Notes under the pieces: model-generated
Told to the model about the DNA's origin: nothing
What the model saw: the letters and a program-made list of their open reading frames with translations, nothing else
Databases searched by the model: none
Translations under genes and position numbers: made by a program
Shown: one piece after another, positions 1 to 64,000 of the stretch
Position numbering within the stretch: the first letter of the stretch is position 1
Layout: the number at the start of each line of letters is the position of its first letter
Assembly (NCBI GenBank): GCA_029881895.1
Contig: JAOULS010000001.1
Coordinates: 1-64,000, forward strand
Length of the DNA stretch: 64,000 nt
DNA from: Cyclobacteriaceae bacterium
GTDB taxonomy: Bacteria > Bacteroidota > Bacteroidia > Cytophagales > Cyclobacteriaceae
Direction: 5' to 3'

Positions 1-104
1 TCTCCTTTTTTTAATTGAAGGTTTAAGTCCTTTAACACCACTAACTTTTCATAACCTATAGCAAGGCTGGCAGTATTAAGCGATATCGTAGTTTGATCTT
101 TCAA
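1..104 (-). CDS. ABC transporter ATP-binding protein, FecE/BtuD-like (partial, 5' end only)
   Basis: Only the first 34 codons are in the window; the gene runs off the left edge. The frame opens with TTG at 104-102, directly after the permease stop codon, which is in the same frame and so excludes an earlier start. The encoded start contains ISLNTASLAIGYEKLVVLKD and ends LQLKKGE, the first beta strands of an ABC ATPase just before the Walker A loop, which lies outside. It would power the adjacent FecCD permease in uptake of an iron chelate, heme or cobalamin. Too short to choose the substrate. Confidence 0.8.
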   Translation of the reverse strand, partial: MKDQTTISLNTASLAIGYEKLVVLKDLNLQLKKG

Positions 105-1130
105 CTAAAATGATTTAGCAATATTCCTTTTCTTTAAAATAATCCATATCACAAATGGTGCTCCAAGTAATGAAGTAATAGCATTTATTGGCAATGTATA
201 TTCTGACCCAGGCAATTGAGCTACCGTATCACAAAATAGCATGATACCACTCCCTACTAAGATTGAAGCGGGTATCAACACTCGGTGATCTGCGGACTGA
301 AAAATTCCTCTTACTACATGAGGCACTGCTAACCCCACAAAAGCAATAGGGCCACAAAAAGCAGTAATTGAACCTGCTAAAAGACTCGTACTACAAATGA
401 TTAACATTCTATTTATTTTCATATTAACCCCCATACTACGGGCGTAATTCTCTCCAAGCAACAATGCATTTAGGGGTTTTATTAGAATAAAGTTCATCCC
501 CAAACCCAATGAAATTAAAAAAAACATTATCGTAATTTCACCCCAATTGAGTCCTCCAAGGTTACCAAAAGTCCAAATCATGAAAAGTTGTATTTCTTGA
601 GCACTACTAAAATACTGAAGTACACCCACCAATGCACCTGTTGCACTACCGAACATCAGCCCTATTATGAGTAATGACATACTATCTTTCACTCGAATTG
701 ACATTACCATCACCACCATTAGAACAGAAAAAGAACCTAGAGAGGAAGCTATTACAACTACCCAACTTCCAATGATCCAATGATAGATAAAACCGCCAAT
801 AATGGATCCCGAAAGAATTAGTAATGCAACACCCAAACTAGCTCCTGAGCTAATCCCTAACACAAAAGGCCCTGCTAAAGGATTCCGAAAAAGCGTTTGC
901 ATCTGCAAACCACAAACGGAGAGTCCTGCACCTACTAATATTGCTGTTATTGCTTTGGGCATCCTAAATTGCCAAATGATAGTATACCAAGAGGTTTTTA
1001 TGTCATCTGTAAAGAAAGATTCAAGAAGAGACGAAAAAGGTATAGAAACACTTCCGATGCTTATATTTAAGATAAGTAAAACTAAAATAGCTATTGGGAG
1101 TAAAACTCCAATAATAAATCTATTCTTCAT
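105..1130 (-). CDS. FecCD/BtuC-family ABC transporter permease
   Basis: A 341-residue inner-membrane permease with about nine or ten hydrophobic helices. Family marks are the segment LRNPLAGPFVLGISSGASLG near residue 80 and GPIAFVGLAVPHVVRGI near 260, the FecCD signature and the part that contacts the ATPase. I start it at ATG 1130 (MKNRF); a longer frame opens at 1166 but would run further into the upstream gene. It overlaps the end of the WG-repeat gene by 11 bases and abuts the ATPase gene. FecCD proteins import ferric siderophores, heme or B12. The hemA operon suggests iron or heme, while the B12 genes 11-17 kb away suggest cobalamin; the sequence does not decide. Confidence 0.93.
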   Translation of the reverse strand: MKNRFIIGVLLPIAILVLLILNISIGSVSIPFSSLLESFFTDDIKTSWYTIIWQFRMPKAITAILVGAGLSVCGLQMQTLFRNPLAGPFVLGISSGASLGVALLILSGSIIGGFIYHWIIGSWVVVIASSLGSFSVLMVVMVMSIRVKDSMSLLIIGLMFGSATGALVGVLQYFSSAQEIQLFMIWTFGNLGGLNWGEITIMFFLISLGLGMNFILIKPLNALLLGENYARSMGVNMKINRMLIICSTSLLAGSITAFCGPIAFVGLAVPHVVRGIFQSADHRVLIPASILVGSGIMLFCDTVAQLPGSEYTLPINAITSLLGAPFVIWIILKKRNIAKSF

Positions 1131-3270
1131 CGGTAAGTAGTTCCCACTTTTGATTTGTAGATGCAAAATAAGAATCAGTACGTGGGTTATACATTATTTT
1201 GTCATAAATCTGAGGAATAGTATTTACACCATTCGTAGTTGTTACACCAAATTTTTCTCCTTTTTGGATAATTACATATCCATTCTCTAAATCTTGAAGA
1301 GAGTTGTATTTATTATTTATAAGCACTCTACCCTCTGCATCAACCAAACCAAATTTACCTTTTTCTATTGTAATATACCTTCCACTAGGCTGCCTTTCTA
1401 TTTTATAATGAATGGGTGCTAAAACAACTTTTCCCTCATCATTCACCAATCCGTATAAATTATTCAATTTCATAATCGCAACTTTATTTATAAAGTGAAA
1501 ACTATTATCATAATTAGGTTGGATAATGATGTTTTCGTTTTTATCAATCGCTCCCCATTTGCCCATTATTTTTACACTAATTAATTTCCCTTTTGCATCC
1601 CCTACCTCCTCATATCTATTGGCTATTTTTAATTCTCTTGTCTTAGAATCAACAAATCCAAAACTTCCTGCTATTTTAACTGCCACCCAATCACCTTCTT
1701 TCTCTTTTATATAACTTGTTTCATGAGTGTTATTCACTATTTCTCCTTCTACTATTGTTCCTTGTAAATCAATCTTTATGATTGTACTATCATTACGATA
1801 TTCCCAAAGTAAATCATTCTTGTACTTCAGTTTGTTTTCAGTAAAGTAAATCAAATCTCCATTGACATGTTCAAGAGAAGTCTTACCCTGTAACCTATTC
1901 AGAAACAAGCTATCTTTCACCCATTCAATTTTTGCTTTTCTTGGTGTCACTACCCAATTACTCTCCTCGTCAATCACTCCATATTCACCATGAAATTGCA
2001 CCACGGTTTTATCTTCTATAAATTCACCAACCGAGTCATATACACAATGAATGATTTCTTTTCCATTTCTATTCATAAACCCCCAATGACCTCTCCTTTT
2101 TACTGCAAAAAACTTGCTATCGTATTCTCTTATCTGCTCGTACTCAAATTTAGAGCGTTTTACTCCAAAAGTATCATATACTGCCCATACCATTTTATTA
2201 TTTATACGATTAGATGCATATACAAATTCATCTATTAGACGCAAAGAATCATATCCTAGTTGACTATTTCTCTGCTTACTCAAGTCAAAAATGCCATACT
2301 TATTCCCAGCTCTATAGAGAGCTTTATTCCCTACAATTGACAAAATGGACTCAAATCCATTTGGAGTTAATGGAGTGAATTGTTGATTTAGTATCTGTTG
2401 ATGATTTGTGGCAGAAATTAATATCTTATTCCCTATGAATTTCATTTCATCGCATACAATTGTCTCGATTAATCTATTTTTTGCTGAAAACACTTCCCAT
2501 TTCGGATATTTTTGACCTTTTAGGACACCATTTTCTAAAGAAAAATCTTTGTATTTTATTGGTGCTATACGGTTACCCTTGTTATCCACCAACCCACACA
2601 TCAAACCTTTATATATTTTTAAATACCCCTGTCTCCATACTTCTACTTTGGTAAGGCTATCCAGAATTATTGATTTTATCACTGAATTATATAGTTGTTT
2701 TTCTCCATTACTATTCGACAACAATAATAATTCATTGGAGACAGGTGAAATAGAGGTATATGCTATAGGTAGCAAAATTTGATTATCAGAACTTAAAAGC
2801 CCATATTTTTTTTCAGTATTTACTCTATCCGAAACCAACAGATTGCGATGTGCCTCTTGCATACTTAGGTACTTAAATGGTACTACAACTTGTCCTTTTG
2901 GATTAAATAAACCAAAAAAAATAGATCTAGAAACTTTCCCTGTTTTTCCGCCTATAATAAAGTTAGCTTTTGTTTTATTTAAGAATGCATATTCAGGAAG
3001 GGTTATTTTTTTGTTGGACAATGACATCAATCCCCATTTGCTATTTTGCATATACCCTATAATACTCTCAATAGGGGCATCATCATTGTTATTACTCCAA
3101 CCTAAATCATCATATTTGGGAGGAATTATTTTTTTTCCAGAAGCATTCTTTAGTCCTTTTTTACCATCATTTACAATTATCTCATATTCGCCATTGGGTA
3201 ATTGGTGTGCAAAAACAGAAATAGGGAAAAGAAATAAAAAAAGAAGAAATCTCACTATCAAACCGTTCAC
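1120..3270 (-). CDS. Secreted WG-repeat protein
   Basis: 716 residues with an N-terminal signal peptide (IVRFLLFLFLFPISVFA, cleavage expected after A21). The rest is about thirteen copies of the WG/KWG repeat, each with a core like KWGLxxxxGKxIxPxxYD; examples are SKWGLMSL, KYGLLSS, HWGFMNR, KWGAIDK and KFGLVDA. The repeats are thought to form a beta-rich binding scaffold; no catalytic motif is visible. It starts 9 bases after hemA and its end overlaps the permease start, so it is probably co-transcribed and translationally coupled with both. A link to heme or iron handling is only inferred from position. Confidence 0.88.
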   Translation of the reverse strand: MNGLIVRFLLFLFLFPISVFAHQLPNGEYEIIVNDGKKGLKNASGKKIIPPKYDDLGWSNNNDDAPIESIIGYMQNSKWGLMSLSNKKITLPEYAFLNKTKANFIIGGKTGKVSRSIFFGLFNPKGQVVVPFKYLSMQEAHRNLLVSDRVNTEKKYGLLSSDNQILLPIAYTSISPVSNELLLLSNSNGEKQLYNSVIKSIILDSLTKVEVWRQGYLKIYKGLMCGLVDNKGNRIAPIKYKDFSLENGVLKGQKYPKWEVFSAKNRLIETIVCDEMKFIGNKILISATNHQQILNQQFTPLTPNGFESILSIVGNKALYRAGNKYGIFDLSKQRNSQLGYDSLRLIDEFVYASNRINNKMVWAVYDTFGVKRSKFEYEQIREYDSKFFAVKRRGHWGFMNRNGKEIIHCVYDSVGEFIEDKTVVQFHGEYGVIDEESNWVVTPRKAKIEWVKDSLFLNRLQGKTSLEHVNGDLIYFTENKLKYKNDLLWEYRNDSTIIKIDLQGTIVEGEIVNNTHETSYIKEKEGDWVAVKIAGSFGFVDSKTRELKIANRYEEVGDAKGKLISVKIMGKWGAIDKNENIIIQPNYDNSFHFINKVAIMKLNNLYGLVNDEGKVVLAPIHYKIERQPSGRYITIEKGKFGLVDAEGRVLINNKYNSLQDLENGYVIIQKGEKFGVTTTNGVNTIPQIYDKIMYNPRTDSYFASTNQKWELLTDEE

Positions 3271-3279
3271 AACTATTCG

Positions 3280-4554
3280 CTATTGTTTTTCAATAGACTG
3301 CTGCTCAAGATTGAATAAATCATTAAGTACATCGATAAGCGTCTCTGCATCACCTCGTTTACACGCTGCTTTAAGTTGAAGAACTGGTAATTTCATCACT
3401 TTTTGCATCATCCCTTTACTAGCCTTGTCTAAGAATTCCAATTCACTTTCAGATGCTTTTTTAACAAAACGCTCTATTTCTTCCTTACGAATTTCTTCTA
3501 AAGCATTTTTTAATTTTTTAATGGTCGGGGAAACTTCCATTTCCTGAGTCCAAGTTGACAATTCCTCAAGTGCTTCTTCAATAATTGATTTCACATGAGG
3601 GATCGCCTCAATTCGTTTATTTAATGCTTCTGAAGCCTTACTTTGTATGTCGTCAATGTTATACACCAATGCACCAGGGATGTTTTCCACATCTGGTGCA
3701 ACACTTCTAGGTACAGATAAATCTATAAAAAATTTGGGTGAGAGTAAATCAATTTTTTCAACAATTGCTTGAGTAATAAAAGGCTTGTTATTTGCTATTG
3801 AGCAAACAACTATATCTGCATTATTAATCGCATCAATAGCGTTTTCAAAGGGTATCACTTGAAAATTATTTGTACCATTGGCAACTTCTTCCGCTCTTGA
3901 CAAGGTCCTATTCGTAATTGTAATATTTTGCAACTTAGAATCTGACAAATTCTTGCATAGAGACGTTCCTATTTCTCCAAGACCTACTACTAACACCCTT
4001 GGATCGGTATAATTTTGAGCTAAATCACTCACCAATTCTGTGGCGGCATATGACATTGAAGCTGCACCATCTCTAAAAGAGGTTTCTTGTACCACTCTCT
4101 TGTTGGCAAAAAAGACAGTATGCATCAGTCGGTGTAAAAATGGTCCCGCTGCATCTTCATCCGCACTCCACTGATAGGCTGTTTTTACTTGATTACTTAT
4201 TTCCATATCACCTACCACCTGAGCTTCGAGCCCCATCGCCACATTAAACAAATGTTTTACTGATAGATTGTGATCTGTAATCACATCAAAATACGAAGCA
4301 TATTTTGATAAATTCTGCTTCCCTTTCACTATCCCCAAACACTTTAATATCTCGTTTGTTAATACTTCAGTAGCAGAATAATAAACTTCGGTTCGATTAC
4401 AAGTAGACAAGACCAGTACATTGATCGCCTGAGAAGTGTCTTTAATCAAATTTATTAAACGTTTTGCTTCTTGTTCATTAAGAGAAATCACCTCTCTAAT
4501 TTCGATAGGTGATTTTTTATATGATAAAGCAAGTGTTTTAAAATTTTCTTCCAT
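3280..4554 (-). CDS. hemA: Glutamyl-tRNA reductase
   Basis: First step of C5-pathway tetrapyrrole synthesis: NADPH reduction of glutamyl-tRNA to glutamate-1-semialdehyde. The catalytic cysteine lies in STCNRTEVYY (about residue 52), the NADPH site is GLGEIGTSLCKNL, and the C-terminal helical dimerisation domain is present. At 424 residues it has normal length. ATG 4554 (MEENFKTLALSYK) is preferred over ATG 4563 because a strong promoter -7 box ends at 4573, leaving almost no leader for the earlier codon. It heads a minus-strand operon with the WG protein and an ABC importer; the other hem genes are not in the window. Confidence 0.96.
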   Translation of the reverse strand: MEENFKTLALSYKKSPIEIREVISLNEQEAKRLINLIKDTSQAINVLVLSTCNRTEVYYSATEVLTNEILKCLGIVKGKQNLSKYASYFDVITDHNLSVKHLFNVAMGLEAQVVGDMEISNQVKTAYQWSADEDAAGPFLHRLMHTVFFANKRVVQETSFRDGAASMSYAATELVSDLAQNYTDPRVLVVGLGEIGTSLCKNLSDSKLQNITITNRTLSRAEEVANGTNNFQVIPFENAIDAINNADIVVCSIANNKPFITQAIVEKIDLLSPKFFIDLSVPRSVAPDVENIPGALVYNIDDIQSKASEALNKRIEAIPHVKSIIEEALEELSTWTQEMEVSPTIKKLKNALEEIRKEEIERFVKKASESELEFLDKASKGMMQKVMKLPVLQLKAACKRGDAETLIDVLNDLFNLEQQSIEKQ

Positions 4555-4572
4555 CTGGCACATCTATAAATA

Positions 4573-4603
4573 CAAAAATAAAAAACTCAACTGACATCAC
4601 AAA
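4573..4603 (-). promoter_or_regulatory. Bacteroidota-type promoter of hemA
   Basis: On the minus strand TTTG (4603-4600) is followed after 19 bases by TATTTTTG (4580-4573), a full match to the -33/-7 consensus TTTG...TAnnTTTG. Transcription would start near 4568, leaving a leader of roughly 14 bases before ATG 4554. Confidence 0.7.
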
Positions 4604-4621
4604 GTTGTTTTTTTAGCCTCA

Positions 4622-4665
4622 TTTTATTGTTGACATATTTTTTGCTTTACAAAGCAACAATAAAA
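4622..4665. repeat. Nested inverted repeats between hemA and the HhH gene
   Basis: An 11-bp perfect inverted repeat (ttttattgttg at 4622-4632, caacaataaaa at 4655-4665) encloses and overlaps a second one (ttgcttt at 4642-4648, aaagcaa at 4651-4657, two-base centre). It lies just upstream of the hemA -33 box in a divergent promoter region and is a candidate operator. There is no T-tract on either side to make it a clear terminator. Confidence 0.45.
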
Positions 4666-4759
4666 CATTAATATTTCTTCTTATTGCAATCATAATAATT
4701 CATGATATTTATCACTTTGCTATTTAAATTATATTAACTATACTTATAACACATATAGT

Positions 4760-5632
4760 ATGAAAAAAATAAGATACTGGATTATACAATTAATGGGGGT
4801 TTCAAAAACTGAAGCTAATGGCGTGATATTTTTATTTATATTTCTGTTTCTCATCATAATTGCCCCCTATTATATAAGCACTACAAATAACTACACCTAT
4901 TCAGCAAAAGACAGCCTACTTCTCGATTCAATGTTGGTCTTGATAAAAACCAACAAGCCCACTATTAAAAAAAAGAAAACCTATCGTACAATAAATAAAG
5001 TATCACCTGAATATTTTGACCCTAATAATGCACCCATTGATCAGCTAATTTCTATTGGCTTTTCGAAGAAACAAGCTCAAAACATATCTAATTACAGAAA
5101 TAAAGGTGGTCAGTTTAAAATAAAAAAAGATTTGCTAAAAATATATAGCGTTGATTCTTCCTTTTATTTGAGGGTGGCTCCATTTATAAAACTCCCAGAC
5201 AAAATTAACTTAACCAAAAAAAAAGAACTAGTAGCCTTCAACATCAATACCGCAGACACCATCGATTTTATGAAAATACATGGAATAGGAACTATAATCT
5301 CTAAAAGAATCGTAAAATTCAGAGATAATATAGGTGGTTTTATAAATATTAATCAACTAGATGAAGTTTATGGTATAGAGATAGGACCACTTACTAAACT
5401 AAAATCTCTTGGTTATATTACTGCTAAGGACAGTATCAAACGAATCAATATTAATTCGGCTGATTATTCTACTTTAATCAAACATGTATACATCAATAAA
5501 AAAACGGCTAACGCTATCATTCAATACAGAAATCAACATTCTAATTATCAAAAAGTGGACGATTTAAAAAAAATACACCTTATATCTAATTCGTTGTTTG
5601 AAAAATTAGAGCCTTACCTCACCATTGAATGA
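4760..5632 (+). CDS. Membrane-anchored helix-hairpin-helix protein (ComEA-like)
   Basis: 290 residues. An N-terminal GVSKTEANGVIFLF segment with one transmembrane helix (about residues 22-42) is followed by three helix-hairpin-helix units of the ComEA type: DPNNAPIDQLISIGFSKKQA, NINTADTIDFMKIHGIGTII and NINSADYSTLIKHVYINKKT. Such HhH units bind DNA without sequence specificity; ComEA is the DNA receptor in natural uptake. The protein may hold DNA at the envelope, but no other competence gene is in the window. It is followed 81 bases later by a large helicase on the same strand, so the two could be co-transcribed. Confidence 0.85.
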   Translation: MKKIRYWIIQLMGVSKTEANGVIFLFIFLFLIIIAPYYISTTNNYTYSAKDSLLLDSMLVLIKTNKPTIKKKKTYRTINKVSPEYFDPNNAPIDQLISIGFSKKQAQNISNYRNKGGQFKIKKDLLKIYSVDSSFYLRVAPFIKLPDKINLTKKKELVAFNINTADTIDFMKIHGIGTIISKRIVKFRDNIGGFININQLDEVYGIEIGPLTKLKSLGYITAKDSIKRININSADYSTLIKHVYINKKTANAIIQYRNQHSNYQKVDDLKKIHLISNSLFEKLEPYLTIE

Positions 5633-5713
5633 ATAACATTTATTCAAATAAATCGCTAACAAAATATACATTTCACTATATTCCACCTTTAATAAAATTT
5701 TGTATAAACACAC

Positions 5714-8700
5714 ATGATTAATATTCTCAAGTCATATCTAAAACGGCTCACCAACCTGACTGGGAATAATCGGTCACTGCTATTACTAAGGCTATCTACT
5801 AGTCAATTTATTGATATAAATGAATTAAATTTCCTTAATACCAAACCTTCATTTTCAATTATCGAGGATTTGATTGCTCGCAAGAAAAAAATTCCTCTTT
5901 GTCCGGATATTGACCCAAGGGATAAAAACAATAACCAAACGAGCAAAAAATTACGAAAAATTGATAGAATGGATAAGTTTTTATTCGAAGAAAGAGGTAG
6001 TAAAGACTTATATGTAGGTTGGCCTTTTATAAAGGGCCAATTTATGGATGGCACATCGGTAAGAGCTCCTCTCCTATTTTTTCCTATACAACTAAAGTTG
6101 GAGAATGGTAAATGGGCAATTTACTCAAGAGACGAAGTGGGCATATCTTTTAATAAGTCATTTTTACTTGCATATGCTTTTTACAATAATGTAAAAATTA
6201 CAGATGATTTTATTGAAAAAATTATTGAAGACTTTGATACAGATAGCACGGTATTTAGAACTACATTGTATCAGGAATTAAAAGAAAGTCCTATTGAACT
6301 CAATTTCAACCAAAGCATATTCGAAAATAAACTTCAAAATTTCGAGCAATACACAAAAAAAGATTTTGAAAATGCTCAGAACACAGGGGAATTAAAATTA
6401 TACCCCGAAGCTGTACTAGGTATATTTCCACAATCTGGTTCACACTTAGTGCCCGATTACACTTATTTAATTGAAGAAAAAACTCCTGAAAGCATGGAGT
6501 CATTTTTCGAATCACGTTCATCGCACCTTACAGAAGATCACAATACTGTTTTTCCTGGGCTAAACTTTATTAAAAGAGTAAAAGAAGAAAACATTATCAC
6601 TCCATTTAAAATGGATGCCTTTCAAGAAAATGCGCTAAAGGCTGTAAAAGAGGGTAATTCACTCGTTATACAAGGGCCACCTGGCACTGGGAAATCACAA
6701 CTTATATGTAACCTCATTAGCGACTTTATTTCATCAGGAAAAAAGGTGTTAGTGGTTTCTCAAAAACGAGCAGCACTTGATGTGGTGTATGCTAGAATGA
6801 AAGAAAATAACGCTGAAAGTTTTGTTGGGATTGTTCATGATTTTAAAAATGACAGAAAAAAAATATATGAAAAAATAGCGAATCAAATCCATCGATTAGA
6901 TGAGTATAAAATTAAAAATAGCAGCCTAGATTCAATTCATTTAGAACGAAATTTCACCCATAACTGTAGAATTATAGATCATATTACGGAAGAAATGGAA
7001 GAGTTCAAACAGGTTTTATTTGATGAGTCGGAATGTGGCATATCAATAAAAGAGCTTTACCTTACTTCGAACTTAAATGAACCTTCAGTAAATTTAAAGC
7101 AAGAATATAGGTCTTTTCATTTTAATAATTTGAACACCTTTATTAATAAACTAGAGCTTTACGATACATACGCTCAAAAATTCAATAAATACGACCACCC
7201 ATTTTACAATCGTAAATCATTCAAAGGTCATACAATACATGACCTTTCGGAAATGAAAAATATGATTAAAGAGATGCCTATATATCAAACCGAAGTAAGT
7301 GATAATATTGAAAAATTACTTGGATATGGATTTAGTATTGAGGAAGCTGATCCTTTTAATAATAAAGTAGAGTTGATAAAAGAAATGCTAGGGATATTGA
7401 AAAATCCTGAAATATACACACATTTTCAGCATATGCAGCCTTACTCTGATAATGAGACTGATCTACTATGGCTCACCAATACTGAGCGTGTATTAATGCA
7501 ATGCTATCATGGAGTTGGCCCAGAGTTAAGCTTAAATGATGATGAGCTTGGGAAATTTCAAGAAACACTTCAACGTAATATGGAGGCTAGAAAAGGATTG
7601 CTAAAACTCGTAAAATGGCAGCTATTTTCTAAAGACAAATACTTTATTAAGCGTGTTTTAGTAGCCAACGATCTACGAAAAAACAAAGCAGGTTTTAAAA
7701 TTATGGTCGAAAAAATTGACAATCGACTTAATTTAGCTCATAATCTCACAAAATTAAAAAGACAACCGTGGCTTGATGACATCCCTGCAAATTTAAGTAA
7801 AGTCCATTTGCAAAACTGGTTTCATGTGCAGCGACTTGCCCTTAAATCTAAGCTCATATTTAATTCGATAAGGAATTTCAAAGATTACTTTAACATCCAA
7901 AAGCTAACGTATATTGAACTTCAACAAAAATTAAATGCTTTATATGTAATTATAAAAGACATCCCTGAAAAAAAACTGCAATGGTCTAAATACTATAGTG
8001 AACATCAAATAAAACACATACTAGAGGGGGGTAATTTTGAAGTAAAAGTAGCAAAAGCGTTACAGAAAGACTTTGATGCCTTATGTGAGTATGATAACTT
8101 ACTAAATTCACTTACCTCTGACGAATCGAAAGTAATCGAAAAAATTTATGAAAATGTTGAACAACATGATAGAGATTCACTAATAAAATTATTTGGAAAT
8201 AGCATAAGGCTTGCATGGATCGATCATATTGAGACCAAATTTCCTATTCTTCGAATCGTGTCTTCATCAAAATTTCAGAAGATGGAAAAAGAATTACAAG
8301 ATGCGGTAAAGGACAAATTACTAGCGAGCAATGATATTCTTTTATTGAAGGCTAGAGAAAGAACTTATGAAAATTTGGAATACAACAGGCTCAATAACAG
8401 AGTGACATATCGTGATTTGAATCATCAGGTTACTAAAAAACGTAAAATATGGCCTTTACGAAAACTTATCTCAGAGTTAAAACATGAACTTTTTGATTTA
8501 GTCCCCGTGTGGTTAGCATCACCCGAATCTGCTTCTGCCATTTTTCCAATGGAGCAATTCTTCGATTTAGTGATTTTTGATGAAGCCTCACAATGTTTTA
8601 CAGAAAAAGGAATTCCATCAATATATAGAGGAAAACAAATTGTAATAGCAGGAGACAATAAACAGTTGAGACCAAACGATTTATATAAAATTAGATACGA

Positions 8701-9736
8701 AGATGAAAATGAAGAGGGACTAGAATTAGAAGTTGACTCATTGTTAGAGTTAGCTGAAAAATACCTAATGCAAGTTCAATTAAAAGGTCACTATAGAAGT
8801 AAGTCTCTTGAGTTAATTGATTTTTCTAACACCCATTTTTACGGAGGGAAATTACGATTATTACCCAATAGAGAAGACGTAAATTCACAATCTCCAGCCA
8901 TTCGTTTTTTGAAAGTAGATGGAATATGGGAAAACAACACAAATAGAGTAGAAGCCGAAAAAGTGTGTGAAATACTTATTGAAACCATACAGTTACACCC
9001 TAATAAGGGAATAGGAGTAGTCACGTTTAATGCTTTACAGCAAAACTTGATTACTGATATTTTTGAAGAAAAAATGATATTGAAAAAATTATCTATACCA
9101 AGTTCGGTATTTATAAAAAACATTGAGAACATCCAAGGAGATGAAAAGGACATCATTATCTTTTCTACTGCCTACGCCCCTGACACAAGTGGAAGGTTGA
9201 TGATGCAATTTGGAAGTCTAAATATGGAGAATGGTGAAAACCGATTGAATGTAGCTATCACTAGAGCTAGAGAGAAAGTCATTATCGTCACCAGTATTTT
9301 TCCTCAACAATTAAAAGTAGAAACCAGCAAAAATGTAGGACCTAAATTGCTAAAAGAATATCTTAGTTATGCACTAGATGTAAGTGAAGGAAGGTATATT
9401 CCAACAAAACACACCGATGAGGAACATAACAATAGTTGGTACCTAAAAGCACAACTTCAAAATTGGAGTGACTGGCTTGAGAACATAGAATTTACTGATG
9501 AACTTCCATTTTCAGATATTACCATCAAGGAAAATAATACATATCTAGGTTTAATCATCACAGACGACAACTTATATTATCAGAGCGTTTCGATGAAAGA
9601 CACTCATGCTTATACTCCCTTTACGCTGAGTAGTAAGAAATGGAGATTCAAAGGAATATTTAGCAGGGAATATTGGGTAGACCGTGAAGGCGTACATGAA
9701 TCCATCAATAGATTTATTAACAATTCTAGGGAATAA
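5714..9736 (+). CDS. DUF4011-type superfamily 1 helicase with a Vsr-like C-terminal segment
   Basis: 1340 residues. The N-terminal part (about 1-190; LKRLTNLTGNNRSLLLLRLS, then GWPFIKG and RAPLLFFPI) resembles DUF4011. The Upf1-like SF1 motor has Walker A GPPGTGKS at 321-328, Walker B IFDEASQC near 954-961, motif III AGDNKQLRP after it, and motif VI NVAITRAREK near 1179-1188; a long helical insert lies between Walker A and B. Residues about 1277-1330 (YLGLIITDD, YYQSVSMKD, GIFSREYW) follow the pattern of Vsr/MTES_1575 nucleases but with weak catalytic positions. Helicases with this architecture occur in DNA repair and phage-defence settings; here it sits alone after the HhH gene with no defence neighbours. 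Confidence 0.87.
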   Translation: MINILKSYLKRLTNLTGNNRSLLLLRLSTSQFIDINELNFLNTKPSFSIIEDLIARKKKIPLCPDIDPRDKNNNQTSKKLRKIDRMDKFLFEERGSKDLYVGWPFIKGQFMDGTSVRAPLLFFPIQLKLENGKWAIYSRDEVGISFNKSFLLAYAFYNNVKITDDFIEKIIEDFDTDSTVFRTTLYQELKESPIELNFNQSIFENKLQNFEQYTKKDFENAQNTGELKLYPEAVLGIFPQSGSHLVPDYTYLIEEKTPESMESFFESRSSHLTEDHNTVFPGLNFIKRVKEENIITPFKMDAFQENALKAVKEGNSLVIQGPPGTGKSQLICNLISDFISSGKKVLVVSQKRAALDVVYARMKENNAESFVGIVHDFKNDRKKIYEKIANQIHRLDEYKIKNSSLDSIHLERNFTHNCRIIDHITEEMEEFKQVLFDESECGISIKELYLTSNLNEPSVNLKQEYRSFHFNNLNTFINKLELYDTYAQKFNKYDHPFYNRKSFKGHTIHDLSEMKNMIKEMPIYQTEVSDNIEKLLGYGFSIEEADPFNNKVELIKEMLGILKNPEIYTHFQHMQPYSDNETDLLWLTNTERVLMQCYHGVGPELSLNDDELGKFQETLQRNMEARKGLLKLVKWQLFSKDKYFIKRVLVANDLRKNKAGFKIMVEKIDNRLNLAHNLTKLKRQPWLDDIPANLSKVHLQNWFHVQRLALKSKLIFNSIRNFKDYFNIQKLTYIELQQKLNALYVIIKDIPEKKLQWSKYYSEHQIKHILEGGNFEVKVAKALQKDFDALCEYDNLLNSLTSDESKVIEKIYENVEQHDRDSLIKLFGNSIRLAWIDHIETKFPILRIVSSSKFQKMEKELQDAVKDKLLASNDILLLKARERTYENLEYNRLNNRVTYRDLNHQVTKKRKIWPLRKLISELKHELFDLVPVWLASPESASAIFPMEQFFDLVIFDEASQCFTEKGIPSIYRGKQIVIAGDNKQLRPNDLYKIRYEDENEEGLELEVDSLLELAEKYLMQVQLKGHYRSKSLELIDFSNTHFYGGKLRLLPNREDVNSQSPAIRFLKVDGIWENNTNRVEAEKVCEILIETIQLHPNKGIGVVTFNALQQNLITDIFEEKMILKKLSIPSSVFIKNIENIQGDEKDIIIFSTAYAPDTSGRLMMQFGSLNMENGENRLNVAITRAREKVIIVTSIFPQQLKVETSKNVGPKLLKEYLSYALDVSEGRYIPTKHTDEEHNNSWYLKAQLQNWSDWLENIEFTDELPFSDITIKENNTYLGLIITDDNLYYQSVSMKDTHAYTPFTLSSKKWRFKGIFSREYWVDREGVHESINRFINNSRE

Positions 9737-9898
9737 AAACAGAGCAAATACATTTAAAATAAAACTATTGATAAAGCACTATTTTCAACTTTCTGAAAAT
9801 GGATTTTGACTAGCATACCCCTTCACCCTTTACAAAAGGGGAATAGTTGTTTATTCAGAAGGCTGAAAATATTTAAATTCGTTTGCCTTGGGCATAAA

Positions 9899-9930
9899 AA
9901 AAGGGTCGTCTTAATAAAGACGACCCTTTT
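9899..9930. terminator. Bidirectional intrinsic terminator
   Basis: A perfect 14-bp stem (aaaagggtcgtctt at 9899-9912, aagacgaccctttt at 9917-9930) with a 4-base loop lies between the convergent helicase and FecR-like genes, with A/T runs on both sides. It should stop transcription from both directions. A smaller hairpin, cccttt/aaaggg at 9826-9840, precedes it in the same gap. Confidence 0.85.
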
Positions 9931-9948
9931 AACTATTTTTTCTTATTA

Positions 9949-10869
9949 TTAATTCAATCCATTTCTGAATAAAAACTCTTCATAAGCTTCTTGGTAGCTT
10001 TCCACTTCAGGAGCTATTTTTATAGCTTCTTCATAATAATACAAAGCATCTAAAAGCAACCTACTTTCTTCGTAAAAACCAGCTAAAATATAGTTGTTTA
10101 AAGCATTTTGTGTGTCTACTTCGCTCATTAATTCACCTAAATTTGCTTTCACCATTTCCATTTTATCATTAGGCAAACGCTTTATTGCTACTTCTTCAGA
10201 TTTCATTTCTTCATTCCCTTTCACACTAACCGTCACTAATAAAGCGGCTTCATTTTTAATTTTATCTGACGTTAAATCCAATAAATATTTATTTGTGGAA
10301 CTTTCTACAGACAATAATTCATCACCAAACATATTTACCACATTTACGATAAACACATTTTCTCCTTCAACATTTCCCCACTCAATTAAAGCTTGGCTAT
10401 TATATACGTCTACTGAATTCGGCACATATACGTTGATACTTGAATTAACTACTGCTCTGTGTACAGCTCCTGTAGCACTTAACCTACCCGTTTTCTTGTC
10501 TGCTGACATCTTACTTAACACAAAGTCAGCATATTTATTAGCCACGTTAGATCCTCCAGTAGAAATTTTTGCTGCTAAATCCGAGATCTTATGAGTACCC
10601 GATTCTTTTAGTTCTAATGTTTTTCCACTATTATGTACTAAACCCAAATAAGCATTTTCGGAAAGTTTTAATTCCTCACCATCTTTCAAAGAAGCACCCG
10701 TTTTTAAAGGCTTCCATTCATTACCAACTTTCACTTCGTTAGCCCCCTTATTCGCCAGTACTTTAAACGTATAACTTTGCCCATTTACTGAAGTGCCAAC
10801 CAATAGTAATGAGATTGTTAAAATTGAAATTAAAGATTTCATAGCCTTTTTTGTTATTTTATTATTCAC
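9949..10869 (-). CDS. Secreted FecR-like protein with a C-terminal TPR-like segment
   Basis: 306 residues with a signal peptide (MKSLISILTISLLLVGTSVNGQ; a start at ATG 10842 instead of 10869 is possible). Residues about 35-105 (VKVGNEWKPLKTGASLKDGE, then an LxLSENAYLGLVHNSG pattern) have the beta-rich form of FecR/SH3-like periplasmic domains. The end, residues about 245-306, looks like one or two TPR helix pairs (ALNNYILAGFYEESRLLLDA). It lies 21 bases downstream of the CHASE2 gene and is almost certainly its periplasmic partner. Function unknown. Confidence 0.7.
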   Translation of the reverse strand: MNNKITKKAMKSLISILTISLLLVGTSVNGQSYTFKVLANKGANEVKVGNEWKPLKTGASLKDGEELKLSENAYLGLVHNSGKTLELKESGTHKISDLAAKISTGGSNVANKYADFVLSKMSADKKTGRLSATGAVHRAVVNSSINVYVPNSVDVYNSQALIEWGNVEGENVFIVNVVNMFGDELLSVESSTNKYLLDLTSDKIKNEAALLVTVSVKGNEEMKSEEVAIKRLPNDKMEMVKANLGELMSEVDTQNALNNYILAGFYEESRLLLDALYYYEEAIKIAPEVESYQEAYEEFLFRNGLN

Positions 10870-10890
10870 TTTTATAGTATTCTATACTCT

Positions 10891-12231
10891 TTATTCTTTT
10901 TTAAACCCTAAGGTAATCAGTTTATTCCAAGTATTTTTATTTATTACATTTTTTATCACCCCGAAATAGATTTCGAGTAAATCCCCTACCAATGCTATGC
11001 CAAAAAAGGCGATCGCCAATTCTAGTTTAAAACTGTACTTGGAGAAAATAAATATCACAAAAATAGTAAGTACGATTATCTCAACTATCTGAATAAGTTT
11101 AGTTATTCCATCATACCATGCGCCCATTCTAATATATATTATTGAAAAAAAATACACATTAATATACAATAATCCAATACCTATCAACCCCTCAATAAAA
11201 CTATTAAATCCATTTATATAATCATCATTCAATACCATAGAAATGATATTTGCGTGTATTACAGGTCCATACATATCAGGGTTTGCTCGTCCAGCTATTT
11301 TAGAATTAAGAGGTGTGAAAAATTTATCCTCCCATTGAGGAGCTCCCAACTGATTTCCTAAATACCCGAATAGCACAATTTTACCTTCAACCATTTCAGG
11401 TGCAAAGTCTTCATTCATTACCTGATCCCAATCTAGTGCTTCATACCTCATGTATTTATCTTCCATTCTCCTTTCGGTAAATGTTCCATAAATTTCATCA
11501 TAATAAAATGGCGATAGAAAAATATCTCCTCGAAAATTCACTACTTCATAATCATTCTTCCTCTTTAGATACGTTTCAAGCTTTGTAGAATCATACAATA
11601 CGGCCATTTTAGCACCAAAAGCAATATAACTTTCTTCATCTTTTATAGTGGTTCGTATTCTTGGAAAAGCTCTACATATTTTAATATCCTCTTGAAATTC
11701 AGCCTGAGTATCTAAATTAGCCATCCCGAAATGGACATTTTCAATAAATATAGAATCAGATTTATACCAAAAATCAAATATTTCTTCTCCTTCCTCAACA
11801 GCCTCTTTTAATGAGTCGGTTTGATCAATTTTAGCTACCATAACTATTTCCGCATTGGCATTAGCTATTGCAGAGGCTAGGCTTAAGGTAGCCAATGTAT
11901 CACTTCCATACCCCTTAAAAAAGCTATCGATTCCTATTACTTTTGGTTTGTACTTATCAATTATACGTATTTGTTCTGCAATCCCCCCCCTTCCTAATGG
12001 ACCAAAATTCACGATTACAACATTATTATCAGGAGGAACAGTATCTCTTAATTCAGAAAAAGTGTAGTCTGTGATTTCCAAATCGGCCAATGCCTGACCA
12101 ATAGCATCAAATCCATCTAAATTAACATGCTTCGTTCCTTCTTGCAATAATGCCATAAATAGCAATATAAATACAGTAGCATAAATGCTTTCTAGCCATA
12201 TATTTCCAATATCAGATTTTTTCCTAGGCAT
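10891..12231 (-). CDS. CHASE2 domain-containing membrane protein without an output domain
   Basis: 446 residues: one transmembrane helix near 10-30, a large extracytoplasmic CHASE2 domain (about 30-340; features VVIVNFGPLGRGG, PKVIGIDSFFKGYGSD, EGKIVLFGYLGNQLG), then three or four transmembrane helices (about 345-430) and a short cytoplasmic tail. CHASE2 is normally the sensor of adenylate cyclases, kinases or diguanylate cyclases; none of these is attached here. It is co-directional with the FecR-like gene and divergent from meaB. An eight-C run at 11983-11990 encodes Arg-Gly-Gly. The ligand is unknown. Confidence 0.88.
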   Translation of the reverse strand: MPRKKSDIGNIWLESIYATVFILLFMALLQEGTKHVNLDGFDAIGQALADLEITDYTFSELRDTVPPDNNVVIVNFGPLGRGGIAEQIRIIDKYKPKVIGIDSFFKGYGSDTLATLSLASAIANANAEIVMVAKIDQTDSLKEAVEEGEEIFDFWYKSDSIFIENVHFGMANLDTQAEFQEDIKICRAFPRIRTTIKDEESYIAFGAKMAVLYDSTKLETYLKRKNDYEVVNFRGDIFLSPFYYDEIYGTFTERRMEDKYMRYEALDWDQVMNEDFAPEMVEGKIVLFGYLGNQLGAPQWEDKFFTPLNSKIAGRANPDMYGPVIHANIISMVLNDDYINGFNSFIEGLIGIGLLYINVYFFSIIYIRMGAWYDGITKLIQIVEIIVLTIFVIFIFSKYSFKLELAIAFFGIALVGDLLEIYFGVIKNVINKNTWNKLITLGFKKE

Positions 12232-12329
12232 AATTATTTATTCAAATTAAAAATGAATATAATAAAAAAAAGGAAATTTCAAGGTACTTCATGTATCTTA
12301 ACTAGTGAGTTATTACTTTTAACTTTAAT

Positions 12330-13328
12330 ATGAGTCTCAAAAGAAAAAATAGATTAAGTATTGATTCATTCTACGATGGAATTTTATCGGGAGATAAAGT
12401 TATCCTTAGTAGAGCGATCACACTTACTGAAAGTACACTTCTGGAAGATCAAATACTATCGACTACTCTCATCGATAAATTACTTCCACATACGGGCAAT
12501 TCTATCCGAGTAGGGATTACAGGCGTACCTGGAGTGGGTAAGAGCACATTTATAGAAGCACTAGGTGAAAAAATTACTGCAACTCATAAAAAACTAGCTG
12601 TATTAGCCATTGATCCTACGAGTCAGCGGAGTGGAGGAAGTATATTAGGTGATAAAACACGCATGGAACTATTATCATCCAATCCAAATGCCTACATAAG
12701 GCCCACGGCTTCGCAAAACACACTTGGAGGAGTAGCAAATAAAACAAGAGAGGCCATGTTACTTTGTGAAGCCACAGGATATGAGGTGATATTCATTGAA
12801 ACCGTTGGTGTAGGCCAATCAGAGGTAGCTGTAAAAGGAATGATAGATTTCTTTTTATTGCTGATGTTAGCGGGTGCGGGAGATGAATTACAAGGCATAA
12901 AAAAAGGAATTATGGAAATGGCTGATGGCATCGCTATTACAAAAGCTGATGGTGACAACCTTGCACCTACAAAAAGAGCTAAAGTTGAGTATTCAAACGC
13001 TCTTCATTTGTTCCCACCGTCAGAAGCTGGTTGGTATCCAGAAGTTCATACTTGCTCATCTATTACAGGAGAGGGGTTGGAAAACATTTGGAATATGATT
13101 GAAAAACAAATAGCTCATACAAAAGAAAATGGCTATTTTAAAAGCTATAGAGAAAGCCAAAACACTTTATGGATGGAAAGCATCATATTAGATCAACTAA
13201 CGTCTAATTTTTATTCAAATAAGGAAATAAAAAACTCAATAGATAAAATAAAAAGCAAAATCCAGAATGGGGAAATGTCGCCTAAAAATGGAGCAAATAT
13301 CCTTTTACAAACCTATTTAAACAAATAA
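12330..13328 (+). CDS. meaB: Methylmalonyl-CoA mutase-associated GTPase MeaB (ArgK family)
   Basis: 332-residue G3E-type P-loop GTPase. Walker A GVPGVGKS is at residues 65-72, followed by the family segments DPTSQRSGGSILGDKTRM and IETVGVGQSEVAV (Walker B/base region) and the guanine-binding ITKADGDN. MeaB loads and protects adenosylcobalamin on methylmalonyl-CoA mutase. The mutase genes are not in the window. The next gene, a BtuF-like lipoprotein, starts one base after its stop, so the two form an operon joining B12 uptake to B12 use. Confidence 0.95.
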   Translation: MSLKRKNRLSIDSFYDGILSGDKVILSRAITLTESTLLEDQILSTTLIDKLLPHTGNSIRVGITGVPGVGKSTFIEALGEKITATHKKLAVLAIDPTSQRSGGSILGDKTRMELLSSNPNAYIRPTASQNTLGGVANKTREAMLLCEATGYEVIFIETVGVGQSEVAVKGMIDFFLLLMLAGAGDELQGIKKGIMEMADGIAITKADGDNLAPTKRAKVEYSNALHLFPPSEAGWYPEVHTCSSITGEGLENIWNMIEKQIAHTKENGYFKSYRESQNTLWMESIILDQLTSNFYSNKEIKNSIDKIKSKIQNGEMSPKNGANILLQTYLNK

Positions 13329-13329
13329 T

Positions 13330-14487
13330 ATGAGAGGAATAATAAATACAACGCTTCTTTTTTTATTAATTTTCGAAGGCTGCACCACAAAAAAAAACAC
13401 CCTTCCTATTCTTCAAAACCCTTCACCTGAAAAGAGTACTATTTTAAAATATGCCACTAATTTCAAAGTTCTTAATGAAGGTAATCATAAAATTATTGAA
13501 GTCATCGAACCTTATTCTGGTGCTAAGTCAAGTTTAAAATATCGTCTTATTCCCAAAATTGAAAAAGCAGAAAATGACGGAGCAACATTTAAGGAGATCA
13601 TCATTTACACACCCATTGAAACCTTAGTATGCACATCCACTACGCACATTGCTCCTTTGGATATGCTAAACGTCTCGAATAAATTAACTGGATTTCCTTC
13701 TACACACTATATTTCTTCTGAAAAGGTAAGAAGCCAAGTACTATCAGGCAAGACCATCGAATTAGGAAAGGATAATGATTTAAACATAGAATTGCTGATC
13801 GAACTATCTCCTGAAATCGTTATGAGTTATAGTATGACTGGGGATTATGGTCAACTTTCAACCATTGAGAAAATAGGAATTCCAGTAGTACAAAATGCTG
13901 AATACCTTGAAAAAACACCTCTAGGGAGAGCTGAATGGATAAAATTTATAGCCTTATTTTTCGAAAAAGAACTACAGGCCGATTCGATTTTTAATGAAAT
14001 TGAGGAAAATTATAACTACGTTAAAACTACAGCAAAAAACACCCCTTCCAGACCAACCGTAATGAGTGGAGTAGTTTATGGAGACACTTGGTATGTACCA
14101 GGGGGGGGAAGCTGGATGGCTAAATTTTTTCGTGATGCGCAAACGAACTATTTATGGGCTAATGAAGTTTCAACAGGAAGCTTACAACTCAGTTTCGAAG
14201 GAGTATATGAAAAAGCCCAAAATGCTGATTTTTGGATTGGAGCAGGCAATTACTTTTCTTTAGACGAGCTAAAAAACACAGATCATCGCTACCAGAATTT
14301 CAAAACTTTCACTACCAAAAGCATATTCACCTACAATGCACGAGTAATAGAAAATGGTGGAAATGATTATTTTGAGTCAGGTTTTTCACGACCCGACATT
14401 GTACTGAGTGATTTAGTTAAAATTATACATCCCGAACTTTTACCCTCTCATAAACTATACTACTTCCGTGAATTGGATAAGAAGTAA
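13330..14487 (+). CDS. Periplasmic-binding lipoprotein of a cobalamin/iron-chelate ABC importer (BtuF-like)
   Basis: 385 residues with a lipoprotein-type signal (LLFLLIFEGC, Cys18 lipidated) and a type III periplasmic-binding fold (PF01497 family): ETLVCTSTTHIAPLDML, then IELLIELSPEIVMSYS, and a second lobe with VVYGDTWYVPGGGSWMAKFF. The partner FecCD permease and ATPase are probably those at the left edge, about 12 kb away. Coupling to meaB argues for corrinoid rather than siderophore; this is inference. A run of eight G (14101-14108) encodes three glycines and is a possible slippage site, but the frame is intact. Confidence 0.85.
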   Translation: MRGIINTTLLFLLIFEGCTTKKNTLPILQNPSPEKSTILKYATNFKVLNEGNHKIIEVIEPYSGAKSSLKYRLIPKIEKAENDGATFKEIIIYTPIETLVCTSTTHIAPLDMLNVSNKLTGFPSTHYISSEKVRSQVLSGKTIELGKDNDLNIELLIELSPEIVMSYSMTGDYGQLSTIEKIGIPVVQNAEYLEKTPLGRAEWIKFIALFFEKELQADSIFNEIEENYNYVKTTAKNTPSRPTVMSGVVYGDTWYVPGGGSWMAKFFRDAQTNYLWANEVSTGSLQLSFEGVYEKAQNADFWIGAGNYFSLDELKNTDHRYQNFKTFTTKSIFTYNARVIENGGNDYFESGFSRPDIVLSDLVKIIHPELLPSHKLYYFRELDKK

Positions 14488-14495
14488 ACAAAATA

Positions 14496-15591
14496 CTATT
14501 CTTTATCTTTCATATTAGTTCCTAACAAGAAGGCTTTAATATAGTCATCCAAGTCACCATCTAGGACATTTTGGACATCTGTACGCTCTACGCCTGTACG
14601 AGCATCTTTTATAAGTTTATAGGGGTGTAATACATAATTTCTGATTTGCGAACCAAAATCAATGCGCATTTTGCCGCTTTCTACCTTATCACGTTCGGCA
14701 TTTCGCTTTTCAACTTCAACTTGGTACAATCTAGATTTTAGCATTTTCATTGCTAATTCACGATTAGCCAACTGAGAACGTTCGATGGAACAAATTACTA
14801 CTATCCCAGAAGGCTTGTGTGTTAATTGCACTTTAGTCTCCACTTTGTTTACATTCTGTCCACCTGCTCCCCCAGATCGTGAAGTTTGTAACTCTACATC
14901 CGCAGGATTAACATCTATTTCTATCGTGTCATCTACGATGGGGTAGACATATACCGAAGCAAAAGAAGTATGTCTTCTTCCTCCAGAATCGAAGGGAGAT
15001 ATACGCACTAAACGATGAACCCCTATTTCTGATTTTAAGTTTCCAAAAGCAAAATCACCAACAAATTCTAACGTGGCTGATTTTATTCCTGCCACATCTC
15101 CCGACTGATAATTTACCTGCTTTACTTTATACCCTTTTTTCTCTCCCCACATGATATACATCCTGTTGATTATATCAGCCCAATCCTGACTTTCGGTGCC
15201 ACCTGCCCCCGGATTTATCTCCAACATAGCACCGAGTTGATCTTCTTTACCGCTCAGCATTTTCTTAAACTCTAGTTCCTCTACGGAAGCCTCCACTTGA
15301 GTATATTCTGTGTTGATTTCCTCCTCATCAACCTCTCCCAACTCATGAAATTCATTTAGTGTACTCAAGTCTTCAAATGCACTATTCACTTTTGTAAAAG
15401 CATCTGTCCAATATTTTTTGGACTTAATTTCTAAAAGCACTTTTTCTGCCTCTTTTGGGTTGTTCCAAAATCCTTCTTGTGCGGTAAGCAACTCCTCCTC
15501 TTCTACTTCTTTAACTTTAACATCGTAGTCAAAGATACCTCCCCAAAGCCTCTATACGGGCTTTCAGATCTTTCAGTTGATCTGTCGTCAT
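14496..15591 (-). CDS. prfB: Peptide chain release factor 2, with programmed +1 frameshift
   Basis: RF2 ends translation at UGA and UAA. The product is 364 residues: SPF (198-200) is the stop-codon reading motif and GGQ (243-245, in [11 protein letters not shown]) triggers peptide release. The gene starts at ATG 15591 ([20 protein letters not shown]); codon 21 is an in-frame TGA at 15531-15529. A +1 slip at CTT-TGA-C continues with [20 protein letters not shown] into the long frame. Reading the gene only from an internal ATG at 15491 would lose 33 residues. It converges with the BtuF-like gene. Confidence 0.96.
15528..15544 (-). promoter_or_regulatory. prfB programmed +1 frameshift site
   Basis: Minus-strand order: GGGGAGG (15544-15538, internal Shine-Dalgarno-like), TAT, the slippery CTT (15534-15532), in-frame TGA (15531-15529), C. 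This matches the well-known bacterial RF2 autoregulatory site, in which low RF2 lets the ribosome pause at UGA and slip forward by one base. The SD-like element has the usual 3-base spacing to CTT. Confidence 0.96.
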
Positions 15592-15643
15592 ATTGAAAAT
15601 AGTTTAATTGTAATTTTTGGTTGTATATAAGAATGGTAATGTA

Positions 15644-16699
15644 CTATTTTACTTTATAAACCCATCCGAATTTATCTTCTTTTCTTCCAGTTCTTATGGC
15701 ATCTAGCTCATTTAATATTCTATTAGAAAAAGCATCTGCAGGTTTTTTAGGTAAATCATAGTCTACCCCTTCATGTCCAATAGTAGCAATATGCGCTATG
15801 GTAGCGGCAGTACCTGCACCAAATGCTTCTTTCAATCTACCTGATTTTATAGCATCAATTAGTTCTGTCACTTCTAACTTTCTTTCCTCCACTTTCATCC
15901 CCCAATCACGCGCTAAAGTAAGCACACTATCTCTAGTAATTCCTTTTAAAATAGTATCTCCAGCAGGTGCGGTAACAAGTACATCATCCAAAACAAAAAG
16001 AACATTCATAGTCCCAGCCTCTTCAATGTACTTATGCTCTTTGCCATCCGTCCATATTAGCTGATCGTATCCTTTTTCTTGAGCCAGCTTAGCTGGATAT
16101 AGTGACCCTCCATAATTTCCTCCTGCTTTAGCATAACCAGTACCTCCTTCTACAGCACGGGCATATTTCGTTTCTATTTTCACCCTCACAGGTTTACTGT
16201 AGTACTTACCAACAGGACAAGTAATAATCATAAAATCAAAATCATCTGAAGGTCTGATACCAATATATTCATCGGCTGAAAACATGAATGGACGAATATA
16301 AAGAGAAGTGCTTTCTGCACTTGGAACCCATTTTTCATCTAATTTTATTAGTTGACTAAGCCCTTCCATGAACACCTCTTCACTTATATGGGGCATACAC
16401 ATTCTATCGGCTGATATGTTGAGTCTTTTGAAATTATCCAACGGACGAAACAATAATATCTCACCTTCAGGTGAGCGATAGGCCTTCATTCCTTCGAAAA
16501 TAGACTGCCCATAATGTATTGATGGCGAAGCAGGGCTTATCGACAAGTCACGATAAGGAAGTATTTTATTTACTCCCCATTCTCCTTTGCGATATTTAGA
16601 AATAAACATATGATCGGAATATACTTTCCCGAATTGGATATCATCAAAATCTACGCGAGTAAGTTTAGAGTTTTCTATTTGTTCTATTTCAATATTCAT
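15644..16699 (-). CDS. ilvE: Branched-chain amino acid aminotransferase
   Basis: PLP-dependent class IV aminotransferase for the last step of valine, leucine and isoleucine synthesis and the first step of their breakdown. About 351 residues. Marks are SIHYGQSIFEGMKAYR near the N-terminus, the PLP lysine in YAKAGGNYGGSL, and the phosphate-binding EEAGTMNVLFV and GTAATIAHI segments. I prefer ATG 16699 (MNIEIEQIENSKL); ATG 16711 is possible. It has its own upstream promoter and a leader hairpin. Confidence 0.95.
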   Translation of the reverse strand: MNIEIEQIENSKLTRVDFDDIQFGKVYSDHMFISKYRKGEWGVNKILPYRDLSISPASPSIHYGQSIFEGMKAYRSPEGEILLFRPLDNFKRLNISADRMCMPHISEEVFMEGLSQLIKLDEKWVPSAESTSLYIRPFMFSADEYIGIRPSDDFDFMIITCPVGKYYSKPVRVKIETKYARAVEGGTGYAKAGGNYGGSLYPAKLAQEKGYDQLIWTDGKEHKYIEEAGTMNVLFVLDDVLVTAPAGDTILKGITRDSVLTLARDWGMKVEERKLEVTELIDAIKSGRLKEAFGAGTAATIAHIATIGHEGVDYDLPKKPADAFSNRILNELDAIRTGRKEDKFGWVYKVK

Positions 16700-16762
16700 T
16701 GTATCGATCATATCTATTCAACTATTTAGGTAAGAAAAAATGACTACTTTTTTCACAAACCT

Positions 16763-16778
16763 CCTAACAAACGTTAGG
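16763..16778 (-). promoter_or_regulatory. Hairpin in the ilvE leader
   Basis: cctaac (16763-16768) and gttagg (16773-16778) form a stem around a 4-base loop, and the flanking cct/ggg bases (16760-16762, 16779-16781) lengthen it to 9 pairs with one wobble. It lies between the -7 box and the start codon, at the very 5' end of the expected transcript. Role unknown; no leader peptide or T-tract was found, so attenuation is not supported. Confidence 0.4.
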
Positions 16779-16783
16779 GGGTG

Positions 16784-16791
16784 CAAATGTA
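16784..16791 (-). promoter_or_regulatory. Promoter -7 box upstream of ilvE
   Basis: TACATTTG on the minus strand fits TAnnTTTG exactly. A TTG lies roughly 22 bases upstream, a slightly wide -33 spacing. The expected leader is about 80 bases. Confidence 0.5.
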
Positions 16792-16828
16792 ATAAATATC
16801 AACGTAAAAAACACGCAATATCAAAAAC

Positions 16829-17377
16829 TCACATCCTTGGTTTCCAAGAAATTTCGTTAGCATCAAGTTCCTTAGTCATCATACGAGAAAGCACGAATAA
16901 ATAGTCAGACAAACGATTAAGATATTTAACAACAATTTCAGGGACTTCTTCATGTTCGTGTAATGCGATCGTCAAGCGCTCAGCTCTTCGGCACACACAA
17001 CGGGCAATATGGCAAAATGAAATAGATTGATGTCCACCAGGAAGAACAAAGCTCCTCATTTCTGGCAATAACTCATTCATTTCATCAATTTCAGCTTCTA
17101 AGAAGATCACATCACTTTCTTCTAAGTTGGGGATTTTTACTTTTGTATTCCCTTGCTCAGTAGCGAGAATAGAGCCCAACGTAAATAACCTATCTTGTAT
17201 TTCTACAAGAATCGACATTTTATTTTCATTTACTTTCTGATCGCGAAGCAATCCGATATACGAATTGAGCTCATCTACTGTGCCATAAGCATTTATCCGA
17301 TCGTGTGCTTTTGACACTCGTTTTCCACCAAATAATGCGGTAGTTCCTTGATCTCCTGTTTTAGTATATATTTTCAA
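16829..17377 (-). CDS. PduO-type ATP:cob(I)alamin adenosyltransferase
   Basis: Makes adenosylcobalamin from cob(I)alamin and ATP. The ATP-binding N-terminus IYTKTGDQGTTALFGG, the segment VDELNSYIGLLR, and the cobalamin-side CRRAERLTIAL followed by YLNRLSDYLFVLSR are all present. The family normally begins a few residues before YTKTGD, so I use TTG 17377 (LKIYTKTGDQG), giving 182 residues; the frame stays open to an ATG at 17446 but those extra residues do not look like family sequence. It supplies the cofactor that MeaB guards. It stands alone with no riboswitch seen upstream. Confidence 0.93.
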   Translation of the reverse strand: MKIYTKTGDQGTTALFGGKRVSKAHDRINAYGTVDELNSYIGLLRDQKVNENKMSILVEIQDRLFTLGSILATEQGNTKVKIPNLEESDVIFLEAEIDEMNELLPEMRSFVLPGGHQSISFCHIARCVCRRAERLTIALHEHEEVPEIVVKYLNRLSDYLFVLSRMMTKELDANEISWKPRM

Positions 17378-17446
17378 AATGTTATGATTTAGTGTACAAT
17401 TAAGAAGAAAATTTGTGATTTTATGTGCGGTAATCTTGCATATCAC

Positions 17447-17751
17447 TACAGTAAAACTATAGCTAAATGAATATGAAGATTAATCGTTTTCAATCTTTAT
17501 GAAATCAAATCACCTCTACACTCAAAGATATTTAATATTTATTAAGCAACTTAACTTTCCTTCCTAATTTGACCTTATTTTGATTTGTTAAGCTCGTCAG
17601 GCAAATTTTATTTAACTAAACGACAATAAATGTTGACCAAATCATAAACAAAAAAAAGATCCCGCATTTCTGCGGGATCCGTTTCAAGAAATACACGTCA
17701 AAACCAACAGATGCATATCAAAACTTGAAACACAACAAAATCTTACTATCA
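17447..17751. other. Intergenic stretch upstream of the adenosyltransferase
   Basis: About 305 bases between two minus-strand genes. Apart from the terminator at 17658-17679 I see nothing defined: no cobalamin-riboswitch B12 box, no open frame of note and no consensus TAnnTTTG close to the adenosyltransferase start. Confidence 0.5.
17658..17679 (-). terminator. Intrinsic terminator of the HPt-like gene
   Basis: A perfect 9-bp stem gatcccgca/tgcgggatc with loop tttc, followed on the minus strand by a run of seven T (17657-17651). It ends transcription of the gene at 17752-18111. Confidence 0.88.
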
Positions 17752-18111
17752 CTATATTTTTGACAAATAATACTCTAAATCAATTACCAAGTAAGAAGCC
17801 ATTTGTACTACTTCCTTTATTAAATTATTCAGTTCATCTGAGTCTACTTTATTTTCGGACAATTCTTTTAGTCTATCTAGTACTTCTACTAATTGGCTAG
17901 AAGCAATATCATTAAATGCTGATTGAATAAAATTAATTGCATCAGTCATGCCCTCCCAATCTCTATTGATATAATAGCGTTTTAATGCTGGAGCCTTCTC
18001 ATGAGCAGTTAACAATAAACCAAGCATTACTTGCTCCATCATCTCTTTATTATCAGAAAATATGTTTTTTATTTTATCGTAATCAACAATTCTTACTTCA
18101 GCCTGCACCAT
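17752..18111 (-). CDS. HPt-like small protein lacking the phosphoacceptor histidine
   Basis: 119 residues, all helical by appearance. The sequence follows the histidine-phosphotransfer (HPt) pattern: YDKIKNIFSDNKEMMEQVM, KAPALKRYYINRDWEGMTDA, then AINFIQSAF where HPt proteins carry AHKLKSS. Asn60 falls at the histidine position, so phosphotransfer is unlikely; it may be a binding-only relative. The assignment rests on pattern, not on a search. It is a single-gene unit with a terminator on each side. No kinase or response regulator is nearby. Confidence 0.6.
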   Translation of the reverse strand: MVQAEVRIVDYDKIKNIFSDNKEMMEQVMLGLLLTAHEKAPALKRYYINRDWEGMTDAINFIQSAFNDIASSQLVEVLDRLKELSENKVDSDELNNLIKEVVQMASYLVIDLEYYLSKI

Positions 18112-18168
18112 TTTGTTTTGGTTATATTATTAATAACAACACTATTGCATCATCTATGCCAAAACAAA

Positions 18169-18198
18169 AAATGCCCTTATTTAGCAATAAAGGCATTT
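18169..18198 (-). terminator. Intrinsic terminator downstream of pruA
   Basis: Stem aaatgcc/ggcattt plus an inner ttatt/aataa (one mismatch between them, loop tagc), followed on the minus strand by TTTTTGTTTT. It is the second of two hairpins after pruA and the better terminator because of its T-run. Confidence 0.72.
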
Positions 18199-18201
18199 AA
18201 G

Positions 18202-18238
18202 ATAATTCAACTTTCTCATTTTGAGAAAGTTGAATTAT
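18202..18238. terminator. Long perfect hairpin after pruA
   Basis: Arms of 17 bases (core aattcaactttctca at 18204-18218 and tgagaaagttgaatt at 18222-18236) around a 3-base loop. There is no strong T-run on the minus side; on the plus side it is followed by attattttt. It may act with the terminator just beyond it or protect the pruA mRNA 3' end. Confidence 0.6.
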
Positions 18239-18299
18239 TTTTGAGAACTTTTCTCAAACTTTAATATATACAGCAACTTCAATTGAAGTCATCTGCTTT

Positions 18300-19931
18300 T
18301 TAGGCTTCATCCATAAAAGGATATCTATAGTCGGTAGGTGGCACAAACGTTTCTTTTATTGTTCGAGGTGATGTCCATCGAATTAAATTCAAAGGAGAAC
18401 CAGCTTTGTCATTCGTTCCCGACCCTCTTGCTCCTCCAAATGGTTGCTGCCCCACTACTGCGCCTGTAGGTTTATCATTAATATAAAAATTACCTGCTGC
18501 ATTCTCAAGTTTCTTCGTTGCTAAAGTTGCCGCATACCTGTCCTTAGAGAAAATAGCTCCTGTAAGTGCATATTCTGAAGTTCTATCAACTAGATCTAAC
18601 GTTTCCTCAAATTCATTTTCATCATATACATAAATCGTAATTATTGGTCCGAAAATTTCTTCGCACATGGTTTTAAACTTAGGATTGGTAGTTTTAACCA
18701 CAGTAGGTTCAATAAAATACCCTTTCGATTTATCATACCCTCCTCCTACTACAATTTCGGCATCATTTTGTGCTTTTACAAAATCAATATATCCTGCAAT
18801 TTTATCAAATGCTTTCTCATCTATTACTGCATTAATAAAATTAGTAAAATCTTCGGGGCTTCCCATTTTGAAAGATTCTACATCTGTTTTAACTTTTGCT
18901 ATTACTTCATCAGCAATATTAGTAGGTAGATAAACCCTAGAAGCTGCGGAACATTTTTGACCTTGAAATTCAAATGCTCCTCTAGAAATTCCTGTGGCTA
19001 CTTGAGCTACATTGGCTGATTTGTGAGCAACTATAAAATCTTTCCCTCCTGTCTCTCCTACAATACGAGGGTAACTTCTATAAGTAGCTATATTATCTCC
19101 TATTTCTTTCCACAAGTGTCTAAACACACCCGTTGAGCCTGTGAAATGTAACCCAGTAAAATCTTTATGTTTAAAAATTACATCCCCAGCATCTGGTCCA
19201 TGAACCGTTACCATGTTAATTACACCATCAGGAAGTCCCGCTTCTTTAAAAATTTCCATTATTACTTGGGCAGAATACACTTGCGTTTCTGCTGGCTTCC
19301 AAACGATAACATTCCCCATCAAAGCAGGTGCAGCACATAAATTAGCGGCTATAGAAGTGAAATTAAATGGAGTAAGTGCAAATACAAATCCCTCTAAAGG
19401 TCTATATTCCAATCTATTCCACATCCCTTCATTGGATTCGGGTTGTTGTTGGTAAATATCGTTCATGTATTGCACATTGAACTTCAAGAAATCAATCAAC
19501 TCACATGCTGCATCTACTTCGGCTTGAAATGCATTTTTTGATTGCCCCAACATGGTAGCTGCATTCATTTTGGCTCGAAAAGGTCCTGCTAACAAATCAG
19601 CTGCTTTTAAAAAAATAGCAGCTCTTTGTTCCCAAGGAAGGTTAGCCCAATCACTTTTTGCTGCTAAAGCGGCATCAATTGCTTGTTCAACATGATTCTT
19701 GGTTCCTTTATTATAATACCCCAAAATATGTTGGTGATCATGAGGAGAGGTCATTTTCTGCTTGTCATCAGTTCTCACTTCCTCACTTCCTATATACATA
19801 GGAACATCAATTTCTTTCGATTTCAACTCTTTATAGACTGCTTTTAGTTCTTCTCTTTCTTTGGTTCCTACACCATAACTTAATACGGGTTCGTTATCTG
19901 GAAGAGGTACATTATAAACTCCTTTAGGCAT
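18300..19931 (-). CDS. pruA: L-glutamate gamma-semialdehyde dehydrogenase (proline catabolism)
   Basis: 543 residues, the length of the stand-alone family. Oxidises glutamate semialdehyde (P5C) to glutamate with NAD+. The general-base glutamate is in VGETGGKDF, the catalytic cysteine in FQGQKCSAASR, and LTPFNFTSIAANL and HFTGSTGVFRHLW are coenzyme-site segments. The C-terminus (GGARGSGTNDKAGSP) is typical. No proline dehydrogenase gene is beside it. Transcribed alone, with its own -7 box and two hairpins after it. Confidence 0.96.
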   Translation of the reverse strand: MPKGVYNVPLPDNEPVLSYGVGTKEREELKAVYKELKSKEIDVPMYIGSEEVRTDDKQKMTSPHDHQHILGYYNKGTKNHVEQAIDAALAAKSDWANLPWEQRAAIFLKAADLLAGPFRAKMNAATMLGQSKNAFQAEVDAACELIDFLKFNVQYMNDIYQQQPESNEGMWNRLEYRPLEGFVFALTPFNFTSIAANLCAAPALMGNVIVWKPAETQVYSAQVIMEIFKEAGLPDGVINMVTVHGPDAGDVIFKHKDFTGLHFTGSTGVFRHLWKEIGDNIATYRSYPRIVGETGGKDFIVAHKSANVAQVATGISRGAFEFQGQKCSAASRVYLPTNIADEVIAKVKTDVESFKMGSPEDFTNFINAVIDEKAFDKIAGYIDFVKAQNDAEIVVGGGYDKSKGYFIEPTVVKTTNPKFKTMCEEIFGPIITIYVYDENEFEETLDLVDRTSEYALTGAIFSKDRYAATLATKKLENAAGNFYINDKPTGAVVGQQPFGGARGSGTNDKAGSPLNLIRWTSPRTIKETFVPPTDYRYPFMDEA

Positions 19932-19966
19932 AATTTTATCTTTTAATTTAGTATTGTTTGTGGTTG

Positions 19967-19974
19967 CAAAGGTA
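19967..19974 (-). promoter_or_regulatory. Promoter -7 box of pruA
   Basis: TACCTTTG on the minus strand, an exact TAnnTTTG, 36 bases upstream of the pruA ATG. No clear TTG lies at the -33 spacing. Confidence 0.5.
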
Positions 19975-20053
19975 ATGATTACTTAGAGAACTTTAGTGCA
20001 TGAAGTTGTTGAAAAATAGTTTCATATTACTAATGAAATTTTCCATAAATAAA

Positions 20054-20743
20054 TTACAAAACATCCATTAATTCACTTAACTTCTTTATTTCAAACTTAG
20101 CTTTATGGGGCTTAGCATAACCCGAAGGGTTAAAATAAACACTGTCCATACCAACATTATTTGCACCAGCGATGTCGGTTTTCAAATTATCGCCAATCAT
20201 AATGGCTTCCCTATTTTCACTGTTTGTGGCACTAAATGCGTACTCAAAAAATTCTTTAGAGGGTTTTTTATGTCCAATAGACTCAGAAGTAATCACTTTA
20301 TCAAAATATTTTTTTATTCCTGCATTGTTCAGTTTTATTTCTTGAACATCGTCAAATCCATTGGTTAAAATATGTAGTTCATATTTATCTTTTAAATACG
20401 TTAGTACTTCAATTGTATCAGGCATTAAATGTGTTCTTCGAGGGCATTCAAACAGATAAAATTCGGAGATATGTTGCGCAAGAGGCAGGTCATAAACATC
20501 AGATTGTTCTAAAATTTTAACAAATCGATCTTTCCTTATCACTTCTTTCTCTATTTTTCCTCTATTGTATTCGTCCCAAAGGGCATCATTCACTTTGGTG
20601 AAATTTTTCAAAAACAATTCCAATCCTACAGCATCACTTGAAACGTGTTTGTGGTATATCTCCGACAATACTTCTATTGAATTAGTATCATAATCCCACA
20701 AAGTGTGATCAAGATCAAAAAAAAGCACTTTATATTTTACCAT
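20054..20743 (-). CDS. yjjG: YjjG-family noncanonical pyrimidine nucleotidase (HAD hydrolase)
   Basis: 229 residues. HAD motif I is FFDLDHTLWDYD with the nucleophile and acid/base aspartates, motif II is HILTNGFDDVQ, motif III includes GHKKPSKEFFEYA, and motif IV is MIGDNLKTDIAGA. YjjG-type enzymes dephosphorylate nonstandard pyrimidine nucleotides as house-cleaning. Its start overlaps the ArsR-type regulator gene by 7 bases, so the two are translationally coupled. The pairing suggests regulation of this operon but not of what. Confidence 0.9.
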   Translation of the reverse strand: MVKYKVLFFDLDHTLWDYDTNSIEVLSEIYHKHVSSDAVGLELFLKNFTKVNDALWDEYNRGKIEKEVIRKDRFVKILEQSDVYDLPLAQHISEFYLFECPRRTHLMPDTIEVLTYLKDKYELHILTNGFDDVQEIKLNNAGIKKYFDKVITSESIGHKKPSKEFFEYAFSATNSENREAIMIGDNLKTDIAGANNVGMDSVYFNPSGYAKPHKAKFEIKKLSELMDVL

Positions 20744-21114
20744 GTTTTTTGTTCTAATTTGTTTACTGACAACTCTCTATTCGAAAACAATGTATTATAC
20801 GTCTCTATGTCCAAAAGCAATAATTGATCCTTATCAAAAAAAGAGAAAATCTGCTTTATAATATCTCTCAATTCATCTTTTATAAAGTAAAATACCCACT
20901 GATCCTGTTTTCTGACATTAAGAATGCCTGAATTTTTCAAATACGTGATATGTCGAGACGTTTTCGTTTGGGTAAAATCGAGAATATGTTCTAAATCAGA
21001 GATACACATTTCATTTTTTTTATATATCAAATAAAGTATCCTTATTCTTGATTCATCTGAAAGAGATTTAAATACCTGTGTGCCTACAGGAAGGCTGAAT
21101 TTTTTTAACCGCAT
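20737..21114 (-). CDS. ArsR-family winged-helix transcriptional regulator
   Basis: 125 residues. The winged HTH reads LSDESRIRILYLIYKKNEM, CISDLEHILDFTQTKTSRH (recognition helix) and LKNSGILNVRKQDQWVFYFI (wing). The metal-binding ELCVCDL motif of ArsR/SmtB sensors is absent; only one cysteine lies at that helix, so metal sensing is doubtful. It is the first gene of an operon with yjjG and divergent from a secreted-protein gene; the repeats between them may be its operator. Confidence 0.9.
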   Translation of the reverse strand: MRLKKFSLPVGTQVFKSLSDESRIRILYLIYKKNEMCISDLEHILDFTQTKTSRHITYLKNSGILNVRKQDQWVFYFIKDELRDIIKQIFSFFDKDQLLLLDIETYNTLFSNRELSVNKLEQKTW

Positions 21115-21141
21115 ACCACCATTTTTATTAAATTAAAACTA

Positions 21142-21180
21142 AACAACTAATATTAAGTAAACTAATGTTGTTAATATTAA
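21142..21180. promoter_or_regulatory. Candidate operator in the divergent ArsR/secreted-protein region
   Basis: Inverted arms aacaac (21142-21147) and gttgtt (21167-21172), and a direct repeat taatatta (21148-21155 and 21172-21179) 24 bases apart. ArsR-family sites are often imperfect AT-rich palindromes with ACAA/TTGT ends. Suggestive only, as the background is AT-rich. Confidence 0.35.
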
Positions 21181-21187
21181 ACGCTAA

Positions 21188-21874
21188 TTGATAAATTTGA
21201 GATTATTATTAAAAAAAGATTCATTGAACAAAGTTAAGATAAAGTACTCAATCCTGTTTACTATCGTTTTAATAACTAGTACTACAGCCAATAAAGTTTT
21301 TGGGCAAGGCCGAAAACATATTGTTCAACTATCAGGAATAATTGTTGGTGATAACAACACAAATGGTTTACCAGGCGTTCATATTTATGCGCCAAAAGCA
21401 GGAAGAGGTACTACTACCAATTATTTAGGGTATTTTTCAATGCCAGTTCTAGCAAATGACAGTATCGTTATTAGCTCTGTAGGGTATCAAAAACAAAGTT
21501 ACATTGTGCCTGACGACCCCAATTTGGGAGATAATATCACCTTGTTAGTAGAATTAGTAACTGACATCACCTATTTGGATGAAGTGAATATCGTGCCATT
21601 TCCAACAGAAGAGTTATTTAAGGAAGCCATTATTGCACTAAATTTACCTATTGATACGGATAAATATACCAATGAGCAATTGAGTGGAGAGTTATTAGCC
21701 TATATGGCCAGTATAACACCAATGGATGGAAATCAGAATCATTGGAATTTTTTAAACCAACAAATTTATCAACAGCAAAACAAATACATGGTGCCTACCA
21801 ACCCATTTCTCAATCCGTTCAATTGGGCTAATTTTATCCAAGCAATAAAACGAGGGGATTTTAAGAAAAAATAA
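21188..21874 (+). CDS. Secreted protein with a carboxypeptidase-like regulatory domain
   Basis: 228 residues with a signal peptide (IKYSILFTIVLITSTTA, then NKVFGQ). Residues about 50-130 form a CarboxypepD_reg-like beta sandwich: QLSGIIVGDNN, LPGVHIYAPKAGRGTTTNYL, GYFSMPV and DSIVISSVGYQKQSY. The remainder is unassigned. There is no ATG before the signal peptide; TTG codons at 21188, 21197 and 21224 are all possible starts. Bacteroidota use this domain in TonB-dependent receptors and surface proteins; no TonB receptor is here. Confidence 0.75.
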   Translation: MINLRLLLKKDSLNKVKIKYSILFTIVLITSTTANKVFGQGRKHIVQLSGIIVGDNNTNGLPGVHIYAPKAGRGTTTNYLGYFSMPVLANDSIVISSVGYQKQSYIVPDDPNLGDNITLLVELVTDITYLDEVNIVPFPTEELFKEAIIALNLPIDTDKYTNEQLSGELLAYMASITPMDGNQNHWNFLNQQIYQQQNKYMVPTNPFLNPFNWANFIQAIKRGDFKKK

Positions 21875-22020
21875 GCGTACCTCATAGAAATAGAGCATTA
21901 TTCGATGTATTGGCTTTAACATTAACAGAAAATCTGTTTTTATAAACCATGTTTTATAAAAAGACTCGTTAATTTTACAATATCGACAAAAACACAAATC
22001 AAGAAACCAGAGTACTCCAA

Positions 22021-24621
22021 TTGCGTTTTAAAAAAAACATATTCTATGCTTTCATATTGGTGTTAGCACTTAACACGCTACTATTACGTACAGCCTATTG
22101 CCAAGAAGCTACTAAAGCGATTAAACTTATTCAAAAAGAGAAAGTTGAAAGTGCCGAGAAATATTTGGGAAAGCTTTTTGAAAAAGATAGCATTAATCCT
22201 GAGTATTTTTTTTCCTATTCAATAATCTATTTAATCGACACGCTACCTAAATACAATGTCGAACTTTCCTATCAATACATTACTACTGCCATTCAATTAT
22301 ACAATGAGGTTGAGGACATAAAATTATTACAGAAATTTGCTAAAGAGGGCGTTGATAGTACATTAATGGTCTATCAAAAGTCACGCATAGAAGCAGCTGC
22401 TTTTGAAGAGGTGAGAATAATAAACACGGAAGACAGGTATAACTATTTTTTAAAAGTATATCGGGAAAACGAATGGTCGGACACGGTGGTTGTTCTCAGA
22501 AACAAAGTAGCCTTTCAGTCTGCACTAAAAGAAAATACGTACAGTAGCTATCGAAAGTTCATGGAAACCTATCCCAAGGCATCTGAAATAGAAGAAGCAC
22601 GAACCCGATTCGAGCGATTATATTTTGATGAGAACACAAAAGACAAAAAACTTTCGAGTTATGTGAATTTTCTGAAGAAACACCCTGAAACACCTTATAG
22701 AGAGTTTGCCGAAAAACAAATTCTAAAATTATCCACCCTTTCTGGGTCATTCGAAAATTTTCTGCAATTCATTACTGACTACCCTAAAAGCAAATGGGTG
22801 AAAACTGCTTCAGACTATGTTTTTCATCTTAACCGACAAAACCTTCCTCAAAATTTGTTGTCCGACTCTCTTAACAATATTATTGAGGTAGACCAAAAAC
22901 TTTTTTTTCCAATTTATAAGTTTGGATTATATGGATTTATCACAGAAAAAGGGGTAGAAGTTATCCCGCCAAAATTCACTCACATTGCGAGTGAATACAC
23001 CTGTAAAGCTACAGGGAAAGACTTTTTACTTGTAAGTGCTCACGGAGAAAAAATCATCATCAATACCTTAGGAACTACCCTTTGGAAAGGTGATTACGAA
23101 CAGGTGATTGATCTTGGCAACGGTATACTATGGATAAAACACAAAGACACTTCTACTGTACTACATAAATCAGGTGTGACCATTATTGATGGTCATTTGC
23201 AGGATGTTAAATTGATAAACAACCAACTATTAGCAGTTCAGCAAAACAAAAAATGGGGCTTATACTCATTACTGGGACATACCATTTTTGAACCTCAATT
23301 TCAAGGAATTGAAGGCATGTATCAATATGTAATTCTGACAAAAAAAGACAATCATGCGGTTACCACCATTGAACAAATTGCTCAAACATCAAGAAATCCA
23401 CTTAGATTAAACTACATCTATACTGATTTCGAAATGTTGAAATCCAATAATTTGTACGTAGAAAGCAGTAATATCGCAAACATTCTAAATTCAAAATTAG
23501 CACCGATGTTGCCTTTGACTACTCAAGAAATTACTTTTATCCCGAGTGGGATAATCGTAAAAAAAGACAACTCAAACATGCTCTATTCGTATGATTTTCA
23601 ACTCATCACTGAAAACCAATTCTTTAATTATGTTTATAACAAGGATAATCTTTTCATAAATAAAAATGAGCATTGGCAAAAAATAGATGAAGAAGCTGTA
23701 TACGATACTGCAATAATTTTATCCGACCATATCAGCTTAGGACTAAGGCATGATACAATAACTTTTTTTCTTCAACAAAATCGATTGTTAAAATCAGCAG
23801 AAGAAGTATTTCGGATTATTCGTGATCATGGCTATCATGAGGAAAAAGAATCATTTTTAGTATTTACAGAAAACAACCTTGTAGAAGTGTACAATCTTCT
23901 TGGACTAGAAATTTTTAAGGGCAAACTAGAGAAAATAAATGCCTTAGGCCCAAACTTAATTGTAATACAACAACATGGGAAAAAAGGAGTAATCGATGCA
24001 CATGGCAACACAATAGTTCCCTTAAAGATGGATGCCATTGCCAATTACAATAACGGCTCATTTTCTATTCTTTCCAACTCAACATTTGGAAGGTATAATA
24101 AGGACAGCACCTATATTTCTCCTGAATACGACAGAGCGCTGAAACCATACAATGATACGTTATTAATAGCCTATAAAGATAATGGGTACGGATTAATACA
24201 TACAAACAATGAACCCATTACCCATTTTGAATTTGAAGAAATTCGCTATTGGAATGACACTTCGGCTCTTGTAAAGCAAAATTATGAATGGAAAATTTAC
24301 GATTTTACAGCACAAGAAGCGCTAATTGAAAACATTAAACACATTGAAGATTTATCCAATACATCAGATGAAATTATAATGAAGCTGCTTATTGATAATA
24401 ATTATGGAGTATATAGTAACACAAGAGGTATTATAGTGCCTTCATCATTCAGTGATATTATCGATATTGGTTCTAATGAGACTCCTCTATATTTAGCCGA
24501 ACGAAATATAGAAGAAGCAAATTTTTATGTAACCATCTATTATAATAATCGTGGAGAAATTATATACAAACAAGCTTACGAAGGCTTTGATTATCAAAAA
24601 GTATACTGCGATAGTAAGTAA
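22021..24621 (+). CDS. Secreted TPR-like plus WG-repeat protein
   Basis: 866 residues starting at TTG 22021 (RFKKNIFYAFILVLALNTLL, then a signal-peptide end near AYCQEA); no in-frame ATG precedes it. Residues about 30-280 are helical TPR-like repeats with tripartite spacing (YSSYRKFMETYPKA, LSSYVNFLKKHPETPYREFA, FENFLQFITDYPKSKW). From about 300 to the end are degenerate WG repeats (KFGLYGFITEKGVEVIPPKF, KKWGLYSLLGHTIFEPQF, KKGVIDAHGNTIVPLKMDAI, NYGVYSNTRGIIVPSSF). It is the second WG protein in the window, but with a different N-terminus. Function unknown. Confidence 0.8.
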   Translation: MRFKKNIFYAFILVLALNTLLLRTAYCQEATKAIKLIQKEKVESAEKYLGKLFEKDSINPEYFFSYSIIYLIDTLPKYNVELSYQYITTAIQLYNEVEDIKLLQKFAKEGVDSTLMVYQKSRIEAAAFEEVRIINTEDRYNYFLKVYRENEWSDTVVVLRNKVAFQSALKENTYSSYRKFMETYPKASEIEEARTRFERLYFDENTKDKKLSSYVNFLKKHPETPYREFAEKQILKLSTLSGSFENFLQFITDYPKSKWVKTASDYVFHLNRQNLPQNLLSDSLNNIIEVDQKLFFPIYKFGLYGFITEKGVEVIPPKFTHIASEYTCKATGKDFLLVSAHGEKIIINTLGTTLWKGDYEQVIDLGNGILWIKHKDTSTVLHKSGVTIIDGHLQDVKLINNQLLAVQQNKKWGLYSLLGHTIFEPQFQGIEGMYQYVILTKKDNHAVTTIEQIAQTSRNPLRLNYIYTDFEMLKSNNLYVESSNIANILNSKLAPMLPLTTQEITFIPSGIIVKKDNSNMLYSYDFQLITENQFFNYVYNKDNLFINKNEHWQKIDEEAVYDTAIILSDHISLGLRHDTITFFLQQNRLLKSAEEVFRIIRDHGYHEEKESFLVFTENNLVEVYNLLGLEIFKGKLEKINALGPNLIVIQQHGKKGVIDAHGNTIVPLKMDAIANYNNGSFSILSNSTFGRYNKDSTYISPEYDRALKPYNDTLLIAYKDNGYGLIHTNNEPITHFEFEEIRYWNDTSALVKQNYEWKIYDFTAQEALIENIKHIEDLSNTSDEIIMKLLIDNNYGVYSNTRGIIVPSSFSDIIDIGSNETPLYLAERNIEEANFYVTIYYNNRGEIIYKQAYEGFDYQKVYCDSK

Positions 24622-24879
24622 TGCACTATGGCTCTTTCACAACACACGGTTCTGTTTTTCCATACACTCATACACTTGTTTTATAGATGAATATACTAAT
24701 AAAACATCATCCTATTATTGATATTACACCTGCTATGTTATCACTGCTAAACATCAAGTTTTCAATCGGTTGTGCTGGTAATCTCCTGTACATATTTTTT
24801 TAATTAAAAAGGGTTTTTTAATTCTTCTTTTTTAGGAGGGTTAAATTTCTTATACTTAACATCGAATTACAAACAAATA

Positions 24880-26391
24880 ATGTCTAAAATAGAACAATTT
24901 AGTAGTCGGTGGGGCATCATTTTAGCCTCCTTAGGAATGGCCATAGGTGCAGGTAACATTTGGCGATTTCCTCGTTTGGCAGGTCAATATGGAGGAACAT
25001 TTATTGTTCTATGGATTCTTTTTCTTTTTATTTGGTCCATACCGCTGCTATTAGCAGAATTTGCCATCGGCAAAAAATTTAAAAAAGGAGTAATTGGCTC
25101 ATTTGCCAGTCTTGCAGGTAAAAAATACACATGGTTGGGTTTTTTTATTACGGTTTGCACACTAGGAATAGCCTTTTATTACTCGATTGTGACAGCATGG
25201 TCGTTACAGTATTTAGGTATTTCAATCACCAATATGCTCGACCCTTTGTTTTTAGAACCCTCACTTTCTGAGAAAATAGCACAAGACCCTGCTTACCTAA
25301 CTACACAATGGGATGCTATCGCCAATGGCAACTGGTTAACCGTAGCACTATACATTATAGTAGTAATGATTGGTACTTATTTATTAGTGAAAGGCGTAAA
25401 AAAAGGGCTAGAACGTGCTAATAAAGTATTGATCCCCTCATTATTTATGTTATTAGTAATAATAGCTTTTACAGCTCTAAATATGAAAAATGGGATGAAA
25501 GGTTTAGAATATATGTTTTCCATAGATTTCAGTTTATTTAGTAACCCCACCGTTTGGATAGAAGCACTATCACAATCCGCTTGGAGTACTGGAGCAGGAT
25601 GGGGATTAATGATGACCATCTCAGCGTATTCACGATCGAATGAAGAAGTTACGCTCAACACTTTTGTAGGTGCATTTGGAAACAATACCGCTTCATTATT
25701 GGCAGGAATGGCTATTCTTCCTGCCGTTTTTGCTTTATCAGCAAGTGATGCCGAAGCGATAAGTTATTTACAGACAGGCAATCAGGCATTAACATTCACC
25801 ATCATCCCTAAACTTTTCGCCAGTATTCCTGGAGGGTCATTTCTTTCCATTATTTTCTTTTTGGCGCTGTTTTTAGCAGCATTTAGTTCTTTACTACCTA
25901 TGATTGAACTTTTTACAAAAAATTTAATGGATCTCGGCATTACACGAAAAAAATCTGTGAGTAGAGTGATCCTTTTTTTCATTTTATTCGGACTTCCTTC
26001 CGCATTAAGCCTCAGCTATTTCTCTAACCAAGATTGGGTTTGGGGTGTAGGATTAATAGTGACAGGGATGTTCATTATGTTTGGTGTAGTAAAATTTGGG
26101 GCAACTCGATTTAAAACGGAATTGATTGATGGAGGTTCTGATTTTAAAATACCTACAAAATATTTTACAATATGTATTACCGCAAATATTGGTGTCGCTT
26201 TATTTCTAATCTATTGGTGGTTATCACAAGGATATAGTACATTTCCATGGTTTAATGAATATGGATTTTGGAATGTATTTGACACCTATAGTAATGCCTC
26301 TGTGGTGACACAATGGGGCACCATACTTCTTATAGGGTATTTACTAAATAATTATTTATATCGAAAATTTGTAATCGGAACACAAGAATGA
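24880..26391 (+). CDS. Sodium-dependent transporter, NSS/SNF family (MetP-like)
   Basis: 503 residues, about 12 transmembrane helices. The TM1 signature RWGIILASLGMAIGAGNIWR, FPRLAGQYGGT and the TM6 region SAWSTGAGWGLMMTISAYSR give the LeuT fold with sodium sites. The family imports amino acids with sodium. Its stop codon overlaps the start of a 40-residue small-subunit gene, the arrangement seen in MetPS-type methionine/alanine transporters, so it probably works with that subunit. The substrate is not determined. Confidence 0.93.
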   Translation: MSKIEQFSSRWGIILASLGMAIGAGNIWRFPRLAGQYGGTFIVLWILFLFIWSIPLLLAEFAIGKKFKKGVIGSFASLAGKKYTWLGFFITVCTLGIAFYYSIVTAWSLQYLGISITNMLDPLFLEPSLSEKIAQDPAYLTTQWDAIANGNWLTVALYIIVVMIGTYLLVKGVKKGLERANKVLIPSLFMLLVIIAFTALNMKNGMKGLEYMFSIDFSLFSNPTVWIEALSQSAWSTGAGWGLMMTISAYSRSNEEVTLNTFVGAFGNNTASLLAGMAILPAVFALSASDAEAISYLQTGNQALTFTIIPKLFASIPGGSFLSIIFFLALFLAAFSSLLPMIELFTKNLMDLGITRKKSVSRVILFFILFGLPSALSLSYFSNQDWVWGVGLIVTGMFIMFGVVKFGATRFKTELIDGGSDFKIPTKYFTICITANIGVALFLIYWWLSQGYSTFPWFNEYGFWNVFDTYSNASVVTQWGTILLIGYLLNNYLYRKFVIGTQE

Positions 26392-26510
26392 ATATTACTA
26401 CCATTATCACCATGATTTTATGCCTAGGTAGTGTCATTGGGGGCTTTATCTATTTTTTGTCATTAGCCATGAAAAATGAGAGCAAGCATAATAAGGAGCG
26501 TATAGATTGA
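26388..26510 (+). CDS. MetS-like NSS transporter small subunit
   Basis: A 40-residue frame (MNITTIITMILCLGSVIGGF, then IYFLSLAMKNESKHNKERID) with one hydrophobic helix (about residues 4-26) and a charged tail. It starts with ATG 26388 in a 4-base ATGA overlap with the transporter stop, a classic translational-coupling junction. Length, single membrane helix and position match the small subunits that accompany NSS transporters (MetS family). Small genes of this kind are easily missed. Confidence 0.82.
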   Translation: MNITTIITMILCLGSVIGGFIYFLSLAMKNESKHNKERID

Positions 26511-26671
26511 CCCTACTCAATGAATTCTATGATAATCATTCGACATTACAAATGTCTTATAGCTGCTAAAAACTCGCATCAATACTCAATCTACTTGATG
26601 GGACTAACGGAGGTCAAGAAAATGACCAATACTATGTAACATTCTTGAACCTGTATCGTCTAAATTATGGT

Positions 26672-27886
26672 ATGAAAAAAATTATTTTTACTTTTCAGAT
26701 GGCACTTCGTGATGCTCGTAGTAATGTGTTTCATACATTTCTTTCAGTTTTAGGAATAGTAATCGGAGTGGCTGCTTTAGTTGGAATATTATCATTAATT
26801 GATGGGATGGAACGGTTTGCACATCGACAAATCGAACAAACAACAAATCTTAAAGGTATTCTCATCCAAACGATTACTACTGAAAAAATAAACAATATAG
26901 CAATCACTAAAACTAATTATGACTTTTTCGATTATACTAAATTCAAACAGCTAACTAATGATTTGAAAATAGATGGAAAAGCCTACATGCACTATCGGGA
27001 GGCTGGATATATCGAAATGGAGGATAGTGATAGCACCATTGGCACCTTATTTTCTGGAATTGTAGACACAAAAAAAGATCAGTTTAAAGTAATAGAAGGT
27101 CGTTTTATAACTAAAAATGATTTACAAAAAAAGGACTCCGTGGTTATGGTTAACAAAACCATTGGGCTACAACTCGCTGATTCTATTACTGATTTAGTAA
27201 ATAGAAAGATAAAGTACAAAAATGGATATTATAACATAATAGGAATAATCGACACTTCTGATTCGGATCCCGAGGTATTTGTTCCTATTACACTTATTGC
27301 TAATGAGGCATTAAGTAAAAAACCTCCTACATGTGTTATCGTTGCCAATTCGGTGGAGAATGTACCTGAGATAAAAGAAGCTATTGAAAATTGGATTGAA
27401 GTGAATTTCAAAAACCATAATAACGATTTTAAAATAATCACCAATGAGTTTCGTGTGGAGCAAGCTAATCAAGGTTTTTTAATATTCAGAATTGTAATGG
27501 GGTTAATTGTTGGGATTTCAGTACTCGTAGGCGGCATTGGGATCATGAATGTTTTACTAATTTCGGTGAACGAACGAATTACTGAAATCGGAATACGTAA
27601 AGCTGTCGGAGCCAAGCAAAAAGACATCGTCATTCAATTTTTATCCGAATCAATTACCATCAGTATATTGGGTAGTGTGCTAGGGTTAATTTTAGGGATT
27701 GTATTTACCATGATTGCTGTTCCTATTATCAAGCACATCACTAAGATTCCTTTTGAAGCAGCATACACATTCAACACTTTCATCATTATCTCCATCATAT
27801 CCGTTTTAGTAGGCGTTATTTTTGGAACATACCCAGCATTAAAAGCCTCGAAACTCGAACCTGTGGAAGCGATAAGACATGAGTAA
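26672..27886 (+). CDS. MacB/FtsX-type ABC transporter permease
   Basis: 404 residues from ATG 26672 (MKKIIFTFQMALRDARSNVF). One N-terminal transmembrane helix (FLSVLGIVIGVAALVGILSL), a periplasmic MacB_PCD domain (about 50-260), then three C-terminal helices with the FtsX pattern GGIGIMNVLLISVNERITEI, GIRKAVGAKQKDI and GTYPALKASKLEPVEAIRHE. Such permeases export peptides, lipoproteins or toxins with a LolD/MacB ATPase. No ATPase or membrane-fusion gene is adjacent, so the partner is elsewhere. Confidence 0.9.
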   Translation: MKKIIFTFQMALRDARSNVFHTFLSVLGIVIGVAALVGILSLIDGMERFAHRQIEQTTNLKGILIQTITTEKINNIAITKTNYDFFDYTKFKQLTNDLKIDGKAYMHYREAGYIEMEDSDSTIGTLFSGIVDTKKDQFKVIEGRFITKNDLQKKDSVVMVNKTIGLQLADSITDLVNRKIKYKNGYYNIIGIIDTSDSDPEVFVPITLIANEALSKKPPTCVIVANSVENVPEIKEAIENWIEVNFKNHNNDFKIITNEFRVEQANQGFLIFRIVMGLIVGISVLVGGIGIMNVLLISVNERITEIGIRKAVGAKQKDIVIQFLSESITISILGSVLGLILGIVFTMIAVPIIKHITKIPFEAAYTFNTFIIISIISVLVGVIFGTYPALKASKLEPVEAIRHE

Positions 27887-28026
27887 TATGTGTTACTCCT
27901 TCCGAATTCAAAGGTTAGTGAAAGGAATAATTATTGACTTTTTTATTCTACCAAAGTAGTATACTTAATTGGGCAGTTGTTACAATTCTCAGGTTTTTGT
28001 ACATTGGCTTTTCAATCACTTAACTT

Positions 28027-30585
28027 ATGAAAAACATACTACTTTTATTATCGCTCACATGCGCCTTTTATGTTGGTGCTCAAGATTATTTCTATAAAAA
28101 CAAAGGGCCATTTATTGAAAACATCCCATCACCAGAGGATTTTCTTGGATATCACATTGGTCATCAGCATACCCGTCATGACCAAATTGTATCCTATTTG
28201 GAAAAATTAGCTGAATTATCTGATCGTGCCACTATTACCTATTATGGAAAAACGCATGAATATAGAAAGCTAGTGATTCTGAATATTAGCAGCCCTCAAA
28301 ATATAAGCAACCTTGACAAAATACGTGAAGAGCATCATAAAGTTGCCACGCCTACAGCGGAAGTTAATTTAAGTAACCTCCCTCTTTTTATAAATCTTGC
28401 TTACAACGTTCATGGGAATGAACCTTCCAGCTCCGAAGCAGCACTATTAACAGCTTACACTTTGATCGCTTCAATGAATGAACAAATAGTAGATTATTTA
28501 AATGAATCTGTGATATTTATTGACCCAACCATTAACCCCGATGGAAGAGACCGGCATGCCAACTGGGCAAACACACACAAAGGAAGTCCTCCCGTTGCTG
28601 ACCCCATGGATATTGAACATTCTGAGATTTCACCTAACGGAAGAACCAACCACTATTACTTTGACCTGAATAGAGACTGGTGGTTAGCGGTGAATCCTGA
28701 AAGTAGAGGTAAATTAAAATGGTATCATGAGTGGTATCCCAATGTAGTTACCGATTTTCATGAAATGGGTACAAATAGCACTTACTTTTTTGAACCTATG
28801 AAACCAAATGCGAGTAAGAACCCCATTATGCCAAAAGAAAATTACACCACACTAAACGAAACTTTTGCCAAACAATTTGCCCATGACCTAAATGAAATTG
28901 GGTCGATGTACTTTTCAAAAGAAGTGTTTGATGGCACCTACCCTGGCTATGGATCTTCTTATCCTGATTTACAAGGGGCCCTTGCCCTGTTATTTGAACA
29001 AGCCAGTTCGAGAGGGCATGTCCAACGTCAAAATACAGGTAAAAATTTAACATTTGCATTCACTATCCGAAATCAATACACTTCTAGTTTTGCGACCATA
29101 AAAGCGGCAATAAACAATAAGTCTATCTTATACGATTATCAGAAAAGATTTTTTAAAAGTGCACTCTCAAATGCTGGAAAAAGCAACATTAAAGGGTATG
29201 TATTTGGTGATTGGCAAGATCCTAGCAGAACAAATGAATTTATAGACAAGCTGCTTTTACATAAAGTAAAAATCTATGATTTAGAGAAAGATATAGTTGT
29301 AAAAGGAACTACCTATAAAAAAGGGGGAGCTTATTTTGTGCCAACAAAACAGCCACAGTACCGAATGGTACAGTCCGCCTTTGAAACGTATGCCACATAT
29401 AGTGATAGCGTGTATTATGATGCTTCTGCTTGGTCATTGGCTAATTTCTATAATTTACCTTATTCTATATCAACTACTGCATTAACGGGTAAGGAGATTA
29501 CTACTACTCCTGTATATGCTACCAGTATCCCTCAAAAATCTAATTACACCTATATCCTTCCTTGGAATGATTATTACGCTCCTGCTGCATTATATTACCT
29601 TCAATCACATGGCGTGGTCACTACCTCCGCTTTTAAACCATTCGGCATTACTACTAGTGAAGGGAACAAAGCGTTTAGTTTTGGTACAATTGTTATTCCT
29701 GTAGGTCGACAATTAATTTCATCCGATTCGCTATACCAATTAGTTAAAAATACTGCAAATAAATGGCCTATCCAGATGAGTACTACCTCTACAGGATATA
29801 GTACTTCTGGGATAGACTTGGGAAGCCGAAATTTGCAAGTACTCACATTACCTAAGGCTGTTATGTTTGTAGGTGAAGGCGTAAGTTCCTACGAACAAGG
29901 TGAAGTTTGGCATCTTTTAGATAAACGAATGAATATGCCTATCACTAAAGTTCCCCTAAGAAATTTTGACCGATTAAATTTATACGACTATAATGTAATG
30001 ATAATGGTATCGGGAAGTTACCATCAACTCGACTCTGCTGATAGAGAAAAAATAAAAAATTGGATAGCAGAAGGAAACACATTAATAACTTCTAGAACTG
30101 GTTCAAAATGGGCTGTTGAGGAAAATATCGTTCAAGAAACCTTAATGATAGGGTCAGTAGAAGATAATGACTCAAAGACTGTAAACCGTCTAAATTATGT
30201 AGATGCAAGAGAACACATTGGTAAAGAACAAGTTGGAGGGGCTATTTTTGAAATAGACCTTGATATTACCCACCCATTAGGTTTTGGGTATACACGAAGG
30301 AAATTACCTGTATATAGAAACAGCTCGGTTTGGCTTTCTCCAAGTTTAAGCCCTTATGGTACTGTAGGCAAGTATACCAATACACCACATATCGATGGGT
30401 TTATTACTACTAAAAACTTAAATACTTTCTTAAAACCTTCAGCATCACTTATTGTTAGTGCTGTAGGTAAAGGAAGAGTAGTGATGTTTGCCGACAACCC
30501 TAATTTTAGAGGAGCATGGCTAGGCACCAACCGATTATTTTTAAATGCGATTTTTCTCGGACAACACATAACAGTACCCAAGTAA
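28027..30585 (+). CDS. Secreted M14-family zinc carboxypeptidase
   Basis: 852 residues with a signal peptide (MKNILLLLSLTCAFYVGAQ). The peptidase domain (about 40-360) holds the zinc pair H129-x-x-E132 in NVHGNEPSSSEAAL, the substrate-side NPDGRDRHANW and DLNRDWW segments, and TDFHEMGTN. A second region (about 600-850) resembles a type 1 glutamine amidotransferase-like fold, as is common in large Bacteroidota M14 enzymes (MIMVSGSYHQLDSADREKI). No type IX sorting domain is seen. Probably degrades peptides outside the cytoplasm. Confidence 0.88.
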   Translation: MKNILLLLSLTCAFYVGAQDYFYKNKGPFIENIPSPEDFLGYHIGHQHTRHDQIVSYLEKLAELSDRATITYYGKTHEYRKLVILNISSPQNISNLDKIREEHHKVATPTAEVNLSNLPLFINLAYNVHGNEPSSSEAALLTAYTLIASMNEQIVDYLNESVIFIDPTINPDGRDRHANWANTHKGSPPVADPMDIEHSEISPNGRTNHYYFDLNRDWWLAVNPESRGKLKWYHEWYPNVVTDFHEMGTNSTYFFEPMKPNASKNPIMPKENYTTLNETFAKQFAHDLNEIGSMYFSKEVFDGTYPGYGSSYPDLQGALALLFEQASSRGHVQRQNTGKNLTFAFTIRNQYTSSFATIKAAINNKSILYDYQKRFFKSALSNAGKSNIKGYVFGDWQDPSRTNEFIDKLLLHKVKIYDLEKDIVVKGTTYKKGGAYFVPTKQPQYRMVQSAFETYATYSDSVYYDASAWSLANFYNLPYSISTTALTGKEITTTPVYATSIPQKSNYTYILPWNDYYAPAALYYLQSHGVVTTSAFKPFGITTSEGNKAFSFGTIVIPVGRQLISSDSLYQLVKNTANKWPIQMSTTSTGYSTSGIDLGSRNLQVLTLPKAVMFVGEGVSSYEQGEVWHLLDKRMNMPITKVPLRNFDRLNLYDYNVMIMVSGSYHQLDSADREKIKNWIAEGNTLITSRTGSKWAVEENIVQETLMIGSVEDNDSKTVNRLNYVDAREHIGKEQVGGAIFEIDLDITHPLGFGYTRRKLPVYRNSSVWLSPSLSPYGTVGKYTNTPHIDGFITTKNLNTFLKPSASLIVSAVGKGRVVMFADNPNFRGAWLGTNRLFLNAIFLGQHITVPK

Positions 30586-30617
30586 ATTGATGAAAGTAAA
30601 GTTTTATACTTTGTAGT

Positions 30618-30644
30618 TAGATGATAACAACATCTATTGTTTTT
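30618..30644 (+). terminator. Weak intrinsic terminator after the M14 peptidase
   Basis: A short stem tagatg (30618-30623) / catcta (30631-30636) is followed by ttgttttt. Only 6 bp, so modest support; position at the end of a long gene fits. Confidence 0.4.
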
Positions 30645-30731
30645 AAATAAACAACAAAGCAATAAAGTTTGTTTTCAATAAAAATAAATATTAACTTATA
30701 TTTTATTGCGAAAAATCACAATTATATAATA

Positions 30732-31412
30732 ATGAAATTAATTACTTATAAATATTTATTAATGGGTATATTTTTCCTATATATCCTTCCCTCATACAGT
30801 CAATCTGATGATTGCAAAGTGACGAAATTAGGGCTTAACGAGGCGTATAAAGGAGACTGCAAGAAAGGACTGGCAAATGGACAAGGAGAAGCAACTGGTG
30901 AATTAGGCACTTATGTAGGTACCTTTAAGAAAGGTGTTCCCAACGGTATGGGGAAATTATCATATGGAGAAAACCATTACTATGAAGGAAAATGGAAATC
31001 AGGCAAAAAGCATGGTGAAGGCACATTGTATTTTCCAGCCGATAGCGTTGTTAGAGGTTTTTGGGATGAGGACGTATACATTGGAGAATATCCCTCTCCC
31101 TATAAAATTGTCTCTCAATATGGGTCGGCAAAAATAAGTATAAGAAAGATTAACGATGATGGTGATGGTATTGATATCGTTTTTATTAGAAATGGGATGC
31201 GAACACAACAAGATGTTGTACAACTAACGATGCAGAATAGTTCAGGAGTACAACAAGACGGTCAGTATCTTGGTTTTCTAAATGTAAGTTTTCCATTTGA
31301 TGGAAGAATAGAGGCTAAAGTGCAAAACCTAATGCATACCGCTACCAACATCGTTAGTTTAGTATATAAAATTTACGAAAAAGGACAATGGCAAATAGTT
31401 ATAAACTACTAA
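30732..31412 (+). CDS. Secreted MORN-repeat protein
   Basis: 226 residues from ATG 30732 (MKLITYKYLLMGIFFLYILP), whose signal peptide ends near SYSQ; the frame is open upstream to 30669 but that adds non-signal sequence. Residues about 35-120 carry three or four MORN repeats: GDCKKGLANGQGEATG, GTYVGTFKKGVPNGMGKLSY and YYEGKWKSGKKHGEGTLYF. The C-terminal ~100 residues are unassigned and beta-rich. MORN repeats in bacteria are short beta hairpins of unclear role. Confidence 0.8.
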   Translation: MKLITYKYLLMGIFFLYILPSYSQSDDCKVTKLGLNEAYKGDCKKGLANGQGEATGELGTYVGTFKKGVPNGMGKLSYGENHYYEGKWKSGKKHGEGTLYFPADSVVRGFWDEDVYIGEYPSPYKIVSQYGSAKISIRKINDDGDGIDIVFIRNGMRTQQDVVQLTMQNSSGVQQDGQYLGFLNVSFPFDGRIEAKVQNLMHTATNIVSLVYKIYEKGQWQIVINY

Positions 31413-31551
31413 AATCTTTTCTTACTAATATAATTGATCGAAGAGCTGTAACAACACTACTTCCAAAAAACAACACTTGAAGGCATCTGATCTACTTGAA
31501 ACGTTAACTCAAATGACTCTTCCAACATTCAGTTCACTCTATAGTTTTTTT

Positions 31552-31559
31552 TATCTTTG
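31552..31559 (+). promoter_or_regulatory. Promoter -7 box of the FMN reductase gene
   Basis: TATCTTTG, an exact TAnnTTTG, 43 bases upstream of the ATG at 31602. The -33 element is not obvious. Confidence 0.5.
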
Positions 31560-31601
31560 TGGTGTTGATGAATTCATCTAAAAATAAAAAACACCTCACA
31601 C

Positions 31602-32126
31602 ATGATTCAAATTATTAGTGGCACAAACCGTGTCGACTCAGTATCTAAAATATTATCACAAACCTATCAAGGAATTTTATCTTCGTTAGGGCATGAAAGC
31701 AATATTATTGATTTAAATGATCTACCAGAAGATTTTGCCTATAGTGCATTATATAACAATGCAGGTAAAAATCAAGATTTTAATATTTTCCGAGAAACAA
31801 TGCTTAACGCTGAAAAGTTTGTTTTTATAGTACCTGAGTACAATGGCTCATTTCCTGGCGTACTCAAAACATTTATCGATGGACTACAATTTCCTGACAC
31901 TTTCAAAAACAAAAAAGCAGCATTAGTAGGCTTGTCGAGTGGAATTCAAGGTGCTGGATTAGCTTTAAGCCACCTTACTGATATTTTTAACTATTGTGGA
32001 ATGCATATTTTAGCACAAAAGCCAAAATTAATGCATATCGAAAAAAACATGAAAGACAAAAAAGAACTAGGAGATTTCTATACAAGTTTACTACAAGAAC
32101 AAGCAGAAATGTTCATTGCGTTTTAA
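31602..32126 (+). CDS. NADPH-dependent FMN reductase-like flavoprotein
   Basis: 174 residues with a flavodoxin-like fold: the phosphate-binding ISGTNRVDSVSKIL at the N-terminus, VFIVPEYNGSFPGVLKTFID (the family's PEYN motif that contacts the flavin), and AALVGLSSGIQGAGLALSHL. Members reduce FMN, quinones or azo compounds with NAD(P)H; the substrate cannot be told. Single-gene unit with its own promoter. Confidence 0.9.
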   Translation: MIQIISGTNRVDSVSKILSQTYQGILSSLGHESNIIDLNDLPEDFAYSALYNNAGKNQDFNIFRETMLNAEKFVFIVPEYNGSFPGVLKTFIDGLQFPDTFKNKKAALVGLSSGIQGAGLALSHLTDIFNYCGMHILAQKPKLMHIEKNMKDKKELGDFYTSLLQEQAEMFIAF

Positions 32127-32193
32127 CCCACTTTTTGTAATCATAATTAATTACACTATAAAAAGTTAACCTTCTTTTTTTTTGAATAAAAAA

Positions 32194-32274
32194 ATTGACA
32201 TTCCAACACTAGCAAAAAATTTTACACCAACAACCACTACAATTGGAGTAAACTAAAATGTTGGGAATGTCAAT
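32194..32274. repeat. Long-range inverted repeat between the FMN reductase and ftsZ
   Basis: attgacattccaaca (32194-32208) pairs with tgttgggaatgtcaat (32259-32274): 11 bp perfect, one bulged G, then 4 more pairs, around a 50-base spacer. It sits in a 306-base gap between convergent genes. It could be a structured RNA 3' end, a terminator or a small MITE-like element. I found no target-site duplication and no second copy in this window. Confidence 0.5.
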
Positions 32275-32360
32275 CATATCATTTCTTCTATACATTTACA
32301 GAAGCAATTAATTTTGGTGCAACTCTTCTAGTAGGAACATTTTTTAACAACCACTAAATA

Positions 32361-32396
32361 CTCTCACCTCGATAAAATCGGGGCAAAAAATGAGAG
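32361..32396. terminator. Nested hairpin downstream of ftsZ
   Basis: Outer arms ctctca (32361-32366) / tgagag (32391-32396) and an inner 7-bp stem cctcgat/atcgggg (32367-32373 / 32377-32383, one wobble). It is about 40 bases after the ftsZ stop and could end the dcw transcript, although no long T-run follows on the minus strand. Confidence 0.4.
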
Positions 32397-32432
32397 CTCC
32401 TACTTGGAAAAATAAGAAGAGCTGCACCTCCA

Positions 32433-33983
32433 TTAATCTACATTATCATGAAGGAATTTATTATTCCCTAATATCTGATTTTCATCATTTAAATTATACT
32501 TTGAAACATGGGCTTCTGAAGAGTGAGGCACATTTTGTAAGCGTACATCTTTACGTAAATACGCAGGTACATCTAACTTATGTTTAAAATCACTCGATTC
32601 TACTTCAGGCTTATTCAACCCCTTTAGCTTTCTAATTCTCTCTTTTGCCTGCTCTTCGAGTCGTGATTTTGTATTTCGCACCTCCATCATCCCTTCATCA
32701 TCTATCCCTTGATCAATGCTATCTCCTTGTATTTCAAATTCATCTTCCAAACTGTTAAACAACACATCATCGTTTTCCTCAGGAAATTCTTTAGGCGCAT
32801 CATCAGGCTCTAACCGATGTGTAAAAGCATATGGTCGATCAGGAACTTCATCTGTGATGTCAGGATCTACTGTTTTGAGTGTTATCTCGTCAAGAGAATT
32901 TCTTTCAGGCTCAGCATTGAATAAATCAAACTGATTATCTTTTTCTAAATTATATATTCTAGGTTTTTCTTCAACTTTTTTCTTTTCAGTTGGCATCAGA
33001 CGTTCCGATTTATCTTCAAACCCAGTAGCAATTACAGTTACCCGAATACTTTCACCTAACTCAGTATCTACGCCATGCCCAAAAATCACATCGGCCTCAT
33101 CACCTGCCATTTCCTGAATATATTCTGTTATTTCTGTAAGTTCATCCATTTGCAATTCGGCCTTATCGCCAGAAATAATAGACAGCAATATTTTTTTAGC
33201 TCCTCTAATATCTTTATTATCCAATAGAGGGGATGACAAAGCTTCTTCGGCTGCTTTTTTCGCTCTATTTTCTCCTTTTGTTTCCGAGGAACCCATTACT
33301 GCAGCTCCTGCATTGTGCATTACAGTACGTACATCTTGAAAATCAACATTTACAATACCTGCTACTGTAATTATTTCTGCAATCCCCTTTGCTCCAGTAG
33401 TCAACACATTATCGGCTTGACTAAAGGCATTTCCTATAGTAAGGTTGCCATATATCTGTCGTAGTTTATCATTTGAAATGACAAGTACAGTATCGCAATT
33501 TGCTTTCAAATCGTCTATTCCTTCTTGTGCTTGTTGCATTTTTTTCTTCCCTTCAAAAGAAAAAGGAGCCGTAACTATACCTACAGTAAGTACATCTAAT
33601 TCTCTCGCTACTTGGGCGATTACTGGAGCTGCTCCTGTGCCAGTACCTCCACCCATTCCTGCGGTTATAAAAACCATTTTGGTATCAGTACCTAAAAAAT
33701 CTCGAATATCTTCTTTACTTTCTAAAGCAGCATTTCTTCCTACTTCTGGATTTGCTCCTGCACCTAACCCTTCAGTAAGGTTAACCCCAATTTGAAGTCG
33801 ATTAGGTACTGGACTACTTTTCAATGCTTGTAAATCCGTGTTACATATTACGAATTCTACGTCTTTAATACCTTGGTTAAACATGTGGTTTACGGCATTA
33901 CTTCCTCCACCACCGACACCGATTACTTTAATAATCGATTTGTGGTGCTTAGGGATATCAAACTTATAAGTTGAATCTGACAT
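32433..33983 (-). CDS. ftsZ: Cell division protein FtsZ
   Basis: Tubulin-like GTPase that forms the cytokinetic ring. 516 residues: GVGGGGSNAVNHMF near the N-terminus, the tubulin signature GGGTGTGAAPVIAQ, and the T7-loop region NVDFQDVRTVM. The globular domain ends near residue 320. The remaining ~190 residues are a long acidic linker (DDAPKEFPEENDDVLFNSLE) with a basic DVPAYLRKDVRLQ patch close to the end, probably the conserved C-terminal peptide used in Bacteroidota. Last gene of the dcw cluster. Confidence 0.98.
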   Translation of the reverse strand: MSDSTYKFDIPKHHKSIIKVIGVGGGGSNAVNHMFNQGIKDVEFVICNTDLQALKSSPVPNRLQIGVNLTEGLGAGANPEVGRNAALESKEDIRDFLGTDTKMVFITAGMGGGTGTGAAPVIAQVARELDVLTVGIVTAPFSFEGKKKMQQAQEGIDDLKANCDTVLVISNDKLRQIYGNLTIGNAFSQADNVLTTGAKGIAEIITVAGIVNVDFQDVRTVMHNAGAAVMGSSETKGENRAKKAAEEALSSPLLDNKDIRGAKKILLSIISGDKAELQMDELTEITEYIQEMAGDEADVIFGHGVDTELGESIRVTVIATGFEDKSERLMPTEKKKVEEKPRIYNLEKDNQFDLFNAEPERNSLDEITLKTVDPDITDEVPDRPYAFTHRLEPDDAPKEFPEENDDVLFNSLEDEFEIQGDSIDQGIDDEGMMEVRNTKSRLEEQAKERIRKLKGLNKPEVESSDFKHKLDVPAYLRKDVRLQNVPHSSEAHVSKYNLNDENQILGNNKFLHDNVD

Positions 33984-34027
33984 TATATTATAAATTAGTG
34001 GTCGTTCTATTTAAATCAAATTTTTAA

Positions 34028-35344
34028 TTAATAATCGCTTTTTAGTTGATCATCAATTAATAATCCTTTGGTTTTGTTTAGTATCTTCGAAAAGAAATCT
34101 CCAGTTTTTAATTCCTTCTTTACAGATGCCGATTTTAAATTATTTCCAATTTTCACATCATTGTATCTGTTTTCACGCTCGTCTAAAGCTCTAAACCCTG
34201 AAAGCACTAGACCTATTGAAGTAGCAAACATTGGGCTTTTTATGCTATCCATTTTACTTTTTCCTAAATGCTCATTTGGAAAACCAACGCGAGCATCCAT
34301 ACCCGTCATATATTCTACTAATTGCTTTAAGCAATTAAGTTGAGAGCCCCCTCCTGTAATAATTATACCTCCAGCTAATTTTCCATCATAGCCTGAGTTT
34401 ATGATTTCTGTATGCGCCAATTCAGTGATTTCAATCATTCTCGCTTCAACAATGTGCGCCAAATTTTTAATTGATATTTCCTTTGGTTGACGATTTCTTA
34501 AACCAGGAATAGATACTATTTCATTTGGACTAGCCTCTTCTGCAATTGCTTTTCCAAATTTTGTCTTTAGCAGCTCTGCTTGATGCTGCATCACCATACA
34601 TCCTTGCTTTATATCCGAAGTAATTATATTTCCTCCAAATGGAATAACAGCCGTATGACGGATTATGTTATCATGAAAAATAGCAACATCAGTTGTACCG
34701 CCACCAATATCTACTAAACAAATTCCTGCCTCTTTTTCCTCTTCACTCAGTACTGCTAAGCTTGAAGCTAAAGGCTCAAGAATTAAATTTTCAATTTCTA
34801 AACCTGCACGTTTCACACATTTATTAATATTGTTTATCGCATTAGTCTGAGCTGTAATTACATGGAAATCCGCTTCTAATTTCACTCCCGACATCCCCAC
34901 AGGATCCATAATTCCTTCTTCATAATCTACTATGTAATCTTGAGGCATAACATGTATTATTTCGCTTCCAGGAGGAATAACGATTCTATACATATCATTA
35001 GTAAGTCTATTTACATCCTCAATAGTGATTTCGTCATCTGATGAGTTTCGAGTAATACTTCCGTGATGGATAGAGCTTTTAATGTGTTGCCCTGCAATAC
35101 CCACATTCACCACACGAATATCAATCCCTGATTGATTTTCAGCATCACTTACAGCTTTTTGAATTGCGGTCACCGTTTTGTCGATGTTTGTAACAATGCC
35201 ACGGATAACACCATCCGATTCCGCTTTGCCCATCCCTAAAACCTCGAGCTTTCCAAACTCATTTTTCCGACCGACAATTGCGCAGATTTTGGTAGTACCT
35301 ATATCTAGGCCGACTACGATTTTGTCATTTTCCATATTATTCAT
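34028..35344 (-). CDS. ftsA: Cell division protein FtsA
   Basis: Actin-like ATPase that ties FtsZ to the membrane. 438 residues (or 435 from ATG 35335). Actin-fold marks: VGLDIGTTKICAIVG (phosphate 1), CLVDIGGGTTDVAIF (phosphate 2) and IIITGGGSQLNCLKQL (adenosine). The FtsA-specific 1C domain (SHS2) sits near residues 90-170. The end FFSKILNKTKGLLIDDQL is a plausible amphipathic membrane anchor. 44 bases upstream of ftsZ. Confidence 0.97.
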   Translation of the reverse strand: MNNMENDKIVVGLDIGTTKICAIVGRKNEFGKLEVLGMGKAESDGVIRGIVTNIDKTVTAIQKAVSDAENQSGIDIRVVNVGIAGQHIKSSIHHGSITRNSSDDEITIEDVNRLTNDMYRIVIPPGSEIIHVMPQDYIVDYEEGIMDPVGMSGVKLEADFHVITAQTNAINNINKCVKRAGLEIENLILEPLASSLAVLSEEEKEAGICLVDIGGGTTDVAIFHDNIIRHTAVIPFGGNIITSDIKQGCMVMQHQAELLKTKFGKAIAEEASPNEIVSIPGLRNRQPKEISIKNLAHIVEARMIEITELAHTEIINSGYDGKLAGGIIITGGGSQLNCLKQLVEYMTGMDARVGFPNEHLGKSKMDSIKSPMFATSIGLVLSGFRALDERENRYNDVKIGNNLKSASVKKELKTGDFFSKILNKTKGLLIDDQLKSDY

Positions 35345-35402
35345 TTTAGTGGTTGTTAATTAATTAAGTCAGTTTTCCATTCCGACTTTATTTTTTTATT
35401 AT

Positions 35403-36167
35403 TTAATCTGCAATAATTTGCCCTTTATACATCAGATTTACTTTATCATAATAATTCCAGCCTTTTAAAGGCAAAATGCGTTTATAAAAAATTTCTAACT
35501 TTTTGAATTTTTCTTCTAATTCATCAATCTGTCCAAACTCAATGTATTGCTTCGTAACCTGTGGGTATAATACTACGTCTCCACGTTGATCAATATCTAT
35601 TTGAGCTATTTGAGCTTTCCAAAAATCATCTCCTTGTACAAATTCTATCAACTCTAACAATGTAGGTTTCGTTTGAACTAAAGATGTTTCACTTATAGCA
35701 AGTTTTTCAGCCCCTTTCCCACTTATCAATACTACTCTCGAATTATATTTTTCTGACACAGGCATAATTTCTCCCTCTTCAGATATATATGCATCTTTTT
35801 TACCACTTCTAATTATTCTTGCTATTGGTCTTCGGAGATTTACCTTCACAATTAAGTTTCCTTTTAAATCTTTAAACACTTCGGTTTCCTTGATATAAGG
35901 AGAGGCAATTATTCTATTTTCAATTTCTTTTAAATTCACTAGTTTAAACGACTTACCAATAACCACATCTTCACCTCCTTGATTTAATAATTTGATTACA
36001 TCGTTTTTATCTACATAATAATTCTCTTGCTGGTTTTCAATATCAACAATTACATCATTGCATACTTCTTCGCTATATTCTCTATTTGCAAAAGCAATAA
36101 AAGAGAATATAACAATTGCACTTAGTACTACTTTAACTGTTTTCGATATTTTTAATCGTTTAAACAC
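35403..36167 (-). CDS. ftsQ: Cell division protein FtsQ/DivIB
   Basis: 254-residue bitopic protein: one N-terminal transmembrane helix (VKVVLSAIVIFSFIAFA), then a POTRA-like domain (YYVDKNDVIKLLNQGGEDVV) and a beta domain (LKGNLIVKVNLRRPIARIIR). It links the divisome's early and late parts and binds FtsL. Sequence is diverged as usual; identity rests on topology and on its place between murC (8-base overlap) and ftsA. Confidence 0.93.
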   Translation of the reverse strand: MFKRLKISKTVKVVLSAIVIFSFIAFANREYSEEVCNDVIVDIENQQENYYVDKNDVIKLLNQGGEDVVIGKSFKLVNLKEIENRIIASPYIKETEVFKDLKGNLIVKVNLRRPIARIIRSGKKDAYISEEGEIMPVSEKYNSRVVLISGKGAEKLAISETSLVQTKPTLLELIEFVQGDDFWKAQIAQIDIDQRGDVVLYPQVTKQYIEFGQIDELEEKFKKLEIFYKRILPLKGWNYYDKVNLMYKGQIIAD

Positions 36168-37554
36168 TATATTTTTCGATTAAATTATTTTTTATTTTAC
36201 TCACAAATTGATCAATATCTCCCGCACCAATTGTTACAACTACCTCCAAATCCAGTGCCTCTAACACTTTTAGCAAATTTTGTTTATCCGTACTGTATTT
36301 TTCAACCACAATATCCTTATACACTATTTCAGAAGTTATGCCCTCGATTGGTAATTCTCTTGCTGGATAAATATCCATCAACACCACTTTATCTGCATAA
36401 TTTAAACTTTGAGCAAAACCTTCTGCAAAGTCACGCGTACGCGAAAATAAGTGGGGCTGAAAAACAGCTGTAATATTTTTATCAGGATAAATGGCTTTCA
36501 CCGATTTCAAAAAAGCTTCTATTTCGGTAGGATGATGTGCATAATCATCAATATAAATCACTTTTTCAGAACGAATGATATATTCAAACCTACGTTTTAC
36601 ACCTGAATAGGTAGCTACTGCTTTTTTTATTTCATCTTCATTTACTCCTGCTTGTAAAGACACCGCTATTGCTGCTATCATATTTTCAACATTATGATAA
36701 CCAGGGACGCTCAGACTTAACCCATTAATCTCATGACCTCCACCACAGAAGTCAAATTCAAAAAATCCGTTTGTTATTCTTAGGTTAACGGCAAAAAAAT
36801 GTCCCTGATCAATACCATATGTGTCGGTTTCTATGTTTAACGATTTTGTGTCTATTTCATTTTCTAGCTTTTCATTTATAAATAGACGCCCCTCCTTTTG
36901 TACTTGACTAATAAACTTCTTGAACGAATCATGTAATGCATTTTTATTATCATAAATATCTAAATGATCGGCATCCATTGAAGTGACAATTGCCATGTTG
37001 GGGTGAAGCGTTAAAAATGATCGATCAAACTCATCAGCTTCTACTACTGCTATTGTATCTTCTTTCAGCTCTTTATTAACAATTAAATTCGAATTGTAAT
37101 TCGTAGACACCCCTCCCATAAAAGCAGTGATATCTTTCCCTGAAGATTTTAATATATGCGCCACCATAGACGAAGTGGTTGTTTTTCCATGAGTACCTGC
37201 AACCGCAATAGTAAAAATATCTTTAGTGATCAACCCCAACACCTCAGATCGCTTCATAATTTCAATCTCTTTTTCCTTTAAATAACATAGCTCTTTATGA
37301 AGTATTGGAACGGCAGGGGTGTATACCACCAATGATTTCGATATATCGTCAAATAGTTTTGAAGGAATACATTCTACATTATCTTCATAATGAATTTTAA
37401 TACCCTCCTCTTCTAGGCTTTGTGTAAGAGGCGTATTTGATCGGTCATAACCATGTACTTCGATGCCATTTTGATTAAACCAACGTGCAATAGCACTCAT
37501 ACCAATGCCGCCAACCCCGATAAAATAGACGATATGTAAGTCTTTTAACCTCAT
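36160..37554 (-). CDS. murC: UDP-N-acetylmuramate--L-alanine ligase
   Basis: 464 residues. Adds L-Ala to UDP-MurNAc with ATP in the cytoplasm. N-terminal Rossmann HIVYFIGVGGIGMSAIARWF, ATP loop AGTHGKTTTSSMVAHIL, central EADEFDRSFL, and C-terminal domain DDYAHHPTEIEAFL plus FQPHLFSRTRDFAEGF. Overlaps murG by 4 bases and ftsQ by 8. Confidence 0.98.
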   Translation of the reverse strand: MRLKDLHIVYFIGVGGIGMSAIARWFNQNGIEVHGYDRSNTPLTQSLEEEGIKIHYEDNVECIPSKLFDDISKSLVVYTPAVPILHKELCYLKEKEIEIMKRSEVLGLITKDIFTIAVAGTHGKTTTSSMVAHILKSSGKDITAFMGGVSTNYNSNLIVNKELKEDTIAVVEADEFDRSFLTLHPNMAIVTSMDADHLDIYDNKNALHDSFKKFISQVQKEGRLFINEKLENEIDTKSLNIETDTYGIDQGHFFAVNLRITNGFFEFDFCGGGHEINGLSLSVPGYHNVENMIAAIAVSLQAGVNEDEIKKAVATYSGVKRRFEYIIRSEKVIYIDDYAHHPTEIEAFLKSVKAIYPDKNITAVFQPHLFSRTRDFAEGFAQSLNYADKVVLMDIYPARELPIEGITSEIVYKDIVVEKYSTDKQNLLKVLEALDLEVVVTIGAGDIDQFVSKIKNNLIEKYSV

Positions 37555-38660
37555 TTCATTTGCTGTATTGCTACTTTTACAATGTTAATTGCGGCATTAG
37601 GCATTCCCATTTTCGAAATATGATAAGCCATCAAATGGCATAATTTATCGTTATAGACCAACGCTATGGCTTCATCTACTAATTGATGAACAGCATCTTT
37701 ATCTACTATAATTTTAGCGGCATCTTTTTTTACTAAAGCCGTTGCATTTTTAGTTTGATGGTCTTCGGCAACGTTAGGAGAAGGCACCAGAATCACCGGT
37801 TTTTTGGCTAAGCATAATTCTGAAATAGACAACGCTCCAGCACGTGACACAACCACATCAGCGGCAGCATACGCTAAGTCCATTTCATTAATAAAGGCCC
37901 TCATCCTTATGTTTTTAGAAGCATTATCTTTAAGCTTGTGCTTCATCTCTTCATAATAAAATTTTCCTGTTTGCCATATAAGTTGAACATCAGTATCTGT
38001 TATTTTGGAAATGTTTTTAATGATAGCATCATTTATTGTACGAGCACCAAGACTTCCTCCAAGAACTAAAATTGTTTTTTTGTTTTTATCTAGCCCGAAA
38101 TGAAGCAACGCCTTTTCTTTTTTGGCTTCGACATTGATAATATCCTTTCGGACAGGGTTTCCTGTCATTACTATCTTTCTAGCATCAAAATATCTTTCCA
38201 TTCCTTCATAAGCCACACATATTTTTTTTGCCTTTTTCGACATCCGTTTATTAGCTAGCCCTGCATACGAATTTTGTTCTTGAATAACAGACGGTACTTT
38301 CATATTATTAGCGGCCATCATGATAGGCCCCGAAGCATATCCTCCAAATCCAATTACCACATCAGGCTTGAATTTTTTAATTATCTTTCGAGCTTTCAAA
38401 AAACTTACTACAACTTTTATTGGGAAGAATATATTTTCAATCGTTATTTTTCTCTGAATTCCACTTATCCAAAGCCCTACTATTCTATACCCCGCTTCTG
38501 GCACTTTTTGCATTTCCATTTTTCCTTGTGCACCTACAAATAATATTTTTGCATTAGCATGTTTGTCACGTATTGCATTGGCTACTGCAATAGCAGGATA
38601 AATATGTCCTCCTGTTCCTCCTCCAGTTATAATAAATCGATATGGTTGTAATTCAGTCAA
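37551..38660 (-). CDS. murG: UDP-GlcNAc:undecaprenyl-PP-MurNAc-pentapeptide GlcNAc transferase
   Basis: 369-residue GT-B glycosyltransferase at the inner face of the membrane that turns lipid I into lipid II. The donor-site loop is ITGGGTGGHIYPAIAVANAI, the acceptor-side segment is GFGGYASGPIMMAA, and the C-terminal domain has VLGGSLGARTINDAI and SRAGALSISELCLAKKPVIL. Follows ftsW after 40 bases. Confidence 0.97.
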   Translation of the reverse strand: MTELQPYRFIITGGGTGGHIYPAIAVANAIRDKHANAKILFVGAQGKMEMQKVPEAGYRIVGLWISGIQRKITIENIFFPIKVVVSFLKARKIIKKFKPDVVIGFGGYASGPIMMAANNMKVPSVIQEQNSYAGLANKRMSKKAKKICVAYEGMERYFDARKIVMTGNPVRKDIINVEAKKEKALLHFGLDKNKKTILVLGGSLGARTINDAIIKNISKITDTDVQLIWQTGKFYYEEMKHKLKDNASKNIRMRAFINEMDLAYAAADVVVSRAGALSISELCLAKKPVILVPSPNVAEDHQTKNATALVKKDAAKIIVDKDAVHQLVDEAIALVYNDKLCHLMAYHISKMGMPNAAINIVKVAIQQMK

Positions 38661-38700
38661 TTATTTTTTTTAATGTTATGTGTTTATGTTTTTCTACTAA

Positions 38701-39870
38701 TTATATGATTCTAGGTTCATTTTTTATTTCATGAGCTACCGTACCCCATTCATCGTCCGTTTGCCCTCGGCTTACACTTAATATAATCCCTAATGAAAAT
38801 CCTGTAAATAACAATGACGTGCCCCCCATACTAATTAATGGTAAAGGCAAACCAGTAACAGGGCCTAAACCTACTACCACTCCCATATTTACCATTGCTT
38901 GTAATACAATGGCAAAACTTAACCCTGCCGACAGCAGCCCCCCATACGCCTGTTCACTGTTAGACACCCCTTTCATCCCTCTATACAATAAGATTAAGTA
39001 TAGTAGTAAAACCGTTACGCCACCTGTCATACCATATTCCTCGATTATTATCGCATAGACAAAATCTGAAAAGGGAGCTGGCAAAATATTTCGCTGTGTA
39101 CTTTTCCCTGGCCCTTTTCCTACAATCCCTCCTGAGGCTACTGCTATAAAACCATGTTTGGCATGATAACCCACCTCTTCTTCATTAAAAAAACTTTCAA
39201 TTCTACTTTTTGCGGTTGCTCCACGAACACCAAACTCTAATGCGATTACTCCAGCTAGACAGCCCACAAAGACTAACATCGCTAGGTATTTTATTGGCAC
39301 CCTGCCAATAAACATCAACAACATACAAGTAGCAAAAAGTAATATTGCCGAAGAGAGGTTTGTTAAAGCAATCAATCCACAAATAACCCCACTCCATATT
39401 AAAATGGGGATGAGTGATTCTTTAAATGAATCAATGTTTTGCTGACGTTTTGCCAACATACTTGCCAAACTTGTAATAAGGGCTAAACTAGCTAAATCAG
39501 AAGGCTGAAATGTTTTGTTAATTATTGGAATTACTATCCACCGAGAAGCATCATTAATAGTAGCCCCATTGGTAAAGGTATACACCAATAATGGTACACT
39601 AACCCATAACGCAAACCGAGACAACCTTGAATAGTAGCGATAATCTATTTTATGTGCTATCCACATCGCACCAAGCCCCAAGATCAATAACATTGTATGA
39701 TTAACCAAATAGGTTTCAGGGTTGGTCATATGCTTAAATGCCAATGTGCCTGTAGCACTATAAACTACCATAACGCTTATTAATGACAAAGCAAAAACCA
39801 CCATCCATATTACAGGATCACCCTGTAAATGTTTATCAGTCCATTGTTTTACTTTTTCCATCATCATCAA
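38701..39870 (-). CDS. ftsW: Lipid II polymerase FtsW (SEDS family)
   Basis: 389 residues with ten transmembrane helices. SEDS marks: VVYSATGTLAF near the start, HGFIAVASGGIVGKGPGKST in the long periplasmic loop, DFVYAIIIEEYG with the catalytic-loop acidic residues, and PVTGLPLPLISMGGTSLL at the end. It makes septal glycan strands together with FtsI. 4-base overlap with murD. Confidence 0.97.
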   Translation of the reverse strand: MMMMEKVKQWTDKHLQGDPVIWMVVFALSLISVMVVYSATGTLAFKHMTNPETYLVNHTMLLILGLGAMWIAHKIDYRYYSRLSRFALWVSVPLLVYTFTNGATINDASRWIVIPIINKTFQPSDLASLALITSLASMLAKRQQNIDSFKESLIPILIWSGVICGLIALTNLSSAILLFATCMLLMFIGRVPIKYLAMLVFVGCLAGVIALEFGVRGATAKSRIESFFNEEEVGYHAKHGFIAVASGGIVGKGPGKSTQRNILPAPFSDFVYAIIIEEYGMTGGVTVLLLYLILLYRGMKGVSNSEQAYGGLLSAGLSFAIVLQAMVNMGVVVGLGPVTGLPLPLISMGGTSLLFTGFSLGIILSVSRGQTDDEWGTVAHEIKNEPRII

Positions 39871-41222
39871 TTGCTATAATTATTTTTATAACTCAATACC
39901 ACTTCTTTAAATTGATCTCCTCTATCTTCATAATTATTGAATAAATCAAAACTTGAACAAGCAGGGGAAAGTAACACTACATCATTATCTTCTGCATATT
40001 TTAGAGCCGAGCCTATAGCTTGTCTCATACTATCTGTTTCAAGAATATTGACAATATGATCATGAAATACCTCTCGCAACTTTTCATTGTCTTTTCCTAA
40101 ACACACTAATGTTTTTACTTTTTCGTTTACCAATTGCATGATTTGGCTATAATCATTTCCTTTATCTACTCCTCCAGCTATCCACACTAATTTATTACTA
40201 AAGCTTTCCAACGCATACTTAGTGGCCTCCACATTAGTGGCTTTTGAATCATTATAAAAATCCACTTCATTTATAGTTGCCACATACTCCAACCGGTGAG
40301 GTGCATTCTCAAATGTTTTTAATCCTTCTTTTATCTGTTTTTCAGAAACACCTACTTTTAGTGCTGACAACACCGCTGCCATAGTGTTGATAAGGTTGTG
40401 CTTTCCTTTTAATGTTGTTTCTGATTGAGGGATTTGAAATACTTCTTCATTTAAACTGAAAATCATGTTTTCACCAATCACCCTAGCTACATGAGAAGGG
40501 TTTGCAGAAATGGAAATAGGCAATTTGATTCCATTATAGTTTTTAGAATCAAGTTTATTTTTGATGTTTTCGTCATCAGTAAGATAGATGAAAGAAGCCT
40601 CTGGCTTTAAATTATCAATCAACCTAAACTTAGCATCGATGTATTTCTGAAAAGAGTATTCATATCGATCCATATGATCAGGAGTGATATTAAGTATGAC
40701 TGCCACTTCTGGAGAAAACTTATCTATTCCATCAATCTGAAAACTACTCATCTCTATGACATAGAAATCTTTATCGTCATCAATTACCTGCTTTGCAAAG
40801 CTTTTTCCTACATTTCCAGCTAATCCTACATTATAACTAGCCTGCTTTAATAAATGATAGGTAAGAAGTGTTGTTGTTGTTTTACCATTAGTACCTGTTA
40901 TAGCAATAATTTTCGCATCTGTATTTCTACTCGCAAATTCGATTTCATCAATAATGTTAATACCTCGTTTAATAGCCTTTTGCAATAATGCTATCGACCC
41001 TGGTATTCCAGGGCTTTTAATAATTGTAGTTGCCTCAAGTATTTTTTCTTCACTATGCATTCCTTGCTCAAAGTCAATTCCTGATTCTTTTAATTGTTTA
41101 CTATATTTTGCCTGTATAGCACCCTTCTCCGAAACGAACACATCATACCCTTTCGCTTTTGCTAATAAAGCTGCTCCTGTTCCGCTTTCTCCTGCTCCCA
41201 ATATGACAATTCGTTCACTCAT
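39867..41222 (-). CDS. murD: UDP-N-acetylmuramoyl-L-alanine--D-glutamate ligase
   Basis: 451 residues. Adds D-Glu to UDP-MurNAc-L-Ala. N-terminal VILGAGESGTGAALLAKAKG, ATP loop [19 protein letters not shown], central YVIEMSSFQID and LNITPDHMDRY, C-terminal HRLEYVATINEVDFYNDSKA and SPACSSFDLFNNYEDRG. Shares one base with the mraY stop/start junction. Confidence 0.98.
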   Translation of the reverse strand: MSERIVILGAGESGTGAALLAKAKGYDVFVSEKGAIQAKYSKQLKESGIDFEQGMHSEEKILEATTIIKSPGIPGSIALLQKAIKRGINIIDEIEFASRNTDAKIIAITGTNGKTTTTLLTYHLLKQASYNVGLAGNVGKSFAKQVIDDDKDFYVIEMSSFQIDGIDKFSPEVAVILNITPDHMDRYEYSFQKYIDAKFRLIDNLKPEASFIYLTDDENIKNKLDSKNYNGIKLPISISANPSHVARVIGENMIFSLNEEVFQIPQSETTLKGKHNLINTMAAVLSALKVGVSEKQIKEGLKTFENAPHRLEYVATINEVDFYNDSKATNVEATKYALESFSNKLVWIAGGVDKGNDYSQIMQLVNEKVKTLVCLGKDNEKLREVFHDHIVNILETDSMRQAIGSALKYAEDNDVVLLSPACSSFDLFNNYEDRGDQFKEVVLSYKNNYSN

Positions 41223-42400
41223 TATCTAAGTTTCAATGTTGCTAATGTGAGTACTGCTAAAAGTATCCCTGTAATCCAAAATCGAATCACAATCTTTGGC
41301 TCTGGTATATTTGATTTTTGATAGTGATGATGTAATGGTGCCATTTTAAGCACACGTCTTCCTTCACCATATTTTCTTTTTGTATATTTAAAATACAAGA
41401 CTTGGACGATTACTGATAAATTTTCAATAAGAAACACCCCACATAGAATTGGGATAAGTAATTCTTTCCGTATGATTAATGCTGAAACAGCTATTATTCC
41501 TCCAATGGACAGGCTTCCTGTATCTCCCATAAAGACTTGCGCTGGGTATGAATTATACCACAGAAAACCTAAACACGCCCCTACGAACGCTGTTGAAAAC
41601 ACCACTACCTCTCCTAAATTAGGGATATACATAATGTTTAAATACTCCGTGAAATCGGTACGTCCAGAAATATATGCCAAAATAGCAATGGTAATTCCTA
41701 CTACTGCAGATGTCCCAGCTGCCAAACCATCTAACCCATCTGTAATATTTACTCCATTCGAAACTGCTGTAATAATAAATGTGACGATTAACACGTAGAT
41801 TATCCAAGTATAATCCGCACTTAAAAAAGGAATAATATTCTCATAATTCAGTAAATTGTCTTTAAAGAAAGGTACTGATGTTATGTTTGATTTTACTACA
41901 TTAAAACCTTCGCCCACATACTCGCCCACCAAAACATCTGGATGAAAATATAAGATAAGTCCTACAATTAGTCCTATGCCTACTTGACCAAGTATTTTAA
42001 ATTTTCCCGCAAGACCATCTTTGTTCTTTTTAAATACTTTAATGTAATCATCAATAAAGCCAATAGCTCCTAGCCAAAGAGTAGTAATTAAAAGAAGGAT
42101 AACATAAATATTATCCAGTTTGGCAAAGAGTAATGTAGGAATTACTATTGCTCCGATAATAATAAGCCCCCCCATAGTAGGCGTTCCTTTCTTTTCCATC
42201 TGCCCTTGCAACCCTAAGTCACGGACGCTCTCTCCAATTTGTTTGTTTTGAAGTAATAGAATTAATTTTTTCCCGAAAAAAATTGTAATCAATAATGACA
42301 GTATAACAGCAGCACCTGCACGAAACGATATATATTGAAATATACCCGCTCCCATTAGGTTGAAATTCTTGTCAAGGTATTCGAATAAATAATATAACAT
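41222..42400 (-). CDS. mraY: Phospho-N-acetylmuramoyl-pentapeptide transferase
   Basis: 392 residues, ten transmembrane helices. Transfers phospho-MurNAc-pentapeptide to undecaprenyl phosphate, making lipid I. Marks are [36 protein letters not shown] (catalytic aspartates), [26 protein letters not shown] and APLHHHYQ. It directly follows murE with 7 bases between; the usual murF is absent. Confidence 0.98.
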
Positions 42401-42407
42401 TCTACTT

Positions 42408-43868
42408 CTAACTTATTAAGTTCAACATTCTACCTAATACTTCCCGGTCATCAAAATGGTGCTTCACTCCACGAATTTCCTGATACGTTTCATGCCCTTT
42501 TCCTGCGACCAATATGATGTCCCTTTCTTGTGCCAACAAACAAGCAGTTTTTATTGCTTCCTCTCTATCAGAGAGAACTATTGTTTTTCTATAATCAGAG
42601 GGACTCACGCCCTGCTTCATTTCATTTATTATTTCATCTGGGTCTTCATCCCTAGGGTTATCTGATGTAAGAACTACTTTATTACTCAAACTCGTGGCAA
42701 TAGATGCCATAAGTGGTCTTTTTTCTTTATCTCTATTTCCTCCACACCCTACTACGGTAATCAATTGCTCATTTCCTGTTCGGAAATTATTGATGGTAGT
42801 TAATACATTTTTTAGTGCATCAGGAGTATGTGCATAGTCAACAATAGCTATTATATTAGCATTGTTTGAAATTTGTTCAAACCTACCAGATGCTGCGCTT
42901 AGTAATGTAAGTTGTGCTAAAACATTTTCTGGCTCTTCTCCTAGAAGAATACCACAAGAGTATGCCGCCAGCAAGTTGTATCCATTAAATTCACCAATTA
43001 ACCTAAACCAAGCCTCTTTATTATCTATCTGTATTTCTAACCCTTCAAGTGAATTGGAAATTATTTTACCTTTAAAATCTGCTATACTTTTAAAGGCATA
43101 CGTATGTTTATTAGCTTTCGTGTTTTGCAGCATAATAGTGCCACGTTTATCATCTTTGTTGATCAAGGCAAAAGCATCACTATTGAGCCCATCAAACAGT
43201 TTCTTTTTTACAGCTATATAAGCATCAAACGTTTTATGGTAATCAAGATGATCATGACTAATATTTGTAAAAATTGCTCCTGAATATTCTAGCCCTGCTA
43301 CACGCTCTTGATCAATAGCATGTGAACTAACTTCCATAAAACAGTGTGTACACCCTGATTTCACCATTTTATGAAGTAATTGATTTAGTTGAATAGGATC
43401 AGGTGTAGTATGTGTTGCAGGAATCTCTTCGTTAATAATTTTATTCTCAACGGTAGAAATAAGACCTGTTTTATAGCCTAATTTCATAAATAGGTGATAA
43501 AGCAACGTAACCGTAGTTGTTTTCCCGTTCGTTCCCGTTATTCCTATCAGGAACATTTTTCTAGAGGGGTTATCATAAAAATTAGAAGAAACTACACCCA
43601 AACATTGTGCACTATTTTTAACCGTTAAGTAGGTTACTCCTTTTTGTAAACTATCGGGCAATTGCTGTGCGATTACTACGACAGCACCATCATGAATAGC
43701 TTTTTCGATATAATCATGCCCATCTACTTGTGTGCCTTTTACTGCTACAAACAATGAATCCTTTGTCACTTTTCGAGAGTCAAAACAGATATCATTCACA
43801 ACTACCTCCATATTGCCCGAAGAGGTAATTAGCGAAACATTTTTCAATATGTGTTTCAATATTGGCAT
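42408..43868 (-). CDS. murE: UDP-MurNAc-L-Ala-D-Glu:meso-diaminopimelate ligase
   Basis: 486 residues. ATP loop [19 protein letters not shown], central [17 protein letters not shown] and [11 protein letters not shown], and in the C-terminal domain [12 protein letters not shown]. The DNPR motif is diagnostic of enzymes that add meso-diaminopimelate rather than lysine, so the peptidoglycan is of the mDAP type. One-base overlap with ftsI. Confidence 0.97.
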
Positions 43869-45967
43869 CAGCTCAATTCAATTACTATTCTTTCACCCTT
43901 ATTAATTTTCTTTCCTACTGAAAGCGATTGATTTTTCACTCTCCCAAATCCTTCATATTTAACTTGTAACCCATGCTTTTCCAACAAAAAAAGAGCATCT
44001 CTTAATGTCATTCCAAGCACATTGGGTACAAAATTTTCTTGATCATACGTTGCTTTCCATTGTAATGAATTCGCCTTTATTCCTGCCCTTACCCAATTAT
44101 CTTCCACCGAAGAATGATTAGACACCCCTAGCTCATTGCATATCAATGTTAAATCATGTCGGTTCCCAGCTTGTACAACAGGAAAAAATCCGTATTGCGG
44201 TTCAACATCTCTAGAAATGGCATCATGCATTTGTATGTCTCTCGCATAAATATTATCTGCAACTTCTTTAAAAACAGGAGCTGCCACATTACTGCCATAC
44301 TGCCGCCATCCTTTTGGATTTTTTATAAGTACTATTGCACTGTATTTGGGATTGTCAGCAGGAAAATATCCTGCGAACGAGGTAATATATTTCCTTGTAT
44401 ATCTACCATTTTCAAGAATTTGCGAAGTGCCCGTCTTCCCTGCAATACTGTAGTGCTTATTTTTTATATTTACAGCAGTACCTCTTTCTACTACGCCTTC
44501 CAACATCAATCTAATCTTTGAAAGAGTTTCTTCAGAACATATTTTATTATTTAAAACTACTGTTTCATAGTTTTCTTTAACCTGATCTGCCTTATTTGCT
44601 GATTTTACAATAATTGGACGGATCATTTTTCCATCATTTGCCACTGCGTTATATAATGCCAACATTTGAAGAGGTGTCAGTTCAAGTCCATATCCATACG
44701 CCATCCAAGGCAAGGTTATTCCGCTCCACTCCTTATCAGAAGGGCGTTTTATTTTAGGACTTCCTTCGCCAAATAATTGAAAACCTAAGGGCTGAGATAA
44801 TTTTAAATCATCAACGTACTGTAAAAATTTTTCTGGCTTCAAACCAAAGTGTTTATCCACCAATTTTGCCATTGCAATATTAGAAGACTGCTCAAATGCC
44901 TGTTTGATAGAAATAGTACCATACCCTCCTTCGTGATGGTCTCGGACTGTATTATCATAAAATTTATACTCCCCATTACCAGTATCAATACTGTCACTTA
45001 AGTTAATATTCGTTTCTTCTAATAGGGCAATCATTGTTGCCAGCTTAAACGTTGAGCCCGGTTCGGTTAATCCCTGACGACCTACAGCATAATTATACCT
45101 TTCGAAATAACTGCCATTCTTATTCCTACTCAAACTCGACATGGCCTTTATTTCGCCAGTAGCTACTTCCATCACTACTGCTGTTCCATAATCGGCCTGA
45201 TGATCTTCCAAACTACGTAACAATGCAGACTCCGTCACATCTTGAAGGTTTACATCAAGCGTAGTTTGTATATCCCACCCGTCTTCCGTTCTTACTTCAG
45301 AACCATCATATATCGGCTTCCAGTTTCCTCCTGCCATTTTCTGATACAAGGCTTCTCCATCATTACCAGAAAGTTGCTTATTGAAACTAAACTCTAACCC
45401 AACAACGCCATCTTCTTCTTCATTAATATAGCCTATTGTTCTATAACTTAAGTTCGAAAAAGGTCTAAACCTTTTATCTACTTTTTCAAAAATAACCCCT
45501 CCTTTCAAACGACCCTCTTTAAAAATTGGCCACCCACTCATTTCCTTCTTTTCTTGATAATTAATCTGTTTACGATTAAGTATTAAATAACGTTTTTTAG
45601 CTATTCGAGCATCATTAATTTTTTGTTTGTACCAATTTTTATTATGGTCTTTATAAAATCGAGATAATAATAAGGAGAGCGTATCTAATCCACTTTTGTA
45701 TAGTTTTTCACTTGGAATATCAGGATCAAAAGCTACCTTATAAAAAGGAAGAGATGTGGCCAACAAGCTTCCATTATCCGAATAGATATTTCCTCTCGTA
45801 GCATTTACTTTACGTACTTTATAGGTAATCTGATCTGCTAACGCAACCCATTCCTCACCTTCGACATGTTGTAAAACAACAATTCTATAGATAATTCCAA
45901 CAGAAAAAACCAGCATAAATAAAAATGCTAGTCTCACACGTAGTAATATGGAATTTTTAATATTCAC
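43868..45967 (-). CDS. ftsI: Septal transpeptidase FtsI (PBP3) with a C-terminal PASTA domain
   Basis: 699 residues. One N-terminal transmembrane helix (LAFLFMLVFSVGIIYRIVVL), a PBP dimerisation domain (about 50-220), and the transpeptidase with catalytic SxxK in EPGSTFKLATM, SxN in EQSSNIAMAK and KTG in IAGKTGTSQIL. Residues about 633-699 (VPNVLGMTLRDALFLLEKHG) are a PASTA domain, a muropeptide or structural module more often seen in Gram-positive PBPs but usual in Bacteroidota FtsI. Overlaps ftsL by 11 bases. Confidence 0.96.
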   Translation of the reverse strand: MNIKNSILLRVRLAFLFMLVFSVGIIYRIVVLQHVEGEEWVALADQITYKVRKVNATRGNIYSDNGSLLATSLPFYKVAFDPDIPSEKLYKSGLDTLSLLLSRFYKDHNKNWYKQKINDARIAKKRYLILNRKQINYQEKKEMSGWPIFKEGRLKGGVIFEKVDKRFRPFSNLSYRTIGYINEEEDGVVGLEFSFNKQLSGNDGEALYQKMAGGNWKPIYDGSEVRTEDGWDIQTTLDVNLQDVTESALLRSLEDHQADYGTAVVMEVATGEIKAMSSLSRNKNGSYFERYNYAVGRQGLTEPGSTFKLATMIALLEETNINLSDSIDTGNGEYKFYDNTVRDHHEGGYGTISIKQAFEQSSNIAMAKLVDKHFGLKPEKFLQYVDDLKLSQPLGFQLFGEGSPKIKRPSDKEWSGITLPWMAYGYGLELTPLQMLALYNAVANDGKMIRPIIVKSANKADQVKENYETVVLNNKICSEETLSKIRLMLEGVVERGTAVNIKNKHYSIAGKTGTSQILENGRYTRKYITSFAGYFPADNPKYSAIVLIKNPKGWRQYGSNVAAPVFKEVADNIYARDIQMHDAISRDVEPQYGFFPVVQAGNRHDLTLICNELGVSNHSSVEDNWVRAGIKANSLQWKATYDQENFVPNVLGMTLRDALFLLEKHGLQVKYEGFGRVKNQSLSVGKKINKGERIVIELS

Positions 45968-46331
45968 CTTTAATAATCTCTATTTTACTTGGTGGTTGCA
46001 TGCTTTCGAACAATTCCTGCCCTTTTACTCGTTTTGCGACTTCAGATTGCTTACTAGCAAACATATAATCGGCTTTGAGTGTGGTATAGTCAGCACGCAA
46101 GTCACTCACTTCTTTTTTAGTTTTATCTATTCTTCTAATCGTTTTTTCAGCATAGTGGCTATTTCCTATATAAAAAATGCATAACCCCATTGTAAATAAT
46201 AACTGTGGTAAATATTTAAGAGGAAAACCATTTTCAAAAATTCTATCCGTTCGAATGGCTCTGTCTAACCTTGAAAAAAGACTGCCATTCTCACTGTTTT
46301 GCTCACCTACTTTAAATGTATTTTTCGACAT
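45957..46331 (-). CDS. ftsL: FtsL-like cell division protein
   Basis: 124 residues: a short cytoplasmic part, one transmembrane helix (YLPQLLFTMGLCIFYIGNSH) and a coiled coil (IRRIDKTKKEVSDLRADYTT). Sequence alone is weak, but topology, size and position between rsmH and ftsI identify the FtsL-like member of the FtsQLB complex. One base after rsmH. Confidence 0.88.
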   Translation of the reverse strand: MSKNTFKVGEQNSENGSLFSRLDRAIRTDRIFENGFPLKYLPQLLFTMGLCIFYIGNSHYAEKTIRRIDKTKKEVSDLRADYTTLKADYMFASKQSEVAKRVKGQELFESMQPPSKIEIIKGEY

Positions 46332-46332
46332 T

Positions 46333-47241
46333 TTATTTTTTTTCAGCTATTCTAAGTTTTGCACTTCTTGCTCTATTATTTTCTTTCACTTCTTTCTCAC
46401 TTGCCTCAATAGGCTTTCTATTTATTGCTACCAAAGGTTTTATTACATTACCATAAAAATCTTTCTCTTCATTCCCTCTAAAATCACCCTTATTAATAAA
46501 ATTCTTTACTAATCTGTCCTCTAACGAATGATATGACATCACTACCAACCGTCCTTCTTTTTTTAATATTTCCGCACTTTGCTCAAGCATTTCCTCCAAT
46601 GCTTTCAACTCTTCATTTACCTCTATTCTGATTGCTTGAAATACCTGTGCGAAATACCGAAACTCCTTGCCGCGCTTTGCAAAACGCTCTAGAACAGCTT
46701 TTAACTCATTTACTGTATGTATCGGTTGGTTTGTACGTGCTGATACTATAGCAGCAGCTAATGTTTTTGCATTTCTCACCTCACCATACATCCCAAACAT
46801 TTGATGAAGTGCGGCTTCAGAATATTCATTAATTACATTTTTGGCGGTTAGCTTGCCTGATTGATCCATCCTCATGTCGAGCTCTGCATCGAAGCGAGTT
46901 GAAAATCCTCTTTCGGGATTATCAATCTGATATGAAGAAACCCCTAGGTCGGCAAGAATACCATCTACTTCTGTAACACGGTACATTTTTAAGTACCTTT
47001 TCAAATACCTAAAATTGGAAGCAATTAATGTGAAAGAACTTTTATCAATTGTACTAGCGTTTGATTGCGCATCTGCATCCTGATCGAACCCATATAGCTT
47101 CCCTCCTTCCAATTTCTCTACTATCGCTTTCGAATGTCCTCCTCCTCCAAACGTAACATCTACATATACTCCACCCGGTTTTATATTTAAGCCCTCTAAG
47201 CACTCATCTAACATTACTGGGTTATGGTAGTCTACAGCCAT
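46333..47241 (-). CDS. rsmH: 16S rRNA (cytosine(1402)-N(4))-methyltransferase
   Basis: 302 residues from ATG 47241 (MAVDYHNPVMLDECLEGL), the family's usual start; a longer frame reaches 47313 but would invade mraZ. SAM-binding VDVTFGGGGHSKAIVE, then ADLGVSSYQIDNPERGFS, and the C-terminal VMSYHSLEDRLVKNF. Methylates C1402 of 16S rRNA in the decoding centre. Second gene of the dcw cluster. Confidence 0.97.
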   Translation of the reverse strand: MAVDYHNPVMLDECLEGLNIKPGGVYVDVTFGGGGHSKAIVEKLEGGKLYGFDQDADAQSNASTIDKSSFTLIASNFRYLKRYLKMYRVTEVDGILADLGVSSYQIDNPERGFSTRFDAELDMRMDQSGKLTAKNVINEYSEAALHQMFGMYGEVRNAKTLAAAIVSARTNQPIHTVNELKAVLERFAKRGKEFRYFAQVFQAIRIEVNEELKALEEMLEQSAEILKKEGRLVVMSYHSLEDRLVKNFINKGDFRGNEEKDFYGNVIKPLVAINRKPIEASEKEVKENNRARSAKLRIAEKK

Positions 47242-47263
47242 ATATTTTTTTGCTAAAGCGCAA

Positions 47264-47710
47264 TCATTCTCCTGATAATTTTTTCTGAACCAATTGAGAA
47301 TATTCTTCGGCATTCTGTGTCATAAATCCATTATAAAATGCAGGACTCCAAACCTCAATTTTTTTACCAACACCGATTAATATTGCTTCTTTTTCTAGTT
47401 TGGCATAAGCCAATGCTTTTTTCGGAATTAAAAACCTACCAGAATTATCTAGTTCTACTTCGGTATGGCTATTGAAAAAAGCTCTTTGCAGCTTTCTGTT
47501 TTCAGCATCAAATTCATTCAGTCCAGAAATTTGTGATTCTTTCTTTTTAAACTCCACCATAGGGTAAATCACTAAGCAAGGATCAAACCCATGTCCTACC
47601 ACTAGTTGATTTCCAGAAGATTCTGGCAATGCAGATTTGAATCTTGCTGGTAATACCAACCGACCTTTTGCATCAAGCTTGCATGTATATTCACTAGTAA
47701 AAAAAGACAT
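47264..47710 (-). CDS. mraZ: Transcriptional regulator MraZ
   Basis: 148 residues from the second of two adjacent ATGs (MSFFTSEYTCKLDAKGRLVL). Two AbrB-like swapped-hairpin halves: DAKGRLVLPARFKSALP and LDNSGRFLIPKKALAYAKLE, each with the family's DxxGR. MraZ forms rings that bind repeats in its own promoter and represses the dcw cluster. Here the first gene of the cluster, with matching repeats 60-84 bases upstream. Confidence 0.97.
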   Translation of the reverse strand: MSFFTSEYTCKLDAKGRLVLPARFKSALPESSGNQLVVGHGFDPCLVIYPMVEFKKKESQISGLNEFDAENRKLQRAFFNSHTEVELDNSGRFLIPKKALAYAKLEKEAILIGVGKKIEVWSPAFYNGFMTQNAEEYSQLVQKKLSGE

Positions 47711-47740
47711 CACTCTAAAAAAGATATTTCACCACAAGAG

Positions 47741-47748
47741 CAAACATA
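47741..47748 (-). promoter_or_regulatory. Promoter -7 box of the dcw cluster
   Basis: TATGTTTG on the minus strand fits TAnnTTTG. It is about 30 bases upstream of mraZ and places the -33 region inside the first of the GTGGT repeats. Confidence 0.6.
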
Positions 47749-47769
47749 CAGAATAATATGACATTTTCC

Positions 47770-47794
47770 ACCACAATTCACCACTTTTTACCAC
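47770..47794 (-). promoter_or_regulatory. MraZ operator: three GTGGT boxes with a 10-bp period
   Basis: Read on the minus strand, GTGGT occurs at 47794-47790, 47784-47780 and 47774-47770, exactly 10 bases apart. In other bacteria MraZ binds three or four short GTG-containing direct repeats with one-helical-turn spacing upstream of mraZ, so this is very probably its site. It overlaps the -33 region. A fourth GTGGT lies at 47735-47731, downstream of the -7 box. Confidence 0.82.
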
Positions 47795-48187
47795 TTTTTG
47801 ATATTATTTATGTAAAAACGTCTTATTTATTACATGCAAACACATTAAAGTCTTTTAAAAAAAAGCTCAATTATTCGTGAAAAGAATAAAAATTAACACG
47901 TAAATAATTGATATAAAGTGAATTATATGCATTCTACTTTATTTAATTCGTACTACACTACCTAGGTAATAAATAGTGGTAAAAAGTGGGGCATTTCCAT
48001 TTTTAAGAATTGACAAACATTGTATTAACAAATTTCGAAAAATCAAAATTTTCATTCCCACTATCATTTTATTGGCTTACATCAGCTATAATTGCCGTAT
48101 GATAATAAAACAATATCCAACGATTGATTCACTTGATATGGTATAAATTAAACCCTCGCACTTAACGAGCACTATAGCATATTCGGG
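47795..48187. other. Gene-free region between aroK and the mraZ operator
   Basis: About 390 very AT-rich bases with no convincing open frame or RNA. The one structured item is the distal plus-strand repeat at 47976-47991. A small imperfect stem (ctcg/cgag near 48154-48168) just after aroK is too weak to call a terminator. Confidence 0.5.
47976..47991 (+). promoter_or_regulatory. Distal MraZ-like box pair in opposite orientation
   Basis: GTGGTAAAAAGTGGGG on the plus strand: two GTGG cores 10 bases apart, matching the GTGGTAAAAAGTGGTG unit of the main operator but on the other strand and about 180 bases further upstream. No plus-strand gene follows. It may be a second MraZ contact or a relic. 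Confidence 0.5.
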
Positions 48188-48694
48188 TTAAAGGATTGCT
48201 ATGATTTTTTCAACACCAATCACACCTGATAATGTGTGTTTCGCTTGTTTATAAAATAGTTCTCTTTCTTCAAGTTGTGTGCTTATTTTTTGTAGTAACT
48301 CTTCTTTCTCAAGCCCTTTAAACAAAGGACGTGTATTTAAATTTGATAAGGATAGTCGTTTAACTATTTCCTGAGGAGAAACTTCTAGGTAAATTGTTTC
48401 CGCCTCTGAATTCATGAAGTCCATATTCTCAAAAAAGCATGGTGTTCCTCCACCTACTGCAAGAATCACTTGTTGTTGATGACCTACTACTTCACGTAAA
48501 GTTTGTGCTTCTATTTCCCTAAAATAAGGCTCTCCTTTATTTTTAAATATATCGGGTATCGTTTCTGCCGCTTTCTCTTCAATAGCATGATCCAAATCAA
48601 TAAATGGCAATTCAAGTTTACGAGCCAATTCATGCCCCAATGTCGTCTTACCTGAACCTGCTAAACCAGTTAATATTATCGTATTTTTAGTCAT
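48188..48694 (-). CDS. aroK: Shikimate kinase
   Basis: 168 residues. Phosphorylates shikimate in chorismate synthesis. Walker A is GLAGSGKTTLG, the shikimate site is PFIDLDHAIEEKA, FREIEAQTLREV and ILAVGGGTPCF, and the lid/adenine region includes NLNTRPLFKG. Shares one base with the end of the upstream gene. Confidence 0.96.
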   Translation of the reverse strand: MTKNTIILTGLAGSGKTTLGHELARKLELPFIDLDHAIEEKAAETIPDIFKNKGEPYFREIEAQTLREVVGHQQQVILAVGGGTPCFFENMDFMNSEAETIYLEVSPQEIVKRLSLSNLNTRPLFKGLEKEELLQKISTQLEERELFYKQAKHTLSGVIGVEKIIAIL

Positions 48695-49794
48695 TAAAGT
48701 AATTCAACGATCTCTCCTACCGAAGGCGTGTCATTAGAATGCCATTTACCCAGTACCGTACCATCCTTTAGCAACATAATTCCAGGGTTTGAGCGAATCA
48801 TTGCTTTAATTACAGTCGCATCTGTAAAATAAAATGATGCCGCCAATTGCTGTTCGTGACGAAATGGCTCGAATATCACTTCGGCTGATGAAGTGAGAAT
48901 CATTGTTTCAATTTTTCCATCAATATCATTGACCAATGTTCTAATATTTCCTAAATTTTCTTCTTTCGTTTTCGTAACATCATTAATAATTAGCAATAAT
49001 TTCACCCCTTCATAAGTCTGTTCTGTCACATCATTTCCTTCCAAATCAATAACATTATAATCTGTTATTTTCGGGACAGTAGCTTCAGCATTTAACACTC
49101 TTGAATCTTTATATGTATAACCATTCTCCTTAGTTAGAAAACTTTCTGAAAGCACTTCTTCACCATTTTTTTCAAATACATATTCAATTATAGGTTGCTC
49201 AGAGGGGATCATTTGTTCAGGAATATTATTTCCGATTTTATAAGCTCTGAAGTCGATAAAAGGTAAATGACGAACAGCAAATACTCCTAAGTAAAAACTC
49301 AAAATTGTCGTGACCAAAATTACAGCATGTCCAGTTCTGGTTCTTAATAAAGGTTGGTATTTATCTCTATAAAAAAACAAATGTGCAATAAAAACGAGTA
49401 ATACCATGTCTTTAAAAAAGGACTCCCAAGGGGTAAGTTTTATGGCATCGCCAAAACATCCGCAATCCGTTACTTTATCAAAATAAGCTGAGTAAAATGT
49501 TAGGAATGAAAAAAACAAAATAAGCAACAACAGCATCCAAGATGTTTTCTTCATGTTATAATTAATAAAAACTGCAACACCTAAAACTATTTCCAATACT
49601 ATTAAAACCATTCCTATAGGGAGTGCTATCGGGATAAATAATTCGAAAAAACTTCCAAAATCAGCTGCAAAAACGCCAAAATATTCTTTAAGTTTAATTT
49701 CTGTTCCTATTGGGTCATTTATCTTAATTAATCCAGAAAAAATAAACAAACCTCCTACAATAAATCGTATTACTACATCAAGAATTCGCATCAT
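48694..49794 (-). CDS. BT_3928-type membrane protein: DoxX/MauE-like plus thioredoxin-like domain
   Basis: 366 residues. Four transmembrane helices in the first ~150 residues have a DoxX/MauE-like pattern (FIVGGLFIFSGLIKINDPIG) and an extracytoplasmic CxC pair (VTDCGCFGDAIKL), as in methylamine-dehydrogenase maturation and VKOR-like redox proteins. A fifth helix is followed by a ~190-residue thioredoxin-fold-like part without a CxxC. The family is widespread in Bacteroidota and probably acts in envelope redox chemistry; function unproven. Between DUF1599 and aroK. Confidence 0.82.
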   Translation of the reverse strand: MMRILDVVIRFIVGGLFIFSGLIKINDPIGTEIKLKEYFGVFAADFGSFFELFIPIALPIGMVLIVLEIVLGVAVFINYNMKKTSWMLLLLILFFSFLTFYSAYFDKVTDCGCFGDAIKLTPWESFFKDMVLLVFIAHLFFYRDKYQPLLRTRTGHAVILVTTILSFYLGVFAVRHLPFIDFRAYKIGNNIPEQMIPSEQPIIEYVFEKNGEEVLSESFLTKENGYTYKDSRVLNAEATVPKITDYNVIDLEGNDVTEQTYEGVKLLLIINDVTKTKEENLGNIRTLVNDIDGKIETMILTSSAEVIFEPFRHEQQLAASFYFTDATVIKAMIRSNPGIMLLKDGTVLGKWHSNDTPSVGEIVELL

Positions 49795-49798
49795 TATC

Positions 49799-50347
49799 TT
49801 ATACTTTTACAAAATTTAATTTTATTAAACAGAACACAGCATAATTTATCATATCCTGATAATTCGCTTCCACTCCTTCGGATACTAAGGTTTCTCCTTT
49901 GTTATCTTCAATTTGTTTCGTCCTCATTAGTTTCATCAAAATTATATCAGTCATGGAAGTCACTCTCATTTCTCTCCAAGCTTCGCCATAATCATGATTC
50001 TTATCCATTAGAAGACTCCTCGTATCATCAGCCACTTTATCGTATAAAATTTCCAATTCTTCAAAAGGTATTTCCATACGATCATCATCAATAAGCGTTA
50101 TTTGAATAATTGCCATCAAACAGTAATTTATAATGGCAACAAACTCACCCTTAACATCTTCTTTCACCTTTTGCGTACCTTTTTCTTGTATCGATCGGAT
50201 ACGCTGTGCTTTTATAAAAATTTGATCCGTAATAGAGGGCAAACGCAACACACGCCATGCTGTGCCATAATCTTTCGTTTTCTTCTCAAAAAGAACTTTA
50301 CATGCCGAAATTACTTCCCTATATTCGCTTACCGTTTTCTCTTCCAA
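49799..50347 (-). CDS. DUF1599 protein, tandem duplicated
   Basis: 182 residues made of two copies of a ~75-residue unit: KTKDYGTAWRVLRLPSITDQ (near residue 23) and KNHDYGEAWREMRVTSMTDI (near 115), each followed by a KxxR...IE helix and an INY motif. The fold is unassigned here, though the D-Y-G-x-A-W core and helices recall all-alpha NTP hydrolases. Divergent from folP. Function unknown. Confidence 0.85.
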   Translation of the reverse strand: MEEKTVSEYREVISACKVLFEKKTKDYGTAWRVLRLPSITDQIFIKAQRIRSIQEKGTQKVKEDVKGEFVAIINYCLMAIIQITLIDDDRMEIPFEELEILYDKVADDTRSLLMDKNHDYGEAWREMRVTSMTDIILMKLMRTKQIEDNKGETLVSEGVEANYQDMINYAVFCLIKLNFVKV

Positions 50348-50391
50348 AGTATAAAGGGTTAATCGTTTATAATATATAACAACTTAAATTA

Positions 50392-51246
50392 GTGGCGAAA
50401 GATACTGTTTTTTCAACTAAAAAAACACTTAACATCAAGGGAAGTATACTTAATATAAGTACACCGCTAGTGATGGGGATATTAAACACCACTCCTGATT
50501 CATTTTTTGACGGAGGCAAGTACTCTTCTGAAGAATTAATTCTTCAACAAGTACGTAAAATGTTAGAAGATGGTGCTTCAATCATTGATGTAGGTGGCTA
50601 TTCCTCTCGCCCAGGCGCAAATGAAGTTACTACTAATGAAGAAATTAACCGAACTTCGAAAGTAATAGAAGTAATTATAAATCATTTTCCTGACACCATA
50701 ATTTCTATCGACACTTTTCGTTCGGCTGTAGCTGAAGCAGCTATTGAAACTGGAGCAAAAATGGTAAATGATATATCCGCAGGTAGCCTAGACAAAGACA
50801 TGTTTTCTTTGATTGGAAAAACCAAAACCCCCTATGTAATGATGCACATGAGAGGAACTCCTCAAAATATGCAACATAAAACTTCGTATACCAATTTGAT
50901 GAATGAGATAATGGACTATTTTATTGAAAAGATAAAATTACTTCAAAATCTAGACGTAACAGACATCATTATTGATCCTGGATTTGGTTTTTCAAAAACG
51001 AAAGAACAAAATTTTGAAATTCTTGAAAAATTAAATTATTTTAAAGGATTAGGATTACCTTTACTCGCAGGTGTTTCTCGTAAGTCTATGATATATAATA
51101 CACTTGGCAATAATGCCGAACAAGCTTTAAATGGCACAAGTGTATTAAATACAATTGCACTAATGAATGGGGCACAAATATTGCGAGTTCATGACGTAAA
51201 AGAAGCAATGGAATGTATACAACTATTTAACACGACCTACTCTTGA
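50392..51246 (+). CDS. folP: Dihydropteroate synthase
   Basis: 284 residues, starting with GTG 50392. Condenses p-aminobenzoate with dihydropterin pyrophosphate in folate synthesis; the sulfonamide target. Marks are MGILNTTPDSFFDGGKY (first signature), GASIIDVGGYSSRPGA (second), the pterin-site VNDISAG, and the late PLLAGVSRKSMI. Its stop overlaps the cdaA start by one base. Confidence 0.97.
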   Translation: MAKDTVFSTKKTLNIKGSILNISTPLVMGILNTTPDSFFDGGKYSSEELILQQVRKMLEDGASIIDVGGYSSRPGANEVTTNEEINRTSKVIEVIINHFPDTIISIDTFRSAVAEAAIETGAKMVNDISAGSLDKDMFSLIGKTKTPYVMMHMRGTPQNMQHKTSYTNLMNEIMDYFIEKIKLLQNLDVTDIIIDPGFGFSKTKEQNFEILEKLNYFKGLGLPLLAGVSRKSMIYNTLGNNAEQALNGTSVLNTIALMNGAQILRVHDVKEAMECIQLFNTTYS

Positions 51247-52106
51247 TGTTAGCTTTTAATATAGGGTTTCTAGAAATAAGCTGGGTGGATATTATTGATA
51301 TTCTACTCGTTAGTTTTCTGCTATATCACTTATACAAATTGATGAAAGGAAGTGTGGCCGTAAAGATATTTGGAGGCATTTTAGCTTTATATTTTATTTA
51401 TTTGATTGTAAAATCAGCCCAAATGGAATTACTAACTGTCATTTTGGGACAGTTCATGGGGGTAGGTGTTATTGCCGCTCTGATTTTGTTTCAACCTGAA
51501 ATCCGAAAGTTTCTGCTACTAATTGGACGAACGACCAGTCTCAATAAAGAAAATATATTTAAGAATTTTGTTCTATGGAAAAGAAAAGAACAACAAAAAA
51601 GTTTGAACATTACAGCTATTATTGAAGCTGCTAAATCTCTTGGTAGCACAAATACTGGTGCTTTAATTGTTTTCTCTAAAGAATCTCCTCTGAGATTTTA
51701 TGCTGAATCTGGGGACGAACTTGATGCTATCATTTCTAAACGACTACTTATCTCTATATTTAACAAATATAGCCCACTACACGATGGCGCTGTTATTATT
51801 TATAATGGAAAGATATTAGCCGCCCGTTGTATATTGCCTGTTTCTGAAAAAGATGATCTTTCTGCTAATTTTGGCTTACGCCATAGAGCTGCACTGGGCA
51901 TGTCAGATACCACAGATACGTTAATATTAATAGTTTCAGAAGAAACAGGTCAGATTTCTGTTGCTAGAAATGGTGAATTATTTCATAATCTTTCACCACA
52001 GGAGTTACGTAAAAACATTAACACGTACTTATTCGAAGAAGAAATCACAACAAAAACTGAGATTATCGCAAAAAAAGAGCTCTCTCAACCCGCTGAATTA
52101 AAGTAA
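51246..52106 (+). CDS. cdaA: Diadenylate cyclase CdaA
   Basis: 286 residues from ATG 51246 (MLAFNIGFLEISWVDIIDIL). Three transmembrane helices in the first ~95 residues, then the DAC domain with the catalytic D180-G181-A182 motif in LHDGAVIIYNG and R212-H213-R214 in FGLRHRAALG. Makes c-di-AMP from two ATP. The Firmicutes partners cdaR and glmM are absent; the link to folP is the arrangement usual in Bacteroidota, suggesting control linked to growth or the cell wall. Confidence 0.96.
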   Translation: MLAFNIGFLEISWVDIIDILLVSFLLYHLYKLMKGSVAVKIFGGILALYFIYLIVKSAQMELLTVILGQFMGVGVIAALILFQPEIRKFLLLIGRTTSLNKENIFKNFVLWKRKEQQKSLNITAIIEAAKSLGSTNTGALIVFSKESPLRFYAESGDELDAIISKRLLISIFNKYSPLHDGAVIIYNGKILAARCILPVSEKDDLSANFGLRHRAALGMSDTTDTLILIVSEETGQISVARNGELFHNLSPQELRKNINTYLFEEEITTKTEIIAKKELSQPAELK

Positions 52107-52166
52107 CTTAATGCGAAATCTTGATAAAAGACAAAAAAATAAAAAATATTGGTTACCATCCTGCAT

Positions 52167-52194
52167 AGTGCTGTATTAAAGGGTACATAGCACT
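52167..52194 (+). terminator. First terminator after folP-cdaA
   Basis: Stem agtgct/agcact (52167-52172 / 52189-52194) with inner gta/tac pairs and a two-base bulge, followed by seven T. Confidence 0.65.
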
Positions 52195-52225
52195 TTTTTA
52201 CACACCGTTTAGCATGGTAAAAGTC

Positions 52226-52252
52226 GAAAGCCACTCATCAAGAGTGGCTTTC
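52226..52252 (+). terminator. Second terminator after folP-cdaA
   Basis: A perfect 11-bp stem gaaagccactc/gagtggctttc with a 5-base loop, followed by atttttta. With the preceding hairpin it makes a tandem terminator. The rest of this 305-base gap holds only the peroxiredoxin promoter. Confidence 0.88.
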
Positions 52253-52333
52253 ATTTTTTACTGTACTTTCATTCATGAACCACTTAACTTATCAGTACTA
52301 TCTATTAACACATTGTAAAAATTTAACACATTG

Positions 52334-52366
52334 TTTGTGTCAATAATAAAGGGCTTAGTAACTTTG
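52334..52366 (+). promoter_or_regulatory. Promoter of the peroxiredoxin gene
   Basis: TTTG (52334-52337), 21-base spacer, TAACTTTG (52359-52366). Both boxes fit the Bacteroidota consensus. Leader about 40 bases. Confidence 0.65.
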
Positions 52367-52411
52367 TTTTGAAAAATAGTAAATCAATTTATTCAACAGA
52401 AAATTAAAAAC

Positions 52412-53038
52412 ATGGTATTAGTAGGTAAAAAAGCTCCTGATTTTACAGCACAAGCTGTAATCAATGGAGGGGAGATTGTAAGTGAGTTCTCATTAAGTGA
52501 TTACAAAGGTAAATATGTAGTGTTATTCTTCTACCCTAAAGATTTTACTTTTGTATGTCCATCTGAGTTATTTGCATTTCAAGAAGCGTTAGCTGAATTT
52601 GAATCAAAAAATGTACAAATAATTGCTGTTTCAACAGACACAGAACAATCACACTGGGGCTGGTTGCAAATGGAAAAAAATAAAGGGGGAATAAAAGGGA
52701 TAACCTATCCTCTAGTAGCTGATACAAATAAAACTATTTCTGCAAATTACGATGTGTTACAAGGAGAATGGGATTACAATGAAGAGGGAGAAATGATTTC
52801 CACAGGAACTTTAGTTCCATTTAGAGGATTATTTTTAATAGACAAAGAAGGAATTGTGAAGCATCAATTAGTAAATGTTGAACCAATAGGTAGAAATGTT
52901 GAAGATACGATGAGAGTTGTAGATGCATTACAATTTCATGAAGAGCATGGTGATGTTTGCCCTGCAAATTGGTCGAAAGGAAAAGAAGGCATGAAAGAAA
53001 CCCATGAAGGGGTAGCTGAATACCTTTCAAATCATTAA
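52412..53038 (+). CDS. Typical 2-Cys peroxiredoxin (AhpC/Prx1 type)
   Basis: 208 residues. Peroxidatic Cys49 in DFTFVCPSELFAF (Ser51 in place of the usual Thr of the PxxxT/SxxC motif) and resolving Cys183 in GDVCPANWSKG; both are needed for the intersubunit disulfide. Reduces hydrogen and alkyl peroxides. No ahpF follows, so it probably uses thioredoxin. Single gene with its own promoter and terminator. Confidence 0.95.
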   Translation: MVLVGKKAPDFTAQAVINGGEIVSEFSLSDYKGKYVVLFFYPKDFTFVCPSELFAFQEALAEFESKNVQIIAVSTDTEQSHWGWLQMEKNKGGIKGITYPLVADTNKTISANYDVLQGEWDYNEEGEMISTGTLVPFRGLFLIDKEGIVKHQLVNVEPIGRNVEDTMRVVDALQFHEEHGDVCPANWSKGKEGMKETHEGVAEYLSNH

Positions 53039-53066
53039 GACTGAGTGATTTATAATATTTCACTTC

Positions 53067-53096
53067 AACCCTGACCTAATCGTCAGGGTTTTTTTT
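53067..53096 (+). terminator. Terminator of the peroxiredoxin gene
   Basis: Stem aaccctgac/gtcagggtt (53067-53075 / 53082-53090), loop ctaatc, T-run to 53096. Its T-run merges into the next gene's -7 box. Confidence 0.92.
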
Positions 53097-53103
53097 ATTT
53101 TTG
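53096..53103 (+). promoter_or_regulatory. Promoter -7 box of waaA-rsgA
   Basis: TATTTTTG, an exact consensus match, begins at the last T of the preceding terminator and is only 12 bases before ATG 53116. The -33 region would fall inside the terminator stem and lacks a clear TTG. Confidence 0.45.
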
Positions 53104-53115
53104 CAGATACTATTT

Positions 53116-54351
53116 ATGAAACTTATTATATATAATTTTTTCATTTGGTTCTATAAGTTTGGTACTTATATGATTGCTCCCTTCAATGATAAAGCGAGTT
53201 ATTTCGTATTGGGTCGTAAAAATTTATTGAAAAAAGTTCAAAATGAACTTATTAAAAATGCCCCTATCATCTGGTTTCATTGTGCTTCCTTAGGTGAGTT
53301 TGAGCAAGGAAGACCAATCATGGAATTATTAAAAGACCGGTATCCAAATCACAAGATACTCCTTTCTTTTTTCTCACCATCAGGTTATGAAGTAAGTAAA
53401 AATTATGCGCATGCTGATTACATCTATTACTTACCACTAGATACTGAAAACAATGCGAAGGAATGGTTAGATATTATAAATCCAAAAGCGGTTTTTTTTA
53501 TTAAATACGAGTTTTGGCATCATTATGCTACTGAAATTCATCAACGCAATATCCCTCTTTTTTCCGTCTCATGTATCTTTAGAGAAAATCAGATTTTCTT
53601 TAAATCGTATGGCGATTTTAATAGAGACATTCTCAATAAATTCACTCATTTTTTTGTTCAGGACAAAGAGTCTCAACTTCTCCTCGAAGGTATTGATATA
53701 AAAAATACGACAATTTCTGGAGACACACGTTTTGATAGAGTGAACACAATCCGACAACAAACAAAAGAAAAATATGATATTGTAGAAGCTTTTAAAAATA
53801 ACAAAAGAGTATTTGTAATTGGAAGCAGTTGGCCGGAAGACATGGATGTTCTTTCTGCATTTATTAATCAAAACGAACAAGATATAAAATTTATTATTGC
53901 CCCACATGAAGTATATGAAATGGCAATAAAAAACATCGAAAAACAAATAGAAAAAAAATGCATTCGTTTTTCAGATGCTACTGTAAGTAATGCTGAACAA
54001 TTTAACGTACTTATTATCGATAATATGGGAATGCTTTCTTCTTTATATCAATATGGAGAGTATGCTTATGTAGGTGGCGCATTCGGTAAGGGGCTGCATA
54101 ACATTTTAGAAGCGGCTACATTTGGTTTACCTGTGTTTTTCGGAAATAAAAATTTTACCAAATATAAAGAAGCACGAGACCTAATACAATTAGGTGGTGC
54201 TTACAGCATATCCGACTATCATGACTTAATACAAAAATTTACTCACTTAAATTTTGATATCGCCTCTACAACAGCGGAATCGTATGTGCAAGGAAACACA
54301 GGAGCTACTAAGAAAATATTAGACCACTGTGAAAAGTATATTTCACAATGA
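53116..54351 (+). CDS. waaA: 3-deoxy-D-manno-octulosonic acid (Kdo) transferase
   Basis: 411 residues from ATG 53116 (MKLIIYNFFIWFYKFGTYMI); an upstream in-frame TTG overlaps the -7 box and is unlikely. A membrane-associated N-terminus, then a GT-B fold: GRKNLLKKVQ, WFHCASLGEFEQGRPIMELL (catalytic glutamate region), FIKYEFWHHYATEI, and donor-side GAFGKGLHNILEAATFGLPV. Adds Kdo to the lipid A precursor, so the cell has a lipopolysaccharide outer membrane. 4-base overlap with rsgA. Confidence 0.95.
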   Translation: MKLIIYNFFIWFYKFGTYMIAPFNDKASYFVLGRKNLLKKVQNELIKNAPIIWFHCASLGEFEQGRPIMELLKDRYPNHKILLSFFSPSGYEVSKNYAHADYIYYLPLDTENNAKEWLDIINPKAVFFIKYEFWHHYATEIHQRNIPLFSVSCIFRENQIFFKSYGDFNRDILNKFTHFFVQDKESQLLLEGIDIKNTTISGDTRFDRVNTIRQQTKEKYDIVEAFKNNKRVFVIGSSWPEDMDVLSAFINQNEQDIKFIIAPHEVYEMAIKNIEKQIEKKCIRFSDATVSNAEQFNVLIIDNMGMLSSLYQYGEYAYVGGAFGKGLHNILEAATFGLPVFFGNKNFTKYKEARDLIQLGGAYSISDYHDLIQKFTHLNFDIASTTAESYVQGNTGATKKILDHCEKYISQ

Positions 54352-55271
54352 AAGGTCTTGTATTAAAATCTACAGGATCATGGTATGAAGTACTACACCT
54401 AGATACTACTTATTTATGCCGAACGAGAGGTAAATTAAAGTTAAAAGGATATAAAACTACGAACCCTATTGCTGTCGGTGACTATGTGGAATTCACAATC
54501 GAAGATATTACAGATGAACAAACTGGGGTAATTACTACTATTTCCCCTCGCAAGAATTACATTATACGCAAATCAATCCATAAAAAAGGACATAGCCACA
54601 TCATTGCAGCTAATGTCGACCAAGCGATTATTATTGCCACACTAGCTTTTCCTCGCACCTCGTTAGGGTTTATAGATCGATTTACTGTGGCAGCTGAATC
54701 TTTTCGGATTCCAGTTACAATTGTTTTCAACAAAATGGATACACTTGAAGATGATGGATTAGCCTATACCGATGAACTCATAAATTTATATGAAAGCATA
54801 GGTTTTAAATGCTTGAAAATATCAGCTTTCGAACAAGATGACATCACTCTATTCGACAAGCTTCTACGTGACAAAATATCATTAATAGCAGGTCATTCAG
54901 GTGTAGGGAAGTCCACAATAATTAATGCGCTTAACCCTGAGATTGGCCAAAAAATAGGAAAAGTTTCTCTATCGGTAGAAAAAGGGACACATACCACAAC
55001 CTTTGCACAAATGTTCCCTTTACATAATGAAACATTTATCATAGATACCCCTGGCATAAAAGAATATGGCTTAGTAGAAATAGAAGAACAGGAACTTTCT
55101 GATTATTTCCCTGAAATGAGAGCGTTGATTGGCCAATGTAAATTTCATAATTGTAGCCACACTCATGAACCTGGTTGTGCTATAGTAGAAGCTACTAACA
55201 CAAATAAAATAGCTGCGAGTCGGTATCACAGCTATTTGAGTATGTTAGAAGACGATGATAATAGAAGATAA
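54348..55271 (+). CDS. rsgA: Ribosome small-subunit biogenesis GTPase RsgA
   Basis: 307 residues. OB fold (about 1-65), then a circularly permuted GTPase: G4 FNKMD, G5 near LKISAFE, G1 AGHSGVGKST (GHSGVGKS at 182-189), G3 DTPGIKEYGL. The C-terminal zinc finger is CKFHNCSHTHEPGC, spacing C-x4-C-x-H-x5-C. Assists 30S maturation. Start overlaps waaA by 4 bases. Confidence 0.97.
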   Translation: MKGLVLKSTGSWYEVLHLDTTYLCRTRGKLKLKGYKTTNPIAVGDYVEFTIEDITDEQTGVITTISPRKNYIIRKSIHKKGHSHIIAANVDQAIIIATLAFPRTSLGFIDRFTVAAESFRIPVTIVFNKMDTLEDDGLAYTDELINLYESIGFKCLKISAFEQDDITLFDKLLRDKISLIAGHSGVGKSTIINALNPEIGQKIGKVSLSVEKGTHTTTFAQMFPLHNETFIIDTPGIKEYGLVEIEEQELSDYFPEMRALIGQCKFHNCSHTHEPGCAIVEATNTNKIAASRYHSYLSMLEDDDNRR

Positions 55272-55374
55272 AGAAAATGAATATTTATTTGTTGAACTGT
55301 TTACTTCTTTGACTTAAGTTTGTTTTTACTTGTACGTTTCGATTCAAAAGATACATGTTATGTTTTCAAACAAA

Positions 55375-55926
55375 TCAACTCTTCAACAATTTCTCTACCT
55401 TAAGTATTCCTGCCACGCTAATTGAATCTGTAATTTTATTTTCCATCACCATTTCTACGACATCGCTAAAAGGTAGCTTCCAAAGTTTTAAATCTGACTC
55501 AGATTCTTCAAGTTCTCTTTCTCCGAACTCTAATTCTCTAGCCAAAAAAACAAACCCTTGTTCATCGGTTATAGAATTAGAAGTATGTATTCTCATAATA
55601 TTCTCCCACTTACTTGCGGTAATACCGGTTTCTTCTTTTAATTCACTTTTGGCGGCATCCAAAATATCATTTTCAATCGGTCCTCCTCCCATAGGTATTT
55701 CCCACGAATATTCATCGAGGGGGTAGCGATATTGACCAACCAGCCAAGTATTCATGTTATTATCAAGAGGGATAATGCCAACGGCTGTGTTTTTAAAACT
55801 CACCTTACCATATATCCCTCTTCCTCCACCAGGGTTTATTACTTCATGTTCATGAATAGTTATCCAAGGATTATCATATATTTCCTTACTCGATAATTTT
55901 TGCCATGGATTTTCTACTTCATTCAT
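55375..55926 (-). CDS. NUDIX hydrolase, ADP-ribose pyrophosphatase-like
   Basis: 183 residues. The Nudix box reads GGGPIENDILDAAKSELKEE followed by TGI. The metal-binding glutamates of the ELxEE part are intact, but the usual first Glu is Asn and the Arg before the first catalytic Glu is Ser. The WEIPMGGGP lead-in and EEQG-like surroundings fit ADP-sugar hydrolases. It is 3 bases downstream of the VPS10-like gene on the same strand. Convergent with rsgA. Confidence 0.85.
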   Translation of the reverse strand: MNEVENPWQKLSSKEIYDNPWITIHEHEVINPGGGRGIYGKVSFKNTAVGIIPLDNNMNTWLVGQYRYPLDEYSWEIPMGGGPIENDILDAAKSELKEETGITASKWENIMRIHTSNSITDEQGFVFLARELEFGERELEESESDLKLWKLPFSDVVEMVMENKITDSISVAGILKVEKLLKS

Positions 55927-55929
55927 TTA

Positions 55930-58900
55930 TCAGTTTTCTTTTAAAATTACAGCATCAATTGATTTTTCTCTTACTAAATTATTAAACATTGAAATATCTT
56001 CTTTTAGTATTTTATCAAGTGCTGAAAGTTGATCGTCAATTAAACCCGAAACTTCTTTCAAAAAAGCTACTGCCTGGTCGGTAGGTTTATAATCTCCCAT
56101 CGCCATTAATGAATTTAAGTGCCCTAATTTATTATTTAATCTCACAGGATAATTTAATGGGTCTTGGCGGCTCTGGTTTTTAGTTTGATATAACTCCTCT
56201 TCAATAACCTTCATTTTATTTAAGATGTATTTAGAAGTGTCCATTACATCTTCCATATTTTCAAATGATTTCACCCTTTCTGTAACTAAGTTTATCTGAT
56301 TTCTAGCCTCTCTTATTTTTTTTACTGCCAGATTCGTTTCGCTAAGTTTTCCTTTCACTGTCATCAAAAAGTCAAACTGTTCTTTCAATTCAGCATCAGT
56401 AGATGATGATCGTGGATCTTTCTCAATTTCGAATTCCGTTTCAACACTATTCTCTTTAGACGTTAACTTCGCCAAGTACGTTCCTGGCAAGGCTTTTGGT
56501 CCATCCAAAGATGCCCACCACAAAATCATTCCTTTAAACGACTCTGCTCCCTGATATCTCATGTTCCATGAAAACTGGTTTAGTCCCTCTTTCAAGTCTT
56601 TTAGCTCTCCTTCGTTTTTGTCTTTGTCAGGATGGGTAGAAAACATTCTGATTAATTCACCTGATTTTTCATAAAACCCAAAAGTTACCGTATCATTTTT
56701 CTCAGGCTTGTTCTTTAAATAGAAATAAGTCAACACTCCTCCTGGATGATTTTTTCCATTGTATTTACTTTCCTCTCTACTTCCTCCCGACATACGGTAT
56801 GAAGGCATTGGTTTAAAAAGAGATATCTCTCCTAAACTGTTACTATTCAGTTGATGAAAAACAGTTAAGTCATCCAACATCCAAAAACTCCTTCCTTGAG
56901 TTGCAGCAATTAAATTATTGTTTTTTATGGCTAAGTCTGTAATAGGCACCACAGGCAAGTTCATTTGAAGTGGTTGCCAGCTTGCCCCATCGTCAAAAGA
57001 CATATACATCCCTCCTTCAGTACCTGCATATAGTAACCCTTTACGGTTAGGATCTGCTCTAACTACTCTGGTAAAATAATTATTGTCAATACCATTAGTA
57101 ATTTTAGTCCATGTTTTACCATAGTCTTTGGTTTTGTATAAATAAGGGGTAAAGTCTCCCAATTTGTATCGTGTTCCAGCAATGTAAGCACCACCTTTCA
57201 CAAAAGGGTCCGCTTCAATAGAGTTAATCATCATCCACTCAGGCATGCCAACTGGTGTTACATTACTCCAGTTTTCACCACCGTCACGCGTTACGTGTAC
57301 CAGACCATCATCTGACCCTGTCCAAATTAATCCTTCTTCGTATGGTGATTCAATAGCTGCAAAAATGGTACAATAATATTCTACACTCGTATTATCTTGC
57401 GTAATGGGACCACCCGAAGATTTAAGTTTTGAGGGGTCATTTCTTGTTAAATCAGGACTAATAATTTTCCACGATTGACCTTCATCCTCTGTTACATGCA
57501 AATGATTCGAACTGGTGTATAATCTTTTTTGGTTATGAGGCGAGAAAAATATTGGAAAGTTCCATTGAAAACGGTATTTCATTCCTTCGGCACCATGCCC
57601 CATCGGATTGTCTGGCCATACATTAATCGCTCGAATCTCTCCCGTTTTGTGATTCACTCTCGTTAAAAACCCATCATAACTACCTCCATAAACCACATCA
57701 TTATCCGTTGGATCTACCGCAATATGAGCACTTTCACCTCCAGCAGTAGGTTCCCAATCACTTTCTGTAATAGATCCTCCGTTGGTTCTGTGAGCTATTC
57801 TCACTGTAGAGTTATCTTGTTGAGCTCCATAAATTCGATAAGGGAAATGGTTATCCGTAGTTACTCTGTAAAATTGTGCCGTAGGCTGATTGTGATAGGT
57901 TGTCCAGTTTTCGCCTGCATCAAAAGACACTTGAGCACCACCATCATCTCCAATAATCATACGCTCTCCATCTTCAGGTGCTATCCATAAATCATGGTGA
58001 TCGCCATGAGGAGCATTATATGCTTCAAATGTTTTACCTCCATCTTTCGAACGGTGATACCTCACATTCATCACATACACTTTGTCTTCGTCTTGTGTGT
58101 CAGCATAAATCCGAGTGTAATACCAAGCACGTTGTCGTAAACTTCTACTTTCATTCACTTTTTCCCATGTTTTTCCTGCATCTTCAGATCGAAAAACGCC
58201 TCCTTTTTCATTTTCAACGATCATCCAGACACGATCAGAATTAACAGGAGATACAGTTACCCCTGAAATCCCCCATACCCCTTCGGGCAATCCTTCATTG
58301 GCAGAAATATTTGCCCAATTTTCACCATCGTCTGTACTTTTCCATAATGCTGAGCCATCACCACCACTATCTAAACTATAAGGTGTTCTTCTTACCCGCC
58401 AAGTTGAGGCGTACAACACTCTAGGGTTATTAGGGTCAAAAGTCAAATCAACTGCACCTGCATCTTTATTTGCAAACAACTTTCTTTCCCATGTTTTCCC
58501 TCCATCTATGGATTTATAAACACCACGTTCATCACTCGATTTGTATAAATCTCCTAATACTGCTGCATAAACTATATCTGGATTTTTAGGGTGAATTTTT
58601 ATACGAGGAATATGTTTAGAATTTAACAAGCCAATCGACTCCCATGTTTTTCCTGCATCAACCGATTTCCACATTCCATACCCTGATGATACGTTTCCTC
58701 TAACGGTCACTTCTCCTCCTCCAACATATATCACATTATTATCCCATTCACTAACAGCAATAGCACCAATAGACCCTCCAAAAAATCCATCTGAAATATT
58801 TTCCCAGCTATTTCCTGCATCAGTAGTACGCCACACACCACCTCCAGTAGTCCCCATATAATAAAGATTTGGCTTATCCTTCACTCCCGTTACGGCAGCG

Positions 58901-59070
58901 GATCTACCCCCTCGGAATGGCCCTATATTTCTCCATTGCATTCCTTCATAAAATGCTTTATTATAATTTACTTTTTGAGGAGTTTCGTTTTTCCCTTTCC
59001 GCTGTGCCGATGATGGTGTAATCAAGACAACCATTAAGAGCAAAGCCACAATTGATACTACATTTTTCAT
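55930..59070 (-). CDS. Secreted VPS10/BNR-repeat beta-propeller protein
   Basis: 1046 residues with a signal peptide (VSIVALLLMVVLITPSSAQ). About eleven Asp-box (SxDxGxTW) turns occur between residues 80 and 700, for example TTDAGNSWENI, SVDAGKTWESI, STDDGENWANI, SEDAGKTWEKV and TKDYGKTWTKI, giving a large double beta-propeller like sortilin or sialidase-type exo-enzymes. A beta domain and a helical C-terminal tail follow (about 760-1046). No sialidase Arg triad was identified, so an enzyme role is not claimed. Common in marine Bacteroidota. Confidence 0.9.
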   Translation of the reverse strand: MKNVVSIVALLLMVVLITPSSAQRKGKNETPQKVNYNKAFYEGMQWRNIGPFRGGRSAAVTGVKDKPNLYYMGTTGGGVWRTTDAGNSWENISDGFFGGSIGAIAVSEWDNNVIYVGGGEVTVRGNVSSGYGMWKSVDAGKTWESIGLLNSKHIPRIKIHPKNPDIVYAAVLGDLYKSSDERGVYKSIDGGKTWERKLFANKDAGAVDLTFDPNNPRVLYASTWRVRRTPYSLDSGGDGSALWKSTDDGENWANISANEGLPEGVWGISGVTVSPVNSDRVWMIVENEKGGVFRSEDAGKTWEKVNESRSLRQRAWYYTRIYADTQDEDKVYVMNVRYHRSKDGGKTFEAYNAPHGDHHDLWIAPEDGERMIIGDDGGAQVSFDAGENWTTYHNQPTAQFYRVTTDNHFPYRIYGAQQDNSTVRIAHRTNGGSITESDWEPTAGGESAHIAVDPTDNDVVYGGSYDGFLTRVNHKTGEIRAINVWPDNPMGHGAEGMKYRFQWNFPIFFSPHNQKRLYTSSNHLHVTEDEGQSWKIISPDLTRNDPSKLKSSGGPITQDNTSVEYYCTIFAAIESPYEEGLIWTGSDDGLVHVTRDGGENWSNVTPVGMPEWMMINSIEADPFVKGGAYIAGTRYKLGDFTPYLYKTKDYGKTWTKITNGIDNNYFTRVVRADPNRKGLLYAGTEGGMYMSFDDGASWQPLQMNLPVVPITDLAIKNNNLIAATQGRSFWMLDDLTVFHQLNSNSLGEISLFKPMPSYRMSGGSREESKYNGKNHPGGVLTYFYLKNKPEKNDTVTFGFYEKSGELIRMFSTHPDKDKNEGELKDLKEGLNQFSWNMRYQGAESFKGMILWWASLDGPKALPGTYLAKLTSKENSVETEFEIEKDPRSSSTDAELKEQFDFLMTVKGKLSETNLAVKKIREARNQINLVTERVKSFENMEDVMDTSKYILNKMKVIEEELYQTKNQSRQDPLNYPVRLNNKLGHLNSLMAMGDYKPTDQAVAFLKEVSGLIDDQLSALDKILKEDISMFNNLVREKSIDAVILKEN

Positions 59071-59145
59071 GATTATGATACGTTTACTATTTGAAATTGA
59101 AACAATTTACCATTTTTGTTTCGAATAAATAATTTTAATGAAAAT

Positions 59146-59598
59146 ATGATTGCAGTATTACAACGTGTTACAAAAGCTTCGGTAAGAATAGAAGAAGCGA
59201 TCTATGGATCAATTGATAAAGGAATCTTGGTGCTACTAGGTATTGAAGAAGCTGATAACCAAGAAGATATTGACTGGCTTGTAAAAAAAATCATCAACTT
59301 AAGGATTTTTAACGATGAAAATGAAGTGATGAATATTAATATAAAAGATGATGGAGGAGATTTATTAGTCATTAGTCAATTCACACTTCATGCAAGCACT
59401 AAAAAAGGCAACAGACCTTCCTATATAAAAGCGGCAAAACCTGACATTGCTATTCCTCTCTACCAAGAATTTATCAGCATAGCTGAATCTCAATTAGGCA
59501 AAACCATACAAACTGGGCAATTTGGTGCTGACATGAAAATAAATTTGGTCAATGATGGACCCGTTACTATAATTATTGATACGAAGGATAAAAAATAA
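59146..59598 (+). CDS. dtd: D-aminoacyl-tRNA deacylase
   Basis: 150 residues from ATG 59146 (MIAVLQRVTKASVRIEE), the standard start. The active-site SQFTLHAS and cross-subunit NDGPVTIIID (Gly-Pro) motifs are intact. Frees tRNA from wrongly attached D-amino acids. Divergent from the VPS10-like gene and 25 bases before the MazG-type gene. Confidence 0.96.
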   Translation: MIAVLQRVTKASVRIEEAIYGSIDKGILVLLGIEEADNQEDIDWLVKKIINLRIFNDENEVMNINIKDDGGDLLVISQFTLHASTKKGNRPSYIKAAKPDIAIPLYQEFISIAESQLGKTIQTGQFGADMKINLVNDGPVTIIIDTKDKK

Positions 59599-59623
59599 TA
59601 ACACACAAAAATCACTATTGATA

Positions 59624-59950
59624 ATGACACTGCAAGAGGCACAACAAAAAGTTGATGAATGGATAAAGCAATACGGAGTTCGCTACTTTAACGAGCTAAC
59701 CAACATGGCGCAACTTACCGAAGAAGTAGGAGAAGTAGCTCGAATTATTTCTCGCAAATACGGGGAACAATCAGAAAAAGAATCCGATAAAAACAAAGAC
59801 CTAGCTGATGAACTAGCTGATGTACTATGGGTACTTATTTGTATAGCAAATCAAACTAACGTTGATTTAACAACGGCCTTCGAGAAGAATATAGAGAAGA
59901 AAACAAAACGTGATCACTCAAGGCATAAAGACAATAAAAAAATAAATTAA
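59624..59950 (+). CDS. MazG-type nucleotide pyrophosphohydrolase
   Basis: 108 residues from ATG 59624 (MTLQEAQQKVDEWIKQYG). All-alpha NTP hydrolase with the metal-binding pattern LTEEVGEVARI (ExxE) and DLADELADVLWVL (ExxD). Probably removes noncanonical nucleoside triphosphates. Co-directional with dtd, together a small quality-control unit. Confidence 0.92.
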   Translation: MTLQEAQQKVDEWIKQYGVRYFNELTNMAQLTEEVGEVARIISRKYGEQSEKESDKNKDLADELADVLWVLICIANQTNVDLTTAFEKNIEKKTKRDHSRHKDNKKIN

Positions 59951-59973
59951 TCATTTACATTAAAAAAAAGATC

Positions 59974-60678
59974 TTATTTAACCACAATACTATCGCCATC
60001 AAGTTCAGGTACTATATCATACTGATTGGGAGTTAAACAAAATTCAATATCTTTTATTATTCCTAATTTAGCTAAGCGATTAACATGTGATGAATTTTTC
60101 AAATACCCCATCACGTCATCTTTTGCATCCCGATAAACCGCTCTTGCAACAACAGATGCATCACATTCAACCAAAAAATCTTCCAAAAGTAATTCAATCA
60201 ATGCACCTGCGAATAACGTATCCTCCAAATTCACCTTCCCTTTCCATCCAGCACAAAACACCACTACATCTTTATCTTGATTCTGAAGAAATTTAGCTGT
60301 AGCCTCTAAATTTATCATCGCTCCAATAATGATTTTTGAAGCTTTTTCTGATAATTTAATTGCCAATGTTCCATTGGTAGTAGTTAAAGCAAGGTTTTCA
60401 CTAAAATATTTCTCGTTAAGAAATGAGAGTGGAGAATTTCCTAAATCAAATCCTTTAATAATATCTCCTCCCCTTTCACCAGCAATCAAATAACCATTAT
60501 TTTTCATTGCTTCACAAGCCGACACATTTGAAAAAGTGCGTATTTGCTTTACTCCATTCGCTAAAGCAGTAACCATTGTAGAAGATGCTCTCAATACATC
60601 TACAATTACAACCACTTTATTTTTTAGCTCATACAAAGGGATTAATTCGGGACTTAAACAAACTTCTATTTTTTTCAT
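59974..60678 (-). CDS. comB: 2-phosphosulfolactate phosphatase family protein
   Basis: 234 residues. ComB-family marks: VVVIVDVLRASSTMVTALAN at the N-terminus, LIAGERGG, FDLGNSPLSF, LTTTNGTLAI (substrate phosphate region) and VVFCAGWKGKVNLEDTLFAG. In methanogens the enzyme acts in coenzyme M synthesis; bacterial relatives probably hydrolyse a related phospho-acid, and sulfolactate metabolism is only a possibility here. Single gene with its own -7 box. Confidence 0.9.
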   Translation of the reverse strand: MKKIEVCLSPELIPLYELKNKVVVIVDVLRASSTMVTALANGVKQIRTFSNVSACEAMKNNGYLIAGERGGDIIKGFDLGNSPLSFLNEKYFSENLALTTTNGTLAIKLSEKASKIIIGAMINLEATAKFLQNQDKDVVVFCAGWKGKVNLEDTLFAGALIELLLEDFLVECDASVVARAVYRDAKDDVMGYLKNSSHVNRLAKLGIIKDIEFCLTPNQYDIVPELDGDSIVVK

Positions 60679-60714
60679 AAGAATGTCTTCATTTCTTCAT
60701 TTATACATCAAGGA

Positions 60715-60722
60715 CAAAAATA
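60715..60722 (-). promoter_or_regulatory. Promoter -7 box of comB
   Basis: TATTTTTG on the minus strand, exact consensus, 37 bases upstream of the ATG. No good -33 TTG at the right distance. Confidence 0.45.
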
Positions 60723-60824
60723 CTAAATGATTTATGGTAATCTTAACGAATATTCAAATTCAAGCGTAATGAAACTACTTAACACCCCCTAACTCATTTG
60801 ATTTTTTTGAATAGAGCGAAAAAG

Positions 60825-61394
60825 TTATCTATAAAACCCTTTTGAAAGTATTAATTCTTCGACAACCTCTGGAACTAAATATTTAATAGACTGATTATTT
60901 TTTATGCATTTTCGAATAAATGTCGCTGAAATATCAATCATTGGTGAATTTACCATTTTTACTTGAGCATGATTATGAAGTTCCGTATAATGTGCATTAG
61001 GTCTTGGATATACATATAATTGATGATTCAATATTTGTTCATAATTCTTCCATTTATGAAAATGAGATAAATTATCCTCTCCAATTATTAGTTTGAATTC
61101 ATTTTTTGGATGTTTATCCATCAAATAGGCTAACGTATCTACGGTATAACTTGGCTGAGGCATGTGAAATTCGACATCACACACATCCATATTATAATCG
61201 TCAAAAATCGCCTGTCTTACTAAGTCAAGTCGGTCAAATTCAGGCAATAGTGTATTTCTTTTTTTAAATGGGTTTTGTGGAGAAACCACAAACCACACTT
61301 TATCGATATCAGTAGTTTCGGCCATAATATTGGCGATAATTAAATGCCCAATATGTATGGGATTAAAAGAACCAAAAAACAGACCTATTTTCAT
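60825..61394 (-). CDS. nadD: Nicotinate-nucleotide adenylyltransferase
   Basis: 189 residues. Nucleotidyltransferase fold with [20 protein letters not shown] (the HxGH motif is HIGH), PQNPFKK, and the C-terminal [10 protein letters not shown] (ISSTxIR-type motif). Makes deamido-NAD in NAD synthesis. Overlaps gmk by 4 bases; last gene of the sigma/anti-sigma operon. Confidence 0.96.
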
Positions 61395-61963
61395 TTATTT
61401 ATAAAATCATCAACTAATCGTTCTGCTTCACTCAGCGATACATCTAAATTTTCATTTATCAACGATATATCGAATTGATCTTCAAACCCCATTTCAAACT
61501 TTGCTTTGTAAACCCTCCTTGACAAGCTTTCTTCAGATTCAGTACCCCTATCCGATAGCCTTTCTTTCAACACCTCCATGGAGGGTACTTTTACAAAAAT
61601 AGCCAAAGCATCATCACCAAAATATTCTTTTAAACTTAACCCTCCTTTTACATCTACATCAAATATTACTTGCTTTCCGCTATCCCAAATTCGTTGAATT
61701 TCAGACTTTAATGTACCGTAAAAATTTCCTTCATACACTTCTTCCCATTCAATAAATTCATTGTTTTCAATTTTCTCTCTAAACTCATCAGGGCTTAAAA
61801 AATAATAATCCTTACCATTCTCTTCTTTTCTTCCACGCTTATCTCGTGTGCATGCTGAAATAGAGAACCCAAGATTATTGCTATTCTTCAATAAATGGTG
61901 TACTATAGTTGTTTTTCCAGAACCAGAAGGAGCTGAAAAAATGATTACTTTTCCCTTTTGCAT
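61391..61963 (-). CDS. gmk: Guanylate kinase
   Basis: 190 residues. P-loop [19 protein letters not shown]-binding STACTRD-like [20 protein letters not shown], and [14 protein letters not shown]. Phosphorylates GMP to GDP. 5 bases after the anti-sigma gene, 4-base overlap with nadD. Confidence 0.97.
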
Positions 61964-61968
61964 AATAC

Positions 61969-62253
61969 TTAAATAGTAGGAGACTGGTTAATTTTTGTTT
62001 TAATAGACTCTAACAAATCGTTCGGAGCCATGTGGGTACATTTTTCTTGAAGCAACACTCTTATCGCTTTTTCTACTTCATATTCTTCATTACAAGGCAT
62101 ACAGTCTTCAATATGATTCTTTACATACACCTTTTGTTCGGAATTTGCCTCTCCATCTATTACTAACGTAAGTATTTCTATACATTTCTCCTTTTCAGGA
62201 CATTCTGCATTTTTTTTAAATTTTTTGATGAACTTTGATAGGAAGGAACTCAT
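61969..62253 (-). CDS. Soluble zinc-type anti-sigma factor
   Basis: 94 residues with the ZAS motif H47-x3-C51-x2-C54 ([10 protein letters not shown]) and further cysteines at 18, 24 and 72; Cys24 is spaced to be the fourth zinc ligand. There is no transmembrane helix, so unlike most anti-sigma factors it is cytoplasmic, as in the redox-sensing RsrA group. It lies 6 bases downstream of the ECF sigma gene it presumably inhibits. A role in sensing thiol stress is inference from the cysteines. Confidence 0.85.
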
Positions 62254-62259
62254 ATTAAC

Positions 62260-62844
62260 TTATTTATACCCCATTTTTTTTGCGTAATCTCTCAAATTTT
62301 TCTTTAGCAAATTTCTTGCTCTGTGCAATCTAGACCTTACTGTTCCGATTGGAATATCAAGAATTTTGGCCATTTCATCATATTTAAAACCTTCTAAATC
62401 GCAAAGGATAATAACGGTTCTAAAATCAACATCCAATGAATTAAGTGCATTGGATATTTCATCACCAATCATGTCCTGAACCGTTTCTACTCTTAAGTCG
62501 GTGGTGATGGATTTATCCACATCATCCGAATTATAATATGATTCTACTTCCTGATAATCAACTTTACCAGGCTGCTTACTCTTTTTACGAAAATCATTTA
62601 TAAAGCTATTCTTTAGTATTCGGAACAACCACGCTTTGGCATTAGTTCCTTTTTGAAATGAATCAGTAAAACGATACGCTTTAAGATATGTGTCTTGTAC
62701 CAAATCTTTCGCATCATCTTCATCGAAGGTAAGTCGATAACCAAAGTTGTACATCGCATTTATATGAGGCAAAAATTCTTCCTCGAAAATTCGATTTTTT
62801 TCATTTTTAGTAGACTTATGTATATCTTTTCCTTCATTTGACAT
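62260..62844 (-). CDS. ECF-type RNA polymerase sigma factor
   Basis: 194 residues from ATG 62844 (MSNEGKDIHKSTK); an in-frame TTG at 62853 falls in the -7 box and is rejected. Sigma region 2 reads FGYRLTFDEDDAKDLVQDTY, then LKAYRFTDSF and WLFRILKNSFINDFRKKSK; region 4 reads ILCDLEGFKYDEMAKILDIP and GTVRSRLHRARNLLKKNL (HTH). First gene of an operon with its zinc anti-sigma, gmk and nadD. Confidence 0.95.
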   Translation of the reverse strand: MSNEGKDIHKSTKNEKNRIFEEEFLPHINAMYNFGYRLTFDEDDAKDLVQDTYLKAYRFTDSFQKGTNAKAWLFRILKNSFINDFRKKSKQPGKVDYQEVESYYNSDDVDKSITTDLRVETVQDMIGDEISNALNSLDVDFRTVIILCDLEGFKYDEMAKILDIPIGTVRSRLHRARNLLKKNLRDYAKKMGYK

Positions 62845-62850
62845 GCGTTT

Positions 62851-62878
62851 CAAAAATAGTGAAATATATTCAATACAA
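62851..62878 (-). promoter_or_regulatory. Promoter of the sigma/anti-sigma/gmk/nadD operon
   Basis: TTG (62878-62876), 17-base spacer, TATTTTTG (62858-62851). Transcription would begin within a few bases of ATG 62844, so the mRNA would be leaderless or nearly so. Confidence 0.55.
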
Positions 62879-62940
62879 GTTGATCTAATAATAAATTACC
62901 TTTTAAAAATAAACAATAAATAGAGAAGATGATCAGTTTT

Positions 62941-62969
62941 TTGTTGACTTGGGTTATTTTGTATCTTTG
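62941..62969 (+). promoter_or_regulatory. Promoter of the LTA-synthase-family gene
   Basis: TTG (62941-62943), 18-base spacer, TATCTTTG (62962-62969). Both boxes fit the consensus. Leader about 75 bases to TTG 63050. Confidence 0.65.
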
Positions 62970-63049
62970 CCAAGAGATCATTTCAAAAACAATAATTAGC
63001 ATAAGCGTTTAAAATATCTTCTGTTATTGCTTCTAAAACCATTACACAT

Positions 63050-64000
63050 TTGCGAAAATTAATTTCAAAATCCGACTTTTTACATTGGAACAATATATAT
63101 GTAGTTTTATTATTACGCCTTTTCATTATCCTATTCATTCTAAGTATCTCAAGAGTTTCTATTTATTTTGCAAATACAGATTTATTTTCAGATTTCACTT
63201 TTCAAGAAATATTAAAGGCATATCTCAGCGGATTAAGATTTGATATCCCAGTATTATTTTTTTATTCCACTCTTCTTATTCTAAGTAATACATTACCCTT
63301 TAATTTTCGAAAGCACCATGTGTTTCAAAAAATTGTTAATTCTATTACACTCTCCATCATTTCAATTGCGGTTGTTTTTAACCTAGCGGATGCTATCTAT
63401 TACCGGTATACTCTTAAACGAATGACTTTCGATATCTTCCATTATTTGAATGAAAATAGCGGTTTTTTTGATCTTGCACCGAGATTTTTGATCGATTTTT
63501 GGCAAATTTCATTTATGGGTGTACTTCTTATCGCTCTTCTTATTTACTTGTTTACTAGAGTGAAATTAAAACCAAGAACAGAAAATAAAGGAGTGTATTT
63601 TTATTTATGGAATATTTTTATGCTGATTATGTTCATTTTTATAGCTGTAATTGGTACTAGGGGTGGGCTAGGAAAATCCCAATACAAACCAATTACAACT
63701 ATAGATGCTAGTAAATATGCTCCTATACCACTTACTCCAATTGTTCTTAACACTCCTTTTACCATAATGAAATCCTACGGTCTTAAAGGGTTATCATTAA
63801 AAAACAACTTCACTTCTAATGAGGTGGATAATATCTTCAACCCCATTCAATCATACACTCCTTTAGAGAATGTTCCTGAATCTATTGATAATGTAGTTTT
63901 AATTATTTTAGAAAGTTTTTCTTCTGAACACTTCGGGTATTTTAACACCAAAAACAACTTCACTCCATTTTTAGATAGTCTGTTCCAACATAGTTTAGTG
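63050..64000 (+). CDS. LTA-synthase-family membrane sulfatase/phosphotransferase (partial)
   Basis: 317 codons to the right edge; the gene continues beyond. Translated directly from the sequence: no ATG lies near the start, an in-frame TAA ends at 63004, and TTG 63050 (RKLISKSDFLHWNNIYVVLL) is the best start. Four or five transmembrane helices in the first ~210 residues precede an alkaline-phosphatase-superfamily domain opening with NVVLIILESFSSEHFGYFN and NNFTPFLDSLF; the Glu of ILES is a metal ligand. In Gram-negatives such proteins transfer phosphoglycerol or phosphoethanolamine to glycans or lipids; the substrate is unknown. Confidence 0.88.
   Translation, partial: MRKLISKSDFLHWNNIYVVLLLRLFIILFILSISRVSIYFANTDLFSDFTFQEILKAYLSGLRFDIPVLFFYSTLLILSNTLPFNFRKHHVFQKIVNSITLSIISIAVVFNLADAIYYRYTLKRMTFDIFHYLNENSGFFDLAPRFLIDFWQISFMGVLLIALLIYLFTRVKLKPRTENKGVYFYLWNIFMLIMFIFIAVIGTRGGLGKSQYKPITTIDASKYAPIPLTPIVLNTPFTIMKSYGLKGLSLKNNFTSNEVDNIFNPIQSYTPLENVPESIDNVVLIILESFSSEHFGYFNTKNNFTPFLDSLFQHSLV

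Follow-up and report, generated by a model that had tools for sequence, protein, structure and literature searches.

A UPF1-like helicase of Cytophagales with a Vsr-like C-terminal domain and a rewritten nuclease site

The window (the whole stretch of DNA analysed here, 64,000 nucleotides of contig JAOULS010000001.1 from a Cyclobacteriaceae bacterium) encodes a large helicase whose C-terminal end resembles a Vsr-type nuclease without its canonical catalytic acids. This raises the question of whether the tail is a decaying remnant or a domain kept for a function of its own. The features concerned are as follows.

4760..5632, + strand: membrane-type helix-hairpin-helix (HhH) protein, not an obligate partner of the helicase (HHH_3, E 9e-42; adjacency and distribution)
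5714..9736, + strand: DUF4011/UPF1-like SF1 helicase with a C-terminal Vsr-like domain (ORF list; ATG start; 1340 aa)
5924..6160, + strand: DUF4011 match, residues 71-149 (PF13195, 35.5 bits, profile positions 72-153 of 158)
6674..6697, + strand: motif I GPPGTGKS, residues 321-328 (K327 conserved in 94/94 orthologues)
6854..8368, + strand: all-helical insertion between RecA1 and motif II, approximately residues 381-885 (DSSP, residues 101-605 of model m75aad04ec8f6)
8579..8593, + strand: motif II DEASQ, residues 956-960 (D956 and E957 conserved in 94/94 orthologues)
9239..9271, + strand: motif VI NRLNVAITRAR, residues 1176-1186 (R1184 conserved in 94/94 orthologues)
9434..9733, + strand: predicted Vsr/MTES_1575-like domain with a rewritten active site, residues 1241-1340 (hhalign, structure model, VIA-align)
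9515..9517, + strand: D1268, retained nuclease-motif acid (D in 116/119 Cytophagales rows and 38/38 intact relatives)
9557..9568, + strand: I1282-T-D-D1285, E1282 lost and T1283, D1284 and D1285 near-invariant (residue counts, 119 Cytophagales rows)
9596..9598, + strand: K1295, near-invariant basic residue (K in 108 and R in 10 of 119 rows)
9899..9930, + strand: terminator-like 14-bp stem between convergent genes (consensus scan only; such sites are no commoner than in shuffles)

The helicase ORF is the sole match within its own genome (single copy). It matched the Pfam domains AAA_11, AAA_12 and DUF4011, the last above the gathering score of 22.2 and over approximately half of the profile. 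In the translation of the window, the SF1 motifs are intact at the positions given by an earlier, sequence-only reading, and their key residues listed above are invariant in our orthologue set of 94 rows. This set excludes four contig-edge loci (L026, L035, L051 and L052), as well as twenty duplicates that came from genomes sampled a second time with longer flanks. Motifs I, II and VI together with the core fold identify a UPF1-like SF1 helicase. By fold comparison, the helicase part is closest to UPF1, SETX/Sen1, IGHMBP2 and Dna2, SF1B helicases that have the same core fold (Foldseek E ~1e-10, VIA Z ~20) but lack the large all-helical insertion and the C-terminal nuclease-like domain of the Cytophagales protein. 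Its polarity is probably 5'-to-3', judging from this fold class.

The last ~100 residues are, according to the structure model and profile homology, a Vsr-like (MTES_1575) nuclease-fold domain, and this domain was found in all 94 alignable Cytophagales orthologues. A profile built from the orthologue tails matched MTES_1575-type tails with an E value of 7.2e-12, compared with 0.46 for the reversed target (hhalign), and the AlphaFold model of the tail (pLDDT 90.4) has nuclease topology. The best solved structures found by VIA-align were 3r3p (I-Bth0305I, a Vsr-type homing nuclease; Z 10.7) and then 3hrl, a DUF559-like protein (Z 9.9). Mitoribosome chains also occur among the fold matches, and we take these to be RAP proteins. 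Foldseek with the tail returned neither a PDB nor a viral match below E 0.001; DUF559, VSR and homing nucleases are frequent among its viral hits but not significant. A sequence-profile search of the PDB gave no credible match, and the fold was assigned from the aligner's re-examination together with the profile homology, not from Foldseek itself. The direct match to Pfam MTES_1575 (PF18741) is sub-threshold, at 15.1 bits over residues 1268-1334 against a cut-off of 38.2, which orthologue L122 (22.1 bits) also fails to reach. No true Vsr gene was found in the same genome (a 90%-complete assembly).

The order of elements in the tail matches that of the MTES_1575/Vsr-like REase domain, with detectable homology and a predicted Vsr-type fold. 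The resemblance recognized in the sequence-only reading is therefore beyond chance, but the segment to which it was assigned (1277-1330) is too short, because the domain extends over approximately 1241-1340. Its motif map was also displaced by two residues in one place: the aspartate of its 'SxSxxD' is D1296, whereas H1298 is the position that pairs with the conserved aspartate of 'RD'. Neither observation that would have overturned that reading was made: a PD-(D/E)XK fold is predicted, and the full set of three acids occurs in none of the 119 Cytophagales rows.

To describe the active site, we used 184 rows (119 from Cytophagales and 65 others), after removal of ten sequences that did not match the DEASQ regular expression and of two identical copies. 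The canonical catalytic acids have indeed been lost: D1268, E/D1282 and D1284 occur together in none of the 119 Cytophagales rows but in 38 of the 65 rows from outside the order. The acids E1245, E1282 and D1298 that typify the intact relatives are replaced by K, L and H in Cytophagales. Glutamate at position 1282, present in 38/38 intact relatives, is found in 0/119 Cytophagales rows; position 1245 is K or R in 90/119, and position 1298 is never D. Compared with the MTES_1575 domain, the Cytophagales tail also usually lacks H1289 and has D in place of G1285. A different set of residues is near-invariant instead, namely T1283 (114/119), D1284 (117/119), D1285 (116/119) and a K or R at 1295 (118/119), along with W1310, S1317 and R1318. 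Since D1268 and D1284 are retained and position 1295 is basic, the tail could still hold a metal, an observation that counts against a dead domain.

Loss of the acids as such is not special to Cytophagales, because 27 of the 65 other rows also lack one of the three and the helicase tree requires 11 changes of active-site state. This helicase-only tree was built from 43 of the 119 Cytophagales rows plus the full set of 65 others; in its distant-outgroup part, many of the forks are weak and four of the rows are long. On it, the Cytophagales sequences lie on one side of a branch with an SH-aLRT of 100. This group adjoins Bacillus forms with intact sites. The short Bacillota forms (e.g. those of Bacillus sp. 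B15-48 and Cytobacillus gottheilii) are the nearest relatives outside the order, of similar length and ~37% identity, and keep the canonical site (IECDGAMYHSS...KERD), unlike the Cytophagales forms; they offer a comparison for the rewritten site.

Within the order, the gene is near-core and mostly vertically inherited. By hand count, 123 of 194 genomes carry the helicase, and orthologue-grade matches (E <= 1e-60) were found in 35 of the 37 own-family genomes and in 49 of 59 related genomes. The gene tree, computed with fasttree and subject to long-branch warnings, needs 19 family changes, against a minimum of 12 and a shuffled mean of 45. This tree agrees with mostly vertical descent, and the sampled neighbours, which are metabolic or housekeeping genes, agree with the housekeeping surroundings first noted from the sequence. 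The gene has been lost, partly or wholly, in several families (codes f13, f15 and f22) and from small genomes; therefore, it is not essential.

Taken together, we lean towards the reading that the protein is a UPF1/Dna2-like helicase whose nuclease-dead Vsr domain has been retained as a non-cutting module for chromosomal upkeep. In this reading, a UPF1/Dna2-type SF1 helicase carries DUF4011 at its N-terminus, the helical insertion and, at its C-terminus, a Vsr-like domain derived from an active MTES_1575 nuclease. In the ancestor of the Cytophagales forms, the cutting site may have been rewritten once: E1245, E1282 and D1298 disappeared, D1268 and D1284 stayed, and T1283-D1285 and K1295 became fixed. 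The tail, non-cutting from then on, would have been maintained by purifying selection and would most likely grip or guide the strand exiting the motor or sense a DNA or RNA end, and the helicase would remodel nucleic acid as part of routine chromosome maintenance and not as a member of a mobile defence island. Two precedents are known. RecC, which belongs to a three-protein complex, likewise has a catalytically bare nuclease fold on a helicase machine, although one of the RecB-type and not the Vsr-type lineage. It is described in PMC1185551 as an inactivated nuclease-like domain without catalytic features that is reused for guiding DNA. The RAP domain of FASTKD4 is Vsr-like, as is the Cytophagales tail, and PMC11879112 reports that it binds RNA without cutting, although FASTKD4 is a eukaryotic mitochondrial protein without a helicase.

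Two other readings of the tail must be weighed against a retained non-cutting module. The sequence-only reading spoke of a 'decayed' nuclease; taken literally, as a functionless remnant undergoing row-by-row erosion, this is scarcely tenable. The missing acids and the sub-threshold Pfam match agree with it, but the domain is kept in 94/94 orthologues, tail dN/dS is 0.065-0.20 in 7 of 10 pairs (the remaining 3 being saturated), and the changed site is one state, common to the members of a single clade of the helicase tree. Since that site is nearly fixed across the order, with near-invariant residues of its own, and the tail is under purifying selection, we conclude that it is not decayed, and for the clade overall the remnant reading is refuted. 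The family shows, in a single traceable case, a motor-joined nuclease that lost its canonical cutting site yet was retained by selection. It is also conceivable, although unlikely, that the tail is a rewired nuclease that binds metal through D1268, D1284/D1285 and K1295 and makes up for the absence of E1282 in the manner of E. coli Vsr. The latter enzyme has F-T-H at the place of the E-x-D of MTES_1575 and no acid there. The near-invariance of these four positions favours a rewired enzyme, since a structural domain need not keep an all-polar set, and D51 and H69 are named as the Vsr active-site pair in PMC11879112. By motif count, however, Vsr H69 corresponds to position 1289, where 86 of the 119 rows have Y or F and no more than 17 have H; the helix acid E1245 and D1298 are lost as described above; and the comparable FASTKD4 remnant, in which the D is kept, is reported in that paper to give no sign of nuclease activity.

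The cellular role is open to a similar comparison. The best family matches of the helicase are ProA (2e-142), PDC-S37 (4e-134) and Hhe (4e-89), and every curated relative that has a name is an anti-phage protein, which counts against upkeep. These DUF4011-type proteins also combine a split SF1 helicase with a Vsr-like part at the C-terminus, and the matches span both helicase and tail. An anti-phage protein of this kind that works without cutting DNA is nevertheless rather unlikely, as the scores are far under the curated NCBIfam cut-offs for Hhe (NF042953; 299.7 bits against 2000) and ProA (NF058533; 476.5 against 1500). PDC-S37 (PDLC05009, a PADLOC candidate), a profile without a curated cut-off, scored 447 bits over residues 273-1339, compared with 706-730 for the Bacillus forms. 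At 1340 aa, the Cytophagales protein also falls short of the profile lengths (1550-1911), its nuclease site is rewritten, and its gene is near-core and largely vertical with ordinary neighbours. Anti-phage families are the only ones to which annotation libraries assign it, and counts of defence genes could be misled by them. In another possible, if doubtful, account, a nuclease-armed helicase of the phage-defence type was absorbed into the near-core Cytophagales genome, and its cutting domain was converted once, in the common ancestor, into a new catalytic or sensing site made up of D1268, T1283-D1284-D1285 and K1295, a bacterial counterpart of RecC or FASTKD4 in upkeep. No paper on the Cytophagales DUF4011 helicase family was found among the open-licence papers searched; if this is a housekeeping helicase, a common environmental order carries a large nucleic-acid motor without a paper in that literature. 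Finally, the helicase might work together with the HhH membrane protein encoded upstream of it as a single unit for DNA uptake or membrane-bound DNA processing, which we regard as improbable. The two genes lie on one strand with a gap of 81 bp, and HhH is directly upstream in 32/94 loci. The pairing proposed from the sequence holds within the own family (23 of 35 helicase genomes, hand-read from tables) but in none of the 14 other-family genomes of the sample, and an obligate pair was dropped because the HhH gene is present in 58/59 genomes, including those without the helicase. At other loci, the upstream gene, named by reading the sequences, encodes a short-chain dehydrogenase or a TerC-type protein.

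The helicase gene and a stem beyond its 3' end lie as follows.

5714-9736, + strand: helicase, open frame of 1340 codons
9899-9930: stem of 14 pairs with a T-rich end, between the convergent helicase and a minus-strand gene; likely a two-way terminator, to judge from its sequence

The gene is single-copy, with no other self-match in a genome search of the 2.85 Mb assembly. Over the stretch compared, the proteins of two loci from genomes of the window's family match the named records Catalimonadaceae JC749 and Roseivirga UBA6052 exactly, which places the genome in the Cytophagales and probably in GTDB Cyclobacteriaceae. In Pfam, AAA_11, AAA_12 and about half of DUF4011 passed the cut-off, whereas MTES_1575 fell short (15.1 vs 38.2 bits). 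SF1 motifs I, II and VI are undamaged in all or nearly all of the 94 Cytophagales orthologues. The predicted structure of residues 281-1340 (pLDDT 88, pTM 0.72) matched SETX, UPF1, Sen1, IGHMBP2 and Dna2 in Foldseek (E about 1e-10), and structural re-alignment of the motor model ranked UPF1, IGHMBP2, SETX and other SF1 helicases on top (Z about 20). A long all-helical insertion is predicted between RecA1 and motif II. The usual translocation polarity of UPF1/Dna2-like SF1 helicases is 5'-to-3'.

The C-terminal tail (residues 1195-1340) was also modelled confidently (pLDDT 90.4, pTM 0.74), in the order helix, helix, three strands, helix, strand, helices. Foldseek returned no significant match for this model; structural re-alignment, covering 289 chains, ranked I-Bth0305I (3r3p) first, with Z 10.7 over 92 residues at 2.6 A, and NGO0050 (3hrl; Z 9.9) second. 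Mitoribosomal proteins, Bax1 and Holliday-junction resolvases came next (Z <= 7.7). Homology to the MTES_1575 type is concluded mainly because of a profile comparison in which the tails of the 94 orthologues were set against 19 of that type (E 7.2e-12; 0.46 with the target reversed). The tail feature noted in the sequence-only reading is real and non-trivial, and the Vsr-like fold proposed there is borne out.

The active site was compared with that of 38 intact relatives, defined by D1268, E1282 and D1284, whose typical text is RIDLAV...LGIECDGAxYHSS..A+ERD...GW..RIWS. The typical Cytophagales text is FADLT...GLxLTDDxxYYxSxSxKxxHAYxP...K.W...YSRxYW. Counted over 119 Cytophagales rows, E1245 is replaced by K or R in 90, C1283 by T in 114, G1285 by D in 116 and Q1302 by P in 106; position 1282 is never E (L in 82; D in a single row, itself without D1268), position 1298 is never D (H in 84), and at position 1289, 86 rows have Y or F and 17 have H. 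D1268 and D1284 are retained in 116 and 117 rows, respectively; at position 1295 (R or K), 108 rows have K and 10 have R. None of the 119 combines D1268 and D1284 with an acidic residue at 1282. The counts indicate that the canonical nuclease site is gone clade-wide and that an equally fixed site stands in its stead.

This pattern contradicts the earlier description of the tail as decayed. The domain is kept in 94/94 orthologues, and its dN/dS, computable for seven of ten pairs, ranges from 0.065 to 0.20; the other three were saturated, including the window's own pair (pN 0.072, pS 0.93). In a helicase-only tree of 108 rows, a branch with SH-aLRT 100 separates all 43 sampled Cytophagales from the rest; they share an unresolved fork with Bacillus forms, whose site is intact, and a mixed Clostridia/archaea group. 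The site state changes 11 times over all rows of the tree, and canonical-site loss is therefore not rare in the superfamily; what appears distinctive in Cytophagales is its fixation together with a new signature. The tail should be called 'rewritten once and conserved' instead of 'decayed', and the helicase bearing it is a novel form within a known protein kind.

Other relatives vary at the same domain. Fifteen rows of short DUF4011-type helicases, the Clostridia group (L179, L183, L185-L193, L195, L196, L201, L205), have lost D1268 (to S or P) and keep the ExD acids, including E1282, a separate, independent rewriting. In L078, a long same-class relative, the site reads H-M-D-D-H-Y, another independent change, and the protein has a C-terminal WGR domain. 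In another long relative, L066, the nuclease domain is followed by a GreA/GreB C-terminal domain.

Orthologue-grade matches (E <= 1e-60, tallied by hand from result tables) were found in 49 of 59 related genomes (35 of 37 in the same family), in 123 of 194 across the order and in 8 of 198 across the phylum, every one inside the order. Several families and small genomes lack the gene; it is therefore common, not essential. The gene tree (fasttree, with long-branch warnings) agreed well with family codes, needing 19 changes against a minimum of 12 and a mean of 45 in shuffles.

Most likely, the motor would travel along DNA or RNA while the tail, no longer a standard nuclease, would grip or steer the strand or recognise an end. 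Nuclease-fold reuse of this kind has two published parallels: the nuclease-like domain of RecC has no catalytic features and makes a hoop for single-stranded DNA (PMC1185551), and the Vsr-like cavity of FASTKD4 binds RNA, mutation of its putative catalytic D leaving target stability unaltered (PMC11879112). D1268, D1284, D1285 and K1295, all strongly conserved, could instead form a rewired active site, an unlikely but live alternative. A retained role in phage defence, which would be compatible with a dead nuclease, is rather unlikely. The matches in NCBIfam and PADLOC are the anti-phage proteins ProA, Hhe and PDC-S37, but those to ProA and Hhe score far under the curated NCBIfam cut-offs. The neighbours in the window are housekeeping genes, as originally proposed (among them glutamyl-tRNA reductase, a MeaB GTPase and peptide release factor 2, named from translations). 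Ten neighbours scanned at eight other Cytophagales loci comprised eight with ordinary domains and two with none. A DUF4011 gene bordering a defence hotspot in Pseudomonas aeruginosa is reported from every isolate (PMC10250203), one precedent for a chromosomal gene of that kind.

The Bacillus-type short forms (L174-L176, L180, L182) have an intact nuclease and lie among metabolic genes, yet L174 and L176, the two tested against PDC-S37 of PADLOC, gave high scores of 706-730 bits. Ten neighbours scanned at six loci of short Bacillota forms had ordinary domains in nine cases and none in one, and no defence genes were seen among the scanned neighbours of the Bacillus-type forms.

The ComEA-like helix-hairpin-helix (HhH) protein encoded upstream (4760-5632, + strand) is nearly universal, and its place beside the helicase is retained mainly in its own family. 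It lies immediately upstream in 32 of 94 loci. The suggested pairing was seen in 23 of 35 helicase-bearing genomes within the family but in 0 of 14 from other families of the sample. Since the HhH protein is present in 58 of 59 related genomes, including ones without the helicase, it is a core gene frequently linked to the helicase rather than its required partner.
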